Assembly: GCF_024464185.1 (NCBI RefSeq)
Contig: NZ_JANHAU010000003.1
Location: 1-64,000 of the forward strand
Source of the DNA: Haloarchaeobius salinus
GTDB lineage: Archaea > Halobacteriota > Halobacteria > Halobacteriales > Natrialbaceae
Direction of reading: 5' to 3'
DNA: 64,000 nucleotides
Of the stretch, positions 1 through 64,000 are shown piece by piece. A program made the position numbers and the translations under genes. The notes below the pieces were generated by a model. That model worked only from the letters and a program-made list of their open reading frames with translations, was not told where the DNA came from and did no database searches. Positions within the stretch are counted from its first letter, which is position 1; each line of letters begins with the position of its first letter.

Positions 1-52
1 GGTGTTGCCTCGCGCTCCACAAAACCTAACTCAATCTGGTCGGTACATCCGT

Positions 53-100
53 TGAGGCTAGCGTTTTTCGACATGGACACTCAAAAAACGCTACGCCTCA
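53..100. other. Long inverted repeat, possible hairpin or terminator
   Basis: The arms at 53-68 and 84-100 can form a 16-bp stem with one bulged base (C94) around a 15-nt loop. The inner part of the stem is T5 paired with A5. It sits about 75 bases before the HesB start, outside any gene I support. It could terminate a gene entering from the left or be an operator; the sequence does not decide between them. Confidence 0.5.
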
Positions 101-175
101 CTTTTCAATCCTTATCTGAACACCGCCCCGCCACGTGCAACAGGGTTAACATCCCGCGGGACCGTATCGGGACCT

Positions 176-541
176 ATGAGCACGGGCACCGCAGACGGGG
201 AGACCACCCCGCGGATCGAAGTGACCGAAACGGCCGCCGAGGAGGCCCTCTCGCTGCTCGACGGCGAGGGGCTCGACACCGGGGAGGCGGGCCTGCGACT
301 GTTCGTCCAGCAGGGCGGCTGCGCCGGCCTCTCCTACGGGATGCGGTTCGACGACGAACCGGAACCGGACGACACCATCTACGAACACCACGGGCTGCGC
401 GTCTTCGTCGACCCGTCCAGCCTGAACTACGTGGAGGGCAGTGTCCTCGACTTCGAAGGTGGACTGCAGGGCGCAGGGTTCCACGTCGAGAACCCGAACG
501 TGGTGTCCGAATGCGGCTGCGGCGAGTCGTTCAGAACGTAG
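176..541 (+). CDS. HesB/IscA-family iron-sulfur cluster assembly protein
   Basis: A 121-aa A-type iron-sulfur carrier. Family members bind a nascent Fe-S cluster through three cysteines and pass it to apo-proteins in the cytosol. The signature is complete: GGCAGLSY in the middle holds the first cysteine and ECGCGESF at the C-terminus holds the other two. The length is normal for the family, with an acidic N-terminal tail of about 12 residues. The ATG has a TTAAC-rich element about 28 nt upstream, fitting a leaderless transcript. It converges on the dodecin gene with a 16-nt gap. ErpA and IscA subtypes cannot be separated by eye, so no symbol is given. Confidence 0.93.
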   Translation: MSTGTADGETTPRIEVTETAAEEALSLLDGEGLDTGEAGLRLFVQQGGCAGLSYGMRFDDEPEPDDTIYEHHGLRVFVDPSSLNYVEGSVLDFEGGLQGAGFHVENPNVVSECGCGESFRT

Positions 542-557
542 CCGTCGGGCCGCGCCG

Positions 558-758
558 TCAGCCGTCCAGTTCGAACGCCACCGTCACTTCTGCCTGGTAC
601 TCCCGGTCCGCCACCGACGCGATCTCGACGCCCAGCTCCTCCACCTCGACCCAGTGGACGTTGTCGATGGTGTCCTGGGCGCGGTCGATGGCGTCGTCCG
701 CGGCGTCCTCGAAGCTCTCCGAACTCGTCCCGATGAGCGTGATCTTCTTGAATACCAT
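558..758 (-). CDS. Dodecin, flavin-binding protein
   Basis: A 66-aa protein beginning [12 protein letters not shown], the typical dodecin opening. Dodecins are small beta-alpha-beta-beta proteins that form hollow dodecamers and store riboflavin or FMN pairs; the best-studied one is from Halobacterium salinarum. The helix region ([16 protein letters not shown]) and the following HWVEVEE strand, with the Trp that stacks on flavin, are present. I took the start at the ATG ending at 758, because a longer reading frame upstream lacks dodecin features and runs over the neighbour. A TTAAAG element lies just upstream. It is probably a single-gene unit. Confidence 0.95.
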
Positions 759-793
759 ATCCGTGTGATAGCACGGGGCATACGGACTTAAAG

Positions 794-1474
794 CTACGTC
801 GCGCCACCGGCCGAATCGTCGTCGCGGCTGTCGAGTTTGTCCCGCAGCACGCCCGCCACGTCGGTGAGGTACGCCTGCCCCCAGACCGCGACGACGAATC
901 CACCCGCGGTGTTGAACAGCAGGTCGAGCATCGTGTCGCCGACGCCGAACTGGATGAGGAAGCCGTCGCTCCCCAGCGACGCGGTGACGAGGCCGATGCC
1001 GAACTCCAGCAGCTCCCAGACCACGCCGAAGGCCATCACGAACGAGAGGATGAACACGAACATGAACCGCGGCGGGATGTCGATGTGCTCGTTGTGCTCG
1101 TCGAGCGCGCGGACCGTGGTGTAGCCGACGGCGGCGACGAGCGACGACGAGAGCGCGTGGGTCATGTGGTCCCACCAGGTGGTGCTGCGGTAGAACGTCG
1201 CTTCGGTGCCGGGGATGCCGACGGTGCCCAGCGCGTGGAGGAACGCCGCGGTGGTGATCCAGAGCGTGAGCCCCGCGTCGAGCGGGATGTCGTAGTCGCG
1301 TTCCAGCAGCGACGGGAGCTGGGTGACGCCGAGACCGAGCAGCGTGTTGACGACGATACCCGGGTTCCGTCGCTCGACACCGACGAACAGCAGCCCGACG
1401 AGGGTCAGCTGCATGGCACGGGTGAGCCGGCGCTGGAACGCCTCGTCGATGCCGAGTCGGTCGCGGACTCTCAC
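794..1474 (-). CDS. Multi-pass membrane protein, DUF2238/YjdF-like
   Basis: A 226-aa protein with about six hydrophobic segments. The pattern [12 protein letters not shown] followed later by VWELLEFG resembles the conserved polar residues of the DUF2238/YjdF membrane family, whose function is unknown. The C-terminal 20 residues are polar and acidic. The start is GTG at 1474 and overlaps the stop of the upstream membrane gene (GTGA overlap), so the two are probably co-transcribed and translationally coupled. The family assignment rests on motif resemblance only. Confidence 0.75.
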
Positions 1475-2178
1475 TTCTCGCCCACCTCGAGGTCGAACTG
1501 CTCCCCGAGCTCCTCCGAGGCGTCCTCGACCACCGCGAGCGACCGCTGCGCCGTGTGGTCACGCCGACGGAAGTACGCCTCGAACGTGATGCCGGCGAGG
1601 AGGCCCGCGGCGGCGGAGTAGACGAACTCGACCATCAGCGGGTCGAGCTCCGTGTAGAACTCGGTGCCGATGTAGATGTGCGCGAGCCACCGGACGACCG
1701 CCCAGACGCCCGCTGCGGCGAGCGTCAGCACGACGACGGTGAGCACGGCGAAGCCGGGCGTGAGCTTGACCGGCGTGAACACGTGGAGCTCGACGACGAC
1801 GATGAGCGCGAACGCCGCGACGGAGACGTAGGCGGCGGTGCTCGACACCGGCGATGCCGAGAGGAACTCCTGCAGCGCCGGCATCGTCGCGAGCACGAGG
1901 TCGTTCACCAGCCCGCGGACCAGCGCGGTCCGCCCCAGGACGGGCAGCGCTGCGAGCAACAGTACCTCCCAGGGGAGCATCACGAGCCAGCGTCTGTGCG
2001 TCAGCGGCGGGAGGACCGCGACGGCGGCCACCGCCAGCGCGAACACGGTCCAGAGCCAGTCACCGAGGACGAGCTCCTCGACGGCCGCCAGGACGACGAT
2101 GACGACGAGCACCCACGAGAGGACGGCGTTCAGCCGGTGTTCCTCGAACAGTCGACCCAGGTCCCTTCGTTCCGTCAT
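1471..2178 (-). CDS. Haloarchaeal integral membrane protein, unknown function
   Basis: A 235-aa protein starting [17 protein letters not shown], with about six membrane helices and a charged C-terminal tail ([14 protein letters not shown]). I recognise no enzyme motif. A TATA-like element (CTTGTACC on the minus strand) lies 28 nt above the ATG at 2178, which favours this start over a longer in-frame one. Its stop overlaps the start of the downstream DUF2238-like gene, so the two membrane proteins may work together. Confidence 0.8.
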
Positions 2179-2235
2179 ACGATAGCACGTGGGGCCGGGG
2201 GTACAAGAGTCTGTACTCGCCGGCGACACCGGCGT

Positions 2236-3201
2236 TCAGACGAGGACGTACAGCACGCCGTAGGCGACGAGCGCGAGCGTGACCGCCGCGATGCCAGTCG
2301 TCACCGACCGGACGCCGTGGTCGGCGACGGACCGGCGGAGCGCGTCGAGCGCCATGGTCGTCCGTGTCGGGGCCGCGACGGGCACCGCGAGCACGGTCCC
2401 GACCGCGACGATGGAGAAGACGAAGTGGTACGACACGTCGAGCGTCGGCGGCGGGAGCAGGAAGACGACCCCACCGTAGGCGAGGCCCGCGACGGCCCGG
2501 GGCTGCACGCGCGGCCGGCGCTCGGTCACCCAGCAGAACGCGAGCAGCGCGAACCAGACGACCGCCAGCTCCAGCCCGAACGCGCCCAGCAGGTGGAGCG
2601 TCGGGTCGGCCGAGAGCACGACGCGGCCGGCGGGGACAACGGTGTCGAGCGGCCAGAGCATCGCCGGCGGCTCGCCCGTGAACAGGTCGCCGAAGGGATG
2701 CGAGACGAGGCCGGCCAGCGCCACCGCGAACGCCGTCCGGGCGTCGAGGCTGCTGCTCTCGCGGATGACGGCCGCGACGGCGACGCCGGCGAGCGAGAAC
2801 GCCCCGAGGACGACGAGCCCGAGCAGCCCGTGCAGCGCCGTGGCGACGACGGTCAGCCCGCCGAGCAGGACGAAGCCGGCGAGCGTCGCGCGGGTCGCGC
2901 GCCGGCCACGGACGACGACCAGCGCGAACGCCAGCGCCGCGACCGGCGCGACGACCAGTGAGTGCGTCATCGACCGGTGGACGACGGTGCTGGCCGACCA
3001 GAACGCGGTCGTCACCGAGAACACGCCGTCGAACTCCGCGCCGGCGAGCCCGGTGAGCGCGTACACCATGTCCACGTCGGGCACCGTAGCGAACGCACCC
3101 GCGGCTGCGCCGGCGGCCAGCGCGCGTCGCGGCGGTGCGTCGAGAGCACGCGCCAGCGTGGCGACGAGTGCGAACGCCAGCAGCGAGTGCCCGATCATCA
3201 T
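2236..3201 (-). CDS. YdjM-type membrane-bound metal-dependent hydrolase
   Basis: A 321-aa multi-pass membrane protein. It carries the YdjM-family hallmarks: an N-terminal MMIGHSLLAFAL, VPDVDMVY, HRSMTHSL and SHPFGDLFT, which supply the His and Asp residues thought to bind metal. Members are annotated as inner-membrane metal-dependent hydrolases; substrates are generally unknown. About eight hydrophobic segments follow. The start is one of two adjacent ATGs (3201 or 3198); a TTATCC-like box 29 nt upstream supports this region. It is convergent with no gene and lies 57 nt upstream of the next membrane gene on the same strand. Confidence 0.85.
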   Translation of the reverse strand: MMIGHSLLAFALVATLARALDAPPRRALAAGAAAGAFATVPDVDMVYALTGLAGAEFDGVFSVTTAFWSASTVVHRSMTHSLVVAPVAALAFALVVVRGRRATRATLAGFVLLGGLTVVATALHGLLGLVVLGAFSLAGVAVAAVIRESSSLDARTAFAVALAGLVSHPFGDLFTGEPPAMLWPLDTVVPAGRVVLSADPTLHLLGAFGLELAVVWFALLAFCWVTERRPRVQPRAVAGLAYGGVVFLLPPPTLDVSYHFVFSIVAVGTVLAVPVAAPTRTTMALDALRRSVADHGVRSVTTGIAAVTLALVAYGVLYVLV

Positions 3202-3282
3202 GTCAGCTTCTGTACGTCGCGGCGGGGGATAAGTCACTCGCCGGTGACGCTAGCACGCCACAGGCCGTGTCGATGTCCCCGT

Positions 3283-3864
3283 TCAGGCGTCGGCCACGCC
3301 GTCACTGCTCGGTTCGCCCCGCTTCGTCCACTTCTTCTCAATCTCGGCGTTCCCGCGGACGACCGTGTCGCCCTCGACGGCGAAGCGCGTCTTCCGGAGT
3401 TCGATGGTCGTCACCTCGCCGCTGACGTCGCCGACGGTCACCTCGTCGCCGGGGTTGAAGTCGGGGTCGCGGAGCAGGTAGACGCCGGCGACGGCGTCCG
3501 CGATCATCCCCGAGAGCGCGTAGGAGACACCGAGCGCGATGAAGCCGGCGGAGGTCCCCAGCGCGGCGGCGAGCTCGGAGAGGCCGACGACCGAGAGGAA
3601 CGAGAGCGCGACCGCGAACCAGAGCACCACCGCGACGACGGTAGAGAGGAACTGGCGGTACACCGGTGCCTCGCCGGGGAGCGCGCTGGAGAGGACCCGG
3701 CGCACCACGAGCATCACGAGCTTCACGAGCAGGCCCGCGAGCACGAGGAACACGATGCCGGCGAGCACCTTCGGGAGCGCCTCGGTGATGTCGGTGACGA
3801 ACAGGTCGAGCGAGCGTTCGACGACCTCGACGACGCCGGTCGGTGGGTCGGGCTGGTCCTGCAT
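3283..3864 (-). CDS. Small mechanosensitive channel (MscS family)
   Basis: A 193-aa MscS-type channel. Three hydrophobic segments are followed by a short beta domain with the typical PGDEVTVGDVSGEVTTIELR pattern. The pore-lining helix is visible as a Gly/Ala-rich stretch (ALGTSAGFIALGVSYALSG). MscS channels open under membrane tension and release solutes on osmotic downshock, relevant to a halophile. It lacks most of the usual cytoplasmic vestibule, so it is a short form. The ATG at 3864 has a TTTTACC box 28 nt upstream. Confidence 0.88.
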   Translation of the reverse strand: MQDQPDPPTGVVEVVERSLDLFVTDITEALPKVLAGIVFLVLAGLLVKLVMLVVRRVLSSALPGEAPVYRQFLSTVVAVVLWFAVALSFLSVVGLSELAAALGTSAGFIALGVSYALSGMIADAVAGVYLLRDPDFNPGDEVTVGDVSGEVTTIELRKTRFAVEGDTVVRGNAEIEKKWTKRGEPSSDGVADA

Positions 3865-3923
3865 GACCGGTCACTCGAACGCCGGGATGGTAAAACCACG
3901 TCCAGGGCTGGCGCGGCCGGTGC

Positions 3924-6900
3924 TCACTCCCCGTCGAGCGCGTCCGCGACGGCCTCGATGGGGTGCTGTGGTCGGTCGGCACCGGACCTGTCGGCCAGCT
4001 GGGTCCGACAGGACGCACCGGGCGCGACCGGCCGGCCGTCGGCGGCGTCAACCTGCTCGAAGAGGATGCGGCCGATGGCCCGCGAGAGCTCGAGATGCTC
4101 GGCCTCGTAGCCGAAGCTGCCAGCCATGCCACAGCAGCCGGAGTCCAGCGGCTCGACCGCGTACCCCGCGCGCCGGAGGACGCCGACCGCGTGGTGGTCC
4201 GTCCCGAGCGCCTTCTGGTTGCAGTGGCCGTGGTAGACGAGCCGTTCGTCCGGAGCGTCGGTCGGCAGGTCCGCGGCGAGACGGTGTCCGTCGAGGTACT
4301 CGCAGACGCCGAACGCGGCGTCGGTGACCGCCGCACGCGCCGCCGAGTCCGGCAGCAGGTCGGCGTACTCGTCGGCGAGCATCGCGCCGTCGCTCGGCTC
4401 CACGAACACCACCTGCCAGCCGTCGTCGACCAGCGGTTCGAGCGCCTCGACCGTCGCCCTGGCGCGCTCCCGCGCGACGTCGAGGAAGCCCAGCGAGTAC
4501 GCTGGCCGGCCACTCGGGCCGAGGTCACCCGGGATGGCGACGTGGACGCCCGCGGCCTCCAGCACCCGGACCGCCGCACGGCCGACCGCCGGCTCCGTGT
4601 AGTTGGTGTAGGTGTCCGGGTAGAGCACCACCCGGCGGTCGGCGTCGGCCGGGGCCCGTGGCCCGCGAGCGGCGAACCAGTCGACGAGGCTCTCGCGCTC
4701 GAAGGCCGGGAGTTCGCGGTCCGCGGCCACGCCGAGCAGCCGTTCGCCGACCTCGCGCGCCCCCGGGAGCCGGGTGGCCCAGTTCGACAGGGGTGCGAAC
4801 GTGCTCCCGAGGCCCGCCCAGCGGTCGATGTCGCGGAACAGCCGCTCGCGGAGGGATGCGCCGTCGCGTTCGTGGTGCTGGTGTTTCACCTCGGCCTTGA
4901 GCTTCGCGAGGTCGACGCCGGTCGGGCAGTCGCTCGCACAGCCCTTGCAGCCGACACAGAGGTCGAGCACCTCGGACTGGAACCGTTCGGAGTGGAGCTC
5001 GTCCGCGTCGAGCTCGCCGCTGATGGCCGCACGGAGCAGGTTCGCACGACCCCGGGTCGACTGTATCTCCTCGTGGCTGGCGCGGTAGGTCGGACACATC
5101 GTGTCGCTCCCGGTCTGCCGGCAGGTGCCACAGCCGTTGCAGAGCTCGACGAGGTGGGCGAAGCCGCCGTCGTCGTCGAAGTCGAGTGCGGTCTGGGGCT
5201 CGACCGTGCTGTACTCGGCCCCGTAGCGCAGATGCTCGCGCATGTCCGCGCCGACGCCGCGTCCGTTCGGCGGGCCGTTGTCCGCCGGCGAGTCGCGGTA
5301 GACGACGTTACCGGGGTGCAGCTGCCACGACGGGTCGAACGCGGTCTTGACCTTCTTGAACGCGTTCCACAGCTCGTCGCCGTACATCTTCGGCGTGAAC
5401 TCGGTGCGTGCGAGACCATCGCCGTGCTCGCCGGAGAACGCGCCGTCGTACTCGAGCACGAGGTCGGTCACGTCCTCGGCGATGGCGTGCATCGTCTCGA
5501 CGCCCTCGTCGGTCTTCAGGTTCAGGATGGGCCGGATGTGGAGCGTGCCGACGCCGGCGTGCGCGAAGTACGCCGCCGAGGTGTCGTGGCGCGCCAGCAC
5601 CTCCTCGAACTCCTGGACGTAGCTGGCGAGGCGGTCGGGTGGCACGGTCGCGTCCTCGATGAACGGGTACGGCTTCGGGTCGCCGTCCATCGACATCAGC
5701 AGCGGGATGGCCGCCTTCCGGAGCTTCCACAGGTCGGCCTGGTCCGCGGGATCGAAGGCCTCCAGATGCTCGGTCGCCGCGCCCTCGCGCTGGAGGGTAT
5801 CGGTGACGGCGTCGATGGCCGCCACGAAGTCGTCGTGCAGCTCCGAGTCGAACTCGACGAGCAGGAACGCCGCGGCGTCGTCGGGGAACGGCTCGGCGTA
5901 CTCGCTGTACTCCGGTGCGTCGCGGGCCATCGCGACCACCCGGTCGTCGACGAGTTCGACCGCGCTCACGTCGTGGCGCAGGGCGTCGGGGACGGCCGCC
6001 AGCGCGTCGACCAGGTCGTCGTAGGCGTAGACGGCCAGCGCGGTTGACTCGGGTCGCGTGACGAGGTCGAGTTCGGCCGCCGTGACGACGCCGAGCGTGC
6101 CCTCGCTCCCGACGACGAGCTTCGCGAGGTTCATGACGCGCTCGCCCTCCTCCTCGCGGACCACCTTGTGGAGGTTGTAGCCGGAGACGCAGCGCTTGAG
6201 GTCGGGGTAGCGGGACTCGATCTCGCCCCGGTGCTCCTCGACGACTTCCCTGACAGTCCGGTGGAGGTCGGCGACGCGGTCGTCGCGGTCCACGAGTTCG
6301 TCCCACGCCGGCGAGTCGAGTACGACGTCGCCGAACGTCGCCTCGCGGCCGTCGCCGAGTACCACGTCGACGGACCGGACGTAGGCGTCGGTGATGCCGT
6401 AGCGGACCGAGTGCGCGCCGGTGGAGTTGTTGCCGATGCCGCCGCCGACGGTCGCCCGCGCCGACGACGCCGGGTCGGGTGCGAACTGGAGGCCGTGCGG
6501 TTCGAGGACGGCGTCGAGGTCGTCCTGTACGACGCCGGGCTGGACCCGGGCCGTCCGCGCCTCGGGGTCGACGTCGAGCACCGAGTCCATGTGGACCGAG
6601 CAGTCGAGGACGACACAGCCCTTCCCGACACCCTGTCCGGCGAGCGAGGTGCCGGCACCCCGCGGGAGCACCGGGACCTCGTGGTCGGCGGCGATCCGGG
6701 CCGCCGCCTGCACGTCGTCGGCGTCCCGTGGCTCGACCACGCCCGCCGGCCGGGCCTGGTAGATGCTGCCGTCCGTGGCGTACAGCACCTGTGCGTACTC
6801 GTCGAAGCGGACGTCGCCGCGGACCGACCCCCGGAGATCGGCGGCGAGGTCGACGAAGGTCCCGTCGTCGGCGTGTGCGAACCCGAGGGAGTCGTGACTC

Positions 6901-6926
6901 GGGCGGGCGGAGTCGTCCGTGGCCAT
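3924..6926 (-). CDS. FAD-linked oxidase fused to Fe-S domain, D-2-hydroxyacid dehydrogenase type
   Basis: A 1000-aa fusion of a GlcD-like flavoprotein and a GlcF-like iron-sulfur protein. The first half has a PCMH-type FAD fold (VLPRGAGTSLAGQGVGKG; GGGIGNNSTGAHSVRYG) and an FAD oxidase C-terminal domain (FSGEHGDGLARTEF). Near residue 593 is CNGCGTC and near 657 CVGCKGCASDCPTG, two 4Fe-4S sites. The C-terminal part has heterodisulfide-reductase-like cysteine motifs (CNQKALG, SGCCGMAGSFGYE). Such proteins oxidise D-lactate, glycolate or D-2-hydroxyglutarate and pass electrons to the respiratory chain. The ATG at 6926 is preferred over one 18 nt upstream because a TATA-like box lies 27-28 nt above it. 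It is divergent from an aminotransferase. The exact substrate cannot be read from sequence. Confidence 0.9.
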   Translation of the reverse strand: MATDDSARPSHDSLGFAHADDGTFVDLAADLRGSVRGDVRFDEYAQVLYATDGSIYQARPAGVVEPRDADDVQAAARIAADHEVPVLPRGAGTSLAGQGVGKGCVVLDCSVHMDSVLDVDPEARTARVQPGVVQDDLDAVLEPHGLQFAPDPASSARATVGGGIGNNSTGAHSVRYGITDAYVRSVDVVLGDGREATFGDVVLDSPAWDELVDRDDRVADLHRTVREVVEEHRGEIESRYPDLKRCVSGYNLHKVVREEEGERVMNLAKLVVGSEGTLGVVTAAELDLVTRPESTALAVYAYDDLVDALAAVPDALRHDVSAVELVDDRVVAMARDAPEYSEYAEPFPDDAAAFLLVEFDSELHDDFVAAIDAVTDTLQREGAATEHLEAFDPADQADLWKLRKAAIPLLMSMDGDPKPYPFIEDATVPPDRLASYVQEFEEVLARHDTSAAYFAHAGVGTLHIRPILNLKTDEGVETMHAIAEDVTDLVLEYDGAFSGEHGDGLARTEFTPKMYGDELWNAFKKVKTAFDPSWQLHPGNVVYRDSPADNGPPNGRGVGADMREHLRYGAEYSTVEPQTALDFDDDGGFAHLVELCNGCGTCRQTGSDTMCPTYRASHEEIQSTRGRANLLRAAISGELDADELHSERFQSEVLDLCVGCKGCASDCPTGVDLAKLKAEVKHQHHERDGASLRERLFRDIDRWAGLGSTFAPLSNWATRLPGAREVGERLLGVAADRELPAFERESLVDWFAARGPRAPADADRRVVLYPDTYTNYTEPAVGRAAVRVLEAAGVHVAIPGDLGPSGRPAYSLGFLDVARERARATVEALEPLVDDGWQVVFVEPSDGAMLADEYADLLPDSAARAAVTDAAFGVCEYLDGHRLAADLPTDAPDERLVYHGHCNQKALGTDHHAVGVLRRAGYAVEPLDSGCCGMAGSFGYEAEHLELSRAIGRILFEQVDAADGRPVAPGASCRTQLADRSGADRPQHPIEAVADALDGE

Positions 6927-7013
6927 CGTGTTACGTGACGGCATACCACGGTAAATGCCTTCGCCACCGTCCGGCGAGATAGCTTTTTCCCGCGAGGTGC
7001 CGATTGCCCGGAC
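6927..7013. promoter_or_regulatory. Divergent promoter region, dehydrogenase and aminotransferase
   Basis: This 87-bp gap separates two divergent genes. A CTTTTTCC box near 6984-6990 lies 27 nt before the aminotransferase ATG. On the other strand an element around 6954 (GCATTTACC) lies 27-28 nt before the dehydrogenase ATG. Both fit leaderless archaeal promoters. I see no clear palindrome between them. Confidence 0.6.
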
Positions 7014-8195
7014 ATGCAGGAACCACCACAGGTCGGCGAACTCACGCCGCCGAACCGCACGCTGATGGGGCCGGGCCCGAGCGACGTCAACCCGCGGGTG
7101 CTCCGGGCGATGAGCACGCCCCTCGTGGGGCACCTCGACCCGTCGTTCATCGAGATCATGAACGAGGTGCAGGAGCTGCTGCGCTACACGTTCCGGACCG
7201 ACAACCAGTGGACCATCCCGGTGTCCGGCACCGGCAGTGCTGCGATGGAGGCCGCCATCGGCAACGTCGTCGAGCCCGGCGACACCATGCTCGTCCCGAC
7301 GAACGGCTACTTCGGCGGCCGGATGGCCGAGATGGCCCGCCGCGCCGGCGGCGAGGTCGTCGAGGTCGACGCACCGTGGGGCGAACCACTCGTGCCCGCC
7401 GACGTGGCCGACGCCTTCGACGAGCACCAGCCGGACGTGTTCGGCTTCGTCCACGCCGAGACGAGCACCGGGGTCCGCCAGCCAGAGGTGTCCGAGCTGA
7501 CACGCATCGCCCACGAGCACGACGCGCTCGTCGTCGCCGACACCGTCACCAGCATCGGCGGCGTCGAGCTCCGCGTCGACGAGTGGGACATCGACGTGGC
7601 CTACGCCGGTCCGCAGAAGTGCCTCTCCTGTCCGCCCGGCGCGTCGCCGCTGACGCTCAACGACGACGCGATGGACAAGGTGCTCTCTCGCGAGGAGCCC
7701 GCCCGCTCGTGGTACCTCGACCTCTCGCTGCTCGAGGGCTACTGGGGCGAGGAGCGCGCGTACCACCACACCGCGCCAATCACGAACGTCTACGCGCTCC
7801 GCGAGGCGCTCCGGCTCGTCGCCGAGGAGGGCATCGAGGACCGCTGGGAGCGCCACGAGCGCATGGCCGGCGCGCTGAAGGCCGGCGTCGAGGCGATGGG
7901 GATGGAGATGAACGCACCCGACGAGTACTGGCTCCCGAGCCTGAACGCGGTGCGGGTCCCCGAGAGGGTCGAGGACGGGCAGGTCATCTCGCGGCTGCTC
8001 GAGGAGTACGACCTGGAGATCGCCGGCGGGCTGGGCGACCTCTCGGGTGAGATATTCCGCATCGGCTGCATGGGCCACTCCGCGCGCCCGAAGAACGTCA
8101 CCTACCTCGTCAACGCACTCGGGAGCGTCCTTGAGGAGGAGGGTGCTGACGTGGACGCCGCTGCCGGGGCGTCAGCGACCGGAGAACGGCTGTAG
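7014..8195 (+). CDS. Alanine/serine-glyoxylate-type aminotransferase (class V)
   Basis: A 393-aa PLP-dependent class V aminotransferase. The N-terminus has LMGPGPSDVNPRVL, the substrate-loop signature of the alanine-glyoxylate group. HAETSTGV and VVADTVTSIGG provide the cofactor pocket, and K202 in AGPQKCLSCPPG is the expected Schiff-base lysine. RIGCMGHSARPKNV near the C-terminus holds the carboxylate-binding arginine. Family members transfer an amino group from Ala or Ser to glyoxylate, giving glycine. Being divergent from a 2-hydroxyacid dehydrogenase suggests removal of glyoxylate made by that enzyme. In archaea this family can also serve serine or aspartate metabolism, so the substrate remains open. 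Confidence 0.9.
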   Translation: MQEPPQVGELTPPNRTLMGPGPSDVNPRVLRAMSTPLVGHLDPSFIEIMNEVQELLRYTFRTDNQWTIPVSGTGSAAMEAAIGNVVEPGDTMLVPTNGYFGGRMAEMARRAGGEVVEVDAPWGEPLVPADVADAFDEHQPDVFGFVHAETSTGVRQPEVSELTRIAHEHDALVVADTVTSIGGVELRVDEWDIDVAYAGPQKCLSCPPGASPLTLNDDAMDKVLSREEPARSWYLDLSLLEGYWGEERAYHHTAPITNVYALREALRLVAEEGIEDRWERHERMAGALKAGVEAMGMEMNAPDEYWLPSLNAVRVPERVEDGQVISRLLEEYDLEIAGGLGDLSGEIFRIGCMGHSARPKNVTYLVNALGSVLEEEGADVDAAAGASATGERL

Positions 8196-8204
8196 TCGGG
8201 CGCG

Positions 8205-8528
8205 CTACGTGGCAGGGGGTGCGCGCTCGACCTCGTAGTCTGCCTCCTCGTCGACGCCGATGACGGCCCACTCGTAGTCGGGGTCGGTGTCGCGGACGCG
8301 ACGCCTGACCGCGTCGGCGTGCTCTGTCCGGGTGACGAAACAGCGATACGAACCGGGGGAGGTTCCCTCGGGCGGATTGCGTAGCTCCTCGGTGGCGGTC
8401 ACGTGGACGACCTTCCAGTCTCGCTCCGCACGGACTTCGTCGCCGTCGGTCGTGACGGTGTAGCCGAGGCGGCTGAAAATCGACTCCGCTTCCTCCCGCA
8501 AGTGCCGGTTCGTGTTAACGGGGCACAT
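8205..8528 (-). CDS. Conserved haloarchaeal hypothetical protein
   Basis: A 107-aa soluble acidic protein (MCPVNTNRHLREEAESIFSR...), with a predicted N-terminal helix and several short strands (DWKVVHVTATEEL; YRCFVTRTEHA). I recognise no catalytic motif. It converges on the aminotransferase with a 9-nt gap. Its upstream region is AT-richer, with a TTTATTA box near 8557-8563. Function unknown. Confidence 0.75.
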   Translation of the reverse strand: MCPVNTNRHLREEAESIFSRLGYTVTTDGDEVRAERDWKVVHVTATEELRNPPEGTSPGSYRCFVTRTEHADAVRRRVRDTDPDYEWAVIGVDEEADYEVERAPPAT

Positions 8529-8695
8529 TCAATACATAGTACCACGGCCATCCTAATAAACGTTCACCCAAACTAACTATCCGATACCGCCGGTTTCGAG
8601 TGCTGAGACGCCCGAAATTCGTCAGATGTCCGGTTCCGATGTCGTTCACTCACGGACAGACCTGTTCGTCACCACCGCGCCGAGCGACGGCGTGC

Positions 8696-8950
8696 TCACT
8701 CGTGGGCCGCGTCCCATTCGGTCGCCTTCCGGAAGTTCTCGCAGACGTTGCACTGGATGCGTCCCATCGAGTCCATCGCGTTGTCGACGGTCTCGCAGTT
8801 CGCGCAGAACCAGCCGTACTTGCGCTCGCGGTCCGGCGTCCGGTAGACGACGAAGAAGGGGGCCTTCGAGCCGCGGTCGCCCTCCGTTCGGTCCACGTAC
8901 ACCGTCTCGCCCTCGGCCGTCCGCAGCTCCTCCAGCGCGTGGTCGCTCAT
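8696..8950 (-). CDS. Small zinc-ribbon-like protein
   Basis: An 84-aa protein with two CxxC knuckles, WFCANCETVDN and IQCNVCENFRK, 17 residues apart, forming a likely single zinc site. The N-terminal half is strand-rich (ETVYVDRTEG; PFFVVYRTPDR). It resembles a haloarchaeal family I recall as DUF5816. Whether it binds nucleic acid or protein is unknown. The ATG at 8950 has a CCTAAGC box 26 nt upstream. The 167-bp region between it and the gene at 8205-8528 shows nothing I can name beyond that gene's promoter. Confidence 0.78.
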   Translation of the reverse strand: MSDHALEELRTAEGETVYVDRTEGDRGSKAPFFVVYRTPDRERKYGWFCANCETVDNAMDSMGRIQCNVCENFRKATEWDAAHE

Positions 8951-9035
8951 GTCCCCGCGTTGGCGGTCGCGTCGCTTAGGTCTGTTCGTCTCGGCGGACC
9001 GAACGTACTTACCGGACCGACAGAGAGGGCAGTAC

Positions 9036-10433
9036 GTGACCCCCCGACTCCTCCACTACGCCGACGTCGAGCGCGCGCCGGACGACCCGGAGCTGCTCGC
9101 CAGGCTCGTCGGCCTCGTCCGCGAGCGCCGCGACGCGGAGACGCTCGTCTTCGGCGCGGGCGACAACCTCGGCCCGGGCGTGCTCTCGCTCGTAACCGAC
9201 TGCCGCCACGCAATCGACTTCTTCGACGTCGTCCAGCCCGACGGCGACACGTTCGGCAACCACGACTTCGACCGCGGCCCAGCGGTGACTCGCGAGGTCG
9301 TCGCCGACTCCCCGATGCCGTGGATCTGTGCGAACGTCCGCGAGGACGGCGACCTGTTCGCAGCCGACGAGGGCGTCGTCCCGTGGACGGTCCTCGAAGC
9401 CGGCGAGCACCGCGTCGGTGTCACCGGCGTCGCCAGCCCGGAGACCGCCGACATCAACCCCTCGGCGGACCGGCTCACCTTCGCGGACCCCGTGGCGGCC
9501 GCGGGCGACGCGGTCGCCGAACTGCGCGAGCGCGACGTCGACCACGTCGTCGTGCTCTCGCACTGCGGCGACGACACCCACCTCGCCGAGCAGCTCGACG
9601 TCGACGTCGTGCTCGGCGGTCACGCCCACGAGGAGTTCCTCGACGTGGTCGCGGGCACGCTGCTCGTGCGCGCCGGCTCGAACGCCAGCGGGCTCTCGGA
9701 GGTCGTCTTCGAGGACCGGCCGCGGGGCTACCGCCTCCCGACCCACGATGCACCAGTGGCTGAGGACCTCCTCGACGCCCTCGAAACCCGGCGGCGCGAG
9801 GCCGGACTGACCGAGGTCGTCGCACACGTCGACGAACCGGTGACGGTCGCCCGCAGCGACACGAAACAGGGCGAGAGCCGGGTCGGCAACCTCGTCACCG
9901 ACGCCTACCGCCACGTCGCCGACGCCGACGTGGCCGTCCACTCGTCCGGCGGGCTCCGGACCACCGACCCGCTCGTCGACGGGGTGACGGTGGCCGACCT
10001 CGTCGGGCTCTGCCCGTTCGAGAACGAGCTGGTGTCGGTCCGCGTCAGCGGCGAGCAGGTCAGACGGACGGTCCACGACGCGGCGCTCGCCCAGTACGGC
10101 GACGAGGTGCCGACGCACTGGTTCGGCCACCTCAGCGGCCTCTCGGTCGTCTGGGACGACGTGGCCGACGAGGCCCGCGAGATACGGGTCGGCGGCGAGC
10201 CGCTCGACCCCGACGGGTCGTACACGCTGGCGACGAGCAACTACTACGTGGACTCCTCGCACCTGTTCGACGCGTTCGGGCCCGGGGACGTGATCGACAG
10301 CCACGGCCAGCAGTTCGACGCCATCGTCGAGTACGCCCGGGAGAACGAGGTCGACCCCCGGATCGAGGGTCGGGTCCGGCGGCCGACGCTCGACGGGGTC
10401 GCCGGTACGACGGCCGACGACGTCTCCGGGTGA
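9036..10433 (+). CDS. 5'-nucleotidase-like metallophosphatase, copy 1
   Basis: A 465-aa two-domain phosphatase of the UshA/5'-nucleotidase type. The N-terminal calcineurin-like domain has metal ligands in GAGDNLGPG, GNHDFDRG, VVVLSHCGDD and VLGGHAHEE. The C-terminal 5'-nucleotidase domain has GNLVTDAYRH and SGGLRT, with the YYVDSSHLF substrate region near the end. The family hydrolyses nucleotides and other phosphomonoesters. There is no signal peptide, unlike bacterial periplasmic members. I chose the GTG at 9036: its protein aligns with the neighbour's N-terminus (PRLLHY) and an ACTTACC box lies 26 nt upstream. The next gene is a paralogue in tandem. Confidence 0.9.
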   Translation: MTPRLLHYADVERAPDDPELLARLVGLVRERRDAETLVFGAGDNLGPGVLSLVTDCRHAIDFFDVVQPDGDTFGNHDFDRGPAVTREVVADSPMPWICANVREDGDLFAADEGVVPWTVLEAGEHRVGVTGVASPETADINPSADRLTFADPVAAAGDAVAELRERDVDHVVVLSHCGDDTHLAEQLDVDVVLGGHAHEEFLDVVAGTLLVRAGSNASGLSEVVFEDRPRGYRLPTHDAPVAEDLLDALETRRREAGLTEVVAHVDEPVTVARSDTKQGESRVGNLVTDAYRHVADADVAVHSSGGLRTTDPLVDGVTVADLVGLCPFENELVSVRVSGEQVRRTVHDAALAQYGDEVPTHWFGHLSGLSVVWDDVADEAREIRVGGEPLDPDGSYTLATSNYYVDSSHLFDAFGPGDVIDSHGQQFDAIVEYARENEVDPRIEGRVRRPTLDGVAGTTADDVSG

Positions 10434-10503
10434 GGCGACCAGCCGGCCTGGAACGCCCGTCGGAACGACACGTTCATCTGCGAACCACGGTTACGCAGGG
10501 TGT

Positions 10504-11865
10504 ATGTCTCCCCGTCTGCTCCACTACTCCGACGTCGAGAACGCGTACGACGACCCCGACCGTATCGGCCGGCTCGCCGGGACCCTCGCTGCCCTCCATG
10601 ACGACGACGCGCTCGTCGTCGGCTCCGGCGACAACACCTCCCCCGGCGTGCTCTCGCTCGTGACCGAGGGCCGGCAGGCGCTCGATTTCTTCCACGCCGT
10701 CGACTCCGACGTCGAGACCTTCGGCAACCACGACTTCGACTACGGGCCCGCAGCGACCCGCGACATCGTCGCCGACTCGCCGCAGACGTGGGTCAGCGCG
10801 AACGTCCGCGACGGCGACGACCGGTTCGCACCCGACCTGACGGAGCCGTGGACGGTCCGCGAGGTCGACGGTGCACGGGTCGGCTTCTTCGGCGTGACCG
10901 ACCCGAAGACCCCCTCCATCAACCCGAACGCGACCGAACTGCACTTCACCGAGCCCATATCAGCGGCCGAAGACGCCGTCGACGCGCTCCGCGAGGCAGG
11001 TGCAGAGTACGTCGTCGCCGTCTCGCACCTCGGCCAGGGCGACGAGGAACTCGCCGTCTCGGTCGACGTGGACGTGGTCCTCGGCGGCCACGTCCACAGC
11101 GTCGTCGAGGAGTGGATCGACGACACGCTCCTCCTTCGCCCCGGCGTCAACGCCGCCGCCGTCTACGAGGTCGAACTCGGACCCGACGGCCCCGAGGCGA
11201 CCCGTCACGACCCGATGGACGGCAACCGCGACGAGGCGCTCGCCGACACCCTCCGCGACCGGATGGCCGCCGCGGACCTCGACGAGGTGGTCGGGCACGT
11301 CGACGAGCCCGTCGAGCGGACGAACGCGGCGGCGTTCCGTGGCGAGAGCCGCATCGGGAACTTCGTCGCCGACGCCTACCGCTGGGCGACCGACGCCGAC
11401 GTGGGACTCCAGAACTCCGGTGGCATCCGCGAGGGCGACGCGCTCGACGGCGACGTCACCATCGCGGACCTCGTCAGTGTCGTCCCGTTCCAGGAGCCCG
11501 TCGCGGTCGCCGAGGTCACCGGCGCGGAGCTCCGCGACGTGTTCCGCGAGGCCAGCGGGGCGAACCTCGCCTTCGGCGAACTCGACTGGTGGCACGCGCA
11601 CCTGAGCGGCGCGTCGGTCACCTGGGACCGGACCGACCACGAACTCGTCGACGCGACCGTCGGCGGCGAGCCCGTCGACCCGGCCGGGATCTACACCGTC
11701 GCGACGACGGACTACCTGTTCCACACCGACCACGAGTTCCCGACGCTCGACGAGGACCACCGGGTCGCGCTCCACGACACCCAGTACGAGGTGCTCGCGG
11801 CGTACGCCCGGTCGGTCGGCGTCGACCCGAGCATCGACGGCCGCGTCGTCTGGCGGCGCGATTGA
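10504..11865 (+). CDS. 5'-nucleotidase-like metallophosphatase, copy 2
   Basis: A 453-aa paralogue of the preceding gene with the same domain order and motifs: GSGDNTSPG, GNHDFDYG, VAVSHLGQGD, VLGGHVHS, then GNFVADAYRW and NSGGIREGD. In the fourth block the Cys-Gly of copy 1 is replaced by Leu-Gly, so the copies may differ in substrate. No signal peptide is seen, so it probably acts in the cytosol on nucleotides, sugar phosphates or related monoesters. The 70-nt gap and its own upstream region suggest possible separate transcription. The tandem arrangement points to an old local duplication, because many surrounding residues differ. Confidence 0.9.
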   Translation: MSPRLLHYSDVENAYDDPDRIGRLAGTLAALHDDDALVVGSGDNTSPGVLSLVTEGRQALDFFHAVDSDVETFGNHDFDYGPAATRDIVADSPQTWVSANVRDGDDRFAPDLTEPWTVREVDGARVGFFGVTDPKTPSINPNATELHFTEPISAAEDAVDALREAGAEYVVAVSHLGQGDEELAVSVDVDVVLGGHVHSVVEEWIDDTLLLRPGVNAAAVYEVELGPDGPEATRHDPMDGNRDEALADTLRDRMAAADLDEVVGHVDEPVERTNAAAFRGESRIGNFVADAYRWATDADVGLQNSGGIREGDALDGDVTIADLVSVVPFQEPVAVAEVTGAELRDVFREASGANLAFGELDWWHAHLSGASVTWDRTDHELVDATVGGEPVDPAGIYTVATTDYLFHTDHEFPTLDEDHRVALHDTQYEVLAAYARSVGVDPSIDGRVVWRRD

Positions 11866-11901
11866 GAAGGTTTACCCACGTCCACCGAGTTCCACCAACC
11901 G

Positions 11902-12306
11902 ATGACCCGCGTCGTCGTCCCCGTCCGGTACCCCCTGAGCACGCACTCGAGAGCGACGCTCGAAGAAGCCATCACGATCGCGGGGGAGCGCGACGCGGCG
12001 CTGACGGTCCTCCACGTCAACCTCTACCAGAACGGCAAGCGCGTCTCGCGGGCCGACCTCAAGCGGGCCACCGAGCGCGCGTTCGGAACCGTGCCCCACG
12101 CCCGCTACGTCGTCCGCCGTGGCTTCCTCGTCGAGGAGACCATCCTCGACGAGGTGGCTGCCGAGGGGGCCGACGTGGTCGTCATCGGCTCGAAGCAGAT
12201 GGGCCGCTGGCGACGCATGCTCCGGAAGGTCGTCGACGAACCGGACATCGACGAGTACCTCCGACGGAACCTCGACTGCGAGGTCGTCACCGTCCAGATC
12301 GAGTAG
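11902..12306 (+). CDS. Universal stress protein-like protein (UspA fold)
   Basis: A 134-aa single-domain protein with the alpha/beta pattern of UspA proteins: MTRVVVPVRYPLS at the N-terminus, ALTVLHVNLYQNG, and GADVVVIGSKQMGR near the C-terminus. The usual nucleotide-binding Gly pattern (G-x2-G-x9-G-S/T) is not intact after VVIGSKQ, so ATP binding is doubtful. The ATG has a GGTTTACC box about 29 nt upstream, fitting a leaderless message. It abuts, stop to stop with no spacer, the convergent MscS gene. Confidence 0.85.
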   Translation: MTRVVVPVRYPLSTHSRATLEEAITIAGERDAALTVLHVNLYQNGKRVSRADLKRATERAFGTVPHARYVVRRGFLVEETILDEVAAEGADVVVIGSKQMGRWRRMLRKVVDEPDIDEYLRRNLDCEVVTVQIE

Positions 12307-13329
12307 TCACTCCTCGCGTTCCTCCGGTGCCTGGCCGGCCCGTCCAGACAGCTGGCCTCCACGCTGCATCTCGACCGGGAGCGAGCCGCTCGTCTCGTCG
12401 AAGACGACGTGCGAGTGCGGGTACGGGATGTGGACGTCGGCGTCGTCGAGCCGCGACCACACCTCCTCGTTCACGTTCGACCGGACGGTCATGAGCTTGT
12501 ACGGCTCCTTCGCCCAGTAGCGCAGCACGAGCGAGACGCCGTGGTCGGCGTACTCGTCGATGTAACAGGTCGGTGCAGCCGGGTAGCGCGCGGAGCCGAT
12601 GCGGATGTCCGGCCCGCCCGTGATGACGCCGTCGACCTCCTTCGCGGCGTCCTCCATCAGCTCGCGGGCTTCGTCCAGGTCGCCCTCGTACGTGACCGTC
12701 AGCTCCAGCGACAGTCGCGCCCGCTCGTCCTCCGCCGAGTAGTTCACGATGTCGCGGTCCCGGATGGAGGAGTTCGAGATGACGATGAACGTGTTGTCGA
12801 GCGTGAACACCTTCGTGTACCGGATGGTGATGTCCTCGACGAAGCCACGGGTGTTGCTGTCCGAGATCTCGATCATGTCGCCGATCTCGAACGGCTGGTC
12901 CGCCAGGACGAACACGCCGTTGATGATGCTCCCGACGATGGGCGCGAGCACGATACCGAGGACCGCCGAGAACACACCGACTGAGAGGAGGATGTCGCTC
13001 CCACCGAAGCCGATGATGGACAGCGAGATGGCGACGGCGACGAGCATGACAGCCAGCCGGACCGACCGGAGTACGGTCTGGGTGATGCTCGGCCGCTGGA
13101 TCCGCCGCGCGATGGTTCGCCCGAACAGCCGGATGACCAGCTTCGAGCCGTACCACCCGATCACCAGCATCAGCACGGCCATGCCGTACTCGACAGCCCA
13201 GTGCGGGATTGCGTCGGGGAGCAGTTGCTCGACGAGTCGAACGCCCTCCTGGGTCGTCCCGTCAGTGGTCGTCGTTTCGTTCCCGGCGGTCGTCGTCCCG
13301 CCGTCCTGCATGACCGACCCGGGTGTCAT
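12307..13329 (-). CDS. Mechanosensitive ion channel (MscS family)
   Basis: A 340-aa channel. After an N-terminal Thr-rich extracellular stretch come about four hydrophobic segments, then the Gly/Ala-rich pore helix, then a beta domain with QPFEIGDMIEISDSNTRGFVE (cited as separate motifs FEIGDMIEI and GFVEDITIRYT), and an alpha/beta C-terminal domain ending in a charged tail. The strand pattern RDRDIVNYS after FIVISNSSI is typical of MscS. It probably releases solutes on hypo-osmotic shock. The start at 13329 is supported by a CCTTATCTC box 27 nt upstream; another ATG lies at 13311. It is divergent from the PAC2 gene. Confidence 0.9.
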   Translation of the reverse strand: MTPGSVMQDGGTTTAGNETTTTDGTTQEGVRLVEQLLPDAIPHWAVEYGMAVLMLVIGWYGSKLVIRLFGRTIARRIQRPSITQTVLRSVRLAVMLVAVAISLSIIGFGGSDILLSVGVFSAVLGIVLAPIVGSIINGVFVLADQPFEIGDMIEISDSNTRGFVEDITIRYTKVFTLDNTFIVISNSSIRDRDIVNYSAEDERARLSLELTVTYEGDLDEARELMEDAAKEVDGVITGGPDIRIGSARYPAAPTCYIDEYADHGVSLVLRYWAKEPYKLMTVRSNVNEEVWSRLDDADVHIPYPHSHVVFDETSGSLPVEMQRGGQLSGRAGQAPEEREE

Positions 13330-13427
13330 ATCCCTGCCCTCTCACTGCCCCGAGATAAGGGTTGGGACCCTGCCACCACACGCCGACGTTGGCCCGGGTT
13401 TATCCTGCCCGGACGCGTACGTTCGGT

Positions 13428-14171
13428 ATGGCTGCTCAAGGCACCGAGGACGTTCGGTTCGACGTGACGCACGAAGACGAGGTGTCGGACGTGGTCGTCG
13501 CGGGGTTCTCGCAGTTCGGGCTCGCCGGCCTCACCGCCGTGGACTACCTGGTCGAACAGCTCGAACTCGAACAGACCGGCCACATCGTCGCACAGGACCT
13601 CCCCTCGATCACGCCGTTCAACGACGGCGTCCCGCGACACAGCACCCGACTGCTCTCGCGGGACGACCTCAATCTGACCGTCTTGATGTCGGAGCTGTTC
13701 GTCCCCGTCTGGGCAGCGAAGCCCTTCGCGCGGTCCGTGCTCGACTGGACGGAGACGAACGCCGTCGAGGAGGTCGCCGTCCTCTCCGGCGTGCCGGTGC
13801 CACACGGACCCGAGGACCACCGGAGCTTCTACGTGGCGACCGAGGACTACCGGCGTCGCCGGCTCGACGAGACCGAGATCCCACCGATGGGTAACGGCTT
13901 CCTCGACGGTGTGAACGCCGCCCTCGTCGAGCGCGGGATGACCTCCTCGCTGGCGGTCGGCGTCTACGTCACTCCGGTACACGCACAGGCCCCGGACGTG
14001 CAGGCCGCGTTGCAGTTGCTCGACGCAGTGTCGGCCGTGTACGACCTGAACCTCGACACCGGGCCCCTGGAGGAGTTCGCCGAGCGCGTCGCCCGGTACT
14101 ACACCGAACTCGCCCAGCGACTCGAGTCCGTCCCCGAACACGACGCGCCCGACGACCGGATGTACATGTGA
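13428..14171 (+). CDS. PAC2-family protein
   Basis: A 247-aa protein of the PAC2 (proteasome-assembly-chaperone-like) family. The opening DVVVAGFSQFGLAGLTAVDYL and the LPSITPFNDGVPRH segment are typical, as are VAVLSGVPVPH and a C-terminal helical tail. In eukaryotes PAC2 helps assemble proteasome rings; archaeal members are widespread but not well characterised. The ATG at 13428 is preferred over an upstream in-frame start because a GTTTATCC box lies 27-28 nt before it. The 98-bp gap to the MscS gene holds both promoters. Confidence 0.88.
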   Translation: MAAQGTEDVRFDVTHEDEVSDVVVAGFSQFGLAGLTAVDYLVEQLELEQTGHIVAQDLPSITPFNDGVPRHSTRLLSRDDLNLTVLMSELFVPVWAAKPFARSVLDWTETNAVEEVAVLSGVPVPHGPEDHRSFYVATEDYRRRRLDETEIPPMGNGFLDGVNAALVERGMTSSLAVGVYVTPVHAQAPDVQAALQLLDAVSAVYDLNLDTGPLEEFAERVARYYTELAQRLESVPEHDAPDDRMYM

Positions 14172-14205
14172 TCCCCTGACAGGAGCCGATTTCGTAACGG
14201 CGTGC

Positions 14206-14221
14206 TACTCGATTTTCAGTA
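14206..14221. promoter_or_regulatory. TACT-N8-AGTA palindrome before trmB, candidate TrmB site
   Basis: The perfect half-sites TACT (14206-14209) and AGTA (14218-14221) are spaced by 8 nt and sit just upstream of an ATTTAAC box (about 14225-14231) which is 27 nt before the TrmB start. As I recall, the TrmB motif of Halobacterium salinarum is TACT-N7/8-GAGTA; here the second half reads CAGTA, one base different. The position next to the TATA element suits autoregulation. Confidence 0.55.
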
Positions 14222-14254
14222 AATGATTTAACGGTCGCCCCGAGTTGGTACGGT

Positions 14255-15313
14255 ATGCCATCCGACGACCTCCGTGGGACGATGGAGCGAGTTGGGGAGC
14301 GGTTCAATCTCGGGGAGTACGAGATCGACGCCTACCTGACTGTGCTCGAACACGGGCAGCTCACCGCATCGGAGATCGCCGACCGGACCGAGATTCCACA
14401 GCCCCGGGTGTACGACACGGTTCGGAGCCTCTCGGACCGCGGCCTCGTCGAACTCCGCGAATCCCGTCCGATGAAGATCATCGCCGTCGACCCCGACGAC
14501 GCGTTCACCGACCTCGAATCCTCGCTGTCGGAGCTCGTCGACGAGCTCAACGCCCGCTACACCGCCCCCGCCCGCGACACGGAGGCCGTCTCGCTCGTCA
14601 AGTCCCGCTCGACCATCCTCCGCTACCTGGAGGAGGTTATCGACGCCGCCGAGTACGAGTTGGCGCTGTCGCTCACCCCGGACCTGCTCGAACGCTTCGA
14701 GGACCTGCTGGCGACCCGCCACCACCAGGGCATCAGCATCGAACTGCTGGTGACACCCGCCGCCGGCGCGCCGGACCCCGACGAGTTCGAGTACGAGCGC
14801 ATCGCGACGACGGTCCGCGTCCGCCGCGGCATCACGACCCCGGTTGTGGCCGTCGCCGACGGCTCCTACTCGATCTACGCCACGCAGGACGCGCTGCGGG
14901 ACGACCAGGACCGCTACGGCGTCATCTTCAACCGCTCCGCACTCGGCTTCCTCGTCTCCGGTTTCTTCGGGACGGTCCTCTGGACGACCGCCGACGAGGT
15001 GTTCGCCAACGGCGAGGACCGGCCGTTCCCCCGGCGCTACTCCTCCATCCGCCGCGCAGTGAAGGACCTCATCGAGGAGGGCGGCGAGTTCTACGCGACC
15101 ATCGAGGGCCGGGACGTCGAGACCGGCACGCCCAGGCTCGTTCGCGGGCAGGTCACCGACATCTCCTTCGAGATGACCGAGGAGGTCGCGGGGCTGACGC
15201 TCGAGACAGACGACGGCGAAGTGACCGTCGGCGGACAGGTCGCCGCCTACGAGGACGTCGAGGCCCACGAGATAACCATCGGCCGGGACGAGCCACCGGC
15301 GGTCGACCGCTAG
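14255..15313 (+). CDS. trmB: TrmB-family transcriptional regulator
   Basis: A 352-aa regulator. Residues about 18-85 form a winged helix-turn-helix ([20 protein letters not shown]...RGLVELRES). The remaining two thirds match the TrmB sensor domain, a phospholipase-D-like fold with a beta-rich C-terminal sugar-binding part. In Halobacterium, TrmB binds DNA when glucose is low and activates gluconeogenesis genes while repressing sugar-use genes; length and layout match that protein. A candidate TrmB-like site lies in its own promoter. It converges on the ribose-bisphosphate isomerase-like gene, one base apart. Symbol given from family and length; the glucose role is inferred from Halobacterium. 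Confidence 0.88.
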
Positions 15314-15314
15314 C

Positions 15315-16166
15315 TCAGAACTCCATCACGCCCTCGTCGGTCATCGCTCGCTCCAGTAGCGACACCGGCGTCGCGTCGTACGCCGGGTTCCTGACGTCGA
15401 ACCCCTCGGCCGGCTCGCGCATCACCTCGCTGGGCGACCGGAATTCGTTCTCGAAGACGAAGCCGCTCTCGATCACCTTCGAGCTGGAGCCGACGACGCT
15501 CACGGGTACGTCGCAGTGAGCCGCCGTCGCCGCGATGGTGAACGTGCCGACGCGGTTGTACAGCGTGTCCCCGACGATGCAGTCCATCCCCACGAACACC
15601 TCGTCGCACTCCTCGAGGTAGTAGCCCGAGGCGGCGTCGGTCAGGAGGTGCGTCTCGACGCGGTCGTTTCCGGCGAGCGTCCGGGCCGTCTTGCGGCCGA
15701 GATAGCGCGGCCGGGCCTCCGTGACGTACATCTCGATGTGGGCCCCGTCTCGCGTCGCGAGCTCGATGGCCTCGAGCACCGTCGAGGAGTAGTCGTGGGT
15801 GAGAATCGTGCTCCCGTCCTCGATGTGCTCGGCTGCACGCTCGGCCGCGCCGCTCTTGCCGTGTTCGACGCCGTCGACGACGCGCTCGACGGCCTCGCTC
15901 GTCGTCGCCTTCGCGTCGTCCACGTCCTCGCTCTCGGCAGCACTCACCGTGTCGACGACCTCTCGCATCGCGTTGTACAGTGAGGCGTGGGAGGGGTTCG
16001 CGCGCTGGAGGGCCTTGGCGTTGCGGTCGAGCGCGCGCTCGTACTCCTCGACGGTCGCGAACTCGCGGTCGAGCAGCTCGAGCAGTGCGCGTGTCGCCTT
16101 CACGGCGACGACCGAGGAGGAGTGGGTCTGCATCTCCTCGATCTCCTCGACGGTCTCGTCTATCAT
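15315..16166 (-). CDS. eIF2B-alpha/ribose-1,5-bisphosphate isomerase-like protein
   Basis: A 283-aa member of the eIF2B alpha/beta/delta superfamily, which also holds archaeal ribose-1,5-bisphosphate isomerase and methylthioribose-1-phosphate isomerase. The N-terminal half is helical. The C-terminal Rossmann-like part has STILTHDYSSTV, VTEARPRYLG, DEVFVGMDCIVGD and TFTIAATAAHCDVPVSVV, matching the isomerase signatures (the Cys and Asp of VGMDC). It is somewhat shorter than the roughly 320-aa Thermococcus isomerase. In haloarchaea an R15P isomerase belongs to a pentose-bisphosphate route for nucleosides. The start at 16166 (MIDETVEEIEEM) is preferred over a longer frame. Enzyme versus translation-factor role cannot be settled by sequence alone. 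Confidence 0.8.
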   Translation of the reverse strand: MIDETVEEIEEMQTHSSSVVAVKATRALLELLDREFATVEEYERALDRNAKALQRANPSHASLYNAMREVVDTVSAAESEDVDDAKATTSEAVERVVDGVEHGKSGAAERAAEHIEDGSTILTHDYSSTVLEAIELATRDGAHIEMYVTEARPRYLGRKTARTLAGNDRVETHLLTDAASGYYLEECDEVFVGMDCIVGDTLYNRVGTFTIAATAAHCDVPVSVVGSSSKVIESGFVFENEFRSPSEVMREPAEGFDVRNPAYDATPVSLLERAMTDEGVMEF

Positions 16167-16252
16167 GGTGGGAACGTCACCGGACGGTGCCAAAGACCTT
16201 TCCACTGGATCGGGAGCCGCGGAGCTAAGTCGGTCTGGACCCTACCAGTGGT

Positions 16253-16555
16253 ATGGTCTCGGTCACCTACTACTGCCCCTACTGCGAGGCGCTGACGAGC
16301 CTCGAACGCGACGCCTACATGGCCGACAAGTGCGTCACGAAGGAGCCACTGGAGGGCTGGGAGTACGCGTCGACGACGGACGAGTACGAGGAGGCGGACG
16401 GCGTCGAGTTCGTCTGCATCGGCGACGCCGAGGACGAGCCCGAGGCTGGCTGTGGCCGCATCTTCTACCTCAGCTTCGTGAGGTACGAGGCGGGCGAGGC
16501 GGTCGAGCACCGCGTCCCCGACATCGACCGCCCCCGGTTCGACTTCCTGCGCTGA
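16253..16555 (+). CDS. Small cysteine-containing haloarchaeal protein
   Basis: A 100-aa acidic protein with an N-terminal zinc knuckle, YYCPYCEAL, and later single cysteines in VEFVCIGDAED and AGCGRIFYLSF, which together could make one zinc site. The C-terminus is short and polar. The ATG at 16253 has a GCTAAGTC box 27 nt upstream. It is divergent from the isomerase-like gene. I know no function for it. Confidence 0.72.
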   Translation: MVSVTYYCPYCEALTSLERDAYMADKCVTKEPLEGWEYASTTDEYEEADGVEFVCIGDAEDEPEAGCGRIFYLSFVRYEAGEAVEHRVPDIDRPRFDFLR

Positions 16556-16614
16556 CGCTCGTCACGTCTCGTCCAGCCGGATGTTTTTGTGTCACCACCC
16601 CCGATACCGAGGTG

Positions 16615-16845
16615 ATGGACGACGAGATACTCGACGAACAGCGCGAACTCGTCCGCGTGCTCGAAGCCCACGGCTGGGACGTGACGGAGTCCGAGCTATC
16701 GGTGTACGAGAGCCCGTGGGAGGACGACGACACTCCCGAGGCGACCATCACGCTCACCGCCCGGCGGCAGTTCCCCGAGAGCGAGGTGCCGGAGGGGACG
16801 GGTGAGGACGGCGGTGACGACGACAACCCGTACCGGCTGAAGTAG
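16615..16845 (+). CDS. Small acidic haloarchaeal protein
   Basis: A 76-aa protein (MDDEILDEQRELVRVLEAHGW...), predicted as a helix followed by two strands (ELSVYESPW; EATITLTARRQF) and an acidic, disordered tail ending NPYRLK. No known motif. A TTTTTG box lies about 26-28 nt upstream; a GTG at 16612 directly precedes the chosen ATG and could be the true leaderless start. Its codon use resembles the neighbours, supporting a real gene. Confidence 0.65.
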   Translation: MDDEILDEQRELVRVLEAHGWDVTESELSVYESPWEDDDTPEATITLTARRQFPESEVPEGTGEDGGDDDNPYRLK

Positions 16846-16917
16846 CAGTCGCTGAAAGGTAGGCTGGCGAACAGGCGGCACGTGGTGTGCGCATCCGGCG
16901 TGCCGCGCAACCGCCCG

Positions 16918-16953
16918 GACCGGGATGCGGCGTGGCTCAGACCACGCCCGGTC
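16918..16953. terminator. Hairpin between convergent genes
   Basis: GACCGGG at 16918-16924 pairs partly with CCGGTC at 16948-16953, and GGCGTGG at 16929-16935 pairs perfectly with CCACGCC at 16942-16948 around a 6-nt loop. It lies in the 174-bp gap between two convergent genes, the small acidic protein and rtcB. No T-run follows on either strand, so its role as a terminator is tentative. I see no tRNA in this gap. Confidence 0.4.
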
Positions 16954-17019
16954 TGGTCCCGGCTCCGTACTTGAATGGTCGGGCGCGAGGAACGGACTGG
17001 GGTCGGCCGTCGACCCGGT

Positions 17020-18528
17020 TCAGCCCTTGATGTTGCAGACCGGGAACGTCCGGGCGACCCTGTCGCCGATGCCGAGCGCGTCGCTCACACGGACGACCTC
17101 GTCCACGTCCTTGTAGACGCCCGGTGCCTCCTCGGCGACGGTCGCCCCGGACTGGGCCTTCACGTAGATCTGGTTCTGCTCCCGGAGGTCGGTCTGCACG
17201 TCGCCGCCCCAGTACTCCTTCTTGGCCTGCGTGCGGCTCATCAGGCGGCCCGCACCGTGCGCCGTCGAACCGAACGTCTCCCGCATCGAGTGCTCGCCGC
17301 CGCGCAGGACGTAGCTCCCGCTGCCCATGCTGCCGGGGATGATGACTGGCTGGCCGACGGCGCGGTAGGCTGGTGGGACCTCGTCGCGGCCCGCCGGGAA
17401 CGCCCGGGTCGCGCCCTTCCGGTGGACGTAGAGCTCCCGTGTCTCGTACTCGACGGCGTCCTCGTCGTCGGTGACGACCGCTCCGGTGGCGTCGACGCCG
17501 ACCTGATGGCGCTCCTTCTTGGCGATGTTGTGGGCCACGTCGTACAGCAGGTGCATCTCCATGTCGCGCCAGTCGCGGTCGAACACCCGCTCGAACACCT
17601 GCCGGGTGCGATGCATGATGAGCTGGCGGTTCACCCACGCGAAGTTGATGGCGGCACACATCGCGCCGTAGTACTCCTCGGCGAGCTGCGAGCCCGCCGG
17701 GGCCGCCGCGAGCTCCCGGTCGGGGAGGCTATCGAGCATCCCCGCGTGGGTCTTCTCGATGCGTCGGAGGTAGTCGTTGCAGGTCTGGTGGCCGAGCCCC
17801 CGCGAGCCGCAGTGGATGAGCACGACGACCTGGTCCTCGGTGAGGCCGAAGGCGTCGCCGACCGCGTCGTCGTACACGTCGGTGACGCGCTGGACCTCGA
17901 GGAAGTGGTTGCCCGAGCCGAGCGAGCCGATCTGGTTCTTGCCCCGGTCCTTCGCCTTCTGGGAGATGGCAGAGGGGTCCGCGTCCGGTCTGAACCCCTC
18001 GTCCTCGCAGTGCTCGAGGTCCTCGGGGACGGCCCAGTCGTTCCGGAGCGCCCACTGCACGCCGTCTTCGAGGATGGCGTCGACGTCGCCGATGTCGCCC
18101 TCGAACACCCCACCGCCGCCGAGGCCGCTCGGGACGTTCGCGAACAGCGCCTCGACGAGTTCCTGCTCGTGACCCTGCAGGTCGTCGTAGGTCAGGTTCG
18201 TCGTCATCATCCTGACGCCGCAATTGATGTCGTAGCCGACCGCTCCGGGCGAGATACAGCCGTTCTGGGCGTCCATCGCGCCGACGCCGCCGACGGGGAA
18301 GCCGTAGCCCTGGTGGCCGTCGGGCATGCAGATGGCGTACTTCGTGATGCCGGGGAGGTGGGTGGCGTTGCGGAGCTGTTCGAGCGTCTTGTCGTCGCTG
18401 ATCTCGGAGAGCAGTTCCTCGCTGGCGAACACCCGCGCCGGGACGCGCATGTCGCCCTGCTTCGGGATCTCCCAGACGTAGTCGCGGACCTTCCGGAGGG
18501 TGACGTCGCCGGCGTCGTAGGTGGTCAT
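17020..18528 (-). CDS. rtcB: RNA-splicing ligase RtcB
   Basis: A 502-aa RtcB ligase, which joins 2',3'-cyclic phosphate and 5'-OH RNA ends using GTP and Mn2+, mainly to seal tRNA exons after intron removal. Diagnostic motifs: DINCGVRMM, LGSGNHFLEVQ, IHCGSRGLGHQ, and STAHGAGRLMSR, which holds the histidine that becomes guanylylated. Length is typical. The ATG at 18528 has a CCTATTCC box about 29 nt upstream, so it may have its own promoter although its activator archease lies 60 nt upstream on the same strand. No intein is visible, unlike some archaeal RtcB genes. Confidence 0.97.
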   Translation of the reverse strand: MTTYDAGDVTLRKVRDYVWEIPKQGDMRVPARVFASEELLSEISDDKTLEQLRNATHLPGITKYAICMPDGHQGYGFPVGGVGAMDAQNGCISPGAVGYDINCGVRMMTTNLTYDDLQGHEQELVEALFANVPSGLGGGGVFEGDIGDVDAILEDGVQWALRNDWAVPEDLEHCEDEGFRPDADPSAISQKAKDRGKNQIGSLGSGNHFLEVQRVTDVYDDAVGDAFGLTEDQVVVLIHCGSRGLGHQTCNDYLRRIEKTHAGMLDSLPDRELAAAPAGSQLAEEYYGAMCAAINFAWVNRQLIMHRTRQVFERVFDRDWRDMEMHLLYDVAHNIAKKERHQVGVDATGAVVTDDEDAVEYETRELYVHRKGATRAFPAGRDEVPPAYRAVGQPVIIPGSMGSGSYVLRGGEHSMRETFGSTAHGAGRLMSRTQAKKEYWGGDVQTDLREQNQIYVKAQSGATVAEEAPGVYKDVDEVVRVSDALGIGDRVARTFPVCNIKG

Positions 18529-18588
18529 GGTTCGATGTTCGACGTCGTGGCCGGAATAGGTTGTGTCCCGCTGGTGACCGGTTCGAAC

Positions 18589-19005
18589 CTACACGTCGAG
18601 GACGACGTACGCCCGCCAGCCGTCGTCGGTCTCCTCGACGCGCATCTCGGAGTAGGTGACGGCCTTGACCTCCCGGGCCTCGACGGCGTCGAACGGGATG
18701 CCACGTGCACTCCCCGTGAGCCGCCAGCTCCCGTCGTCGCCCTCGACGACCCTCGCCTCGTGGTCCGCGGGGAGGACGCCCCGGACGTCGCGCTCGTAGA
18801 CGAGTTCGTCGAGGTAGTCGAACAGCAGGCTCTCCCGGCTCTCGCTCTCGACGGACAGCTCGAACCGGTCGCCGACGCCGTCGGGCACGTCGTCGCACTG
18901 CGCGGCGGTCAGCCCGTCGGCGACCGCGGCGAAGAGTTCCCCGGGGGTGTCGCCGGTCGCCTCGACGGCAACGTCGGCGGTGTGCTCGCGGAGTTCGAAG
19001 CTCAT
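18589..19005 (-). CDS. Archease, RtcB activator
   Basis: A 138-aa archease. It opens MSFELREHTADVAVEATG, with the conserved acidic metal-binding residues, and has LLFDYLDELVYERDV in the middle and YSEMRVEETDDGWRAYVVLDV at the end. Archease speeds RtcB guanylylation and lets it turn over. The gene lies directly upstream of rtcB on the same strand and only 10 nt downstream of the DUF502 gene, implying a DUF502-archease transcript that may read into rtcB. Confidence 0.96.
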   Translation of the reverse strand: MSFELREHTADVAVEATGDTPGELFAAVADGLTAAQCDDVPDGVGDRFELSVESESRESLLFDYLDELVYERDVRGVLPADHEARVVEGDDGSWRLTGSARGIPFDAVEAREVKAVTYSEMRVEETDDGWRAYVVLDV

Positions 19006-19015
19006 GGTGGCACGG

Positions 19016-19999
19016 TCACGGGGTGTTCTCGTCGGTCATGTCGGCCTCGGTCTGGCGGTCACCGTCGTCGTCGTCGTCCTCGTTCGCGGAGGCAGCGCCG
19101 CCGAGTTCCTGTTCCTCGCGTGCGCCAGCCTGTCGTCGCCCGCCGGTCTCGAGGTCGAGGTCGCCGTCCGGGACGATCTCCTCAGCCTCCTCGTGCTGGT
19201 CGTCGTCCTCCCGCTCCTGGTCCAGCACGTCGGGCTCCACCTCGGGCTCGGCGTCGGTGCCCACGTCGTCCTCGGCCTGCTCGAAGCCGGCCATCTGGCT
19301 GAGCTCGGCCTCGGTGAGGTCGTCGGGCTCGTTCGGGTCGCCGCCGGTCGCGACGCCGGTCGTCACGACGGTCCGGATGCCCTCCTCGACGGTCATGTCG
19401 ACGTCGACGACGCGGTGTTCGGGCACGTGGACGAGGTTGCCGCCCATGACGGGGTTCGGCGCGAGCGGGAGGAACAGGGTGACCATGTCGTTGCGGCCGA
19501 CTGCCTCCTGAAGCGGCTGTGGGGTCGACGTCGTCAGGAAGCCGAGCGTGTACGTCTCGTCCTGCGGGAACTCGACGAGCTTCACGTCGCGGAAGTTGCG
19601 CTCCTCGCTCTGGACGATGACCTCCGACATCTCGCGGAAGCTGTCGTAGATGGAGCCGAAGCCGGGGATGCGCGCCACGAAACCGTCGACGTAGGAGATG
19701 GCGGCCTCGCCGTACCGGAACCGCGTGAGGAAGCCGATTACGAGGACGACCGACAGCACGACCACGATGGTCAGGGCCTGCACGAACATCACGGAGACGC
19801 CCTGGCTCATCCCGGCCTCCTCCAGGGCGAGGACGACGGCGTCGAGGAAGCTGAAGAGGTAGCCCGCGAGGACGTTCAGGACGAACAGCGTGACGAGCAG
19901 TGGAACGACGACCGCCAGTCCAGCCACGAACGCGTCCTGGACGAGGTCCAGCGGTGAGAACCGGGGGCCGGTACCACCCTCGTCCTCTGGGGAGGTCAT
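19016..19999 (-). CDS. DUF502 family membrane protein
   Basis: A 327-aa protein of the DUF502 family. Two long hydrophobic segments lie near residues 25-55 and 70-95, followed by the family motif GFGSIYDSFREM and by LGFLTTSTPQ and LFLPLAPNPVMGGNLVHVPE. The C-terminal 110 residues are extremely acidic and look disordered, an extension absent from bacterial members. The function is unknown. The ATG at 19999 has a GGTTTTCC box 29 nt upstream. It heads a likely operon with archease. Confidence 0.88.
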   Translation of the reverse strand: MTSPEDEGGTGPRFSPLDLVQDAFVAGLAVVVPLLVTLFVLNVLAGYLFSFLDAVVLALEEAGMSQGVSVMFVQALTIVVVLSVVLVIGFLTRFRYGEAAISYVDGFVARIPGFGSIYDSFREMSEVIVQSEERNFRDVKLVEFPQDETYTLGFLTTSTPQPLQEAVGRNDMVTLFLPLAPNPVMGGNLVHVPEHRVVDVDMTVEEGIRTVVTTGVATGGDPNEPDDLTEAELSQMAGFEQAEDDVGTDAEPEVEPDVLDQEREDDDQHEEAEEIVPDGDLDLETGGRRQAGAREEQELGGAASANEDDDDDGDRQTEADMTDENTP

Positions 20000-20104
20000 T
20001 TCCTACTCGCAGGGCTGGCGCTCGGGAAAACCTTTCCCCAAACCGTCTCGGCCGTGGTCGACTGCCGGTGGAATTATATCGACGTGTCCCGGAGTTTCAC
20101 GACA

Positions 20105-20590
20105 GTGAGCGTCAACGTCGACACGCGCGTCGTCTCCCCCGGAAGCGACGAGTACGTCGAGGATGCGTGGCGCCTGAAAGAGCGCATCCGCCGCGATGAG
20201 GACGTACTCAAGCAGCGAAAGAGCTTCTTCACCGACGCGTATCGCCGGTCGAAGGTCCACCTCTTCCTGGACGAGGGGGCCGACCAGCCGGTCATCGGGT
20301 TCGCCGCGGTCCGTCGCGACGGCTACATCCTCTTTCTCGCCGTCGACCCGGAGTACCGCGGCGAGGACATCGGGAAACGCCTCGTCGCCCGCGTGGCCGA
20401 GGAGCATCGAACCGTCACGTGCCACGCGCGAACCAGCAACGAGAACGCGCTGCGGTTCTACGAACACCTCGGCTTCGACATCAAGCGACGCATCGACAAC
20501 TACTACGAGGACGGCGGCGACGCGTACTACCTGAAGCTCGGGGACGACGTGAGCATCACGGGTCGGCTCTCCGAGTTCATGCGGCGCTGA
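20105..20590 (+). CDS. GNAT-family N-acetyltransferase
   Basis: A 161-aa acetyltransferase of the GNAT fold. The acetyl-CoA site is LAVDPEYRGEDIGKRLV, and the C-terminal motif B is TSNENALRFYEHLGFD. Substrate is unknown; small GNATs of this layout often act on protein N-termini or small amines. I chose the GTG at 20105, 26-28 nt after an AATTATAT box (20072-20079), a clear leaderless promoter; a longer in-frame start would put that box inside the gene. It is divergent from the DUF502 gene and just upstream of priS. Confidence 0.87.
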   Translation: MSVNVDTRVVSPGSDEYVEDAWRLKERIRRDEDVLKQRKSFFTDAYRRSKVHLFLDEGADQPVIGFAAVRRDGYILFLAVDPEYRGEDIGKRLVARVAEEHRTVTCHARTSNENALRFYEHLGFDIKRRIDNYYEDGGDAYYLKLGDDVSITGRLSEFMRR

Positions 20591-20643
20591 GCCGTGGCGA
20601 CTCCGCAAGGTTTGTACGACCCCCTTCCGAACCAACGAGAGCC

Positions 20644-21816
20644 ATGAACGAGCGCACCCGACGATACCTCCGCGGTCGCTTCGGCGACCACTACCGGGGG
20701 ACGACCCCCTCGCCGCCACCGGAGCCGAACGAGCGCGAGTGGGGGTACATCACCTGGTCGTCGGGTGGCACGACGATGATCCGCCATCACTCCTGGATGG
20801 AGGTCGGCGACCTCCGGACGTTCCTCACGGACGAGCGCCCGCGACACGTCTACTTCTCAGCGGGCCGCTACGACGACCCCGGTGCGGGTTCGATGTCGGA
20901 GAAGGGCTGGCGCGGGTCGGACCTCGTCTTCGACCTCGACGCCGACCACCTGCCGGGGGTCGACCCGGACGCTGACAGCTACGCGGAGATGCTCGCGGTC
21001 TGCAAGGACGCCCTGCTGCGGCTGCTCGACCTGCTCGAGACCGACTTCGGCTTCGAGGACCTCACCGTCGTCTTCTCCGGCGGTCGGGGCTACCACGTCC
21101 ACGTCCGCGACGACGGCGTCGACCAGCTCGACCGCGGTCACCGCCGCGAGATAGTCGACTACGTGATGGCCGCCGACGTGGACTTCGAGTCGCTCGTCGA
21201 CCGCGAGTCGGTGGCCGGACTGGGGCTGAAGAACCCGACCGACAAGCGCAGCCTCGACACGACCGGCGGCTGGGGCCGGCGCGTCCACGACCGGCTGCTG
21301 GCGTTCGTCGACGAGGTCCGCGAACTGCCCGACGACGAGGCCCGCGACCGGCTCCAGTCGTTCGAGGGCATCGGTTCCGGTCGCTCGAAGAAGCTCGTGG
21401 CGGTGCTCGACGACCGGTACGACGAGCTCGCGGCCGGCAACCTCGACGTGCACCCGACGGTCGTCCGGCTCGCCGACATCTTCGCACAGGAGACGTTCGA
21501 CGCCGAGACGGCACCAATCGACGAGCCGGTGACGACGGACATCAACCGGCTCATCCGGCTGCCGGGGAGCCTGCACGGCGGCACCGGCCTCGCGGTGACG
21601 CGCATCCCCCGGGACGAGGTCGCCGAGTTCGACCCGCTCCACGACGCCGTCCCGGGGACGTTCGTCGGGAACGACATCGAGGTGACCGTCGACGAGACCA
21701 CCGAGGTCGAACTCGGCGGCGGTAGCTTTACGGTGGAGGCAGGCACACAGACTGTACCGGAGTACGTGGGCGTGTTCTTGATGGCCCGCGACCGCGCCGA
21801 GAAGGGGAAAGAATGA
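20644..21816 (+). CDS. priS: DNA primase small (catalytic) subunit PriS
   Basis: A 390-aa archaeal/eukaryotic-type primase catalytic subunit, which makes primers for DNA replication with PriL. The catalytic acidic motif is LVFDLDADHLP; the SGGRGYHVHV motif provides the Ser and His that bind the incoming nucleotide phosphate; RLIRLPGSLHGGTGL forms the third site. Length is typical for archaea. Its stop overlaps the start of the GINS gene (ATGA), so the pair is co-transcribed and translationally coupled, an arrangement common in archaea. Confidence 0.97.
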   Translation: MNERTRRYLRGRFGDHYRGTTPSPPPEPNEREWGYITWSSGGTTMIRHHSWMEVGDLRTFLTDERPRHVYFSAGRYDDPGAGSMSEKGWRGSDLVFDLDADHLPGVDPDADSYAEMLAVCKDALLRLLDLLETDFGFEDLTVVFSGGRGYHVHVRDDGVDQLDRGHRREIVDYVMAADVDFESLVDRESVAGLGLKNPTDKRSLDTTGGWGRRVHDRLLAFVDEVRELPDDEARDRLQSFEGIGSGRSKKLVAVLDDRYDELAAGNLDVHPTVVRLADIFAQETFDAETAPIDEPVTTDINRLIRLPGSLHGGTGLAVTRIPRDEVAEFDPLHDAVPGTFVGNDIEVTVDETTEVELGGGSFTVEAGTQTVPEYVGVFLMARDRAEKGKE

Positions 21817-22874
21817 ATCTGGACGAACTGCGCTCTGCGCTCGACACGGAACGACAGAAGGGAGGCCTCCAGGGGTTGCGCGACTCCTTCTACCAGGAGG
21901 TCGCGGCGTTCGTCGAGGAGCGCAAAGCGGAGCGCGACCGGGCCGCCGGGCAGGCGGACGATCCGTTCGGCTCGCCCGAGGTCCAGCGGCTCACCGACGA
22001 GATCGACACCGCGCGCTCGACGGCCGAATCACTCTACGAGCGCCGCCTCGGGAAGCTGGTCAAGCAGGCCAGTCTCGCCGCGGCGGACATGGCGAGCCCC
22101 GACCAGGTCGAGGGCCTCACCGACGAGGAGCGCGCCCTGTACGACGACCTCGTCGAGCGCATCGAGGGCAACAAGGACCACATGTTCGACGTCATCGCGG
22201 GCGAGGCGCCGACGACGCCCGCCGTCGCGGGCGACGACTCCCCGAGCCACCACCCGGAGGACGGGATGGATGCGGGTCCAGGGGCGACGACGTCCGAGCC
22301 CACGCCCGAATCGTCCCCGGGTGAGTCGGAGCGGCCGACCACCGCGACGGAGAACCCGGCGGACGAGGGGACGACACGTGAGGAACCGTCGTCGGCCGCC
22401 TCGGAGCCCGGCGACGACCGCGCGTCCGACGTGGCGGCCGCGGAAGCGGACGCGATCGCGGGCGGCGAGGAGGCCGGGTCGGACGACGACGACGGCGTCA
22501 GCGCCGCCGACGTGATGGGCGAGACGCTGTCGACCAGCGAGACACCGTCGTCGGGCGAGAACCCATCGCCGGGCGACCCGGCCACGGACGGCTCGGGCGT
22601 CGCCCCGCAGTCGACGGACGCTGCCGCCGGGCCGGTTCCGGCTGGCGGTGCGTCCGAGCGGACGACGGCCGGCGCGTCGTCGAACTCGACGGCGGACGGG
22701 GGCGACGACGACGCCGATGTGGAGCGGACGACCGTCCGGATCACCGACGAGGTCGGGGAGATATTCGGCGTCGACCAGCGCGAGTACAGCCTCGGCACGG
22801 ACGACGTGGTGACGCTCCCGACCGCGAACGCGGAGCCGCTGCTCGAGCGCGAGGCCGCTGAGAAGCTCGACTGA
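21813..22874 (+). CDS. GINS subunit Gins51
   Basis: A 353-aa protein of the archaeal GINS complex, which joins MCM and Cdc45/GAN in the replicative helicase. Residues 1-130 form the helical A domain (MNLDELRSALDTERQKGGLQ; later TDEERALYDDLVERIEGNK). Residues about 300-353 form the small beta-rich B domain (TTVRITDEVGEIFGVDQREY). Between them lies about 165 residues of Ser/Asp/Glu/Pro-rich, disordered sequence, much longer than in non-halophiles. The gene overlaps priS by 4 nt, the expected partner. I read the protein as intact despite the linker, because the frame stays open and both ends match. Confidence 0.9.
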   Translation: MNLDELRSALDTERQKGGLQGLRDSFYQEVAAFVEERKAERDRAAGQADDPFGSPEVQRLTDEIDTARSTAESLYERRLGKLVKQASLAAADMASPDQVEGLTDEERALYDDLVERIEGNKDHMFDVIAGEAPTTPAVAGDDSPSHHPEDGMDAGPGATTSEPTPESSPGESERPTTATENPADEGTTREEPSSAASEPGDDRASDVAAAEADAIAGGEEAGSDDDDGVSAADVMGETLSTSETPSSGENPSPGDPATDGSGVAPQSTDAAAGPVPAGGASERTTAGASSNSTADGGDDDADVERTTVRITDEVGEIFGVDQREYSLGTDDVVTLPTANAEPLLEREAAEKLD

Positions 22875-22944
22875 GCGCCCCGATTACGAGACGTTCTCTC
22901 ACCCTTCCAGTAGCTTCTTCTCGCGGAGCATCGTAGCCGGAGCC

Positions 22945-23448
22945 ATGACCGAGACGGAGGCAGGGGACTCGGCGGAGCACGACCACACGGCGACGGCCGG
23001 GACGGTCGAGGCCATCCACGTCGCGCCGGAGTCGGGCGAGCCGGTGGAGGCCGTCGAACGGGTCGAAGCCGTCGCCGGGGCCGGCCTGCGCGGCGACCGC
23101 TACTTCGACGAGGGTGGAACGTTCTCCGACGGCACGCCACGTGGCATCACGCTCATCGAGGCCGAAGCCATCGAGGCAGCCGGGAGCGACTACGGCGTCG
23201 ACGTGGGCGACGGCCGCCACCGCCGCAACGTGACGACCCGCGGCGTCGCACTCAACCACCTCGTCGACGAGGAGTTCCGGGTGGGTGGGGCGGTCTGTCG
23301 CGGCGTCGAGCTCTGCGAGCCCTGCTCCTACCTGGAGGGGCTCACCGAGGACGGCGTCGCCCGCTCGCTCGTCCACCGGGGCGGCCTGCGCGCGACTATC
23401 GTCGAGTCCGGGGAGCTGGCCGTCGGCGACGGCGTCGCGTCCGAGTGA
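22945..23448 (+). CDS. MOSC domain protein
   Basis: A 167-aa MOSC-domain protein. The domain, also found at the C-terminus of molybdenum cofactor sulfurases, is seen in AGLRGDRYFDEGG, GITLIEAEAI, RRNVTTRGVALNHL and ELCEPCSYLEGL, the last holding the conserved cysteine. Stand-alone members are thought to move sulfur or handle molybdenum cofactor, and some detoxify hydroxylated bases. About 20 N-terminal residues are acidic. The 70-bp gap from gins51 shows no strong promoter, so it may be read from the upstream operon. Confidence 0.88.
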   Translation: MTETEAGDSAEHDHTATAGTVEAIHVAPESGEPVEAVERVEAVAGAGLRGDRYFDEGGTFSDGTPRGITLIEAEAIEAAGSDYGVDVGDGRHRRNVTTRGVALNHLVDEEFRVGGAVCRGVELCEPCSYLEGLTEDGVARSLVHRGGLRATIVESGELAVGDGVASE

Positions 23449-23499
23449 ACCCTCGCCGGAAACGAAATCCGTTTTACCCGTCGTTTCCTTCCCGTGTCT

Positions 23500-23955
23500 A
23501 TGCTCGACGTCGGCGCGGAAGCTCCGGATTTCGAACTGCCGGACCAGAACGGTGACCTCGTATCGCTCTCGGACTACCGCGGCCAGACGGTCGTCCTCTG
23601 GTTCTACCCCCGTGCGAACACGGAGGGGTGTACGATGGAGGCCTGCTCGTTCCGCGACAACTGGGACGCCTTCGAGGACCGCGACATCGCGGTGCTCGGC
23701 GTGAGCGACGACGACGTCGCCGACCTCAAGGAGTTCGAGGAGGACCACGACCTGCCAGTGCGGCTGCTCTCGGACGAGCACGGCGAGGTCGCCACCATCT
23801 ACGACTCCTACGGCGAGAAGCAGATGTTCGGCAACACGTTCGACGGCGTCTTCCGGAACACGTACGTCGTCGACGAGGAGGGAACCATCGAGCTCGTCTA
23901 CGAAGGGGTCGACCCCGAGGAGCACGCCGAGGAGATCCTCGCGGACCTCGACTGA
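23500..23955 (+). CDS. Peroxiredoxin, Bcp/PrxQ type
   Basis: A 151-aa thiol peroxidase that reduces hydrogen peroxide and organic peroxides. The peroxidatic cysteine is in NTEGCTMEACSF; the second cysteine five residues on (EAC) is the PrxQ resolving cysteine, so an intramolecular disulfide is expected. The opening VGAEAPDFELPDQNG and NTYVVDEEGTIELVY are typical. I start at the ATG at 23500; a GTG at 23494 is also in frame. A GTTTTACC box lies about 26 nt upstream. It is convergent with cdc48, four bases from its stop. Confidence 0.94.
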   Translation: MLDVGAEAPDFELPDQNGDLVSLSDYRGQTVVLWFYPRANTEGCTMEACSFRDNWDAFEDRDIAVLGVSDDDVADLKEFEEDHDLPVRLLSDEHGEVATIYDSYGEKQMFGNTFDGVFRNTYVVDEEGTIELVYEGVDPEEHAEEILADLD

Positions 23956-23959
23956 GGCG

Positions 23960-26224
23960 CTACTGGAACGTCCGACCGATCTGCTGTTCCTCGGTTGGGA
24001 CGTCCTCGCGGCCGAAGCGCTGTTCGATCTCGTCGTAGCGCTCCTTGACCTCGTCGGTGACGCTCGCGGTCACCTCGTCCATCGCGTGCTCGAAGTGGTC
24101 GGCGGTGATGCGGACGTTGCCGACGGACTCGGCCATCTGCTCCGGTTCGACGGAGTTGATGAACTCGCGGGTCGCGGCGAGCGACGCCTCGCGGCAGACC
24201 GCCTCGATGTCGGCACCGACGTAGCCCTCGGTGCGCGCGGCGAGGTCCTCGAGGTCGACATCGTCCGCGAGGGGCTTGTTGCGGGTGTGCACCTCGAAGA
24301 TGCGCCTGCGGCCCTCCTCGTCCGGGACCGGTACGTGGACGTGGCGGTCCAGCCGTCCGGGACGCAGGAGCGCGTCGTCGATGAGGTCCGGGCGGTTGGT
24401 CGTCGCGATGACGACGACGTCCTCCAGGTCCTCGAGCCCGTCGAGCTCGGTCAGGAGCTGCGAGACGACGCGTTCGCCGACGCCGGAGTCCCCCGTTCTG
24501 GTGCCACGCTCGGTCGCGATGGAGTCGATCTCGTCGAAGAAGATGACCGTCGGAGCGTTCGAGCGCGCCTTCTCGAACACCTCGCGGACGCCCTTCTCGG
24601 ACTCGCCGACGTACTTGTTCAGCAGCTCCGGCCCCTTGATGGAGATGAAGTTGCTGTTGGCCTCGTTGGCGACGGCCTTCGCGAGCAGCGTCTTGCCGGT
24701 CCCGGGCGGGCCGTACATCAGCACGCCGCGCGCGGCTTCGAGGTCCATCGCCTCGAACACGTCACCGTAGTCGAGCGGCCACTGGATGGTCTCGCGGAGG
24801 CGCTCCTTGGTGTCGTTCAGCCCACCGACGTCGTTCCACGTGACGTCGGGGACCTCGACGAACACCTCGCGCATCGCCGAGGGGTTGACCGACTTCATCG
24901 CCTCCTTGAAGTCGCCCTCGGTGACTTTGAGGTTCTCGAGCACCTCGGCGTCGATCTCCTCCTGTTCGAGGTCGAGCTCGGGACGGATGCGCCGGAGCGC
25001 GTTCATCGCCGACTCCTTCGTCAGGCTGGCGATGTCCGCGCCGACGAACCCGTGCGTGTTCTCGGCGTACTGCTCCAGCTCGACGCTGTCCGACAGCGGC
25101 ATCCCGCGGGTGTGGACCTGCAGGATCTCCAGGCGACCCGCGGTGTCGGGGACGCCGATCTCTATCTCGCGGTCGAAGCGGCCGCCGCGGCGGAGCGCGG
25201 GGTCGAGCGCGTCGACGCGGTTCGTCGCCGCGATGACGGTGACCTGGCCGCGCTCTTCGAGGCCGTCCATCAGCGAGAGGAGCTGGGCGACGACGCGGCG
25301 CTCGACGTCGCCGGATGCCTCGCCGCGCTTGGACGCGATGGAGTCGATCTCGTCGATGAAGACGATGGCCGGGGCGTTCTCCTCGGCCTCCTCGAACACC
25401 TCGCGGAGCTGCTCCTCGCTCTCGCCGTAGTACTTCGACATGATCTCCGGGCCGGAGATGGTGTGGAAGTGGGCGTCGATCTCGTTGGCGACGGCCTTGG
25501 CGATGAGCGTCTTCCCGGTGCCCGGCGGGCCGTGCAGGAGAACGCCCTTGGGCGGTTCGATGCCGAGCTGCTGGAACAGCTCGGGGTGGCGCATCGGCAG
25601 CTCGATCATCTCGCGGACCTGGTCGAGCTCGTCGTCGAGGCCGCCGATGTCCTCGTAGGTGACGTTCGGGACGGCCTCGCCGTCGCCTTCACCGGCCGGG
25701 CCGACCTGCTCGGCGGGCGTCTCCGAGATCTGGATGTCGGTCGAGTCGGTGATGATGACCGTCCCCGACGGGTCGGTCGAGGCGATCTTCAGCGGGACGG
25801 ACTGGCCGCTGCCGCCCATCGGGCCGAACGAGAGCGAGAACGGGACGGTCTGCCCGCTCGTGACGGCCTGCCCGCTGAGCTTGTCGCGGACGAGCGGGCC
25901 GATGTTCCCGCGGATGCGGAGGTTCTGCGGGAGCGCGACGGTGACGCTCGTCGCGGGCTTGACGTCGGCCTTCTCGACCTCGACGCGGTCGTCGATGCCG
26001 ACGTTGGCCTGCTGCCGGAGGCGACCGTCGATGCGGACGACGCCCTGGCCCTGGTCCTCAGGGTAGCCGGGCCAGACGCGGGCGACCGTGGTCGCGTCCT
26101 GCTTGCCGACCAGCCGGATGTAGTCGCCGTTCTCGAGGCCGAGTTCGGCCATCGAGCCTCTGTCGATGGCGGCGAGCCCACGACCTGCATCCTTCTGCTT
26201 GAGGGGTTTGACGGTGAGTTTCAT
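23960..26224 (-). CDS. CDC48/VAT-type AAA+ ATPase
   Basis: A 754-aa protein with an N-terminal double-psi barrel and clam domain (1 to about 190) and two AAA+ modules. Walker A sequences GPPGTGKT lie near residues 231 and 505; Walker B motifs are [11 protein letters not shown] and [11 protein letters not shown]; both arginine-finger and sensor regions ([31 protein letters not shown]) are intact. Cdc48 hexamers unfold proteins, feeding them to the proteasome or freeing them from complexes. It lies downstream of, and overlaps by 4 nt, a small Hsp20-like gene, so they share one transcript. The C-terminal tail lacks the HbYX end seen in some archaeal homologues (it ends IGRTFQ). Confidence 0.97.
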
Positions 26225-26463
26225 GCGTCGACCTCCATCTCGATAGTGAGGACGCCGTTTCTGATAAACGCTTGCGAGACGCCGGGAGCGTCCAGCTCGT
26301 ACTGCTCGTCACCGCGGCCGACGACGATGACGGTGTCGCCGACGATGTCCACGGACCCGGCGTCGAACCCGTCGCCGAGGTCCACGGCCACGACGCTGGC
26401 GTCGTCGTACACGTACTGCCGGACGAATTGCTCGTCCTCCGCAGCGAAGTCTTGGATGTTCAT
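26221..26463 (-). CDS. Small Hsp20-like protein coupled to cdc48
   Basis: An 80-aa acidic protein. Its strand pattern, especially [15 protein letters not shown] at the C-terminus, resembles the end of the alpha-crystallin/Hsp20 domain (A-x-x-x-NGVLTI), while the N-terminal arm and the C-terminal IxI motif of true small heat-shock proteins are missing. I recall a haloarchaeal family of this kind (DUF7127), but I am not sure of the number. It is the first gene of the cdc48 operon, with ATGA overlap, so an adaptor or co-factor role for Cdc48 is a reasonable guess without direct proof. Confidence 0.75.
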
Positions 26464-26469
26464 GAACTT

Positions 26470-26503
26470 ACTAACCTCAAGTTAGTTCTGCTAGTATATA
26501 AAT
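26470..26503 (-). promoter_or_regulatory. cdc48 operon promoter with palindrome over the start site
   Basis: The minus strand carries a TTTATATA box (26495-26502). About 26 nt downstream, around 26473, is the expected transcription start, 10 nt before the ATG of the Hsp20-like gene. A palindrome, ACTAAC-N5-GTTAGT, at 26470-26486 covers that start point. A protein bound there would block transcription, as with archaeal heat-shock repressors, but no regulator is identified here. Confidence 0.6.
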
Positions 26504-26610
26504 CCTCTGCCGGCCGAACCACCAGACGGTATCGGGTTCCCGACGATACAGTGTAACTGCGGTTCACGATAGACTTAGGCTTTATGCCCTCGGGCGAGCA
26601 ACTCCGTTCC

Positions 26611-27384
26611 ATGCAGCAGGTCAGTCATCACGGTCGAACGACGACATACGACGAGTTCGACCGTGGCGGGTCCGGGGAGACGGTACTGTTCGTCCACGGG
26701 AGCGGCGGGAGTCGACGCCTCTGGAAGTCCCAGGCACGGCTCGCCGACGAGTTCCCCGTGGTCGCGCTCGACCTCAGCGGCCACGGCGGCGCGAGCGACA
26801 CCGACGCGAGCGCCGGCTTCGAGTCGCTGTCGGCGTACGCAGACGACGTGCTCGCGGTGGCCGACGAGGTGGACGCCAGCGTGCTCGTCGGCAACTCGTT
26901 GGGCGGTGCCGTCGCCCTCCACCTCCTCCTCGAACGGGACGCGGAGTTCGACGGCGTGGTGCTCGCAGGCACGGGCGCGAAGCTGGCGGTGCTCGACGAC
27001 CTCCAGGGCTGGCTCGCCGACGACTTCGAGCGCGCCATCGAGTTCCTCCACGGTCCGGACCGGCTGTTCCACGACCCCGACCCCCGGCTCGTCGAGCTGT
27101 CGAAGGAGAGCATGCGTGCCTGCGGGCGAGCGGTCACGGAGCGCGACTTCCTGACCTGCCACGAGTTCGACGTGAGGGACGAACTCGACGGCCTCGACGT
27201 CGAGACGCTCTGTGTCGTCGGCGAGCACGACCGGCTGACACCGCCGCGCTACCACGACTACCTCGCCGACGCGATGGACGGCCGCGTCGCCGTCGTCGAG
27301 GATGCCGCCCACCTCACGATGCTCGAACAGCCGGACGCGTTCAACAGCGCGCTCGGCCGGTTCGTCGCCCGCGTGCAGGAGTAG
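26611..27384 (+). CDS. Alpha/beta hydrolase
   Basis: A 257-aa alpha/beta-fold hydrolase. The oxyanion region is LFVHGSGGSRRLW, the nucleophile elbow is VLVGNSLGGAVAL, the acid is in VVGEHDRLTPP and the histidine in EDAAHLTMLE, so the catalytic triad is complete. Substrate is unknown; similar proteins act on esters, lactones or C-C bonds. The ATG at 26611 is preferred over an upstream one because a GCTTTATGC box lies 27 nt before it. It is divergent from the cdc48 operon and convergent with panB. Confidence 0.9.
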   Translation: MQQVSHHGRTTTYDEFDRGGSGETVLFVHGSGGSRRLWKSQARLADEFPVVALDLSGHGGASDTDASAGFESLSAYADDVLAVADEVDASVLVGNSLGGAVALHLLLERDAEFDGVVLAGTGAKLAVLDDLQGWLADDFERAIEFLHGPDRLFHDPDPRLVELSKESMRACGRAVTERDFLTCHEFDVRDELDGLDVETLCVVGEHDRLTPPRYHDYLADAMDGRVAVVEDAAHLTMLEQPDAFNSALGRFVARVQE

Positions 27385-27413
27385 CGTCGAGCGTTCGGGA
27401 GGGTCGTCCGGTC

Positions 27414-28226
27414 TCAGTAGATGCCGTCGAGCTCGTCCTCGACGTGGCTGTGCTCCTCGGCCGGGAACTCGCCGGACTCGACGGCGTCGCGGTAGGCGTC
27501 CACGGCGTCGGCCATCGCCGCGCGCACGTCGCCGAACTCCTCCACGAACGACGGCGTCCACGACGAGAGACCGACGGCGTCGTCGACGACGAGCACCTGC
27601 CCGTCGCAGTGCGGCCCCGCGCCGATACCGATGGTCGGCATCGACACGGTCGCGGTCACCTCGCGGGCGACGTTCGCTGGCACGTGCTCCAGCACCAGCG
27701 AGAACGCGCCGGCCTCCTCGTGGGCGACCGCGAGGTCCAGCATCTCCGCGGCGGCCTCCTCGGTGGTGCCCTGTCGTGCGTAGCCCAGCTGGTTCACGCG
27801 CTGGGGCGTCAGCCCGAGGTGGGCCATCACCGGGATGCCGAGCTGGCTCATCCGCTCGGTCAGCTCGACGGTGTGCGGTCCGGATTCGAGCTTCACCGCG
27901 TGTGCGCCGGCCTCCTTCAGCATCCGGCCCGCGTTCTCGATGCTCTCCTTCTCGTCGTGCCCGTAGCTCAAGAAGGGCATGTCGGCGACGACCAGCGCAT
28001 CCTCGGTCGCTCGCGAGACGGCCGCGGTCGCGCTCGCCAGCTCGTCTACCGTCACCGGGAGGGTCGACTCGTGGCCGAGCTTCGTGTTGCCGATGCTGTC
28101 GCCCACCAGGATAACGTCCACGCCCTGCTCGTCGACGATCTCCGCCGTCACCGCGTCGTACGCGGTGAGCATCGTGACCGGCTCGTCACCCGCCTTCTCT
28201 CGCACGTCACGCACCGTGGTTCGCAT
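27414..28226 (-). CDS. panB: 3-methyl-2-oxobutanoate hydroxymethyltransferase (ketopantoate synthesis)
   Basis: A 270-aa PanB. It adds a hydroxymethyl group from methylene-tetrahydrofolate to 2-oxoisovalerate, making ketopantoate for coenzyme A. Signature segments: MLTAYDAVTAEIVDEQGVD, ILVGDSIGN (Mg2+ ligand), VVADMPFLSYG, KLESG, VMAHLGLTPQ and TIGIGAGPHCDGQVLV. Haloarchaea have PanB while making the later steps with archaeal enzymes, pantoate kinase and phosphopantothenate synthetase. The ATG at 28226 is chosen because the protein matches PanB from MRTTVRDV and a GCGTTTGA box is 27 nt upstream. Confidence 0.96.
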   Translation of the reverse strand: MRTTVRDVREKAGDEPVTMLTAYDAVTAEIVDEQGVDVILVGDSIGNTKLGHESTLPVTVDELASATAAVSRATEDALVVADMPFLSYGHDEKESIENAGRMLKEAGAHAVKLESGPHTVELTERMSQLGIPVMAHLGLTPQRVNQLGYARQGTTEEAAAEMLDLAVAHEEAGAFSLVLEHVPANVAREVTATVSMPTIGIGAGPHCDGQVLVVDDAVGLSSWTPSFVEEFGDVRAAMADAVDAYRDAVESGEFPAEEHSHVEDELDGIY

Positions 28227-28326
28227 GTACCGAGTTTGCTCGGCATCGCTCAAACGCCTGCCGGTTCCGTGACGACTGGGGTTCACATACCACGGTGCGG
28301 CAGTCGCCGGGACAGCTGCGCCCCTG

Positions 28327-28349
28327 AGGTTTACAACCAGCGTAAACCT
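28327..28349. promoter_or_regulatory. Perfect inverted repeat between panB and its divergent neighbour
   Basis: AGGTTTAC (28327-28334) and GTAAACCT (28342-28349) form 8-bp perfect arms with a 7-nt spacer. It lies roughly 100 nt from both divergent start codons, in a 208-bp gap otherwise holding only the two promoters (near 28253 and 28407). It could bind a dimeric regulator. No matching element was found elsewhere in the window by eye. Confidence 0.5.
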
Positions 28350-28434
28350 TCGGTCGGGATAGCGGCCACCGGGGGCACCACCGCCTGCCCGCGAAATCGG
28401 CAGACCTTACCCGCTGGCGGGGTCAGCACCGTCC

Positions 28435-28728
28435 GTGAGCGATGCAGACGCCGAGGCGGACGACCCGGAGCCCGTCAGCAACCCGGAGCAGGCGGTCGAC
28501 GCGGCCGTGGGCGGGGGCGACGTGGACGAGGGTGTCGACTACGCGTGGGTGATGCGGACGACGTTCGTCGTCACCATCCTCGTCGGTGTCCCCCTCGTCA
28601 CCCTGCTCTCGATCCCCGTCGCCCTCCCGACGTGGAACGCGCGCGCCGAGTTCGCGGTCCGTGTCGGTGCCGTGGTCTGGTTCGTCACCGCCATCGGCGT
28701 CTACCTCTACGCGTCACGCAAGCGCTGA
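28435..28728 (+). CDS. Small two-helix membrane protein
   Basis: A 97-aa protein with an acidic N-terminal 40 residues and two membrane helices (TTFVVTILVGVPLVTLLS and a second near the C-terminus), ending in YASRKR, a positively charged cytoplasmic tail. It resembles a haloarchaeal family I recall as DUF5822, not certain. The start is GTG at 28435, 28 nt after an ACCTTACC box. It converges on the HAD hydrolase gene. Confidence 0.75.
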   Translation: MSDADAEADDPEPVSNPEQAVDAAVGGGDVDEGVDYAWVMRTTFVVTILVGVPLVTLLSIPVALPTWNARAEFAVRVGAVVWFVTAIGVYLYASRKR

Positions 28729-28735
28729 AACAGGG

Positions 28736-29260
28736 TCACTCGACCCACTCGAAGCCGGTGCCTGCGCGGTCGGCCGTGACGGCGTCGCGTTCGGAGTCGC
28801 CGACGAACAGCACGTTCTCGGGCGAGAGCCCCAGTCCGTCGACCGCGTGGAGCAGCGGCTCGGGGTCGGGCTTCCACGTCGAGACCGTGTCGCGGCCGAC
28901 GACCGGCCCCACGTGGCCGGCGAGGTCGTGGGTGTCGAGGGCGACCCGGCAGGCGGCCTCGCAGTTGAGCGAACAGACGGCGACGGGACGGTCCTCGCGG
29001 GCGAGTACGTCGGCGTGCGGGAGGAGCCGCGACTCGCGGGCTCCCTCGCGCTCGTGGGCCGCGATGGCCGCCTCCACGTCGTCGTAGAGGCCGTGCTCGC
29101 GTGCCCCGCCGAGCATCGTCCAGAGGTCGCTGTCGTCGGGGCTGATGCCCGCGTCGGCGTACACCGCCTGCACGTCCCTGGCGACCGCGTCCCAGTCGAC
29201 GACGAGGTCGACCAGCGTCCCGTCGAGGTCGTAGACCACGCCAGCGTACTCGCTCGTCAT
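28736..29260 (-). CDS. HAD-superfamily hydrolase
   Basis: A 174-aa haloacid-dehalogenase-type phosphatase. The nucleophile motif is VVYDLDGTLVD, motif II is the Ser/Cys of VCSLNCEA, the lysine is in TWKPDPEPL, and motif IV is VLFVGDSERDA. A short helical cap lies between motifs I and II, like phosphoglycolate phosphatase, but smaller than usual (174 against about 220 residues). A glycolate-phosphate role would fit the 2-hydroxyacid oxidases in the window, but this is speculation. The ATG at 29260 is the first that places motif I at the N-terminus. Confidence 0.87.
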   Translation of the reverse strand: MTSEYAGVVYDLDGTLVDLVVDWDAVARDVQAVYADAGISPDDSDLWTMLGGAREHGLYDDVEAAIAAHEREGARESRLLPHADVLAREDRPVAVCSLNCEAACRVALDTHDLAGHVGPVVGRDTVSTWKPDPEPLLHAVDGLGLSPENVLFVGDSERDAVTADRAGTGFEWVE

Positions 29261-29367
29261 CGACCGACGGTTGGGCCGAGCCGCGGTTGAGCGTGTCGGT
29301 TCGCGGCGTCGGTCTGCTCCACCACGGCACCTAGCTTCTTGGCCGCGGCAGCCCAACCTCGTCGTGT

Positions 29368-29706
29368 ATGTCCTACACGAAAGCCAGCACGGACGACGTT
29401 GAGTCGGTCGTCCCCGAGGAGTACGGCGGGATGTGGTTCCTCAGGGACGCACTCGATACGGAGGCGCTGGGCGTGACGATCCTCGAACTCGAACCCGGTG
29501 CGAAGGGCAAAGAGCACGACCACGAGGGCGACGGACAGGAGGAGGTGTACGTCGTCGTCGCGGGCGAGGTCACAGTCGACCTCGGGGACGAGACGGTCCA
29601 CGTCGGCGAGCACGAGGCGATCCGGCTGTCCGCCGGCCAGACGCGGCAGCTACACAACGACGGCGACGAGCGTGCCCAGCTCGTACTCGCCGGGGTGACG
29701 CCGTAA
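29368..29706 (+). CDS. Cupin-domain protein
   Basis: A 112-aa single-cupin protein. Metal ligands are the histidines and glutamate of KEHDHEGDGQEEVYVVVAGE, and the second motif is around IRLSAGQTRQLHNDG. Such small cupins are dioxygenases, isomerases or sugar-binding regulators; the family is too broad to assign. It is divergent from the HAD hydrolase and about 90 nt upstream of the next gene on the same strand. Confidence 0.87.
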   Translation: MSYTKASTDDVESVVPEEYGGMWFLRDALDTEALGVTILELEPGAKGKEHDHEGDGQEEVYVVVAGEVTVDLGDETVHVGEHEAIRLSAGQTRQLHNDGDERAQLVLAGVTP

Positions 29707-29798
29707 TCGTTCCGGACGGACCGTAGCCGGGCCACGGTATCGCCGCGACGACGGCCGCGTCCGGAACGGTCAAACCCGTCGGGACGGTACGGTCGGCC

Positions 29799-30380
29799 AT
29801 GATAACGAACCTCGCCGCTGGCGTGCGGGCGTTCACGAGCAACGCCTTCCTGGTCGACGGCGAGCGGACGGTGCTCGTCGACACGGGCGCGAACTTCGAC
29901 GTCACGGAGCGGGTCGCCGACCACGGCGGCATCGACGCCGTCGTGATGACCCACACGCACCCGGACCACGTCGGCAACCTCGGGGACGTGAAACGCGAGT
30001 TCGACGTGCAGGCCTGGGGCTTCGACACCGACCAGCAGGGTATCGACGAGCCCATCGCCGACGGGGAGACGGTCCGCCTCGGCGACAACGAGTACGTGGC
30101 GCTCCACACGCCGGGACACAAGAACGACCACCTCTGCTTCTACAGCGAGGCGGCGGGCGTCCTCCTCGCGGGGGACCTCGTGTTCCAGAACGGGAGCTTC
30201 GGCCGCACCGACCTCGAGGAGGGAGACCACGACCTGCTCGTCGAGAGCATCGACCGCGTGCTCGACCTCGTCGACGAGGACCTGGGCGAGATGCACGTCG
30301 GGCACGGCCCGTCGATGACAGACCGGCCGTACAGCCACATCGAACTCGCCGCCCGGATGGCCCGGTCGGCGGGACCCTGA
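29799..30380 (+). CDS. Metallo-beta-lactamase-fold hydrolase
   Basis: A 193-aa MBL-fold protein. It carries the metal motif MTHTHPDHVGN, followed by ALHTPGHKNDHLCF, VLLAGDLVFQNG and MHVGHGPSM, which give the full set of His and Asp ligands for two metals, in glyoxalase-II-like order. Without a large C-terminal domain it may be a hydroxyacylglutathione-hydrolase-like or other thioester hydrolase. A GGTCAAACC box lies about 27 nt before the ATG. It converges on the ATPase gene, one base apart. Confidence 0.9.
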   Translation: MITNLAAGVRAFTSNAFLVDGERTVLVDTGANFDVTERVADHGGIDAVVMTHTHPDHVGNLGDVKREFDVQAWGFDTDQQGIDEPIADGETVRLGDNEYVALHTPGHKNDHLCFYSEAAGVLLAGDLVFQNGSFGRTDLEEGDHDLLVESIDRVLDLVDEDLGEMHVGHGPSMTDRPYSHIELAARMARSAGP

Positions 30381-30381
30381 C

Positions 30382-31185
30382 TCAGGAGAGCGCGGCCGTC
30401 ACGAGCGCCTCGTAGGCGACCTCGTAGGCGTCGGCGACCGTCGCCGGATGCGACCGCTCGTCTGCCGAGAGCGCGGGCAGCGCACAGCTCGCGAGCGGGT
30501 CACAGAACGACAGCACGTCCTCGACGCGTTCCTCCAGCCGTCCCTCGCGCGGACTCCCGCTGACGGCCTCGCAGGCCCGTCCGTACCGGCCGCCGTCGTA
30601 GACCCTGGCGCGTTCGGGTTCGACGACGGCGACGGCGTCGAAGGCGACGTCCCGGAGCGGGAGCGCGATGTCGGCGTAGGACTCGACGACCGCCCGGTCG
30701 GCCGCCCGGACCGTCTCCCGTATCTCCGCGAGCGCCGGGGCGTGCAGCTGCTCCATCACCGCGTTGAGCTCGTCCAGGGTCCGGACACGGTGGGCGTCCG
30801 CGAGCGGCAGGTGCTCGCGGGCGTCCTCCGGTACGTCCGCGCGCTCGTTGACGACGAACTCGTCGCCGACCCGGTCGAGCACGAACTGGCGGTGGCCCGC
30901 GCCGATGATGCCGGTGTCGCTCCCCGGTGCGGGCCGCCAGAGCCGGTGGAGTGGGTTCAGGTCCTCCGGGTCGGAGTCGCCCGGGCTCGCGACGGCGAGG
31001 CGCTTCGCGTCCTTGCCGTAGAGCCGGCCCTCCGTGACGGCGGCGAGGTAGTCGTCGTGGTCGAACCAGTGGTCGTTGCCGGCGCGGGGCTTGAACCCCG
31101 TGGCGTCGAGGTACTCACAGAGTCCGGTCGAGAAGGTGGTCTTGCCCGCGTCGACGCGTGCGTCACCGGCGACGAGCAGCCTCAT
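30382..31185 (-). CDS. P-loop ATPase, haloarchaeal type
   Basis: A 267-aa protein with a P-loop at its very N-terminus, LLVAGDARVDAGKTTFSTGL, in the [A/G]x4GK[S/T] form. A DHWFDHDDY segment follows and an ESYADIALPL region could be the second nucleotide site. Its layout resembles small GTP/ATP-binding proteins acting on cofactors, but no specific match is recognised. The start at 31185 overlaps the stop of the small upstream gene (ATGA), so they are coupled. Three or four cysteines cluster in FCDPLASCALPAL, perhaps a metal or redox site. Confidence 0.78.
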   Translation of the reverse strand: MRLLVAGDARVDAGKTTFSTGLCEYLDATGFKPRAGNDHWFDHDDYLAAVTEGRLYGKDAKRLAVASPGDSDPEDLNPLHRLWRPAPGSDTGIIGAGHRQFVLDRVGDEFVVNERADVPEDAREHLPLADAHRVRTLDELNAVMEQLHAPALAEIRETVRAADRAVVESYADIALPLRDVAFDAVAVVEPERARVYDGGRYGRACEAVSGSPREGRLEERVEDVLSFCDPLASCALPALSADERSHPATVADAYEVAYEALVTAALS

Positions 31186-31448
31186 GTGTCGAGGCCGTAG
31201 TACCCGGGCTCGTCGTCGGACCGGGGTGTGGCGACGACGAGGTCGTCCGCGTTGGTGATGACCCACGGGATGGCCCAGTCGAGCAGGACGTCCTCGGTCT
31301 CGCGGTCGAGTTCGGCGTCGGTTCCGAGCCCCTGCAGGAGACGGGCGATCTCGTAGACGGTGTACATCTGGTCGGCTTCGAGGAGTTCGTCCGGCTCGTA
31401 GAAATCACACGGGTGAAGATCGTCGAATTCCGACTTCTGAACGGGCAT
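31182..31448 (-). CDS. Small acidic haloarchaeal protein coupled to the ATPase
   Basis: An 88-aa protein (MPVQKSEFDDLHPCDFYEPDE...) with about 25% acidic residues and a mainly helical middle (YTVYEIARLLQGLG). It resembles a haloarchaeal family I recall as DUF5827. Its ATG at 31448 lies 27 nt from a GCTTTAGG box on the minus strand. It overlaps the downstream ATPase by 4 nt, so the two are likely to function together. Confidence 0.75.
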   Translation of the reverse strand: MPVQKSEFDDLHPCDFYEPDELLEADQMYTVYEIARLLQGLGTDAELDRETEDVLLDWAIPWVITNADDLVVATPRSDDEPGYYGLDT

Positions 31449-31953
31449 GCGCCCCCGTAGGACCGTGCGCGACCTAAAGCGTACGGTCCACGGCCGTCGC
31501 TCACGGATCCAGATCGGCCGAACGGGGGAGACCCCCGTCCGTTCGACCAGGCGACGGCCCGGCCGGCAGGATGACAGGCAGTGGTGTGCGGCGTGCCGGT
31601 CGTCGGGTCCGGGTGCAGTGTGCGAGTGTGTCGGCTCGCGAGTGGTGGTGGTGGTGCTGCGCTCTGCTGTCGGTTCACCGTCGGACGACGGTGAGCAACG
31701 GACACCGCAGTGGCACGGTGGGACTGCGGCGCGTGGCAGCAACCGTAGCTACCCCCCGGCGCTGCGTAAAACTATCGGATTTAATATATATATATATATA
31801 TTCTGCTCCGAGTTCTGGGGTGGCCTTCGGAGCAGTCCATAGCTCTCGGTAGCGTGTGGCCCCGTGGGGACCTGGACCCGTACCCGTCGCTGCGTGGCCG
31901 TCCCACGCTCCGTGGCCGGGTCATCTAAGTGGACGGGCCGACTGCTATCGGTA
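31449..31953. other. 505-bp intergenic region before a sensor kinase
   Basis: Apart from the promoters at its two ends (GCTTTAGG near 31475 for the leftward gene, ATCTAAGT near 31925 for the kinase), this stretch has no credible coding frame. It holds an (AT)9 tract at 31784-31801 followed at once by a 9-bp inverted repeat (31803-31835), listed separately. The rest shows GC-rich, TG-biased sequence (for example around 31610-31650) with nothing else I can name. Confidence 0.7.
31784..31835. promoter_or_regulatory. (AT)9 tract with adjacent inverted repeat
   Basis: An uninterrupted run of nine AT dinucleotides (31784-31801) stands out in GC-rich DNA. One base later, CTGCTCCGA (31803-31811) and TCGGAGCAG (31827-31835) form perfect 9-bp arms around 15 nt. 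If the tract acts as a TATA element, transcription would begin near 31820 inside this repeat and run about 130 nt before the kinase ATG. It might instead serve an unrecognised small RNA or be a site of easy melting. Confidence 0.45.
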
Positions 31954-33804
31954 ATGCTCGGGGGGCTCCCGATCACCACACTGTACCAGATGGTACTCGT
32001 CGCCACGACGGGACTGGCGTTCGTCGTCGCCGGTGTGGCCTGGCGGAACCGGCCCAACACCGGTGCCCGCTACCTCGCGCTGACCGCACTCGGTGCGGCC
32101 GCCTGGACCGCACCGTCGCTCGCCCAGAGTCTGACCCCCTCGCTGTTCGTCGACGAGCTGTTCAGTCGGCTCGCGTACATCGGTGTCACCCTCGTCCCGC
32201 CGTCCTGGTTCCTGCTGGCGGCCGAGTACACGGGACACGACAGACTCCACGACCGGCGGGTCCGGACGGGGCTCTGGAGCGTCTCGGCCGTGATGGTTGT
32301 CGTCGCCTGGTCGGGACTCGTCTTCGACCACGGACTCGTCTACAGCCGGGTCTTCGAGGACCCGGGGACGCTGACCGGCATCGGGGTCGATCACGGAGCT
32401 GTGTTCTACCTCTGGACCCTCTACGCCTACGGCCTCGTCTTCGGGGCACTCTCGATGTTCGTCGGGTTCTTCTACCGGTCGACCGACCTCTACCGGCGGC
32501 AGGCCGCGGTGGTCGTCCTGGCCGCGCTCGCGCCGCTGGTCGGGAACCTGCTCTACGTGACCGAGACCATCGCCGTAGACGGGACACCGTTCGGGTTCGC
32601 CCTCGGGAGCGCGGCGCTCGCCTTCGGCGTGTTCGAGTTCAGCCTGACCGACGTGACACCCATCGCCCGCGAGTCGCTGATGACGAACATCAGGGACGGC
32701 GTCGTCGTCCTCGACGCCGAAGGTCGCATCACGGACGTGAACCCGGCGGCCAGCCGACTGCTCGGGCTGGATGGCTCCGTCATCGGACGGCGGGTGAGCA
32801 CCGTCCTCGACGGCCCCGTCGGCGACATCGCGGCGGACGTCGGGGACCGCGAGACCCAGACCCTCGTCACGCTCGACTCCGCCAGCGGCCGTCGGTACGT
32901 CGACGTCCGGGTGTGGCCGCAGTCCGACGACCGCGGCCGCTCGCTCGGGCACCTGTTCTACCTCCGCGACGTGACCGAACGCGAGCACAGGGAGCGCGAG
33001 CTGGAGCGACAGAACGAGCGGCTCGACCGTTTCGCGAGCCTCGTCAGTCACGACCTGCGCAACCCGCTGTCGGTCGCCGAGGGCTACGTCGAACTCGCCC
33101 AGGACACCGACGACGTCTCCCACCTCGACGACGTCGTCGTCGCCCACGAGCGGATGGAGGAACTCATCGAGGACGTGCTCGCGATGGCCCGCGAGGGCGA
33201 GACGGTCACGGACCTGGAGGCGGTCCGCATCGAGGAGGTCGCCCGGGCGGCCTGGGCCACCGTGGAGACCAACGGTGCGACGCTCGAGGTCCGGACCGAC
33301 GGGACCGTCCGTGCGGCACCCACCCGACTGCGACGACTGTTCGAGAACCTGTTCCGGAACGCCGTGGAACACGGTTCCACGAGCCCCCGCTCGCACGCTC
33401 GCGGGGACGCCGTCGAGCACGGCTCGACGAGCCCTCGTTCGACTCCGTCTCACGAGGACGCCGTGGAACACGGTTCCACGAGCCCCCGCTCGCACGCTCC
33501 CCGGGACACCGTCGAGCACGGCCCAAACGGGGCGACAGCCGAGCTGACCGTCATCGTCGGCGACCTGGCCGACTCCATCGACGACGGGCCGGCCGGGTTC
33601 TACGTGGCAGACGACGGTATCGGCATCCCGGCCGACAGCCGCGCGGACGTCCTGGACGACGGGTACACCACGAACGAGGACGGCACCGGGCTGGGGCTCT
33701 CTGTCGTCCAGTCCATCGCCGACGCGCACGGCTGGACGGTGCGGGTTACGGAGGGCGACTCCGGCGGTGCCCGGTTCGAGTTCGCCGGCGCTGTCGTGGA
33801 CTGA
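31954..33804 (+). CDS. Membrane sensor histidine kinase (7TM-PAS-HisKA-HATPase) with N-box repeats
   Basis: A 616-aa kinase. Residues 1 to about 215 form seven membrane helices of the kind found at the N-terminus of haloarchaeal histidine kinases; a PAS domain follows (about 235-345, GVVVLDAEGRITDVNPAA), then HisKA with phospho-acceptor H366 in SLVSHDLRNPL, and a HATPase domain with YVADDGIGIP and GTGLGLSVVQ. The N-box (FENLFRNAVEHG) is followed by an in-frame array of VEHGSTSPRS-type repeats, residues about 470-523, listed separately. The ATG at 31954 is 27-29 nt after an ATCTAAGT box. No response regulator gene is adjacent. The signal is unknown; it may be light, redox or a lipid-borne ligand. 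Confidence 0.9.
   Translation: MLGGLPITTLYQMVLVATTGLAFVVAGVAWRNRPNTGARYLALTALGAAAWTAPSLAQSLTPSLFVDELFSRLAYIGVTLVPPSWFLLAAEYTGHDRLHDRRVRTGLWSVSAVMVVVAWSGLVFDHGLVYSRVFEDPGTLTGIGVDHGAVFYLWTLYAYGLVFGALSMFVGFFYRSTDLYRRQAAVVVLAALAPLVGNLLYVTETIAVDGTPFGFALGSAALAFGVFEFSLTDVTPIARESLMTNIRDGVVVLDAEGRITDVNPAASRLLGLDGSVIGRRVSTVLDGPVGDIAADVGDRETQTLVTLDSASGRRYVDVRVWPQSDDRGRSLGHLFYLRDVTEREHRERELERQNERLDRFASLVSHDLRNPLSVAEGYVELAQDTDDVSHLDDVVVAHERMEELIEDVLAMAREGETVTDLEAVRIEEVARAAWATVETNGATLEVRTDGTVRAAPTRLRRLFENLFRNAVEHGSTSPRSHARGDAVEHGSTSPRSTPSHEDAVEHGSTSPRSHAPRDTVEHGPNGATAELTVIVGDLADSIDDGPAGFYVADDGIGIPADSRADVLDDGYTTNEDGTGLGLSVVQSIADAHGWTVRVTEGDSGGARFEFAGAVVD
33361..33522 (+). repeat. In-frame palindromic repeat array inside a kinase gene
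   Basis: Three full copies (33361-33408, 33409-33459, 33460-33507; 48, 51 and 48 bp) and a partial fourth (33508-33522) encode AVEHGSTSPRS-like units. Copies 1 and 3 match at 46 of 48 bases. Each full copy has a perfect 7-bp palindrome with loop CACGG: CGTGGAA/TTCCACG in copies 1 and 3, CGTCGAG/CTCGACG in copy 2. The two arm changes in copy 2 are matched by two in the other arm, and all four are synonymous. The fourth copy has lost the right arm. All lengths are multiples of three, so the kinase frame is kept. Confidence 0.9.
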
Positions 33805-33849
33805 CTGCGGGGCCTGCGCGAAAAATGTCGATGGTGTACGGCGCTTCGA

Positions 33850-34461
33850 TTACTCGAAGTGGTCGACCGACTTCTCGTACTCCTCGGCGACCTTGTCCCA
33901 GTTGACCACGTCGAAGAAGTTGTCGATGAAGCTGCCGCGGTCCGGACCGTAGTCGTAGTAGTAGGAGTGCTCCCAGACGTCGAGCGCGAGGATGGGGTGT
34001 GCGCCCCAGAGCGCGCCCTGGTCGTGCTTGTCGACCTTGACGTTGCGGAGCTGCTTGGCGACCGGGTCGTAGACGAGCAGCGCCCAGCCACCGGCGGCCG
34101 AGGCAGCCGCCTCGAACTCGCCCTTCCAGCCCTCGTAGGAGCCGAAGTCCTCCTCGATACGGTCGGCGAGGTCGCCCTCGGGTTCACCGCCGCCGTTCGG
34201 GGACATGTTCTCCCAGAACAGCGTGTGCAGGTAGTGCCCACAGCCGTTGTGGGTCACGTTCCCGAGCGCGCCGGCGGACGATGAGTAGTCGCCGGACTCG
34301 CGGTTCTCGGCGAGGGTCTCCTCGGCCGCGTTCAGACCGTTGACGTACCCCTGGTGGTGTGTGTCGTGATGCCAGGTGAGAACCTGTTCGGAGATGGATG
34401 GTTCGAGTGCGTCGTAGTCGTACGGGAGCGGCGGCAGTTCGGCGTGTGATTTCTCGGCCAT
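33850..34461 (-). CDS. sod: Superoxide dismutase, Mn/Fe type
   Basis: A 203-aa superoxide dismutase that turns superoxide into oxygen and peroxide. Metal ligands are visible: His in the WHHDTHHQGYVNG segment, and the Asp and His of ALDVWEHSYYYDYGPDR. The Gly-rich NGCGHYLHTLFWENMSP and GGWALLVYDP motifs are typical. The Mn or Fe preference cannot be read confidently, though haloarchaeal enzymes are usually Mn. The ATG at 34461 has a TTTTAAAC box near 34500, giving a short 5' leader. It lies downstream of a sensor kinase on the same strand, but has its own promoter in the gap. Confidence 0.96.
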   Translation of the reverse strand: MAEKSHAELPPLPYDYDALEPSISEQVLTWHHDTHHQGYVNGLNAAEETLAENRESGDYSSSAGALGNVTHNGCGHYLHTLFWENMSPNGGGEPEGDLADRIEEDFGSYEGWKGEFEAAASAAGGWALLVYDPVAKQLRNVKVDKHDQGALWGAHPILALDVWEHSYYYDYGPDRGSFIDNFFDVVNWDKVAEEYEKSVDHFE

Positions 34462-34523
34462 TTGTATCACCCAGTCCTACCATACGGTCGATTCCCGTTT
34501 AAAAGTTTAGAACCCGTATGCGT

Positions 34524-36227
34524 CTAGTTGACAACCTGGCTCTCGGCGGCCGCCGACGTCTCGATCTCGCAGGGGACGTGGAGCGTGATCGCGTTGCCGG
34601 TCTCGGCCTCGCTCTCGAAGTCGATGGTGCCACCGATGGAGCGGATACCCCAGACGGCCAGCCAGAGTCCCAGACCACTCGTGTGGTCGAGGGGGGTCTC
34701 CGTGCCGGACTTGAGCACCTCGCGCTGTCGCTTCGGGATGACGGGGCCGTCGTCAGCGACGGTCACCGAGACGTACCCGTCCGTCCCCGGTGTGACGAAG
34801 ACGGTCACCACCGCGTCGTCTTCGGCCGCGCCGTTCTCGAGCAGGCTCCACAGGATCGGCTGGACGGTCCGGGGACAGTACACCGTCCCCTCCTCGGTCG
34901 TCCAGACGGCCTCGAACGAGGCGGTCGGGAACTGACTGCGGCCGCGCTCCAGAACGCGGTCGAGCATCGTCCCGAGGGGTTCGTACGCCTCCTCGTCCGC
35001 GCTCTCCAGCAGCCGCTCGATGCGACGTGCGGTGTCGCCGAGTGCGGCCACGTCGTTGGCGCGCTCCCGGATGGTCTCGACGAGCTCCAGCTCCTCGTCG
35101 TCGACGGTGGTCGAGAGCTGCTCGGCGCTGGCCGCGACGATGTTCATCTCGTTCCTGAGGTTGTGCCGGAGCACGCGGTTCAGCACGTCGAGGCGCTGTT
35201 CGTCGTGGGTCCGCTCGGTGACGTCCCGCATGGTCACCACCCGGCCGATACGGCGGTCGCTGCTGTTGGTGATGTCGGAGACCGTCACGTCGAAGTACCG
35301 GCGGCCGCGGCCAGTCTCGACCTCGACCGTGTCCTGGTCGCCGTCGCCTGCCTGCGGGTAGCCCGGGATCGCCCGCGCGGCGTCGCGGCCGAGCGCGGCG
35401 TCGGCGTCGTAGCCGAAGATGGTCGACGCGGCCGCGTTCGCGTCGACCACGCGGTTGCGTTCGTCGACGACGACGACGGGATCCTCCATCCCCTCGACGA
35501 CGACGTCCCGGGCGATGGAGTCGGGCACGGGGACCGCGTCGAACAGGTCGAGCTCGTTCAGCGCCACGTAGCTCGCGACGCCGGTCACGAGGAACGCGAT
35601 GGGGGTCGGGTCGAGCGCGACCATCGGGACGTGGAGGACGTGGACGAGGTTGCCGACCCAGGGGGCGATGACGGCGGCGAGCAGCGCGCCCGATTGGCGG
35701 CGGTGTGTCGGACTGCGGTCGAAGACGAGCGAGATGAACAGCAGCGACCCACCGAGGATGACGAGGTAGGCGTAGCCGATACCGAGGTAGAACAGCGGGC
35801 CGAACACGTGGTCGACGACGTAGGTACCGCCGCGCTCGACGAGCTGTGGGTCCTGGTAGATGAGGCCGTGGTGTTCGAACGTCGCGACGAAGCCGAAGAC
35901 GACCGCCGGGACGACGAGGAGTGCCGCCGTCGACCAGCGGGTGACGTAGCGGTCACGCCCGGTGTACTCCAGGGCGAAGCAGAACCAGAACACGGGGATG
36001 GTGAGGCTCGCGAGCCACTGGAGCTTCATGAACGGCCGGCGCGTCGCCATCGTCTGGATGGGGAGTTCGAGGGCGTAGAACGCGGCCCACCACGCGACCG
36101 CGACGAGCATCGCCGCGAGCCACGCCGCTCCTGGTTTGGGCCGCTGATTGTACGCGAGCCAGGCGACTATCGTGGCCACGACGGCGGTGATGAGGAGCCC
36201 TGACATGGGAACGAGCGAGGGGGACAT
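34524..36227 (-). CDS. Membrane sensor histidine kinase (7TM-PAS-HATPase)
   Basis: A 567-aa kinase with the same 7TM N-terminal domain type as the kinase at 31954. A PAS domain (VVVVDERNRVVDANAAAS) sits near residues 240-345; the HisKA-like helix is VLNRVLRHNLRNEMN, the haloarchaeal variant with His in RHNLRNE; the HATPase domain has VTVADDGPVIP and SGLGLWLAVWGI. Its N-box (ILWSLLENGAAEDD) is not expanded. Another in-frame ATG is at 36206. No partner response regulator is nearby. It lies between UbiA-family and sod genes, all on the same strand, with 72 nt upstream gap. Confidence 0.88.
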   Translation of the reverse strand: MSPSLVPMSGLLITAVVATIVAWLAYNQRPKPGAAWLAAMLVAVAWWAAFYALELPIQTMATRRPFMKLQWLASLTIPVFWFCFALEYTGRDRYVTRWSTAALLVVPAVVFGFVATFEHHGLIYQDPQLVERGGTYVVDHVFGPLFYLGIGYAYLVILGGSLLFISLVFDRSPTHRRQSGALLAAVIAPWVGNLVHVLHVPMVALDPTPIAFLVTGVASYVALNELDLFDAVPVPDSIARDVVVEGMEDPVVVVDERNRVVDANAAASTIFGYDADAALGRDAARAIPGYPQAGDGDQDTVEVETGRGRRYFDVTVSDITNSSDRRIGRVVTMRDVTERTHDEQRLDVLNRVLRHNLRNEMNIVAASAEQLSTTVDDEELELVETIRERANDVAALGDTARRIERLLESADEEAYEPLGTMLDRVLERGRSQFPTASFEAVWTTEEGTVYCPRTVQPILWSLLENGAAEDDAVVTVFVTPGTDGYVSVTVADDGPVIPKRQREVLKSGTETPLDHTSGLGLWLAVWGIRSIGGTIDFESEAETGNAITLHVPCEIETSAAAESQVVN

Positions 36228-36300
36228 TTCGGAGCGGACCGATGTACTTCGGGTTCGCGTCCCACGCCCTTAACTCGACTGGCAATATCGAGGGGCGATT

Positions 36301-37206
36301 TCAGACGGCGACGAGCACGCAACAGAGCATCAGGAGGTACTGGCAGTCCCGGCAGGTGCCGAGCCGACCGCGGTCGACGTCACGCCCGACCAGCGCGGTG
36401 ACCAGCAGCGAGTAGCCGACCGCGGGGACCAGCGCGAGCGCGAGGGGGACCGACAGCACGCCGGTCGTCGCCGCCCAGACGAGCAGGGCGAGGGTGACGA
36501 CGTCGAGCGCGTAGAGCACGAACTGGGTGTGCCGGATGCCGAAGACGGTCGCCATCGTGGAGACGCCCTCGGCGCGGTCGCCGGCCACGTCACGAGCGTT
36601 GAGCACCTCGCCGGCGACGACGGTCTGGAGGAAGAAGAAGGCACAGACGGTCAGGGCGGCCGGCGTCACCGGCGCGTCGGCGTACGCGACCGGGATGAAC
36701 GCGACGTAGGCGGCCCAGGAACCGGCGACGAGGACGGTGTTGACGACGAGCACGTCCTTCAGCCGGGTACCGCCGTCGACCGGGAGCCACGGCGTGCTGT
36801 ACAGGACCGCGGCGGCCGCTGGGACGAGCGTCAACAGGAACGAGTCGAGGCCCTCCAGCGCCGCGAGTCCGAGTGCGAGGACGTACGCGCCGAGCGTGCC
36901 CACGAGCAGGGCCTCGCGGTTCCGGGCGACGAAGCTGGCGCGGCCGGGGCAGTTGACCTCGTCCTCGGCGTCGACCAGCTTGTTCGAGCCGTAGACGGAG
37001 AACGTGACGAGTCCGGCGAGCAGGACCGCCGTGGTGAGCGGCAACGACAGGAGCAGCGACACCACGACGACCTTCGTCGCCGCCACGAGACCGTCGAGTA
37101 TCGACGCGTATTTCGCCGCTCCGAACGCGCGCTCGACGGCGACGGTCGGGTCGGGGAGACGGTAGGTGAACTGTTCGGGTTCGTACGGGCCGTTCGATTG
37201 ACTCAT
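36301..37206 (-). CDS. UbiA-family prenyltransferase-like membrane protein
   Basis: A 301-aa protein with eight or nine membrane helices. It has variants of both acidic motifs of UbiA prenyltransferases: NKLVDAEDEVN (N-x3-D-x2-D) near residue 75 and NARDVAGDRAEGVSTM (D-x3-D) near 203. Such enzymes attach isoprenoid chains to aromatic or lipid acceptors; in haloarchaea they make menaquinone, archaeal lipids and carotenoids. The C-terminus has CRDCQYLLMLCC, with four cysteines, which is unusual for the family. The acceptor is not clear. A CTAAAGCT box lies near 37245. Confidence 0.85.
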   Translation of the reverse strand: MSQSNGPYEPEQFTYRLPDPTVAVERAFGAAKYASILDGLVAATKVVVVSLLLSLPLTTAVLLAGLVTFSVYGSNKLVDAEDEVNCPGRASFVARNREALLVGTLGAYVLALGLAALEGLDSFLLTLVPAAAAVLYSTPWLPVDGGTRLKDVLVVNTVLVAGSWAAYVAFIPVAYADAPVTPAALTVCAFFFLQTVVAGEVLNARDVAGDRAEGVSTMATVFGIRHTQFVLYALDVVTLALLVWAATTGVLSVPLALALVPAVGYSLLVTALVGRDVDRGRLGTCRDCQYLLMLCCVLVAV

Positions 37207-37319
37207 AGACCGTACGACACAGTGTGCCGCGTGCGGAAATAGCTTTAGGAAAGTGCCAATAATGATTTCATGAAACGAAGAATTTTATCATCTACCGAAA
37301 AACTGGTCGGAACCGGAGG

Positions 37320-38741
37320 TCACTCGCCGCGTGCCGATTTGAACATGGAGAGCGCCCGTTCGCGTCGATCCCCGTGGTCGACGATGGGCCGCGTGTACTC
37401 CGGGGCACCCTGTTCGCGCAGCAGCTCGCTCGCCTCGTGCCAGCCGTGGATCAGGGACGGTTCGGCGTCGCGGAGCTCCGGCACGTACTGCGTGATGTAC
37501 GCCGCGTCGGGGTCGTACCGCTCGCCCTGGGTCATCGGGTTGAAGATTCGGAAGTACGGCTGAGCGTCGGTCCCCGTCGACGCGGCCCACTGCCAGCCGC
37601 CGTTGTCGTTCGCGGTGTCGTGGTCGACGAGGTGCTCGCGGAAGTGGGCGTACCCCTCGCGCCAGTCCACCAGCAGGTCCTTGGTGAGGAACGAGGCGAC
37701 GATCATCCGCACGCGGTTGTGCATGAACCCCTCCTCGCGGAGCTGGCGCATCCCGGCGTCGACGATGGGGTAGCCGGTCTCGCCGTCCTTCCAGGCCTGC
37801 AGCTCGTCGGGGTCGTCGCGCCACTCGATTGGGTGCTCGTACTCCTTGTAGTTCGCCGTGACGACGCCGGGGTTGAAGAAGAGGACGTGGTGGTAGAACT
37901 CCCGCCACGCGAGCTGGCTCTGGAACTCCTCGACGGACTCCCTGTCGGACTCCGTCTCGGCGAAGTCGGCGGCGACCGCTGTCTCCTCGTACACCTCCCT
38001 GACGCCGATGGTTCCCCACTTCAGGTCGGCGGAGAGCCGCGACGTGCAGGCCTCTGCGGGGTAGTCCCGGCGGTCCCCGTAGTCGTAGATGGGGCCGTCA
38101 CAGAAGGCGGTGAGTCGCTCGCGTGCGGCCTCGGTGCCCGCCGTCGGGATGTCGGCCGTCGGTACCTCGAAGCCGAGGTCGGCGAGCGTCGGCAGCGGTT
38201 CCGGGTCGGGCAGGTCGTCGGCATCGACGAGGGCCTCGGCGTCGGGGGCGTCGACGGGGTCGGTCTTCGGCCGGTCGCGCCACTTCTTCCAGAAGTAGCT
38301 GTAGACGGAGTACGGTTCACCATCGTTAGTGGTGATGGAACCGGGCTCGTGGTGGAGCGCGTCGGTGACGGACTCACGCGCCACGTCGACCTCGTCGAGT
38401 CGCTGTCGGACCGCGGCGTCGCGCTCGGTGGCGAGGCCGGAGTAACCCTCGGCCCACGTCACCGACTCGGCCCCGAGTTCCGTGGCGAGCTCGGGGACCA
38501 CCTCCCGGGGGTCGCCGTGGCGGACGAGGAGCTCGCTCCCCCGGTCGCGGTAGGCGTCTCTGAGGTGGGCCAGCGCGTCGAGCATGAACGCGACCCGGTT
38601 CGACGAGCCGTGGGCGAGCACGTCATCGTCGAAGACGAACACGGGAGCGACGGGGCCGCGGTCGTCGGCCCGGTCCGTCGCCGTCGTGAGGGCCAGGTTG
38701 TCGGCGACCCGGAGGTCGTCGCGGTGCCAGTGCAGTTGCAT
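37320..38741 (-). CDS. DNA photolyase (cryptochrome/photolyase family)
   Basis: A 473-aa photolyase. The N-terminal alpha/beta domain (MQLHWHRDDLRVADNLAL, VFVFDDDVLAHG) would hold an antenna cofactor. The C-terminal helical domain binds FAD: TSRLSADLKWGTIG, WREFYHHVLF, MRQLREEGFMHNRVRMI and DHDTANDNGGWQWAASTGTD. The Trp residues of the electron-transfer chain are seen in these segments. It most likely repairs cyclobutane pyrimidine dimers in blue light, which suits sun-exposed halophiles; a (6-4) or DASH role is less likely but not excluded. The ATG at 38741 has a CTTAAGGG box about 29 nt upstream. A perfect 10-bp palindrome, TTTCATGAAA, lies beyond its stop at 37266-37275. Confidence 0.93.
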   Translation of the reverse strand: MQLHWHRDDLRVADNLALTTATDRADDRGPVAPVFVFDDDVLAHGSSNRVAFMLDALAHLRDAYRDRGSELLVRHGDPREVVPELATELGAESVTWAEGYSGLATERDAAVRQRLDEVDVARESVTDALHHEPGSITTNDGEPYSVYSYFWKKWRDRPKTDPVDAPDAEALVDADDLPDPEPLPTLADLGFEVPTADIPTAGTEAARERLTAFCDGPIYDYGDRRDYPAEACTSRLSADLKWGTIGVREVYEETAVAADFAETESDRESVEEFQSQLAWREFYHHVLFFNPGVVTANYKEYEHPIEWRDDPDELQAWKDGETGYPIVDAGMRQLREEGFMHNRVRMIVASFLTKDLLVDWREGYAHFREHLVDHDTANDNGGWQWAASTGTDAQPYFRIFNPMTQGERYDPDAAYITQYVPELRDAEPSLIHGWHEASELLREQGAPEYTRPIVDHGDRRERALSMFKSARGE

Positions 38742-38796
38742 ACCCGTTGGAACTGGTGGTTCCACCCTTAAGCTGGTGCCAACGGGCGGCGACGGC

Positions 38797-39405
38797 CTAC
38801 ACCTTCCGGTCCGGCGGGACGACGCGGTCGGTGCCGACCCGGACGCCCGGCCGGGTCCTGATCCCAGCGCCGAAGCCGAAGACGGCGGCGAGAACTGCGA
38901 TTGCGAGTCCGTAGGCGGGTACCGTGACGCTCGCACCCGCGACGACCACGGCACCGACGATACCCCAGCCGAGGTGGTCGGCACCGACGAGGTCGGCGGC
39001 GGCCTGACAGAGCCCGACCAGCCCGATGGCCGTCCAGACCGTTCCGAGGCCGACGAGGACGAACAGCACCGGCATCGCGATGAGCGAGACGATCTGGTCC
39101 TGGCCCGCGGCGAACCAGAGGATGGCGATGCAACCGGCGTAGACGACGGCGACGACGCTCCCGATGAGGAACGAGGAGAGCATGCTCCGGCGGACACGCT
39201 CGACGGCCGTCGTCCCGTAGTCGGGGAACAGTCCGACGACCAGTATCCCGAGCAGTAGTGTCGAGGCCGAGAGTATCGCGGCCCGAACCGGAACCGAGAG
39301 CGTCCAGAACGCGTCGAGCTCCCCCGGTCCCGTCACCGATGCTGTCGCTGCCGTGCCAGCCCCCACGCTGGCGAGTGTGGCGAACGCCCCCATAGCAGCT
39401 CCCAT
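38797..39405 (-). CDS. Haloarchaeal multi-pass membrane protein, unknown function
   Basis: A 202-aa protein with about five hydrophobic segments and a short charged C-terminal tail (TRPGVRVGTDRVVPPDRKV). The N-terminal 30 residues could be a signal segment. I find no enzyme motif. I chose the ATG at 39405, with a TATACTTC-like box about 25 nt upstream; a TTG at 39420 would give five extra residues. It lies 55 nt upstream of the photolyase on the same strand, where the photolyase has its own promoter. Confidence 0.75.
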   Translation of the reverse strand: MGAAMGAFATLASVGAGTAATASVTGPGELDAFWTLSVPVRAAILSASTLLLGILVVGLFPDYGTTAVERVRRSMLSSFLIGSVVAVVYAGCIAILWFAAGQDQIVSLIAMPVLFVLVGLGTVWTAIGLVGLCQAAADLVGADHLGWGIVGAVVVAGASVTVPAYGLAIAVLAAVFGFGAGIRTRPGVRVGTDRVVPPDRKV

Positions 39406-39488
39406 GCTCCAGGTTACCAAAGAAGTATCGGTTCTATTGGCAGAGCTTCTGTCACGTTGGACAGGGTGAAGAAATCCCGTGGCCCCGG

Positions 39489-40559
39489 CTACAGCGGCTC
39501 CTCGCCGTCGATGATGCGCTGTGCGCGGTCGGCCAGCGCCGGGACCGCCTCGCGCATCTTCGGGTAGAGCGGGTCGTCGGCGTCGCCCGCGAGGTGGCGG
39601 GCGAAGAACATCTCACCGAGACCGGCGAGCTTGTACACCGCCAGCGCACGGTAGAACCGGTCGTTCGTGTACTCGATGCCGGTCGCCGCCTCGTATCGGT
39701 CGACGAGTTCCCGCCGTCTCGGGTACCCCTCGTTCTCGAGGAACGTGTCGAAGAACTCCTCGGAGACGGTGTCGGGGTCGCCCGCGTCGCGCCAGAACGA
39801 CAGCATCCAGCCGAGGTCCGTCAGCGGGTCGCCGAGCGTGCTCATCTCCCAGTCGAACACCCCGACGAGTTCGGGCTCGTCGGCGAGGTCGTACATCACG
39901 TTGTCCAGCTTGTAGTCGCCGTGGACGAGCGTGTGCGGGTGCCCCTCGGGTGCGTTCTCCTGCAGCCACTCCATCACGTCGTAGATGGCCGGCACCTCGC
40001 GCTCGTCGCTGGTCTTCGAGAACGCCCACGTGAGCTGTTCGGACCAGCGCCGGACCTGTCGCTGGGTGAACCCCTCGGGGTGGCCGAACTCGGAGAGCCC
40101 CACCGCGTCGACGTCGACGGTGTGGACGGCCGCGAGCGTGTCCACCAGCTCCTCGCCGACGCGCTGGCGGTCCGCCGGGTCGGCCAGGGGGTCGCCGTCC
40201 GCGCCGCGGAGGACGGTGCCGTCCAGGCGCTCCATCAGGTAGAAGTCGCTCCCCACGATGTCGTGGTCGTCGCAGGCGAGGACGGTCCGCGGCAGGGGCA
40301 CGTCGGTCGACTGGAGCGCGTCCACGACCGAGTACTCCCGCAACACGTCGTGGGCCTTCTCCGCCGTCTCGCCCGGCGGTGGCCGCCGGAGCACCAGCTC
40401 CTCGCCGCCCCAAGTGACGAACAGCGTCTCGTTGGAGTGGCCGGCCTGGTGGCGGCGTACCTCGAAGTCGTCGGCGTCGCCGAGGTTCGCCCGGAGGTAC
40501 GACTCTAGGGCCGCCTCGTCGACGAGTCGGTCGAAGTACTCGTCGGATGCGTCTGTCAC
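39489..40559 (-). CDS. Phosphotransferase (APH family), ACAD10/11-type
   Basis: A 356-aa protein with an aminoglycoside-phosphotransferase-like kinase fold. The Gly-rich region is RRHQAGHSNETLFVTWGG, the catalytic loop is TLVHGDYKLDNVMYD, and the metal Asp is in VGVFDWEMSTLGDPLTDLGW. This subgroup resembles the kinase domain of vertebrate ACAD10/11, thought to phosphorylate 4-hydroxyacyl-CoAs. That fits its divergent pairing with an acyl-CoA dehydrogenase. The start is GTG at 40559, with a GGTTATTCC box about 28 nt upstream. Antibiotic resistance is unlikely. Confidence 0.87.
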   Translation of the reverse strand: MTDASDEYFDRLVDEAALESYLRANLGDADDFEVRRHQAGHSNETLFVTWGGEELVLRRPPPGETAEKAHDVLREYSVVDALQSTDVPLPRTVLACDDHDIVGSDFYLMERLDGTVLRGADGDPLADPADRQRVGEELVDTLAAVHTVDVDAVGLSEFGHPEGFTQRQVRRWSEQLTWAFSKTSDEREVPAIYDVMEWLQENAPEGHPHTLVHGDYKLDNVMYDLADEPELVGVFDWEMSTLGDPLTDLGWMLSFWRDAGDPDTVSEEFFDTFLENEGYPRRRELVDRYEAATGIEYTNDRFYRALAVYKLAGLGEMFFARHLAGDADDPLYPKMREAVPALADRAQRIIDGEEPL

Positions 40560-40723
40560 GGCCGGGACGACGTGTGGGTCGTAGGAATAACCTCGGGTCA
40601 CGGCAGCTAACAATGTTAAAACGGGGTCGAAATGTCCGCTACCGCCCGCGGACGAGGAGGAACGCCGAACGAGTTCCCTGCTGTGTGGGACCGTTTTTCA
40701 CCCCGGCGTCCGAAGCAGGCGAC

Positions 40724-41938
40724 ATGGAGTACCACGACCCGGACGTCGGACGGGAGGTCGCCGAGCGCGCCCGCGAGTTCGTCGAGCAGGAGGTCATCCC
40801 CGTCGAGCGGGAGTGGCTGGGCAGCGATTCCGTCCCCGACTCGGTCGTCGACGACCTGCGCGAGACCGCCCGCGAGTACGAGGTGTACGGCCCGCAGATA
40901 CCGGCGGAGTACGGTGGACTGGGGCTGGACTTCCGTGCGATGCTCCCCGTCTTCGAGGAGGCCGGCCGGAGCCTGCTCGGCGGGCTCGCGATGCGCTGTG
41001 CCGCCCCCGACGAGGGGAACATGCACACCCTCGAGATCGTCGGCACCGACGCACAACAGGAGCGCTGGCTCGCGCCGCTCGCTGCCGGCGAGATCAACTC
41101 GGGGTTCTGCATGACCGAGCCGATGCAGGGCGGCGGCTCGGACCCGAAGATGCTCAGTACCGAGGCGCGCAAGGACGGCGACGAGTGGGTCATCGACGGC
41201 CACAAGTGGTGGACGACCGGCGGCGCAGACGCCGACGTCTTCCTCGTCATGGCCCGCACGGACCCCGACGCCCACCCCTACGAGGGTGCGAGCATCATCC
41301 TCGTGCCCCGGGAGACCGACGGCGTCGAGGTCGTCCGCGACATCCCGCACATGGGCGGCGAGCCCGTCGGCTCCAGCCACTCGGAGGTCAAATTCGACGG
41401 CGCACGCGTCCCCGTCGAGAACACGCTCGGTCCGGAGAACGCCGGTTTCGCGGTCGCCCAGCGCAGACTCGGCCCCGCGAGACTCACACACTGCATGCGA
41501 TTCGGCGGGATGGCGGACCGTGCGCTCGACATCGCGACCGCCTACGCCAGCGAGCGGGAGGCCTTCGGCGAACCCATCGCGGAGAAGCAGGCGCTCCGGT
41601 TCCGCGTCGCCCGCCAGCGCACCCGACTGCACGCCGCGCGGACGATGATCCGGCACGCGGCCGACGACATCGCGGCCGGCGAAGAGGCCCGCATCGGTGT
41701 CGCCATGGCGAAGGTGTTCACCGCGAACGTCGTCCAGGACGCCATCGACGAGTCGGTGCAGATCTGCGGCGGCAACGGCATCGGGAAGGACCTGCCGCTC
41801 GCGGACTTCTACGAGAACGTCCGCGCGTTCCGCATCATCGACGGCGCGGACGAGGTCCACCTGCGCAGCATCGCCCGCGAGGCGTTCGCCGAGCCGAAGC
41901 TGGACGAACTGGAGAACGTCACCCGGTTCGGGCAGTAG
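40724..41938 (+). CDS. Acyl-CoA dehydrogenase
   Basis: A 404-aa flavoenzyme that makes trans-2-enoyl-CoA in fatty or branched acid breakdown. Motifs: FCMTEPMQGGGSDP and HKWWTTGGADADVF (FAD binding), GPARLTHCMRFGG and QICGGNGIGKDLPL, and a C-terminal RIIDGADEVHLRSIAR. It resembles the ACAD10/11 branch, whose partner is an APH-type kinase; here that kinase is a separate, divergent gene. A GTTTTTCAC box lies 27 nt before the ATG. The stop codon (41936-41938) lies in the first unit of a 23-bp tandem repeat. The 164-bp upstream gap holds the two promoters. Confidence 0.94.
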   Translation: MEYHDPDVGREVAERAREFVEQEVIPVEREWLGSDSVPDSVVDDLRETAREYEVYGPQIPAEYGGLGLDFRAMLPVFEEAGRSLLGGLAMRCAAPDEGNMHTLEIVGTDAQQERWLAPLAAGEINSGFCMTEPMQGGGSDPKMLSTEARKDGDEWVIDGHKWWTTGGADADVFLVMARTDPDAHPYEGASIILVPRETDGVEVVRDIPHMGGEPVGSSHSEVKFDGARVPVENTLGPENAGFAVAQRRLGPARLTHCMRFGGMADRALDIATAYASEREAFGEPIAEKQALRFRVARQRTRLHAARTMIRHAADDIAAGEEARIGVAMAKVFTANVVQDAIDESVQICGGNGIGKDLPLADFYENVRAFRIIDGADEVHLRSIAREAFAEPKLDELENVTRFGQ

Positions 41939-42006
41939 AACGCCACCACCTCGGGCAGTAGAACGCCACCACCTCGGGCAGTAGAACGCCACCGCCTCGG
42001 GCAGTA
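41928..42006. repeat. 23-bp tandem repeat with repeated TAG stop
   Basis: Units beginning TCGGGCAGTAGAACGCCACC start at 41928, 41951, 41974 and 41997 (a partial copy): three full copies plus about ten bases, with one base different in the third. Each full unit has a TAG. Since 23 is not a multiple of three, successive TAGs fall in different frames. The array covers the end of the acyl-CoA dehydrogenase and reaches the convergent kinase stop at 42014. The only other DNA in the gap is about eight bases. Confidence 0.92.
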
Positions 42007-42013
42007 CCAGGGT

Positions 42014-43873
42014 TCAGGTCCGGATCTCGAACCGCGCCCCGCCGTCCGCCGAATCGGCGAGGTCGACCGTCCAGCCGTGGGCGCGAACGACGCGCTCGAC
42101 GATGGCCAGCCCGAAGCCGGTGCCGTTCGAGTCCGAGCTCCGGCCCGCCTCGAACAACCCGTCGCGGACGGACTCCGGGACGCCGACGCCGTCGTCGGCG
42201 ACGTAGAAGCCGCTGGTCGCCAGCGTGCCCACCGCCACCGTGAGCTCGCCGTCTGTGTCGTCGGGCAGCGCGTGGTCCAGCGCGTTCCGGTAGAGGTTCT
42301 CGAACACCTGCAGCAGCCGGTCCCGGTCGGCGTCGACGGTCGAGTCGTCCTCGACGGTCAGCGTTGCTGCTCCGGAGTCGACGTTCGCCCAGGCGTCCCG
42401 GGCGACCGCCTCGACGGACACCGGCTGCTTCCCCCCGATCTCCCGGCCCTCGCGGGCGAGCGTGAGGACGCCCTCGATGATGCTCTCCATCCGCTCGTGG
42501 GCGTTCGCGATCTCCACGAGGTGCTCGTGGTCGATATCGTCGCGGACGAGGTCGAGGTAGCCACGCGCCACGCTCAGCGGGCTCCGCAGGTCGTGGCTGA
42601 CGAGGTGTGCGAACTCGTCGAGCCGTTCCTTCTGTCGCTCCAGCTCGCGTTCGCGCTCTTTGAGCGCCGTGATGTCGGAGGAGATCCCGCAGACGCCGAC
42701 TGGCTCGCCGTCGTCGCCGTACAGCGGTACCTTCACCGAGTAGTAGATGCGCTCTCGTCCCTCGAACTCGCCGGACTCCTCGGTCTGGACCGGTTCCCCG
42801 CGTTCGACTGCCAGTCGGTCGTTCGTGCGGACGGCCTCGGCGTACTCCTCGTCCTGCAGGTCGAAGTCGGTCTGTCCGACCGCCTCGCCGGGCTCCAGGT
42901 CGAGCAGCTCCCGGAACTGGTCGTTGATGAGCTGGTAGCGACCGTCCCGGTCCTTGATGTAGATGTTCGCCGTGGTGTTGTCGAGGATGGCCCGCAACTG
43001 CTCGTTCGTCCGCCGCAGGTCCGCCTCGCTCTCGAGCCGGTCGAACGCCTGCGTGACGTGAGTCACGAGCAGCTCGGCCAGCTCCTTGTCGGTCTCGGTG
43101 AAGGCGTGTGGTTCCTCCGAGATGGCCTGGAAGACGCCGTAACGACCGACGGGCACGCTGACCGCGGAGCGAAACTCCGGCTGGTCCGGTTCGGCGATGC
43201 TGTCCTCGAGAACGTTCCGGACCAGCACCGACTCCCGCTCGCGATAGGTGTGACCGAGGACGCCGTCGTCGACGGTCGGGAGATCGCCGTCCGGTCGGTA
43301 GCTGCGCTCCGTCAGCGGGACGAACGTGTCGTCCTCGAGGACGTAGACGCCCGAGACGTCGAAGTCGAGGATGCGCTCCGCAGCGACCAGCGCCTGGTCG
43401 ACGACCGTCTCGCGGTCGTGCGCGCCGGCGATGGCGACGGCGTGGTGGTGCAGTCCCTCGAGCCGGCCGCGCGTCTCCGCCAGCCCGCGCTCGGCCCGGT
43501 ACTGGTCGACGGCGTTCCCGATGCGTCGCCGGAGGAACTGCCGTGCCTCTGTCCCGGTCTTGCGGAGGTAGTCGGTGACACCGGCGGAGATGGCCTCGCT
43601 GGCCACCGACTCGGAGCCCTGCCCGGTGAACATGATGAACGGGAGTCCCTCGTCGCGCTCTCTGACCGCCTCGAGCAGCTCGAGGCCGTCCATCCCTGGC
43701 ATCTCGTAGTCGCTGACGACGCAGTCGACGTGGCCCTCGTCGAGCCGGGCGAGTGCGTCCTCGCCGTTCGTCGCGACCAGACAGTCGAGTCCCGCGGCCT
43801 GCAGGGACTCCGCCGTCGTCCGGGCGGTGTCGCGGTCGTCGTCCACGCAGAGGACGCGGAGGTTGTCTGGCAT
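42014..43873 (-). CDS. Hybrid sensor kinase: receiver-GAF-PAS-HisKA-HATPase
   Basis: A 619-aa soluble kinase. It begins with a response-regulator receiver domain (LRVLCVDDDRD, phospho-Asp in VVSDYEMPGMDG, and FTGQGSE), then a GAF domain (about 140-280), a PAS domain (NIYIKDRDGRYQLINDQF), HisKA with His in AHLVSHDLRSPL, and a HATPase domain with YVADDGVGVP and GTGFGLAIVERV. The N-box (FENLYRNALDHA) lacks the expansion seen in the kinase at 31954. There is no membrane segment, so the signal is internal or relayed to the receiver. The ATG at 43873 fits the receiver start; one at 43906 is also in frame and adds 11 residues. Confidence 0.9.
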   Translation of the reverse strand: MPDNLRVLCVDDDRDTARTTAESLQAAGLDCLVATNGEDALARLDEGHVDCVVSDYEMPGMDGLELLEAVRERDEGLPFIMFTGQGSESVASEAISAGVTDYLRKTGTEARQFLRRRIGNAVDQYRAERGLAETRGRLEGLHHHAVAIAGAHDRETVVDQALVAAERILDFDVSGVYVLEDDTFVPLTERSYRPDGDLPTVDDGVLGHTYRERESVLVRNVLEDSIAEPDQPEFRSAVSVPVGRYGVFQAISEEPHAFTETDKELAELLVTHVTQAFDRLESEADLRRTNEQLRAILDNTTANIYIKDRDGRYQLINDQFRELLDLEPGEAVGQTDFDLQDEEYAEAVRTNDRLAVERGEPVQTEESGEFEGRERIYYSVKVPLYGDDGEPVGVCGISSDITALKERERELERQKERLDEFAHLVSHDLRSPLSVARGYLDLVRDDIDHEHLVEIANAHERMESIIEGVLTLAREGREIGGKQPVSVEAVARDAWANVDSGAATLTVEDDSTVDADRDRLLQVFENLYRNALDHALPDDTDGELTVAVGTLATSGFYVADDGVGVPESVRDGLFEAGRSSDSNGTGFGLAIVERVVRAHGWTVDLADSADGGARFEIRT

Positions 43874-43945
43874 CCGTCTTTGAGGGAAGACCCGCGGATT
43901 CGACATGATTCTTGCGCTTACAGGTCGCTATCCGGGAGCGTGGTA

Positions 43946-45832
43946 TCAGCTCCCTGTGGACGCACCGAACACGCTGTCGGGGATGTCCTCGACCTCGCCG
44001 GCCTGGACGCCCCACAGCGTGGCGTAGAGGCCGTCCACGTCGAGCAGCTCGTCGTGGGTGCCGCGTTCGACGACCTCGCCGCCGTCGAGCACGAGGATGC
44101 CCTCGGCGTCGCGCACCGTCGAGAGCCGGTGGGCGATGACGAACGTCGTCCGCCCCTCGCTGACGGCGTCGAGGCTGCGCTGGATGTGCACCTCCGTCTC
44201 GGTGTCGACGTTCGAGGTCGCCTCGTCCAGGACGAGGATGGGCGGGTCCTTCAGGACGACGCGGGCGATGGCGAGCCGCTGGCGCTGCCCGCCGGAGAGC
44301 TTGACCCCGCGCTCGCCGACCCGGGTGTCGTAGCCGTCCGGGAGGTCGGCGATGAACTCGTGGGCCTCGGCGGCCTTCGCGGCCTCGCGCACCGCCTCGT
44401 CGCTGGCCTCGAACCGGCCGTACCGGAGGTTCTCGGCGATGGTGCCGTCGAAGAGGAACGGGTCCTGCGAGACGTAGCCGACGCTCCGGCGCAGCGAGTC
44501 GATGGTCACGTCGCGCACGTCGTGGCCGTCCACCGTCACCGCGCCCGAGTCCACGTCGTAGAGCCGCATGAGGAGCTTCACGACGGTGGATTTCCCCGCG
44601 CCGGTCGGCCCCACGAGCCCGACGGTCTGGCCGGGGTCGACGGCGAAGTCGACCTCCCGGAGCACCGTCTCGCCCTCGTCGTAGGCGAAGGTCACCTCGT
44701 CGTACTCGACCCGCCCGTCGACGTCGGTCAGCGGGGCGGCGTCGTCGGCCTCCTCGACGTGCGGGGGCACGTCCATCAGGCCGAAGACACGCTCGCCGGA
44801 GGCCTTCGCGTTCTCGTACCAGTCCACGAGGTTCGACGCCTGCGAGAGCGGCTCGACGAACCGCTGTGTCAGCAGGAGGAACACGACGAAGTCGCCGACG
44901 GTGAGCTGCCCCGCGAGGCCGAGCGGCGGCCCCTGGAACAGCCACAGCCCGCCGACGACGAACGTGACCGCGAAGGAGATACCAGCCAGCAGTTCCATCC
45001 CGGGTCGGTAGAAGTACGACAGCGTTAGCACCGACATGTGGGCGTCGTAGAGGTCCCTCGATGCGGACCTGACCCGGCCGGTCTCGTAGGACTCGGTCGC
45101 GCTCGTCTTGACGAGTTCGACGCCCGAGAGCGCGTTCTCCAGTCGGGTGTTGAGGCTCCCGACGTTCGAGCGGACCCGGCGGTAGCGCGGTTCGACGAGC
45201 CGCATGAACCAGTACGTGAACCCGACCATCAGCGGGAGGAACGCGAGCGTGACGACCGCCAGCGCCACGTTCAGGTACGCCAGGATGGCGGCGATGCCGA
45301 CGATCATGACGACGATGCGGAGGCCCTCGCTGAGCGCGTCGTCGAGGAACGTCTCCAGGTTCGAGGCGTCGTTGTTCAGCACCGACATCACCTCGCCGGT
45401 CTGTTTCTCGTCGAAGAAGGCCATGTCGAGCGCCTGCATCGCGTCGAACGTGTCCGTCCGGACCGCGTGCATCACGCCGTGGGCGAACCGGTTCATCGTC
45501 ACGCCCCAGACGAACGTCCCCACGCCGGTCAGGACGAAGCCCGCGACGATGAGCGCGACGGAGAGCCAGAACTGCGCCGCTGGCTCGGTCGGCAGCATCG
45601 ACCCCGGCACGAGCGGCAGCGAGTAGCTCCCGTTGCCGTTGAACACGGCGTCGATGGCCGTTCCGAGGACGAGCGGTGGCAGCAGGCTGGCGCTTCGTCC
45701 GACGACGTTGGCGACGTTGCCGGCGACGAACCACCGCAGCCGCGGCAGCCCGTACTCGCGGAAGAGCCGGACGAGCGGGCGGTCCACGTCGGCGCGATAC
45801 TGGTCGAACGGTTTCTCGTCGTCGCCGGACAT
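43946..45832 (-). CDS. ABC transporter, fused permease and ATPase (exporter type)
   Basis: A 628-aa ABCB-type half-transporter, which works as a dimer to export lipids, drugs or peptides. Six membrane helices lie in residues about 30-320, then the nucleotide-binding domain: Walker A in [16 protein letters not shown], signature [15 protein letters not shown], Walker B in [14 protein letters not shown] and the H-loop in [10 protein letters not shown]. All catalytic residues are intact, so it can form a homodimer. Substrate is unknown. The ATG at 45832 has an AAGTACC box about 29 nt upstream. It lies 72 nt upstream of the kinase start on the same strand. Confidence 0.95.
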
Positions 45833-45934
45833 CTGGTCATCGGGGGGTCGACAGCGAGGTACTTCCGTCCATCGAATGTCGGGGAGTCTCGCCGGTTCGA
45901 CCGGCGGGGGAGTCTGGTTAGAGAAGCGGGGGAG

Positions 45935-46528
45935 TCAGGCTCTGGCGGCGGGGGCGAGCTGGCTCTCGGCGGCGGTGGGGCCGTCGAGCGGGAGCCGCAT
46001 CTCGAGTTCGACGCCGGAGCGGTCGATTATCTCGAAGCCGAGCTTCCGGTACACCGAGATGGCCGTCCGGTTGTCGCTGTCGACGTTGAGCCGGAGCGCC
46101 CGGTGGCCGGCCGCGGCCGCGTGGGCGATGGCGTGTCTGGTGAGTTCGGTGCCGAGCCCGCGGCCGTGGTACGCGGGGTCCACGTAGACGAGGAACTCCG
46201 GTTCGTCGCCGTCGTCGGGGGCGAAGCCGGCGTGGCCGACGACACGGTCGCCGTCCCGCGCGAGCAGGTTGGTGCCCCGCGACAGCAGTCTGTCGAGCCA
46301 GCCACGGATCTGTCCCTCCGTGACCGGCGGAAGCCCCATCGAACGGTGCTCCTGCGGGTAGTCGCGGTACATCTCGAGGAGCGCGGCCGGTGGCTCGGTG
46401 CTGTCGCGAACCGGCTGGATCAGGTAGCCGGTGCCGTGCTTCCCGACGAACCGCGGGCAGCGCGGCGGGCAGTACGGCGTCCCCTCGCAACTGTCGGCGT
46501 TCCAGCCCCCGCAGACGTTCGATGCCAT
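45935..46528 (-). CDS. GNAT acetyltransferase with N-terminal cysteine cluster
   Basis: A 197-aa protein. The first 30 residues hold five cysteines (VCGGWNADSCEGTPYCPPRC), a likely zinc or Fe-S site not found in standard GNATs. The acetyltransferase domain follows, with the acetyl-CoA loop in VDPAYHGRGLGTELTRHAI and the C-terminal RTAISVYRKLGFEIIDRSG. Substrate is unknown; the cysteine module may bring specificity or stability. Upstream, a TTTAAATAT box at 46593-46602 leaves a 5' leader of about 40 nt. It is divergent from no gene; the ABC gene lies downstream with a 102-nt gap. Confidence 0.86.
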   Translation of the reverse strand: MASNVCGGWNADSCEGTPYCPPRCPRFVGKHGTGYLIQPVRDSTEPPAALLEMYRDYPQEHRSMGLPPVTEGQIRGWLDRLLSRGTNLLARDGDRVVGHAGFAPDDGDEPEFLVYVDPAYHGRGLGTELTRHAIAHAAAAGHRALRLNVDSDNRTAISVYRKLGFEIIDRSGVELEMRLPLDGPTAAESQLAPAARA

Positions 46529-46620
46529 CCTGATATCACTGTCCGTAGCTACGCACCGGACCGACGAGGTAACTCGCCCGCCTATGTGCGGGGTTTAAAT
46601 ATCTAACTGGCTGGCGGTCG

Positions 46621-46635
46621 CGATCTGACAGATCG
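46621..46635. terminator. Short perfect inverted repeat CGATCT-N3-AGATCG
   Basis: Perfect 6-bp arms around three bases, between the stop of the large acidic protein (46667) and the GNAT promoter. It could be a termination hairpin for the leftward gene or an operator for the GNAT gene. Too short to be sure. Confidence 0.3.
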
Positions 46636-46666
46636 ACAGGAACAGCGGGAAGGCCCCCGACGACAC

Positions 46667-48121
46667 TCAGACCGAGGAGAGTGAGGGATCGTCGTCCACG
46701 TCCTCCAACAGCTTCCTGATGGTGTACTCCTCCGTACCCGTCGGCGAGAGCACCATCTCCTCGAGCTCCGCGTCGAGGTCCGCGACGTCGGCCTGCTCGG
46801 TCTCCTGCTGGAGTTCGGCGAACGTCGCCATCGCATCGGCCGGCTCGTCGGTGTCGGTCGTCGGGTCCCCATCTCCCTCGAAGTCGGTACTGTTCCTGTC
46901 CTCGTCGTCGAACGCGAGATCGGCGGCCGAGGCGAACGAGCCGCCCGCTCCGAACTCGTCGGCGGAACCGAGTTCGTCGTCGGGCGCGCGCTCCGCTGGA
47001 CCCGTCTCCGGCGCGTGGTCGCACTCTCCGCTGGGTTCGACACGGCCAGGGGTGTCGTCGACGGTCCCGTCAGCAACGACGGGGTCCGCAGTCTCGTCTG
47101 GGGCCACCGGGTCGACCGACTCCGGCGTATCGACCGAAAACGGTTCAGATGCCCCGGCCTCTGTGCCGTCGCCCGTGGTCGGGTCCGCCGACTCGAACAC
47201 CGACGCCGCGAACTCGTCCGGGTTCGGGTCGGCGGACCGCGGGCGCTGTGTCCGTGCGGCGACCGCCCCCGTCAGTTCGGTCACGACGAGCCCCGAGACA
47301 CGGTGGTCGTCGCCGAGTGCGGTGACGATGCGCTCGGCCTGCCAGTTCGTCCCGATGGCGACGTCGAGCACCCGCCACGCGCCGCCGTCGCGGTCGTCCG
47401 CGTCGGCGTACAGCACCGAGAGCGCGTTCGTCAGGTCCTCCAGGACGGAGACGTCGCGCTCGCCCCGGTCCGCCGACTCGACCGACAGCCGCAGGTGGTA
47501 GTAGCGGTCGTGGTCCCCGTCCGAGCCGCCGCCGGCGATGGCGTCGGCAGCATCGTCGACGACGGCCCGCGGCGGCGCGTCGAGGCCGTCACCGGGGTTC
47601 GGGAGCTCGGCGAGCGTCGGCACGGCCACGTCGGGCGCGTGGAGCGCCTCGTCGGGGACGAAATCGGCGACCGCCGCCGTCCCCGCGGCGTGCCCGCCCC
47701 CCGTGAGCAGTGTCTCGTCGAGCACCTGTGGTTCGGTGTCCCGCGCCACCGCCCGCACGGACTCGACCGTCGGCGGCGTGAGCAGCGAGAGCGCGGTTTC
47801 GGGCGCGTCCAGCCAGACCGCGAGCACGATGCGGCGCGACTCCCCGGGCTCGAGCTCGCCGCGCCAGACGAGCTCGCCGCCGTCGTAACAGGTCCAGCCG
47901 TCCCCGCCGTACTCCGGGTGGTAGCCGACCCGGTCGGCACCGACCCTGGCCGGGAGCTGTTCGACGATTCGCACCTCTGTGCGTGCCTCGCGTTCCGACC
48001 GGAGCTCGTACGAGATGGCCGGTAACGGCAGCGACTCCACGTCTAGTCGTTTCGCGACGACGATGCCCCCCCGGGCGACCGTCATCCCGTGTCGACGGGT
48101 GTCCCCATTCGAGTGTTCCAT
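46667..48121 (-). CDS. Large acidic haloarchaeal protein, unknown function
   Basis: A 484-aa protein I do not recognise. Residues 1 to about 130 are beta-rich (AISYELRSEREARTEVRIVE; RRIVLAVWLDAPETALSLL), which could be an immunoglobulin-like or C2-like fold. Residues 195-290 include a second possible domain (RYYHLRLSVESADRG; DDHRVSGLVVTELTGAVA). Residues about 290-430 are a disordered, Asp/Glu/Ser/Pro-rich linker. The last 50 form a helix, with LQQETEQADVADLDAELEEM. The ATG is 28 nt below a GAAATATG box. No membrane segment is seen. Its layout suggests a scaffolding or regulatory protein rather than an enzyme, which is a guess. Confidence 0.72.
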   Translation of the reverse strand: MEHSNGDTRRHGMTVARGGIVVAKRLDVESLPLPAISYELRSEREARTEVRIVEQLPARVGADRVGYHPEYGGDGWTCYDGGELVWRGELEPGESRRIVLAVWLDAPETALSLLTPPTVESVRAVARDTEPQVLDETLLTGGGHAAGTAAVADFVPDEALHAPDVAVPTLAELPNPGDGLDAPPRAVVDDAADAIAGGGSDGDHDRYYHLRLSVESADRGERDVSVLEDLTNALSVLYADADDRDGGAWRVLDVAIGTNWQAERIVTALGDDHRVSGLVVTELTGAVAARTQRPRSADPNPDEFAASVFESADPTTGDGTEAGASEPFSVDTPESVDPVAPDETADPVVADGTVDDTPGRVEPSGECDHAPETGPAERAPDDELGSADEFGAGGSFASAADLAFDDEDRNSTDFEGDGDPTTDTDEPADAMATFAELQQETEQADVADLDAELEEMVLSPTGTEEYTIRKLLEDVDDDPSLSSV

Positions 48122-48300
48122 TGATATCCCCCCTGCTTCAACGACCCATATTTCAACTTAGAAATAGTTATATCTTTCCTACAATTCCGGCGAGGCGAAC
48201 TGTTGCTTTTAGCGAGAGTGAACTGGGAACGATTCGCACGGAGTTTCACGCCGCCGCCTTCACCCATCTTTATTGCCCGCAGTCCGTACGGTACGACAGC

Positions 48301-48333
48301 ATGACACACGAAGAGCGGGAGGCGGTTCGATGA
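48301..48333 (+). CDS. Possible 10-codon leader peptide coupled to the SDR gene
   Basis: The short frame MTHEEREAVR ends with a TGA that overlaps the ATG of the short-chain dehydrogenase (ATGA). A CTTTATTG box at 48268-48275 lies about 28-30 nt before this ATG, so transcription would start near or at the leader's ATG, and the downstream gene would be reached by coupling. It is too short to be certain; the overlap could be chance. Confidence 0.35.
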   Translation: MTHEEREAVR

Positions 48334-49106
48334 GCACCGAACAGTTCGCGGTCGACGGCGACGTGGCCATCGTCACCGGTTCGTCGAGCGGTATCGGTAA
48401 ATCCATCGCGGAGCGCTTCGCCGACGACGGCGTCGACGTGGTGGTCTGCTCGCGCGAACTCGACAACGTCGAACCGGTCGTCGAGGGTATCGAGGAGAGC
48501 GACCGACCCGGCAGCGCGCTCGCGGTCGAGTGCGACGTGACCGACCGCGACGCCGTCGAGGCCCTCGTCGAGGCGACCGTCGAGGAGTTCGGCGGCATCG
48601 ACGTCCTCGTCAACAACGCCGGCGCGTCGTTCATGGCGAACTTCGACGACATCTCGGAGAACGGCTGGAAGACCATCGTCGACATCAACCTCACCGGGAC
48701 CTACCACTGTACGCAGGCCGCCGCGGAGCACCTCAAGGGGAGCGGCGGCACCGTCATCAACCTCTCCAGCGTCGCCGGCCAGCAGGGCGCGCCGTGGATG
48801 AGCCACTACGCCGCCGCCAAGGCCGCCGTCGAGAACCTCACGAAGACGCTCGCGTTCGAGTGGGCCGACGACGACGTCCGCGTCAACTGCATCGCGCCCG
48901 GCTTCGTCGCCACGCCCGGCGTCGCCAGCCAGATGGGCGTCACCGCCGACGAGATCGACCGCGACGAGGTCAAACGCCGAATCGGGCTGAGCGAGGAGAT
49001 CGCCGACATCGCGCAGTTCCTCGCCTCGCCCGCGTCGTCGTACGTGGTGGGACAGACCATCACGGCCGGCGGCGTGCCGAACATCATGGAGAACCCGGAC
49101 GTCTGA
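48330..49106 (+). CDS. Short-chain dehydrogenase/reductase (SDR)
   Basis: A 258-aa classical SDR. NAD(P)-binding TGSSSGIGKSIAERF lies near the N-terminus; CDVTDR, NNAGASFMANF, the catalytic INLSSV and YAAAKAAVEN (Tyr and Lys of YxxxK), and CIAPGFVATPG follow. VVCSRE after the second strand suggests NADP preference. Substrate is unknown; such enzymes reduce keto groups, including 3-oxoacyl intermediates. It follows a possible leader frame with ATGA overlap. Another start is not apparent. It lies on the same strand as the F420-type oxidoreductase downstream, with a 124-nt gap. Confidence 0.94.
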   Translation: MSTEQFAVDGDVAIVTGSSSGIGKSIAERFADDGVDVVVCSRELDNVEPVVEGIEESDRPGSALAVECDVTDRDAVEALVEATVEEFGGIDVLVNNAGASFMANFDDISENGWKTIVDINLTGTYHCTQAAAEHLKGSGGTVINLSSVAGQQGAPWMSHYAAAKAAVENLTKTLAFEWADDDVRVNCIAPGFVATPGVASQMGVTADEIDRDEVKRRIGLSEEIADIAQFLASPASSYVVGQTITAGGVPNIMENPDV

Positions 49107-49230
49107 GGACCCGAGCAGCGTCCCCGGGGACCCCCCCTGAACCACGGCACGCGCGTTCATCTCGGTTCCACGTTCCTCGCACGAAAATGGGGAGTTATCA
49201 AGGCCCTCCGGCCCAAAGGCCTGCAGTATC

Positions 49231-50238
49231 GTGACAGAGTACCACGTCCACCTGCCGGTCGCCGCACAGGACTCGGTGCAGGACTTCGTCGACATGGCCG
49301 TCCGCGCCGAAGAACTCGGGTACGACTTCGTCTGGCTCCCCGAAACCTGGGGCCGGGACGCGGTCACCGTGATGACGAGCATCGCCCACGCCACGGAGGA
49401 GGTCGGCATCGGCTCCTCCATCATGAACGTCTACTCGCGGTCGCCCGCGCTGCTGGCACAGACCGCCGCGACGCTCCAGGAGGTCTCCGACGGCCGGTTC
49501 CGCCTCGGCATCGGCCCGTCGGGCCCGGCGGTCATCGAGGGCTGGCACGGCGTGGACTTCGGCAACCCGCTCCGACGCACCCGCGAGTACGTCGACATCG
49601 TGAAGATGGTGCTCCGGGGCGAGGAGCTGGACTACGAGGGCGAGTACTTCAACCTCTCCGGCTTCCGGCTGCGGTGTGACGCACCGGAGCCGCGGCCCAA
49701 GGTCGACGCCGCCGGGATGGGCCCGAAGGCCGTCGAACTCGCGGGCCGGTTCGCCGACGGCTGGCACGCCATCCTGTTCACGCCGGCGGCGATGCGCGAC
49801 CGCCTCGATGACTTCGACCGCGGCGTCGAGATGGGGGACAACGACCGGGCGGAGCAGGACGTGACGCTCTCGCTGACCTGTGCTGCGCTCGACGACGGCG
49901 AGCGCGCGCGCCACCTCGTCAAGCAGCACTCGGCGTTCTACGTCGGCGCGATGGGAACCTACTACCGCGACTCCCTGGCCCGTCAGGGCTACGAGGACGA
50001 GGCCCACCAGATCGCCGCGGACTGGATGAACGGCGACCGCGAAGCCGCCATCGACACGTTCACCGACGAGATGCTCGACGCGTTCGCCGCCGCGGGGACG
50101 CCGGAGCGTGCCCGCGAGGAGCTCGCGAAGTTCGCCGACATCGACGGCGTCGACAACGTCAGCATCGGCTTCCCGCGCGCCGCCTCCCGCGACGAGATCC
50201 ACGAGACGCTCGCGGCGCTCGCGCCGGACCAGCACTGA
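49231..50238 (+). CDS. Luciferase-like (LLM) F420-dependent oxidoreductase
   Basis: A 335-aa protein of the luciferase-like/F420-binding family. The N-terminal strand MTEYHVHLPVAAQ, the FVWLPETWGRDAV segment, GIGSSIMNVYSRSPA and the C-terminal KAVELAGRFADGWHAI region are typical of F420-dependent reductases (mer-like). Haloarchaea use F420; a family of this kind was defined from Natronomonas (as I recall, the NP1902A family). Substrate is unknown. The start is GTG at 49231; an AGTTATCA box near 49197 lies about 32 nt upstream. It is convergent with the phosphate operon. Confidence 0.9.
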   Translation: MTEYHVHLPVAAQDSVQDFVDMAVRAEELGYDFVWLPETWGRDAVTVMTSIAHATEEVGIGSSIMNVYSRSPALLAQTAATLQEVSDGRFRLGIGPSGPAVIEGWHGVDFGNPLRRTREYVDIVKMVLRGEELDYEGEYFNLSGFRLRCDAPEPRPKVDAAGMGPKAVELAGRFADGWHAILFTPAAMRDRLDDFDRGVEMGDNDRAEQDVTLSLTCAALDDGERARHLVKQHSAFYVGAMGTYYRDSLARQGYEDEAHQIAADWMNGDREAAIDTFTDEMLDAFAAAGTPERAREELAKFADIDGVDNVSIGFPRAASRDEIHETLAALAPDQH

Positions 50239-50264
50239 GCCGCTGGGTGGGAGGGCCGCCGTGC

Positions 50265-51329
50265 TCAGGGTGCCGACTCGCCATCGGCGGCCTCGCCTGT
50301 GCGCCCGACGTCACCGGAGCCGTCGACGCAGGACTCCCCCGTCGTGGCACGGAGTGCCGCCCGGGTGACTGCACGCCCTCCCTCGGCGGTTCGTGCGACC
50401 GAGTCCAGCGCGCGCAGGAGCCGCGGGTCGGCACCCGACGCCGCGTCGAACAGCGCCGTCTCCGCGGTCTCCAGTTCCGTCGCCAGTGACTCGTAGCGCG
50501 CGAGCAGGTCGGTCACCGCGTCGACGGTGGCCCCATCGAGCACCAGCGCGGTTGCGTCCTCGAGGAGTGCTCTGGCGTCGACCGCGACGTCGTCGAACGA
50601 CTCCGCGAACCCCTCGGGCAGCGGTCGGTCGACCGAGCCGGCGACCCGTGCGACCGCGACGCTCTCGTCGGCGAGCCGTTCGTACTCGCGGGCCACCCGA
50701 CAGTGTGTGAACAGTTCGGGGCGGCTCACCCCGAGGGCGTCGGTCTCCTCGAAGTCGCTGAGCGAGCGGTTGAAGTGGCGGACGACCATGGCCGCGAGCC
50801 GGTGGACCTCGGCGGCGCGCTCGCGGACGTCGGCCGGCAGAGCGTCGGTCCCGGCGACGAGGGCGTCGACGGCCGACCGGTGCATCGACAGCGCGATGAA
50901 CTGCAGCTGCAGCACGGACTGCTGGACGGACACGTCGCCCGCATCGAGCAGGCTTCGCACCGTGACGGCTCCCTCGTCGGCGGAGACGACCTGCAGCCCG
51001 ACGGTGTCACGGGCGACGCTCGTGACCCGGCGTCGCTGGGCGTCGTCGAACCCGTCGGATGCGGCCAGCGTCATCTCGTCGACCCCGGCGGCGTACAGCC
51101 CCCTGAGCACCTGCTCGATGGTCTCCGGCGGCCCGGTGCCGACCTCGACGGTGCGTTCCGAGAGCCCCTCGCCGTCGGTCCTCGAACTCCGGACGACGAG
51201 CGAGCCGTCGTCGTGCGTGTAGAGGTGGACGTGCTCGCCGGCCTCGATGTGGTGTTCGTGCGCCCAGTCCTTCGGCACCGAGACCGTGTAGGTCGACCCG
51301 CCGACCTTCTGAACCTTCCTTCGTTCCAT
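50265..51329 (-). CDS. AbrB-PhoU fusion, phosphate uptake regulator
   Basis: A 354-aa protein that joins an N-terminal AbrB/SpoVT DNA-binding domain (residues 1-50, MERRKVQKVGGSTYTVSVPK) to a PhoU-like helical domain (about 120-330). It is a haloarchaeal arrangement. The AbrB domain may bind pst DNA and the PhoU domain may sense transporter or phosphate state, so this is a candidate for the regulator of this operon. It is the last gene of the pst operon, 2 nt after phoU. It could bind the inverted repeat upstream of pstS, which would need testing. Confidence 0.9.
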   Translation of the reverse strand: MERRKVQKVGGSTYTVSVPKDWAHEHHIEAGEHVHLYTHDDGSLVVRSSRTDGEGLSERTVEVGTGPPETIEQVLRGLYAAGVDEMTLAASDGFDDAQRRRVTSVARDTVGLQVVSADEGAVTVRSLLDAGDVSVQQSVLQLQFIALSMHRSAVDALVAGTDALPADVRERAAEVHRLAAMVVRHFNRSLSDFEETDALGVSRPELFTHCRVAREYERLADESVAVARVAGSVDRPLPEGFAESFDDVAVDARALLEDATALVLDGATVDAVTDLLARYESLATELETAETALFDAASGADPRLLRALDSVARTAEGGRAVTRAALRATTGESCVDGSGDVGRTGEAADGESAP

Positions 51330-51331
51330 TG

Positions 51332-52003
51332 TCAGTAGATGAGCGTCCGGTCGCTGTCGACCATGTACGCCGTGCGCGCCGCGATGTTCACCGCGTGGTC
51401 GCCGACCCGTTCGAGGTCCCGGACCGTCAGCAGGAGCCGCGACACGTCGTCGAGGACGCGCTCGACCGACCACGCGTCGTCGACGTGCTCGCGCTCGATG
51501 AGCGCCCGGACGAGCTGCTCGCTCGCCCGCAGCCCGTGGGCGTCGACCTCGTCGTCGCTGTCGGCCAGGGCGTAGCAGGCCTCGACGTCCTCGTCGACGT
51601 AGGCCGAGATCGCGTCCTCGACCATCGCGAGCACGTCCTCGGCGATGGCGACCACGTCGATCTCGGGTACGCTGCTGCGCTGGTCCGTCAGCGCGTACGT
51701 CCCGAGGTTCGACGCGAGGTCGCCGACGCGTTCGAGGTCGGTGAGTATCTTGAACGACGCGGCGACGACCCGGAGGTCGGAGGCGACGGGCTGCTGGAGC
51801 GCGAACAGGTCGAGACACTCGTTCTCCAGTGCGACGTAGCGGTTGTTCACCTCGTCGTCGCCGTCGACGACGCGGCGGGCGGCCTCGTCGTCACCCGCCA
51901 GCGCGGCGACGCCGAGCGAGAGCCGGTCGGTCACCAGCTCGCCCATCCCGGCCACGTCGGTACGGAGGGTGCACAGCTCGTCCCGGTAGCCTTCGCGCGC
52001 CAC
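51332..52003 (-). CDS. phoU: PhoU, phosphate signalling protein
   Basis: A 223-aa all-helical protein with two three-helix repeats, each with acidic metal-binding residues (NRYVALENECLDLFAL; LERVGDLASNLGTYAL; VRDLERVGDHAVNIA). PhoU damps the PstSCAB transporter and phosphate signalling. The start is GTG at 52003, seven nt after the pstB stop. It is part of the pst operon, and the next gene is an AbrB-PhoU fusion, so this organism has two PhoU-type proteins here. Confidence 0.94.
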   Translation of the reverse strand: MAREGYRDELCTLRTDVAGMGELVTDRLSLGVAALAGDDEAARRVVDGDDEVNNRYVALENECLDLFALQQPVASDLRVVAASFKILTDLERVGDLASNLGTYALTDQRSSVPEIDVVAIAEDVLAMVEDAISAYVDEDVEACYALADSDDEVDAHGLRASEQLVRALIEREHVDDAWSVERVLDDVSRLLLTVRDLERVGDHAVNIAARTAYMVDSDRTLIY

Positions 52004-52009
52004 GCGGGA

Positions 52010-52912
52010 TCACCCGAACTTGCCGGTGATGTAGTCGTCGACGCGTTGGCTCTCCGGGTCCTCGAAGATCTTCTCCGTCCGGTCGTACTCGACGAGCTCG
52101 CCCCCGGTGAGGAAGACGGCGGTCTGGTCCGAGATGCGCGCGGCCTGCTGCATGTTGTGGGTGACGACGACGACGGTGTACTCCTCGGCGAGCTGCTCGA
52201 TGAGGTCCTCGATCTTCGCGGTCGCGATGGGGTCGAGCGCGCTCGCTGGCTCGTCCATCAGGATGACGTCCGGGTCGACCGCGAGACAGCGCGCGATGCA
52301 GAGGCGCTGCTGCTGGCCGCCGGAGAGGCCGAGCGCGTTGTCGTCGAGCCGCTCCTTGACCTCGTCCCAGAGCGCGGCCTGCTTCAGGCACCGCTCGACG
52401 AGCGCCATCTCGCGCTCGGTGTCGTCGCGGCCGAGCAGGCGGGCGAGCAGCCCCGTGTCGAGGTCGCCGTGCTTTCGCGGCCCGTACGAGATGTTGTCCC
52501 TGATGGACTTCGGGAACGGGTTCGGTGCCTGGAACACCATCCCGATGCGCTTTCGCAGCTCGACGAGGTTCGTGTGCCCGCCGTAGATGTTCTCCCCGTC
52601 GAACTCGACGGATCCCTCGATTCGGGCGCTTCCGATGCGGTCGTTCATCCGGTTGAGCGAGCGCAGGAACGTGGACTTCCCGCAGCCCGAGGGGCCGATG
52701 AGCGCGGTGACGCTCTCCTCGGGGATGTCCATCGAGACGCTCTGGATGGCCTGCTCGTCGCCGTAGTAGACGTCGAGGTCCTCCACGGAGAGCTTCGCCT
52801 CGCCGGCGAACTGGTAGTCGCTCCAGCCGTCGAGGACGTCCTCCTCCGTCTCGCCGGAAGTGGTCAACTGGCTGTCCGTTCCGTCGGTGTCGATCTGTCT
52901 GTTGCTACTCAT
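52010..52912 (-). CDS. pstB: Phosphate ABC transporter ATPase PstB
   Basis: A 300-aa ABC ATPase powering phosphate import. Walker A is [17 protein letters not shown], the Q-loop is [13 protein letters not shown] (the PstB-specific NPFP), the signature is [15 protein letters not shown], Walker B is [14 protein letters not shown] and the H-loop is [10 protein letters not shown]. The first 45 residues are an extra acidic extension. It overlaps the pstA end by 8 nt, which means coupled translation. Confidence 0.96.
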
Positions 52913-54515
52913 AATGCAGTTTCCTCCGGAAGTAGAGCCGGCTGACGACCCCGATGGCGTAGAGCCCGAGGACCACCAGCAGGAGGACCAGCGCGGTCCC
53001 CCAGCCGAACTCCTGGTTGCTGTAGATCTCCGGGCGCGGGAACACCCCGGCCGTGATCGTCGAGTACAGCTGGTACGGCAGCGCGCTCGCCGGTTCGAGC
53101 AGCGCCTCGTTGGTGACGAACGGCGGCTGGGTGCTGAACTCGAACCCGCCGACGACGTCCGGGCTGTTGTCGGGGTACGGCGCGCCACCGAAGACGAGCA
53201 GCAGCGGCGCGGTCTCGCCCGCGATGCGGCCGACGCCGAGGATGACGCCGGTGATGGTGCCGGGCATCGCCGCCGGGACGACGACGCTGCGGATGGTCTG
53301 CCACTTCGAGACGCCGAGTGCGGCGCTCGCGTCGCGGTACTCGTCGGGGACCGACTTGATGGACTCCCGGCTGGTGATGAGCACCAGCGGGAGCAGCATG
53401 AACCCGAGGACGAGCTGGCCGACGAAGATGGAGTTCCCGCCGCTGATCCGCGGGACGAGGAACGCCAGCCCGAAGAGGCCGAACACGATGCTCGGCGTGC
53501 TCCAGAGCCCGTTCGTGGCGACCTCGACGACCTGCGTGAACCGGCCCTGTTCCGCGTACTCGGTGAGGAACACCGCCGCGCCGACGCCGAGTGGCACGGC
53601 AAAGAGCACCGCACCGAACACCAGCCAGAGCGTGCCGACGACGGCGGGCATCACGCCCGGGGTCTCGACGAACAGGCTGCCGGTGACGTTCGTGACGAAC
53701 GGCAGCTCGACGAAGGGGACGGTGAGGCCGGTGAACGGGACGTTCAGGTGACCGCCCGTGAGGCTCGCCCCTGTCAGGAACGTGTCGAGGCCGTTCTTGA
53801 CGATGAACCACACGAGCAGCCCCAGCACCGACAGCATGCTGCCGACGATGGTGGCGATGATGTAGAACGCACCCGCCTCGCGGCCCTGCGCGCCGAATCC
53901 CTCCTTGGCCTTCCCGGCGCTCCACGCGCCGAGCAGCGATGCACCCGAGACGAGCAGCGGGATGAGCTCGCTGCCGGGGAAGATCGCTCCGGTCCACTCC
54001 GCCTCGTACACCCAGTCCGCGTCGAACACGCCGGCGACGATGAGGCCACCGAGCGTCGCGAGCAGCACGGCCGACGGCACCGTCGAGCCGATGTCCTCGC
54101 GGGGTAGCGTCGCCGTCAGGAGCCCGACAGCACCCAGTACGAGTGCGACCGGTCCCCAGTAGACGACCGAGTCGCCGAGGTACTGGAACGAGACGGCCAT
54201 GCCGATGCCCGCCCAGAGCGTCCCGAAGACGATGCCGACGGGCAGTCCCGCCGTCGGCGACGGTGTCGTGTCGATGTAGCCGAACCGCGAGAGGAGGCCG
54301 ATGCCGGCGACGCCGGCCGCCACGAGCAGCAGGGCGACGCCGAACAGCGTCAGCACCGTCGTCCCCAGCAGCGTCCGCGACTCGTCGATCCACTGGAACG
54401 CCGTGGCCCACGTCGCCAGGAACGTCAGGAAGGCGAGGCCGAGCACCGGGAGCGCGACCTGTCGGCCGAGCGTCGAGTGCCCGGTACGCAACTCGGACTC
54501 GGTCGCGTTGCTCAT
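52905..54515 (-). CDS. pstA: Phosphate ABC transporter permease PstA
   Basis: A 536-aa permease. The C-terminal half is the PstA core, with [29 protein letters not shown], cited as the coupling motif [10 protein letters not shown]. The N-terminal 240 residues hold about six extra membrane helices that bacterial PstA lacks; haloarchaeal PstA proteins are often this long. It is coupled to pstC by a TGATG overlap (ATG at 54515) and to pstB by overlap. It forms the channel with PstC. Confidence 0.95.
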
Positions 54516-55618
54516 CACTGCTCACCTCCGAGCTTCTGCTGCATCCGCCACTCGACCCACTGCGAGGTGACGCTGAGCACCATCACCATGAAGAAGAGGA
54601 CGACGCCACCTGCGAACAGCGCGCTCAGGTGGATACCGCTCGCGTTGCCGCCTTCGAAGGCGATGACGGTCGTCAGCGTCTCCCCGTAGTTCGAGAACAC
54701 GTCGAACGCCGGGCTGGGGAACCCCTTCGTGTGCGAGAGCATGACCGTCGCGGCCATCGTCTCGCCCATCGCCCGGCCGACGCCGAGCAGGACGCCCGCC
54801 GAGACGCCCGACAGCGCCGCCGGCAGGGTGACGCTCTTGGTCGTCTGCCACTCCGTCGAACCCATGGCGAGCGACCCGCTCTTCATCGACTCGGGCACCG
54901 TCGAGATGGCGTCCTCCGCGACGGTGACGACCGTCGGGAGCGCCATCAGCCCGATCATGATGCCGGCCGCGAAGTAGCTCCCGATGGTCGGGGTGCGGAA
55001 CTCCGCGTAGAAGTACTGGTTCAGGATGGTCAGCCCGATGAAGCCGTACGTGATCGAGGGGATGCCGGCCATCAGCTCGATGCCCGGCTTGACGACCTCG
55101 CGCACCGTCGGGGGAGCCATCTCGCTGATGAAGATGGCACCGGCGATGCCGAAGGGTGCGGCGATGGCGGTGGCGACGAGCGTCGTCAGCGCCGTCCCCA
55201 TCATCATCGGTGTGAGCGTGTACACGCCGCCCTCGGAGGGCGTCCAGTGCGGTTTCTCCGTCCGCGTGAACACGCCGAGGCCCATGTGCTCGACGATGTC
55301 GACCGACTCCCAGAGCAGGAAGCCGATGATGAGCGACAGTATCGACACCGTCGCGATGGTCGTGAGGAACGTCAGTGCCTTCGCGACCTCCGCCTGCTGG
55401 CGTTGCCAGCCGACCGCGACCACGGCGACGAACGCGAGCAGCGGCACGACGGTCCACCGCGACCCACGGAAGAACATCGCGAAGGTCACGAACGTCGTGA
55501 ACCCCGCGGCCGCGTGGAACAGCAGCGCCTCGTCGTCCGTTCGAGCGCGGTACGCCCGTGCCCGCCGGGGAACGTCCCGTACGAACTCGCCCGCGCGGTT
55601 CTGTATCTGTTGTAGCAT
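54515..55618 (-). CDS. pstC: Phosphate ABC transporter permease PstC
   Basis: A 367-aa permease with about eight hydrophobic segments. The coupling motif SLAMGSTEWQTTKSVTLPAA and GVLLGVGRAMGETMAATVML are typical of PstC. It pairs with PstA to form the phosphate channel. The stop overlaps the pstA start. The gap from pstS is 54 nt. A cytoplasmic N-terminal arm (RARAYRARTDDEALLF) precedes the first helix. Confidence 0.95.
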   Translation of the reverse strand: MLQQIQNRAGEFVRDVPRRARAYRARTDDEALLFHAAAGFTTFVTFAMFFRGSRWTVVPLLAFVAVVAVGWQRQQAEVAKALTFLTTIATVSILSLIIGFLLWESVDIVEHMGLGVFTRTEKPHWTPSEGGVYTLTPMMMGTALTTLVATAIAAPFGIAGAIFISEMAPPTVREVVKPGIELMAGIPSITYGFIGLTILNQYFYAEFRTPTIGSYFAAGIMIGLMALPTVVTVAEDAISTVPESMKSGSLAMGSTEWQTTKSVTLPAALSGVSAGVLLGVGRAMGETMAATVMLSHTKGFPSPAFDVFSNYGETLTTVIAFEGGNASGIHLSALFAGGVVLFFMVMVLSVTSQWVEWRMQQKLGGEQ

Positions 55619-55672
55619 TCGTACTGAAATATCGTGGTGGATGGTCGATTCCCGTCGTCGGGAACCGGGTCG

Positions 55673-56821
55673 TCAGTAGTTCGAGGCTGCGACCTTCTCG
55701 CGCATGCTCTCCAGCCGGTCCGCCGGGAGCTTGAAGTAGTTGTTCCCGGCGACGAAGATCTCCTGTCCGAAGTCGCTCAGACAGAAGTTGATGAACGCTG
55801 CCTCCTTCCGGCTGGTGTCCTCGTACGTGTACGCGTGCAGGTCGCGCGAAAGCGGGTAGTCCGCCGCACCGAGGTTCCGACCGTACTCGTACAGCGTCCC
55901 GTCGATCTCCAGGCCGATGGACGGCGTGTCCTCCGTGACGAACGCCAGCGCGATGTACGAGATGGCGTTGTCCGCCTGCGCGATGGCCTGCTGGAGCTGC
56001 TGGTTCTGACCGAAGCGCTGGTCCGGCTCGATGGGCGCCTCCGGGTCGCCGAAGACGTTCTGACGGAACGCCGTGTCCGTCCCGGAGCCGACCGCGCGTC
56101 CCAGCGCGAGGATGTCGCGGTCCGGGCCGCCGAGCTCGCTCCAGTTCGTGATGTCCTGCGTGTAGATGTCACGGAGCTCGTCGATGGTGATCTGTTCGAC
56201 ACCAGCGTCCTTGATCTCCTGACTGACGACGATGGGCTGGCCGTCGACGCCGACGACGTGGTCGACGAACCCGTCGAGGCCCTCGGCGTCCTCGCCGAGC
56301 TCGGACTCCGCGGAGGAGCTCGCGTCACCGATGTCGACGCGACCCTCCATGACGCCCTCGATGCCGGTGCCGGAGTGGCTGAGGGCGATGCTCACGCGGA
56401 ACGGCGGGCTGGAGCGCTCGCCGGTCGGTTCGTAGCCGTACTGCTCCGCGAAGAAGTCGGCCAGACGCATGTCTGTGTCGTACTCCTCGGCCCACTCCGA
56501 GGGCCAGTAGTCGCCGTCGCCGGCCTCCGGGTTGGAGTTCCAGTAGCTCGCCGCGGTGTTCGTGATGGGGAACACCGTCGAGGAGCCGTCGCCGGTCAGG
56601 ACCGTCGTGTCGAGCCCCGACTCGTTGTCCCCGCCCTCGTTCTGCGTGTCCTGGCCACTGTTCTCGGTCCCTGGTGCCTCGGTCTGGTCGTCGTCGCCTC
56701 CGTCGCCCCCATCGCTGGACTGGGAACAGCCAGCCAGCATGGTGAGTCCCGCGGCCCCTGTCGACAGGAGGAACTTGCGACGTGATGCCACCTCTTCCAG
56801 ACGCGTCGAGCCTTGCGTCAT
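55673..56821 (-). CDS. pstS: Phosphate-binding lipoprotein PstS
   Basis: A 382-aa extracellular phosphate-binding protein. The N-terminus has a twin-arginine signal (SRRKFLLSTGAAGL) followed by a lipobox, LAGC, so it is exported folded by Tat and lipid-anchored, as is usual in haloarchaea. A Ser/Gly/Asp linker leads to the binding protein: TGDGSSTVFPITNTAA and LGRAVGSGTDTAFRQNVFG carry phosphate-contacting residues. The ATG at 56821 lies 38 nt from a TTATAAA box on the minus strand. It is the first gene of the operon. Confidence 0.96.
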   Translation of the reverse strand: MTQGSTRLEEVASRRKFLLSTGAAGLTMLAGCSQSSDGGDGGDDDQTEAPGTENSGQDTQNEGGDNESGLDTTVLTGDGSSTVFPITNTAASYWNSNPEAGDGDYWPSEWAEEYDTDMRLADFFAEQYGYEPTGERSSPPFRVSIALSHSGTGIEGVMEGRVDIGDASSSAESELGEDAEGLDGFVDHVVGVDGQPIVVSQEIKDAGVEQITIDELRDIYTQDITNWSELGGPDRDILALGRAVGSGTDTAFRQNVFGDPEAPIEPDQRFGQNQQLQQAIAQADNAISYIALAFVTEDTPSIGLEIDGTLYEYGRNLGAADYPLSRDLHAYTYEDTSRKEAAFINFCLSDFGQEIFVAGNNYFKLPADRLESMREKVAASNY

Positions 56822-56854
56822 CAGGTGGATGGAAACGAGACGTATGTAAAGCGG

Positions 56855-56930
56855 TTTATAATAGGGGTACCGACGGAACGGTTCCACTCCGAACCGGTAC
56901 CCGAGTCGCTGTACCGATACGTACGGTACA
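56855..56930 (-). promoter_or_regulatory. pstS promoter with upstream GGTAC cluster and inverted repeat
   Basis: The minus strand has a TATTATAAA box (56855-56863). Upstream, TGTACCG (56910-56916) and CGGTACA (56924-56930) make a perfect 7-bp inverted repeat with 7-nt spacer. More GGTAC or GTACC words lie at 56866, 56896, 56936 and 56993. These could be binding sites of a phosphate-starvation regulator. The rest of the 328-bp gap before the TPP gene holds the opposite promoter and nothing else I can name. Confidence 0.55.
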
Positions 56931-57149
56931 TCGACGGTACGTCCGATATTGCGGACTATGTAGTGATATGTACGATTCGTGGCCACAGTGTCGGTACACC
57001 GAGAGATGAATCATAAAAATCCGTATACGAACGCCCTCCCAGGTTGGTTCCTGGGCCGGTGTTCTACCGGCCGCCGACCCTCGGAACCCGTGACGGTCAC
57101 GAGTGCCGGCGCACCAACGATTTTCACGTCCCCCACCGAGGAAGGAGGT

Positions 57150-58850
57150 ATGACCGAGTACACCGGCGCGGACCTGTTCGTGGACGCCCTCTCGGAGTAC
57201 GGCATCGAGTACGTCTTCGGCAACCCCGGGACGACGGAGCTCCCGGTGATGAACGCGCTCGTCGACTCCGACCTGGAGTACGTACTGGGCCTGCACGAGG
57301 ACGTGGCCGTCGGCGCTGCGGCGGGCTACGCGAGCGTGCGACGCCAGCACGCGGACGAGATCGACGGGCTCCCGGCGGGCGTGGTGAACCTCCACGTCGC
57401 ACCGGGCACGGCACACGGCCTGGGTAACCTCTACGGCGCGGCGATGGCCGGCGCGCCGCTGGTCGTCACCGCGGGCAACCACGAGCGCGACTTCCGCGCG
57501 GAGGAGCCCATCCTCTCGGGCGACCTCGTCGAGCTGACCGACCAGTTCACGAAGTGGTCCGACGAGGTGCTGTCCGTCGAGGCGCTGCCGCGGATGCTCC
57601 GCCGGGCGTTCCGCGTCGCCTGCACGCCGCCGACCGGCCCCGTCTTCCTCGGGCTCCCGATGGACGTGATGCGCGAGGAGACGGAGCTGGAGCCCGAACC
57701 GATGGGTGGGACGGTTCCGAATCCGGGACGCGGTGACCCGGCGGCCATCGCGGACGCGGCCGACGTGGTCGCCGAGGCGGACAATCCCGTCCTCGTCGTC
57801 GGCGACCACGTCGGCCGTCACCGCGCCTGGTCGGGCGTCGAACCCGTCGACGCGGCCGTGGACCTCGCCGAAGCGGGCGGCATGCGCGTCCACGGCGAGA
57901 TCCTGGGCTACGAGGTGAACTTCCCGACCGACCACGAGCAGTGGGTGAGCCACGTCCCGCCGAGCGAGGACGTCGCCTCGACGCTGTTCCACACCGACAC
58001 CCTCGTCTTCGCGGGCTGTACGACGAACACGACGCTCTGGGGCCACGAGAACCCGCTCGTGCCCGAGGACGCGACCGTCGTCGACCTCACCGACGAGCCG
58101 TGGGAGGGCGGGAAGAACCACCCGGCGACGGTCGTCACGGGCGACCTCGGCCACGTCATGGACGAGCTGGCGGATGCAGTCGAGGAGCGCGTCGACGACG
58201 AGACGCGCGAGGAGCGGCTCGTGCAGGTCGACGCGATGAAGCAACTCGCCGCCCAGCAGATGGACGCCATGGGCGAGGACGAGGCCCCCGAGGGCGACAG
58301 TCGGGGGTCGAAGGCGGACCTCGTCGACGCGATGAACAGCGTCGCGCCGGACGCGCTCGTGATGGACGAGGGCGTCACCGCCCGCTACGCCCTGCTGACG
58401 CGCTGGGACTTCGCGCCGGGGCACCTGTTCGGCAACAAGGGCGGCGGCCTCGGCTACGGGCTCCCCGCCGCGGTCGGTGCGGCGCTCGCGGAGGCCGAGC
58501 GAGAGGACCCCCGGACCGTCCTCGGCTTCGTCGGCGACGGCTCGTACCTCTACTACCCGCAGTCGCTCAACACCGCGGCGCGCCACGACCTCGACCTCAC
58601 CGTCGTCGTCCCCGACAACCGGAACTACCGCATCCTGAAGGACAACACGGCGGCCATCTTCGGCGGCGACGTCGACGACTACGAGTACGTCGGCATGGAC
58701 TTCGAGCCGGCGGTCGACCTCGCGGCGAACGCCGAGAGCCACGGCGCGACCGGGTTCACCGTCGCGGATGCGTCGGACCTCGAGTCGACCATCGCCGAAG
58801 CCGTCGCGACCGAGGGACCGGCGGTCGTCGACGCGTTCGTCCACGACTGA
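57150..58850 (+). CDS. Thiamine-diphosphate enzyme (acetolactate synthase/benzoylformate decarboxylase-like)
   Basis: A 566-aa TPP-dependent enzyme of the acetohydroxyacid synthase superfamily. The N-terminal pyrimidine-binding domain has VFGNPGTTELPV and the catalytic Glu in GLHEDVAVGAAAGYA; the C-terminal domain has the diphosphate motif GFVGDGSYLYYP...VVPDNRNYRI. A central Rossmann-like domain separates them. Its substrate is a 2-oxoacid, most likely an aryl or branched one; it lacks the acetolactate synthase FAD signatures I would expect. The ATG at 57150 is preceded at 1 nt by GGAGG, too close for a normal ribosome site. It is divergent from pstS. Confidence 0.85.
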   Translation: MTEYTGADLFVDALSEYGIEYVFGNPGTTELPVMNALVDSDLEYVLGLHEDVAVGAAAGYASVRRQHADEIDGLPAGVVNLHVAPGTAHGLGNLYGAAMAGAPLVVTAGNHERDFRAEEPILSGDLVELTDQFTKWSDEVLSVEALPRMLRRAFRVACTPPTGPVFLGLPMDVMREETELEPEPMGGTVPNPGRGDPAAIADAADVVAEADNPVLVVGDHVGRHRAWSGVEPVDAAVDLAEAGGMRVHGEILGYEVNFPTDHEQWVSHVPPSEDVASTLFHTDTLVFAGCTTNTTLWGHENPLVPEDATVVDLTDEPWEGGKNHPATVVTGDLGHVMDELADAVEERVDDETREERLVQVDAMKQLAAQQMDAMGEDEAPEGDSRGSKADLVDAMNSVAPDALVMDEGVTARYALLTRWDFAPGHLFGNKGGGLGYGLPAAVGAALAEAEREDPRTVLGFVGDGSYLYYPQSLNTAARHDLDLTVVVPDNRNYRILKDNTAAIFGGDVDDYEYVGMDFEPAVDLAANAESHGATGFTVADASDLESTIAEAVATEGPAVVDAFVHD

Positions 58851-58901
58851 GCAGCACGGCCGTCCGTAACGGTTTATCCGCGGGCGTCCGAACACCCGCC
58901 C

Positions 58902-59336
58902 ATGGCCGACCAAGGTGAAGGGGAGTCCTTCGACCCCGTCGATGGGGACATCTTCGACAAGCTCCCGGTCCTCGTGGTGTTCGCGACGCTGGCGGTCGTC
59001 ATCCTCGGCAGTCAGACTGGCCTGGACGCGCTCGCCGGGACGGCTGCCGGACTGGGCTTCGTCGTCGTCCTCCCGGTATCGTTCATCTTCGAGAACGACC
59101 TCCGGAGGCTGTTCGGGCGAGAGCGCGACCGCGAGGACGGTCCGGACCCGACGAACGACGCACTGGACCAGCTCCAGCGGATGTACGCCAGCGGCGAGCT
59201 CTCCGAGGAGGAGTTCGAACGTCGTACCGCACGCATCCTGGAGAACGAGAACGTGGATGCCGTCCGCTCGCGGGTGGAGCGCGAGGGGTCGACGGATGCC
59301 GTCGACGAGCACCGTGAGTCCGAGTTCGAGCGGTGA
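58902..59336 (+). CDS. SHOCT-domain membrane protein
   Basis: A 144-aa protein with two hydrophobic helices (LPVLVVFATLAVVILGS and a second that ends LPVSFIFEND), then a charged linker and a SHOCT domain, DALDQLQRMYASGELSEEEFERR. SHOCT domains are short protein- or nucleic-acid-binding units near membrane segments; the function is unknown. The ATG has a GGTTTATCC box about 27 nt upstream. It lies 51 nt downstream of the TPP gene. Confidence 0.85.
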   Translation: MADQGEGESFDPVDGDIFDKLPVLVVFATLAVVILGSQTGLDALAGTAAGLGFVVVLPVSFIFENDLRRLFGRERDREDGPDPTNDALDQLQRMYASGELSEEEFERRTARILENENVDAVRSRVEREGSTDAVDEHRESEFER

Positions 59337-59392
59337 CCGGGAACCGGACCCGGGCGGGTACTTACTTCAACTGATAGCGCCAATCGAGCGGT

Positions 59393-59460
59393 ATGAGAGT
59401 GACGCAGCGAACCACCAGCCGGGGACCCACGTCGTGAGCGACCCGGAGCGGAGCCCATGA
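59393..59460 (+). CDS. Possible coupled leader peptides before the PiT permease
   Basis: Two tiny frames in series. A 14-codon frame starts at the ATG at 59393 and ends with a TGA that overlaps a GTG at 59434 (GTGA). The GTG frame, eight codons, ends with a TGA at 59458 overlapping the permease ATG (ATGA). A TACTTAC box near 59361 lies about 30 nt before the first ATG. Such a chain could couple translation. Chance remains possible. Confidence 0.3.
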
Positions 59461-60668
59461 CCGACCTCGTCTTCTGGGGGCTGGTCGTCGTCGCGACCCT
59501 GACGAGCCTCGGCACCGCGTGGACGCTCGGCGCGAACAGCAACTCGCCGCCGTTCGCGCCGGCCATCGGGGCCAACGCCGTCTCGACGATGAAGGCCGCG
59601 TTCCTCATCGGTATCCTCGCGGCGCTCGGCGCGCTCACGCAGGGCGGGAGCATCTCCGAAACAGTCGGTGCGGGCCTCATCGACGGCGTCGCCATCACGT
59701 CGCTGGCGGCGACCGCCGGCCTGCTGACGGCCACGGCGTTCATGGCGTTCGGCATCTACTCGGGCTACCCGGTCCCGGCCGCGTTCGCGACGACCGGGGC
59801 GATGGTCGGCGTCGGGCTCTCCCTCGGGGGCGACCCAGCGTTCGGCACGTACCGGCGCATCGCGACGTTCTGGGTGCTCGTCCCGCCGGTGTCGGGCGGG
59901 CTGGCGTACACGACCGCGACGCTGCTGCGCCGGGACGACATCCCCGAGACGATCAGCATCCCGCTGCTCGCGGCCGTTGTCGGCGGCATCGTCGCCAACA
60001 TCCGGCTGAGCGTCATCCCGTCGCCCACGGGAGCCGAACAGGAGTCGGTCGCCGGCTTCGTCGCGGGCGTCCTCCCGTCGCCGGTCGTCGGCGGGGTCGA
60101 TCTGCTCCTCCCGGTCGTCACGCTCGCCGCCGCGGCGCTGAGCTTCCAGTTCATCCGCGGTCGTACGCAGCAGTCCGTCGACAGGGGGATCAAGAGCTTC
60201 CTGCTCATCCTCGGCAGCATCGTCGCGTTCTCCAGCGGCGGGAGCCAGGTCGGGCTCGCGACCGGACCCCTCGAGAACCTCTACGGCGTCGAGCTGGGTC
60301 TACCGGGCATCGTCCTGCTGACGGTCGGCTCGGTCGGCATCCTCGGGGGTGCCTGGATGGGTGCGCCGCGGCTGCTGCAGGCGACCTCCCGGGAGTACGC
60401 CCAGCTCGGCGTCCGACGGTCCATCGCCGCGCTCGTCCCCGGGTTCATCATCGCACAGGCGGCCATCCTGCTCGGCATCCCCATCTCGTTCAACAACATC
60501 ATCATCTCGGGCGTCATCGGTGGCGGGCTCGCGGGCGGCTCGGCGGGCGTCTCCCGCCGGAAGATCGCGACGACGCTCGTCTTCTGGGTGCTGACGCTGG
60601 TCACCTCGATCGCGCTCGGCTTCGTCGTCTACCGGGCGTTCGCACTGGTGCTCGGTGGCGCGGCGTAG
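59457..60668 (+). CDS. PiT-family inorganic phosphate permease
   Basis: A 403-aa transporter with about ten membrane helices and both PiT signature repeats: LGANSNSPPFAPAIGANAV near the N-terminus and the second related VAFSSGGSQVGLATGPL in the middle. PiT proteins take up metal-phosphate using ion gradients, with lower affinity than Pst. It lies within a few kilobases of the pst operon, but on the other strand and not in it. Possible leader frames precede it. The N-terminal signature differs slightly from the classical GANDVAN. It converges on the stress-protein gene, 12 nt apart. Confidence 0.92.
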   Translation: MTDLVFWGLVVVATLTSLGTAWTLGANSNSPPFAPAIGANAVSTMKAAFLIGILAALGALTQGGSISETVGAGLIDGVAITSLAATAGLLTATAFMAFGIYSGYPVPAAFATTGAMVGVGLSLGGDPAFGTYRRIATFWVLVPPVSGGLAYTTATLLRRDDIPETISIPLLAAVVGGIVANIRLSVIPSPTGAEQESVAGFVAGVLPSPVVGGVDLLLPVVTLAAAALSFQFIRGRTQQSVDRGIKSFLLILGSIVAFSSGGSQVGLATGPLENLYGVELGLPGIVLLTVGSVGILGGAWMGAPRLLQATSREYAQLGVRRSIAALVPGFIIAQAAILLGIPISFNNIIISGVIGGGLAGGSAGVSRRKIATTLVFWVLTLVTSIALGFVVYRAFALVLGGAA

Positions 60669-60680
60669 TCGAGTCGCGAG

Positions 60681-61115
60681 TCAGTCCCGGACCACCGTCA
60701 CGGACATGGTCGCGTCGCTCACGACGGACGTCGCGACGGTTCCGAGCAGCCGTGCCGCGAGCCCGGAGCGTTCGCCGCCGTGGCCGCCCATGACGATGTG
60801 GTCCACGGCGTGGTCCTCCGCGTACTCGATGATGGCCTCGGCGGGGTCGCCGGTCTCGACGGCCGTCTCGACCGCGCGGCCGTGCTCCTCGGCGCGGCGC
60901 TTTCCGCGCTCGACGACCGTCTCAGCGCGCTCCTCGGCGGCGTCCTCCCGGTCCTCGTCGGCACCGAGGACGCCGCTCTCGCTCATCGAGCTGTCCAGTG
61001 GCGTCACGACGTTGAGCACCGTCGTCCGACAGTCGTACGTCTCCAGTGCGTGGACCAGCGCCTGGTCGGCCAGCGGTGAGCCGTCGAGCGGGACGAGGAC
61101 GTGCGACGGGGCCAT
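60681..61115 (-). CDS. Universal stress protein (UspA family)
   Basis: A 144-aa UspA protein. MAPSHVLVPLDGSPLADQA begins the fold, and the ATP-binding pattern GGHGGERSGLAARLLGTVA is intact (G-x2-G-x9-G). It lies one base downstream of the FAD-linked oxidase on the same strand and is probably co-transcribed with it, a hint that it may respond to the same conditions. Unlike the stress protein at 11902, this one should bind ATP. Confidence 0.94.
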   Translation of the reverse strand: MAPSHVLVPLDGSPLADQALVHALETYDCRTTVLNVVTPLDSSMSESGVLGADEDREDAAEERAETVVERGKRRAEEHGRAVETAVETGDPAEAIIEYAEDHAVDHIVMGGHGGERSGLAARLLGTVATSVVSDATMSVTVVRD

Positions 61116-61116
61116 C

Positions 61117-62538
61117 CTACGTCTCCTCGTCGCGGACCCGCCGGCCCTCGACCGTCTCGGGGAACAGCTTCCCGGGGTTGAGCGTGTCCGTCGGGTCGAG
61201 CGCGCGCTTGACCTTCCGCATCGTATCGACGGTCGCCTCGCCGTGCTCGCGGACGAGGAACTCGCGCTTGCCCAGGCCGATGCCGTGCTCGCCGGTGCAG
61301 GTGCCGCCGCGCTCGATGGCGAACTCGACGATCTTCCGGTACGCCTCCTCGCCGCGTTCGACCGCGTCGGGGTCGTCCTCGTCGACGAGCACGGAGTAGT
61401 GGACGTTGCCGTCGCCCGCGTGGCCGAAGCAGGGGATGAGCAGGTCGTGCTCCTCGGCGAGCTCCTTCGCGTACCTGATGGCGGCCCCGTACTTCGAGAT
61501 GGGGACGGTGATGTCGCCGGGGTGCAGGGGCGTCAGCTCGGGGTCCCACGACTGCATGGCGTACGCGAGGTCCTTTCGGGCCTGCCACAGAGCGTCCATC
61601 CCGGCGTCGGCCTCGGCGACCTCGAACAGGGTGGCGTCGTGAGCTTCGAAGACGGACTCGCAGAAGGCGACCTCCTCGTCGACGCCGTGGTTGGCGTGGA
61701 ACTCGACGAAGACGGTCGGGCGGTCGGGGAGGTCGGTCCCGGAGTAGGCGTTGGCCATCATCGCGCTCTCCTCGTCGATGAGCTCGATCTTCGCCACGTC
61801 GACGCCGGACTGGACGGCGTCCTCGACGGCGGCGGTGGCGTCGTCCAGCTCCTCGAACTGCGCACGCCCGCCGCGGATCTGTGCGGGTCTGCCCGCGAGT
61901 TCGAGCGTCGCCCGCGTGACGACGGCGAGCGTCCCCTCGCTGCCGATGAGCAGGTCGCGGAGGTTGTAGCCCGACGAGGTCTTGACCGCCTTCGACCCGG
62001 CCGTGATGACGGAGCCGTCGGCGAGCACCGCTTCGAGTTCGAGCACCCAGTCCGCGACCTCGCCGTACTTCACCGTCTGCATCCCGCTGGCGGCGTTGGC
62101 GATCATCCCGCCGACGGTCGAGATGCTCCCGGAGGACGGCAGCGGCGGGAAGAACAGCCCGTGTTCGCCGGCGACGTCGTCGACGACGTTCCCCATCACG
62201 CCCGGTCCGACGTCGATCTGGAAGTCCTCGGGACGCACGTCGAGCACGGTGTCCATCCGGGTGAGGTCGAGGCTGATGCCGGCGTGGGCCGGCACCGCGT
62301 TCCCCTCGAGGCTCGTCCCGGCGGCGTAGGGGGTGACGGGCACGTCGCGTGCCGTCGCCGCTTCGAGCACTGCCGAGACGTCCGCCGTGGATTGTGGGTA
62401 GACGACGGCGTCGGGCAGCACCTCGTCGCCGGGCTTCGTGCCCCAGTCGCTGTCGTGGGCCTCGCGTGTCGCCTCGGCGAACGAGACCTGGTCGTCGTCG
62501 AGGTCGAGGTCGGCGAGGAACGAGCAGTCGCGTGTCAT
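61117..62538 (-). CDS. FAD-linked oxidase, GlcD type
   Basis: A 473-aa FAD-linked oxidase, with a PCMH FAD domain (TPYAAGTSLEGNAVPAHAG; GGMIANAASGMQTVKYG) and an FAD-oxidase C-terminal domain (CFGHAGDGNVHYSVLVDE; GTCTGEHGIGLGKREFL). It is a D-lactate or glycolate dehydrogenase-like protein without the Fe-S part present in the 3924-6926 fusion, so it may use another electron acceptor. The ATG at 62538 has a GTTTTATCG box about 28 nt upstream. It is followed by a stress-protein gene. Confidence 0.92.
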   Translation of the reverse strand: MTRDCSFLADLDLDDDQVSFAEATREAHDSDWGTKPGDEVLPDAVVYPQSTADVSAVLEAATARDVPVTPYAAGTSLEGNAVPAHAGISLDLTRMDTVLDVRPEDFQIDVGPGVMGNVVDDVAGEHGLFFPPLPSSGSISTVGGMIANAASGMQTVKYGEVADWVLELEAVLADGSVITAGSKAVKTSSGYNLRDLLIGSEGTLAVVTRATLELAGRPAQIRGGRAQFEELDDATAAVEDAVQSGVDVAKIELIDEESAMMANAYSGTDLPDRPTVFVEFHANHGVDEEVAFCESVFEAHDATLFEVAEADAGMDALWQARKDLAYAMQSWDPELTPLHPGDITVPISKYGAAIRYAKELAEEHDLLIPCFGHAGDGNVHYSVLVDEDDPDAVERGEEAYRKIVEFAIERGGTCTGEHGIGLGKREFLVREHGEATVDTMRKVKRALDPTDTLNPGKLFPETVEGRRVRDEET

Positions 62539-62684
62539 GCACACACGTGGGGCGACGCCGGCGATAAAACTGTCTCCGCCGGCAGTCGTCTCGCCGTCCG
62601 GCCGCACGATGAACACTGAACTGGTGGTTGGTTTCGCCGGTTGACCGAACCTTTTCCCGCCGGCGGATGTATGATGGTCCGAAC

Positions 62685-63656
62685 ATGCGAGCCATCCAGG
62701 TCACCGAGTACGGCGGGAGCGACAACATCGAGGTCGTCGAGACGGAGAAACCGGAGCCAGGGCCGGGCGAGGTCCGTATCGCGGTCGAGGCCGCGGGTAT
62801 CAACTTCGCGGACATCATGCAGCGCCGCGGCCACTACCCGGGTGGCCCGGACGCGCCGTTCGTCCCCGGCTTCGAAGCGGCGGGGACCATCGACGCCGTC
62901 GGCGAGGGTGTCGGCATCGAGGAGGGCGCGCGCTACGTCGGCATGGTCGGCGTCGGCGGCTACGCCGAGTACGCCGTCACCGACGCTGACTCCCTGTTCC
63001 CCATCCCGGAAGGGATGAGCTTCGCGGAGGCCGCCGGCTTCCCGGTGCAGTTCCTCACCGCCCACAACTGTCTGTTCGAGTGGGGCGGGCTTGAGGAGGG
63101 CGAGTCCGTGCTCATCCAGGCCGCGGCCGGCGGCGTCGGGACCGCCGCCGTCCAGCTCGCCGACCGCGCCGGAGCAGAGGTGTTCGGCACAGCCAGCACG
63201 CAGGAGAAGCTCGACCTCGCCGAAGAGCTCGGCTGCGACCACCCCATCAACTACACCGAGGAGGACTTCGTCGATGTCGTGAAGGCGGAGACCGACGGCG
63301 TCGGCGTCGACCTCTCGCTCGACGGCGTCGGCGACGACGTGTTCTCGGACTGCATCCGCGCCACGACCGACTTCGGACGGGTCGTCCCGTACGGCGCGGC
63401 CAGCGGCGTGCCCGGGACGCTCGACACCAGCGAGATGTTCTTCCGCAACCAGTCGGTCATCGGCTACCACCTCGGCCGCGCGATGGCCAGAAAGCCCCAG
63501 AAGGTGCTCGAGGCCGTCCCGGACCTCACCCAGGGACTCACGGACGGCGAGCTCGAGGTCGTCGTCGGCGAGACGTTCGCCCTCGAAGATGCACAAAAGG
63601 CCCACGAGTACATCGAGGACCGCAAGTCCGTCGGGAAGGTCGTCCTCGAGCCGTAA
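62685..63656 (+). CDS. NADPH:quinone reductase-like (zinc-less MDR) protein
   Basis: A 323-aa medium-chain dehydrogenase of the quinone oxidoreductase group. GINFADIMQRRGHYP and VPGFEAAGTIDAVG form the catalytic domain, with no zinc-binding cysteines; LIQAAAGGVGTAAVQLA is the NADP Rossmann loop, and YGAASGVPG and KVVLEP close the fold. It reduces quinones or enals with NADPH. The ATG at 62685 is preferred over a longer frame, because homologues start at MRAIQVTEYGG. It is divergent from the FAD-linked oxidase. Confidence 0.93.
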   Translation: MRAIQVTEYGGSDNIEVVETEKPEPGPGEVRIAVEAAGINFADIMQRRGHYPGGPDAPFVPGFEAAGTIDAVGEGVGIEEGARYVGMVGVGGYAEYAVTDADSLFPIPEGMSFAEAAGFPVQFLTAHNCLFEWGGLEEGESVLIQAAAGGVGTAAVQLADRAGAEVFGTASTQEKLDLAEELGCDHPINYTEEDFVDVVKAETDGVGVDLSLDGVGDDVFSDCIRATTDFGRVVPYGAASGVPGTLDTSEMFFRNQSVIGYHLGRAMARKPQKVLEAVPDLTQGLTDGELEVVVGETFALEDAQKAHEYIEDRKSVGKVVLEP

Positions 63657-63671
63657 CGTCGCGGTCCCGCT

Positions 63672-64000
63672 CTAGCCGACCGGTTCGAGGCCGTCCCGCA
63701 GGTCGTCGAGCACCGCGAACCGCTCGTCGCGTCGGCGCTCCAGCCACGCGAGCAGCCGGGCCGCCCAGTGGAGCTTGCGACGCTTCATCGGCCCCACGTC
63801 CGGATCGTCGAACGTCCAGCCAGGGAACGAGAGCCGGGCTGCCCCGGCGTGGTCCGCGAGGAAGGCGGCGCGGTCGCCGTCGGTGAACCCGCCGAAGTTC
63901 CGCACGTGGCCGACGGGCGCGGCCTGGGTCGTCGGCAGCACCGGCTCGTCGGGGAGGTCGGGGACCATCGACCGCACCCGTTCGACGTTGTCGCCATGGG
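63672..64000 (-). CDS. Partial unknown protein, cut by the window end
   Basis: A reading frame on the minus strand ends at 63672 and is still open at 64000, so the N-terminus lies beyond the window. The visible C-terminal part of about 109 residues begins HGDNVERVRSMVPDLP and continues with GHVRNFGGFTDGDRAAFLADH, RLSFPGWTFDD and a basic KRRKLHWAARLLAWLERRRDERF. No family is recognised. A GTG at 63975 could start a shorter form, but the frame's coding character continues upstream. Confidence 0.55.
   Translation of the reverse strand, partial: HGDNVERVRSMVPDLPDEPVLPTTQAAPVGHVRNFGGFTDGDRAAFLADHAGAARLSFPGWTFDDPDVGPMKRRKLHWAARLLAWLERRRDERFAVLDDLRDGLEPVG

Follow-up and report, generated by a model that had tools for sequence, protein, structure and literature searches.

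A probably mobile double-hairpin DNA element recurs in haloarchaeal genomes and at the N-box of sensor kinases

The repeat array inside a haloarchaeal sensor histidine kinase gene probably represents a short mobile DNA element of two adjacent hairpins, which is tolerated within proteins and for which the kinase N-box would be a hot spot, as judged by sequence comparison. The dispersal of copies, the existence of empty sites, the occurrence in both orientations, the insertion of whole codons, the covariation of the hairpin arms and a rule relating neighboring copies were observed directly and support this reading. The element is about 45–58 bp long and has the layout RCC-hp1-(G)AGCC-hp2-GGAC, where hp1 and hp2 are the two hairpins.

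An array of double hairpins follows the N-box of a sensor kinase

Within the window (the whole 64,000-nucleotide stretch of DNA that was analyzed), inspection of the sequence places the array immediately 3' of the codons for the N-box FRNAVEHG, as units of 48, 51 and 48 bp followed by a terminal VEHG (Table 1). The original prediction had described these three full units, each with a perfect 7-bp palindrome around the loop CACGG, and had noted that each arm of unit 2 departs at two bases from those of units 1 and 3, by changes that are both compensating and synonymous; all of this was borne out, and the array proved larger than described. The palindrome is hp1, formed by the VEHGST codons, and each unit also contains hp2 (SPxSxxxxD), a second hairpin that the prediction had missed. 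It had further taken the last segment for a fourth copy that lost its right arm, which was wrong: arrays of differing length in relatives typically finish in bare VEHG, so this segment is the native end of the N-box.

Table 1. Coordinates of the kinase gene and of the array units and hairpins in the window
Feature	Position	Strand	Remarks
Membrane sensor histidine kinase gene, 646 aa	31864..33804	+	ORF uninterrupted through array; Pfam HisKA_7TM, PAS, HisKA, HATPase_c
Unit 1, AVEHGSTSPRSHARGD, 48 bp	33361..33408	+	Covariance model 76 bits; all pairs intact
Unit 1 hp1	33363-33369/33375-33381	+	Intact
Unit 1 hp2, CCCCGC..GCGGGG	33385-33390/33401-33406	+	Intact
Unit 2, AVEHGSTSPRSTPSHED, 51 bp	33409..33459	+	Covariance model 59.6 bits; intact, stems differ
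Unit 2 hp1	33411-33417/33423-33429	+	Intact
Unit 2 hp2, CCTCGT..ACGAGG	33433-33438/33452-33457	+	Intact
Unit 3, AVEHGSTSPRSHAPRD, 48 bp	33460..33507	+	Covariance model 60.6 bits
Unit 3 hp1	33462-33468/33474-33480	+	Intact
Unit 3 hp2	33484-33489/33500-33505	+	Damaged, 4/6 pairs
Terminal TVEHG, ACC GTC GAG CAC GGC	33508..33522	+	Native N-box end; lacks hp1 right arm

AlphaFold2, applied to the kinase core with 34 relatives, gave pLDDT values mostly above 90 for the catalytic core and of about 44–50, with no secondary structure, for the insert (approximately residues 117–167), which is thus predicted to loop out in disordered form after the N-box helix and before the strand that follows. Elsewhere in the window, 3.4 copies of a 23-bp unit (TCGGGCAGTAGAACGCCACCACC) lie at 41928–42006 with 98% identity; the period of this repeat is not a multiple of three.

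The arms of both hairpins covary

We ranked every possible pair of columns across 108 distinct 48-nt kinase units, and the seven highest ranks went to the variable stem pairs of hp1 and hp2, which are seven in number. In these units, 97.3% of stem cells were paired and the covariation score was 0.526, compared with 0.161 after shuffling and 0.03–0.10 after sliding; the result was reproduced with 150 distinct units, all such counts being uncorrected for phylogeny and hence not independent of it. The original prediction had suggested that the DNA or RNA hairpin, and not just the peptide, is kept or copied, and had named covariation in excess of shuffled controls as a check. That excess exists, and because it holds in the 108 to 150 distinct units gathered from relatives, the pattern in the array is not a product of chance.

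At the wobble bases of hp1, which are free at the protein level and where pair changes are synonymous, Watson-Crick pairing was found in 146 of 172 cases for A:T (110 expected), 149 of 172 for V:S (74 expected) and 149 of 172 for E:G (87 expected), and control pairings of the same codons gave no comparable covariation. The hp1 covariation recurs in many genera, where four different V codons and two for E take part in it. Covariation of hp2 proceeds through non-synonymous changes (PR, PD, PA, PG, PP and others), each with a matching partner, and units of 15 and 17 residues have quite different stems in which complementarity is retained. Because the paired halves change together even where the protein is indifferent, the DNA fold itself appears to be maintained. 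Selection for a Ser/Thr-rich loop peptide, with codon choice imitating covariation, would be in keeping with the strong conservation of VEHGST and with the location of the insert in the same kinase loop; it is made extremely improbable by the synonymous V:S and E:G wobble pairs, which covary where same-codon controls do not, and by hp2 residues that vary widely while complementarity is kept.

The strong stem covariation could also reflect regulatory mRNA structures of the kinase genes that are selected for RNA folding, and the mutual distinctness of neighboring hairpins, as if cross-pairing were avoided, would suit such structures. However, G.U cells (23 versus 111 expected) were depleted at least as much as A.C cells (52 versus 143 expected) among the 150 distinct units, and because G.U is not favored over A.C, the constraint looks to act on DNA rather than on an RNA helix of the coding strand. 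Copies that are intergenic, antisense or within unrelated enzymes, together with the many kinases that have no units, also argue against a role in the mRNA, which we consider very unlikely.

Units are widespread in haloarchaeal kinases and turn over rapidly

Two further kinases of the same genome have an insertion at this position; one carries a single unit and the other carries three. The longest kinase arrays parsed contain seven full units, and many kinases are without any. A protein query gave hits in 221 of the 391 Halobacteria genomes; among the weaker hits, some may represent the N-box only. The VEHGSTSPRS strings that the original prediction mentioned for other haloarchaeal kinases were recovered in relatives, and matches in many other haloarchaeal genomes show that the repeat is not confined to one strain. 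When 84,980 bacterial and archaeal genomes were scanned, all 80 loci kept were haloarchaeal; a covariance model matched 33 of 295 genomes in a phylum sample, all of them Halobacteriales, and gave no match outside Halobacteriales among these 295. A search of viral contigs and phages returned no match, plasmid matches were limited to haloarchaeal megaplasmids (including CbiE, MBL-fold and PglZ genes), and no Rfam family reached its gathering score, the only hit being Atu_L6 at 17.6 bits versus 100.

A sister species has an orthologue of the window's kinase that is 85% identical at the protein level; in place of the three units it contains a single decayed one, pointing to rapid turnover of copy number. 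In a two-unit kinase of genome G319 (L013/L041), the reading frame downstream of the array breaks and gives an Arg-rich tail; this locus is probably a frameshifted pseudogene.

Copies outside kinases are intergenic or inserted in unrelated genes

Whether matches always fall at the kinase N-box was also checked, and they do not. Eleven further copies in the window's own genome were read as an intergenic repeat with the layout hp1-GAGCC-hp2-GAC; they reach only 31–36 bits with the covariance model, which was trained on kinase units. Intergenic double-hairpin families with other stems occur in G389, G274 and other genomes, and the element is found in both orientations. At the base preceding the element, which is absent from the model, 51 of the 52 non-kinase copies have a C, and GCC or ACC comes next after 31 of the 52. 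Coding and intergenic copies are tied together by L404, a 505-aa protein whose in-frame coding copy has an hp1 stem of the intergenic type. The idea that the element was seeded from the N-box itself did not gain support and is only one possibility: the same double hairpin occurs between genes, where its hp1 stems are different, as well as within unrelated genes, and may equally have reached the N-box from elsewhere. The flanks of the own-genome intergenic copies (L112, L115, L123 and others) are also rich in further hairpins that have perfect stems and very short loops, for example CCGGAAATC-AGA-GATTTCCGG and TCACGAAACGC-AA-GCGTTTCGTGA, which suggests that perfect palindromes are generally over-represented between the genes of haloarchaea.

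Empty sites were found by comparison with homologues. One LeuRS carries an in-frame 51-bp insert (TVEHSSTSHADADASAD) in its editing domain that the other aligned homologues lack, and an acyl-CoA dehydrogenase (the L187/L307 site) has an in-frame 51-bp insert (TAEQRSTSPDPPEADKD) that is likewise absent from the others in the alignment. A second acyl-CoA dehydrogenase (L308, genome G131), which stood outside this alignment, has a 51-bp insert (RAEQSSAGSARPEATQN) at the same site, with stems that differ yet pair (GCCGAGC-AAA-GCTCGGC; TCTGCG..CGCAGA); it was either inherited with co-evolved stems or inserted independently. In CbiE, 5 loci (two identical) have a 48-bp insert and 20 others have none, and the gene is annotated as CbiE in Natronococcus occultus. 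An antisense-oriented copy in PurA appears as a gap relative to a solved homologue structure. The copies in Kae1 and MenB sit between aligned blocks, which makes them likely, rather than demonstrated, insertions of the element. On haloarchaeal megaplasmids, copies lie in genes for an MBL-fold hydrolase and a PglZ protein.

Comparison of the LeuRS, acyl-CoA dehydrogenase and other insertions revealed no consistent target-site duplication: flanks in CbiE and at the N-box resemble the left arm of the element, and LeuRS and acyl-CoA dehydrogenase have no clear duplication. For the kinases, target-site duplication was considered and rejected, the left-arm VE codons matching those of the next copy in 50 cases versus 44.6 by chance; CbiE suggests otherwise. 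At the CbiE loci L435, L374 and L431, the left arm of the element uses the same synonymous codons as the native copy that follows it, the opposite of the neighbor rule seen in kinases.

Neighboring copies in kinase arrays are mostly identical or differ at both wobbles

Adjacent kinase copies, including a unit compared with the terminal VEHG, mostly agree at both the V and the E wobble or differ at both: both differed in 109 cases versus 58 expected, and only one in 42 versus 98 expected. After arrays were collapsed by upstream identity, the first pairs differed at both wobbles in 61 cases versus 30 expected. Copies with one other copy between them are often identical (53 versus 17 expected), which duplication of two-unit blocks explains, but such duplication does not explain the single-unit case. 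Instability of direct repeats as the sole cause of the difference between neighbors was ruled out, as the loop wobble H3, which belongs to the same repeat and lies outside the stems, is not over-diverged (26 versus 34.5 expected). In our reading, neighboring hairpins avoid cross-pairing, and their strict difference offers a new clue to the mechanism.

Comparison with known palindromic elements

REP and REPIN sequences are short dispersed palindromes, arranged as paired hairpins, that are mobilized by RAYT, lie mainly outside genes and carry GTAG or CGTC feet. The haloarchaeal element resembles them in its short dispersed palindromes and paired hairpins; a GTAG or CGTC foot was sought in the flanks and ends of 52 copies and in the unit sequences, and none was found. 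Fungal mitochondria contain elements in which two adjacent hairpins form the mobile unit; compared by description, these share the two adjacent hairpins with the haloarchaeal element and differ in being mitochondrial and mostly non-coding.

The palindromic elements of Rickettsia, reportedly described by Ogata in 2000, are palindromic repeats that lie in frame within unrelated genes, many of them housekeeping genes whose proteins tolerate the insertion, and that also occur in DNA between genes (PMC10969869, PMC6649704). They are about 150 bp long, and their arms are reported to lose identity over time. The original prediction of a protein-tolerated palindromic element comparable in behavior is supported by in-frame insertions that are absent from homologues (LeuRS, acyl-CoA dehydrogenase, CbiE and PurA) and by copies in non-coding DNA. 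In contrast to the elements of Rickettsia, the haloarchaeal unit is 45–58 bp long and has two hairpins whose complementarity is kept by covariation, it has one dominant kinase site with tandem arrays, and its hosts are archaea, the 80 kept loci all being Halobacteria and the phylum matches all Halobacteriales. It works like the Rickettsia palindromic elements but is not a member of that group, since size, architecture and host differ. Nematomorph mitochondria have coding inverted repeats with arms of up to 142 bp whose identity is actively maintained (PMC6649704); those arms derive from the gene's own conserved sequence, whereas the haloarchaeal element is a small inserted unit that recurs.

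A description of the element was sought in the openly licensed literature and none was found; nor did this literature yield a paper on the VEHGSTSP string or on archaeal coding palindromes. In the literature searchable here, reports of mobile palindromes inside functional genes concern mainly Rickettsia. An archaeal counterpart that is widespread, varied and present in some species but absent from others would allow the spread of DNA hairpins, the upkeep of complementarity between paired arms and the accommodation of added peptides by proteins such as LeuRS and sensor kinases to be studied in haloarchaea that are amenable to genetics. It also serves as a warning that some of the length variation of haloarchaeal kinases and enzymes is inserted DNA, not protein innovation.

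Possible routes of spread

In the mechanism that we propose, the DNA hairpins would be what is recognized or copied during spread, so that elements with broken hairpins would drop out. Insertion would occur between C and RCC. Within genes, copies would survive where the encoded peptide is short, hydrophilic and disordered and lies in a surface loop, and tandem duplication and exchange among paralogous kinases would then enlarge the arrays. The N-box would be a hot spot because AAC GCC GTS GAR CAC GG resembles the 5' end of the element and precedes a tolerant loop; resemblance to the left end may thus explain the preference, and GAC GCC GTC GAG CG in CbiE would be a second site of this kind. 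It is possible, if doubtful, that the element represents a new class of hairpin-dependent mobile DNA, whose 5' arm matches the N-box codons and so leads to repeated insertion, and whose neighboring copies need mutually non-pairing stems, different at both wobbles, for the hairpins to fold and be copied independently.

Template switching, or quasi-palindrome correction, might instead make and keep the palindromes, which would spread by tandem duplication and gene conversion with no dedicated mobility. Near-identical units show 108 both-arm changes, compared with about 8 by chance placement (our estimate), the left arm in CbiE often agrees in its codons with the native copy that follows, and this mechanism has been proposed for the coding palindromes of nematomorphs (PMC6649704). 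However, single-arm changes are common too (155), and template switching alone does not account for clean insertions into unrelated genes in which linker, loop and ends are the same. We retain it only as a tentative alternative to a mobile double-hairpin element, and it may add to the arm identity of that element.

A special case of the mobile element would be a terminal-only PATE, an IS200/IS605-type transposon reduced to its end hairpins and moved in trans as single-stranded DNA by a Y1 transposase. The PATEs of Haloquadratum are transposase-free, with near-terminal palindromes and no target duplication, and include possibly mobile, terminal-only forms of 52 bp (PMC3119063); these 52-bp forms make the comparison attractive. 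The element described here is likewise haloarchaeal and transposase-free, and its two hairpins, which fill a unit of about 50 bp, the lack of consistent duplication, the constant GAC end and the C before the element would all fit. By contrast, tandem in-frame coding arrays do not figure in the passages on PATEs that were consulted, and TnpB elements were rejected as a source of the element, the ends and 3' flanks of 21 TnpB loci in three genomes failing to match it (best E 1.1); we regard descent from a PATE as unlikely. At L429, the right-end stem 3' of the TnpB ORF contains an hp1-like hairpin (GAGAGAGCACAGCTCTCTC), which is perhaps a related element inserted in the TnpB element.
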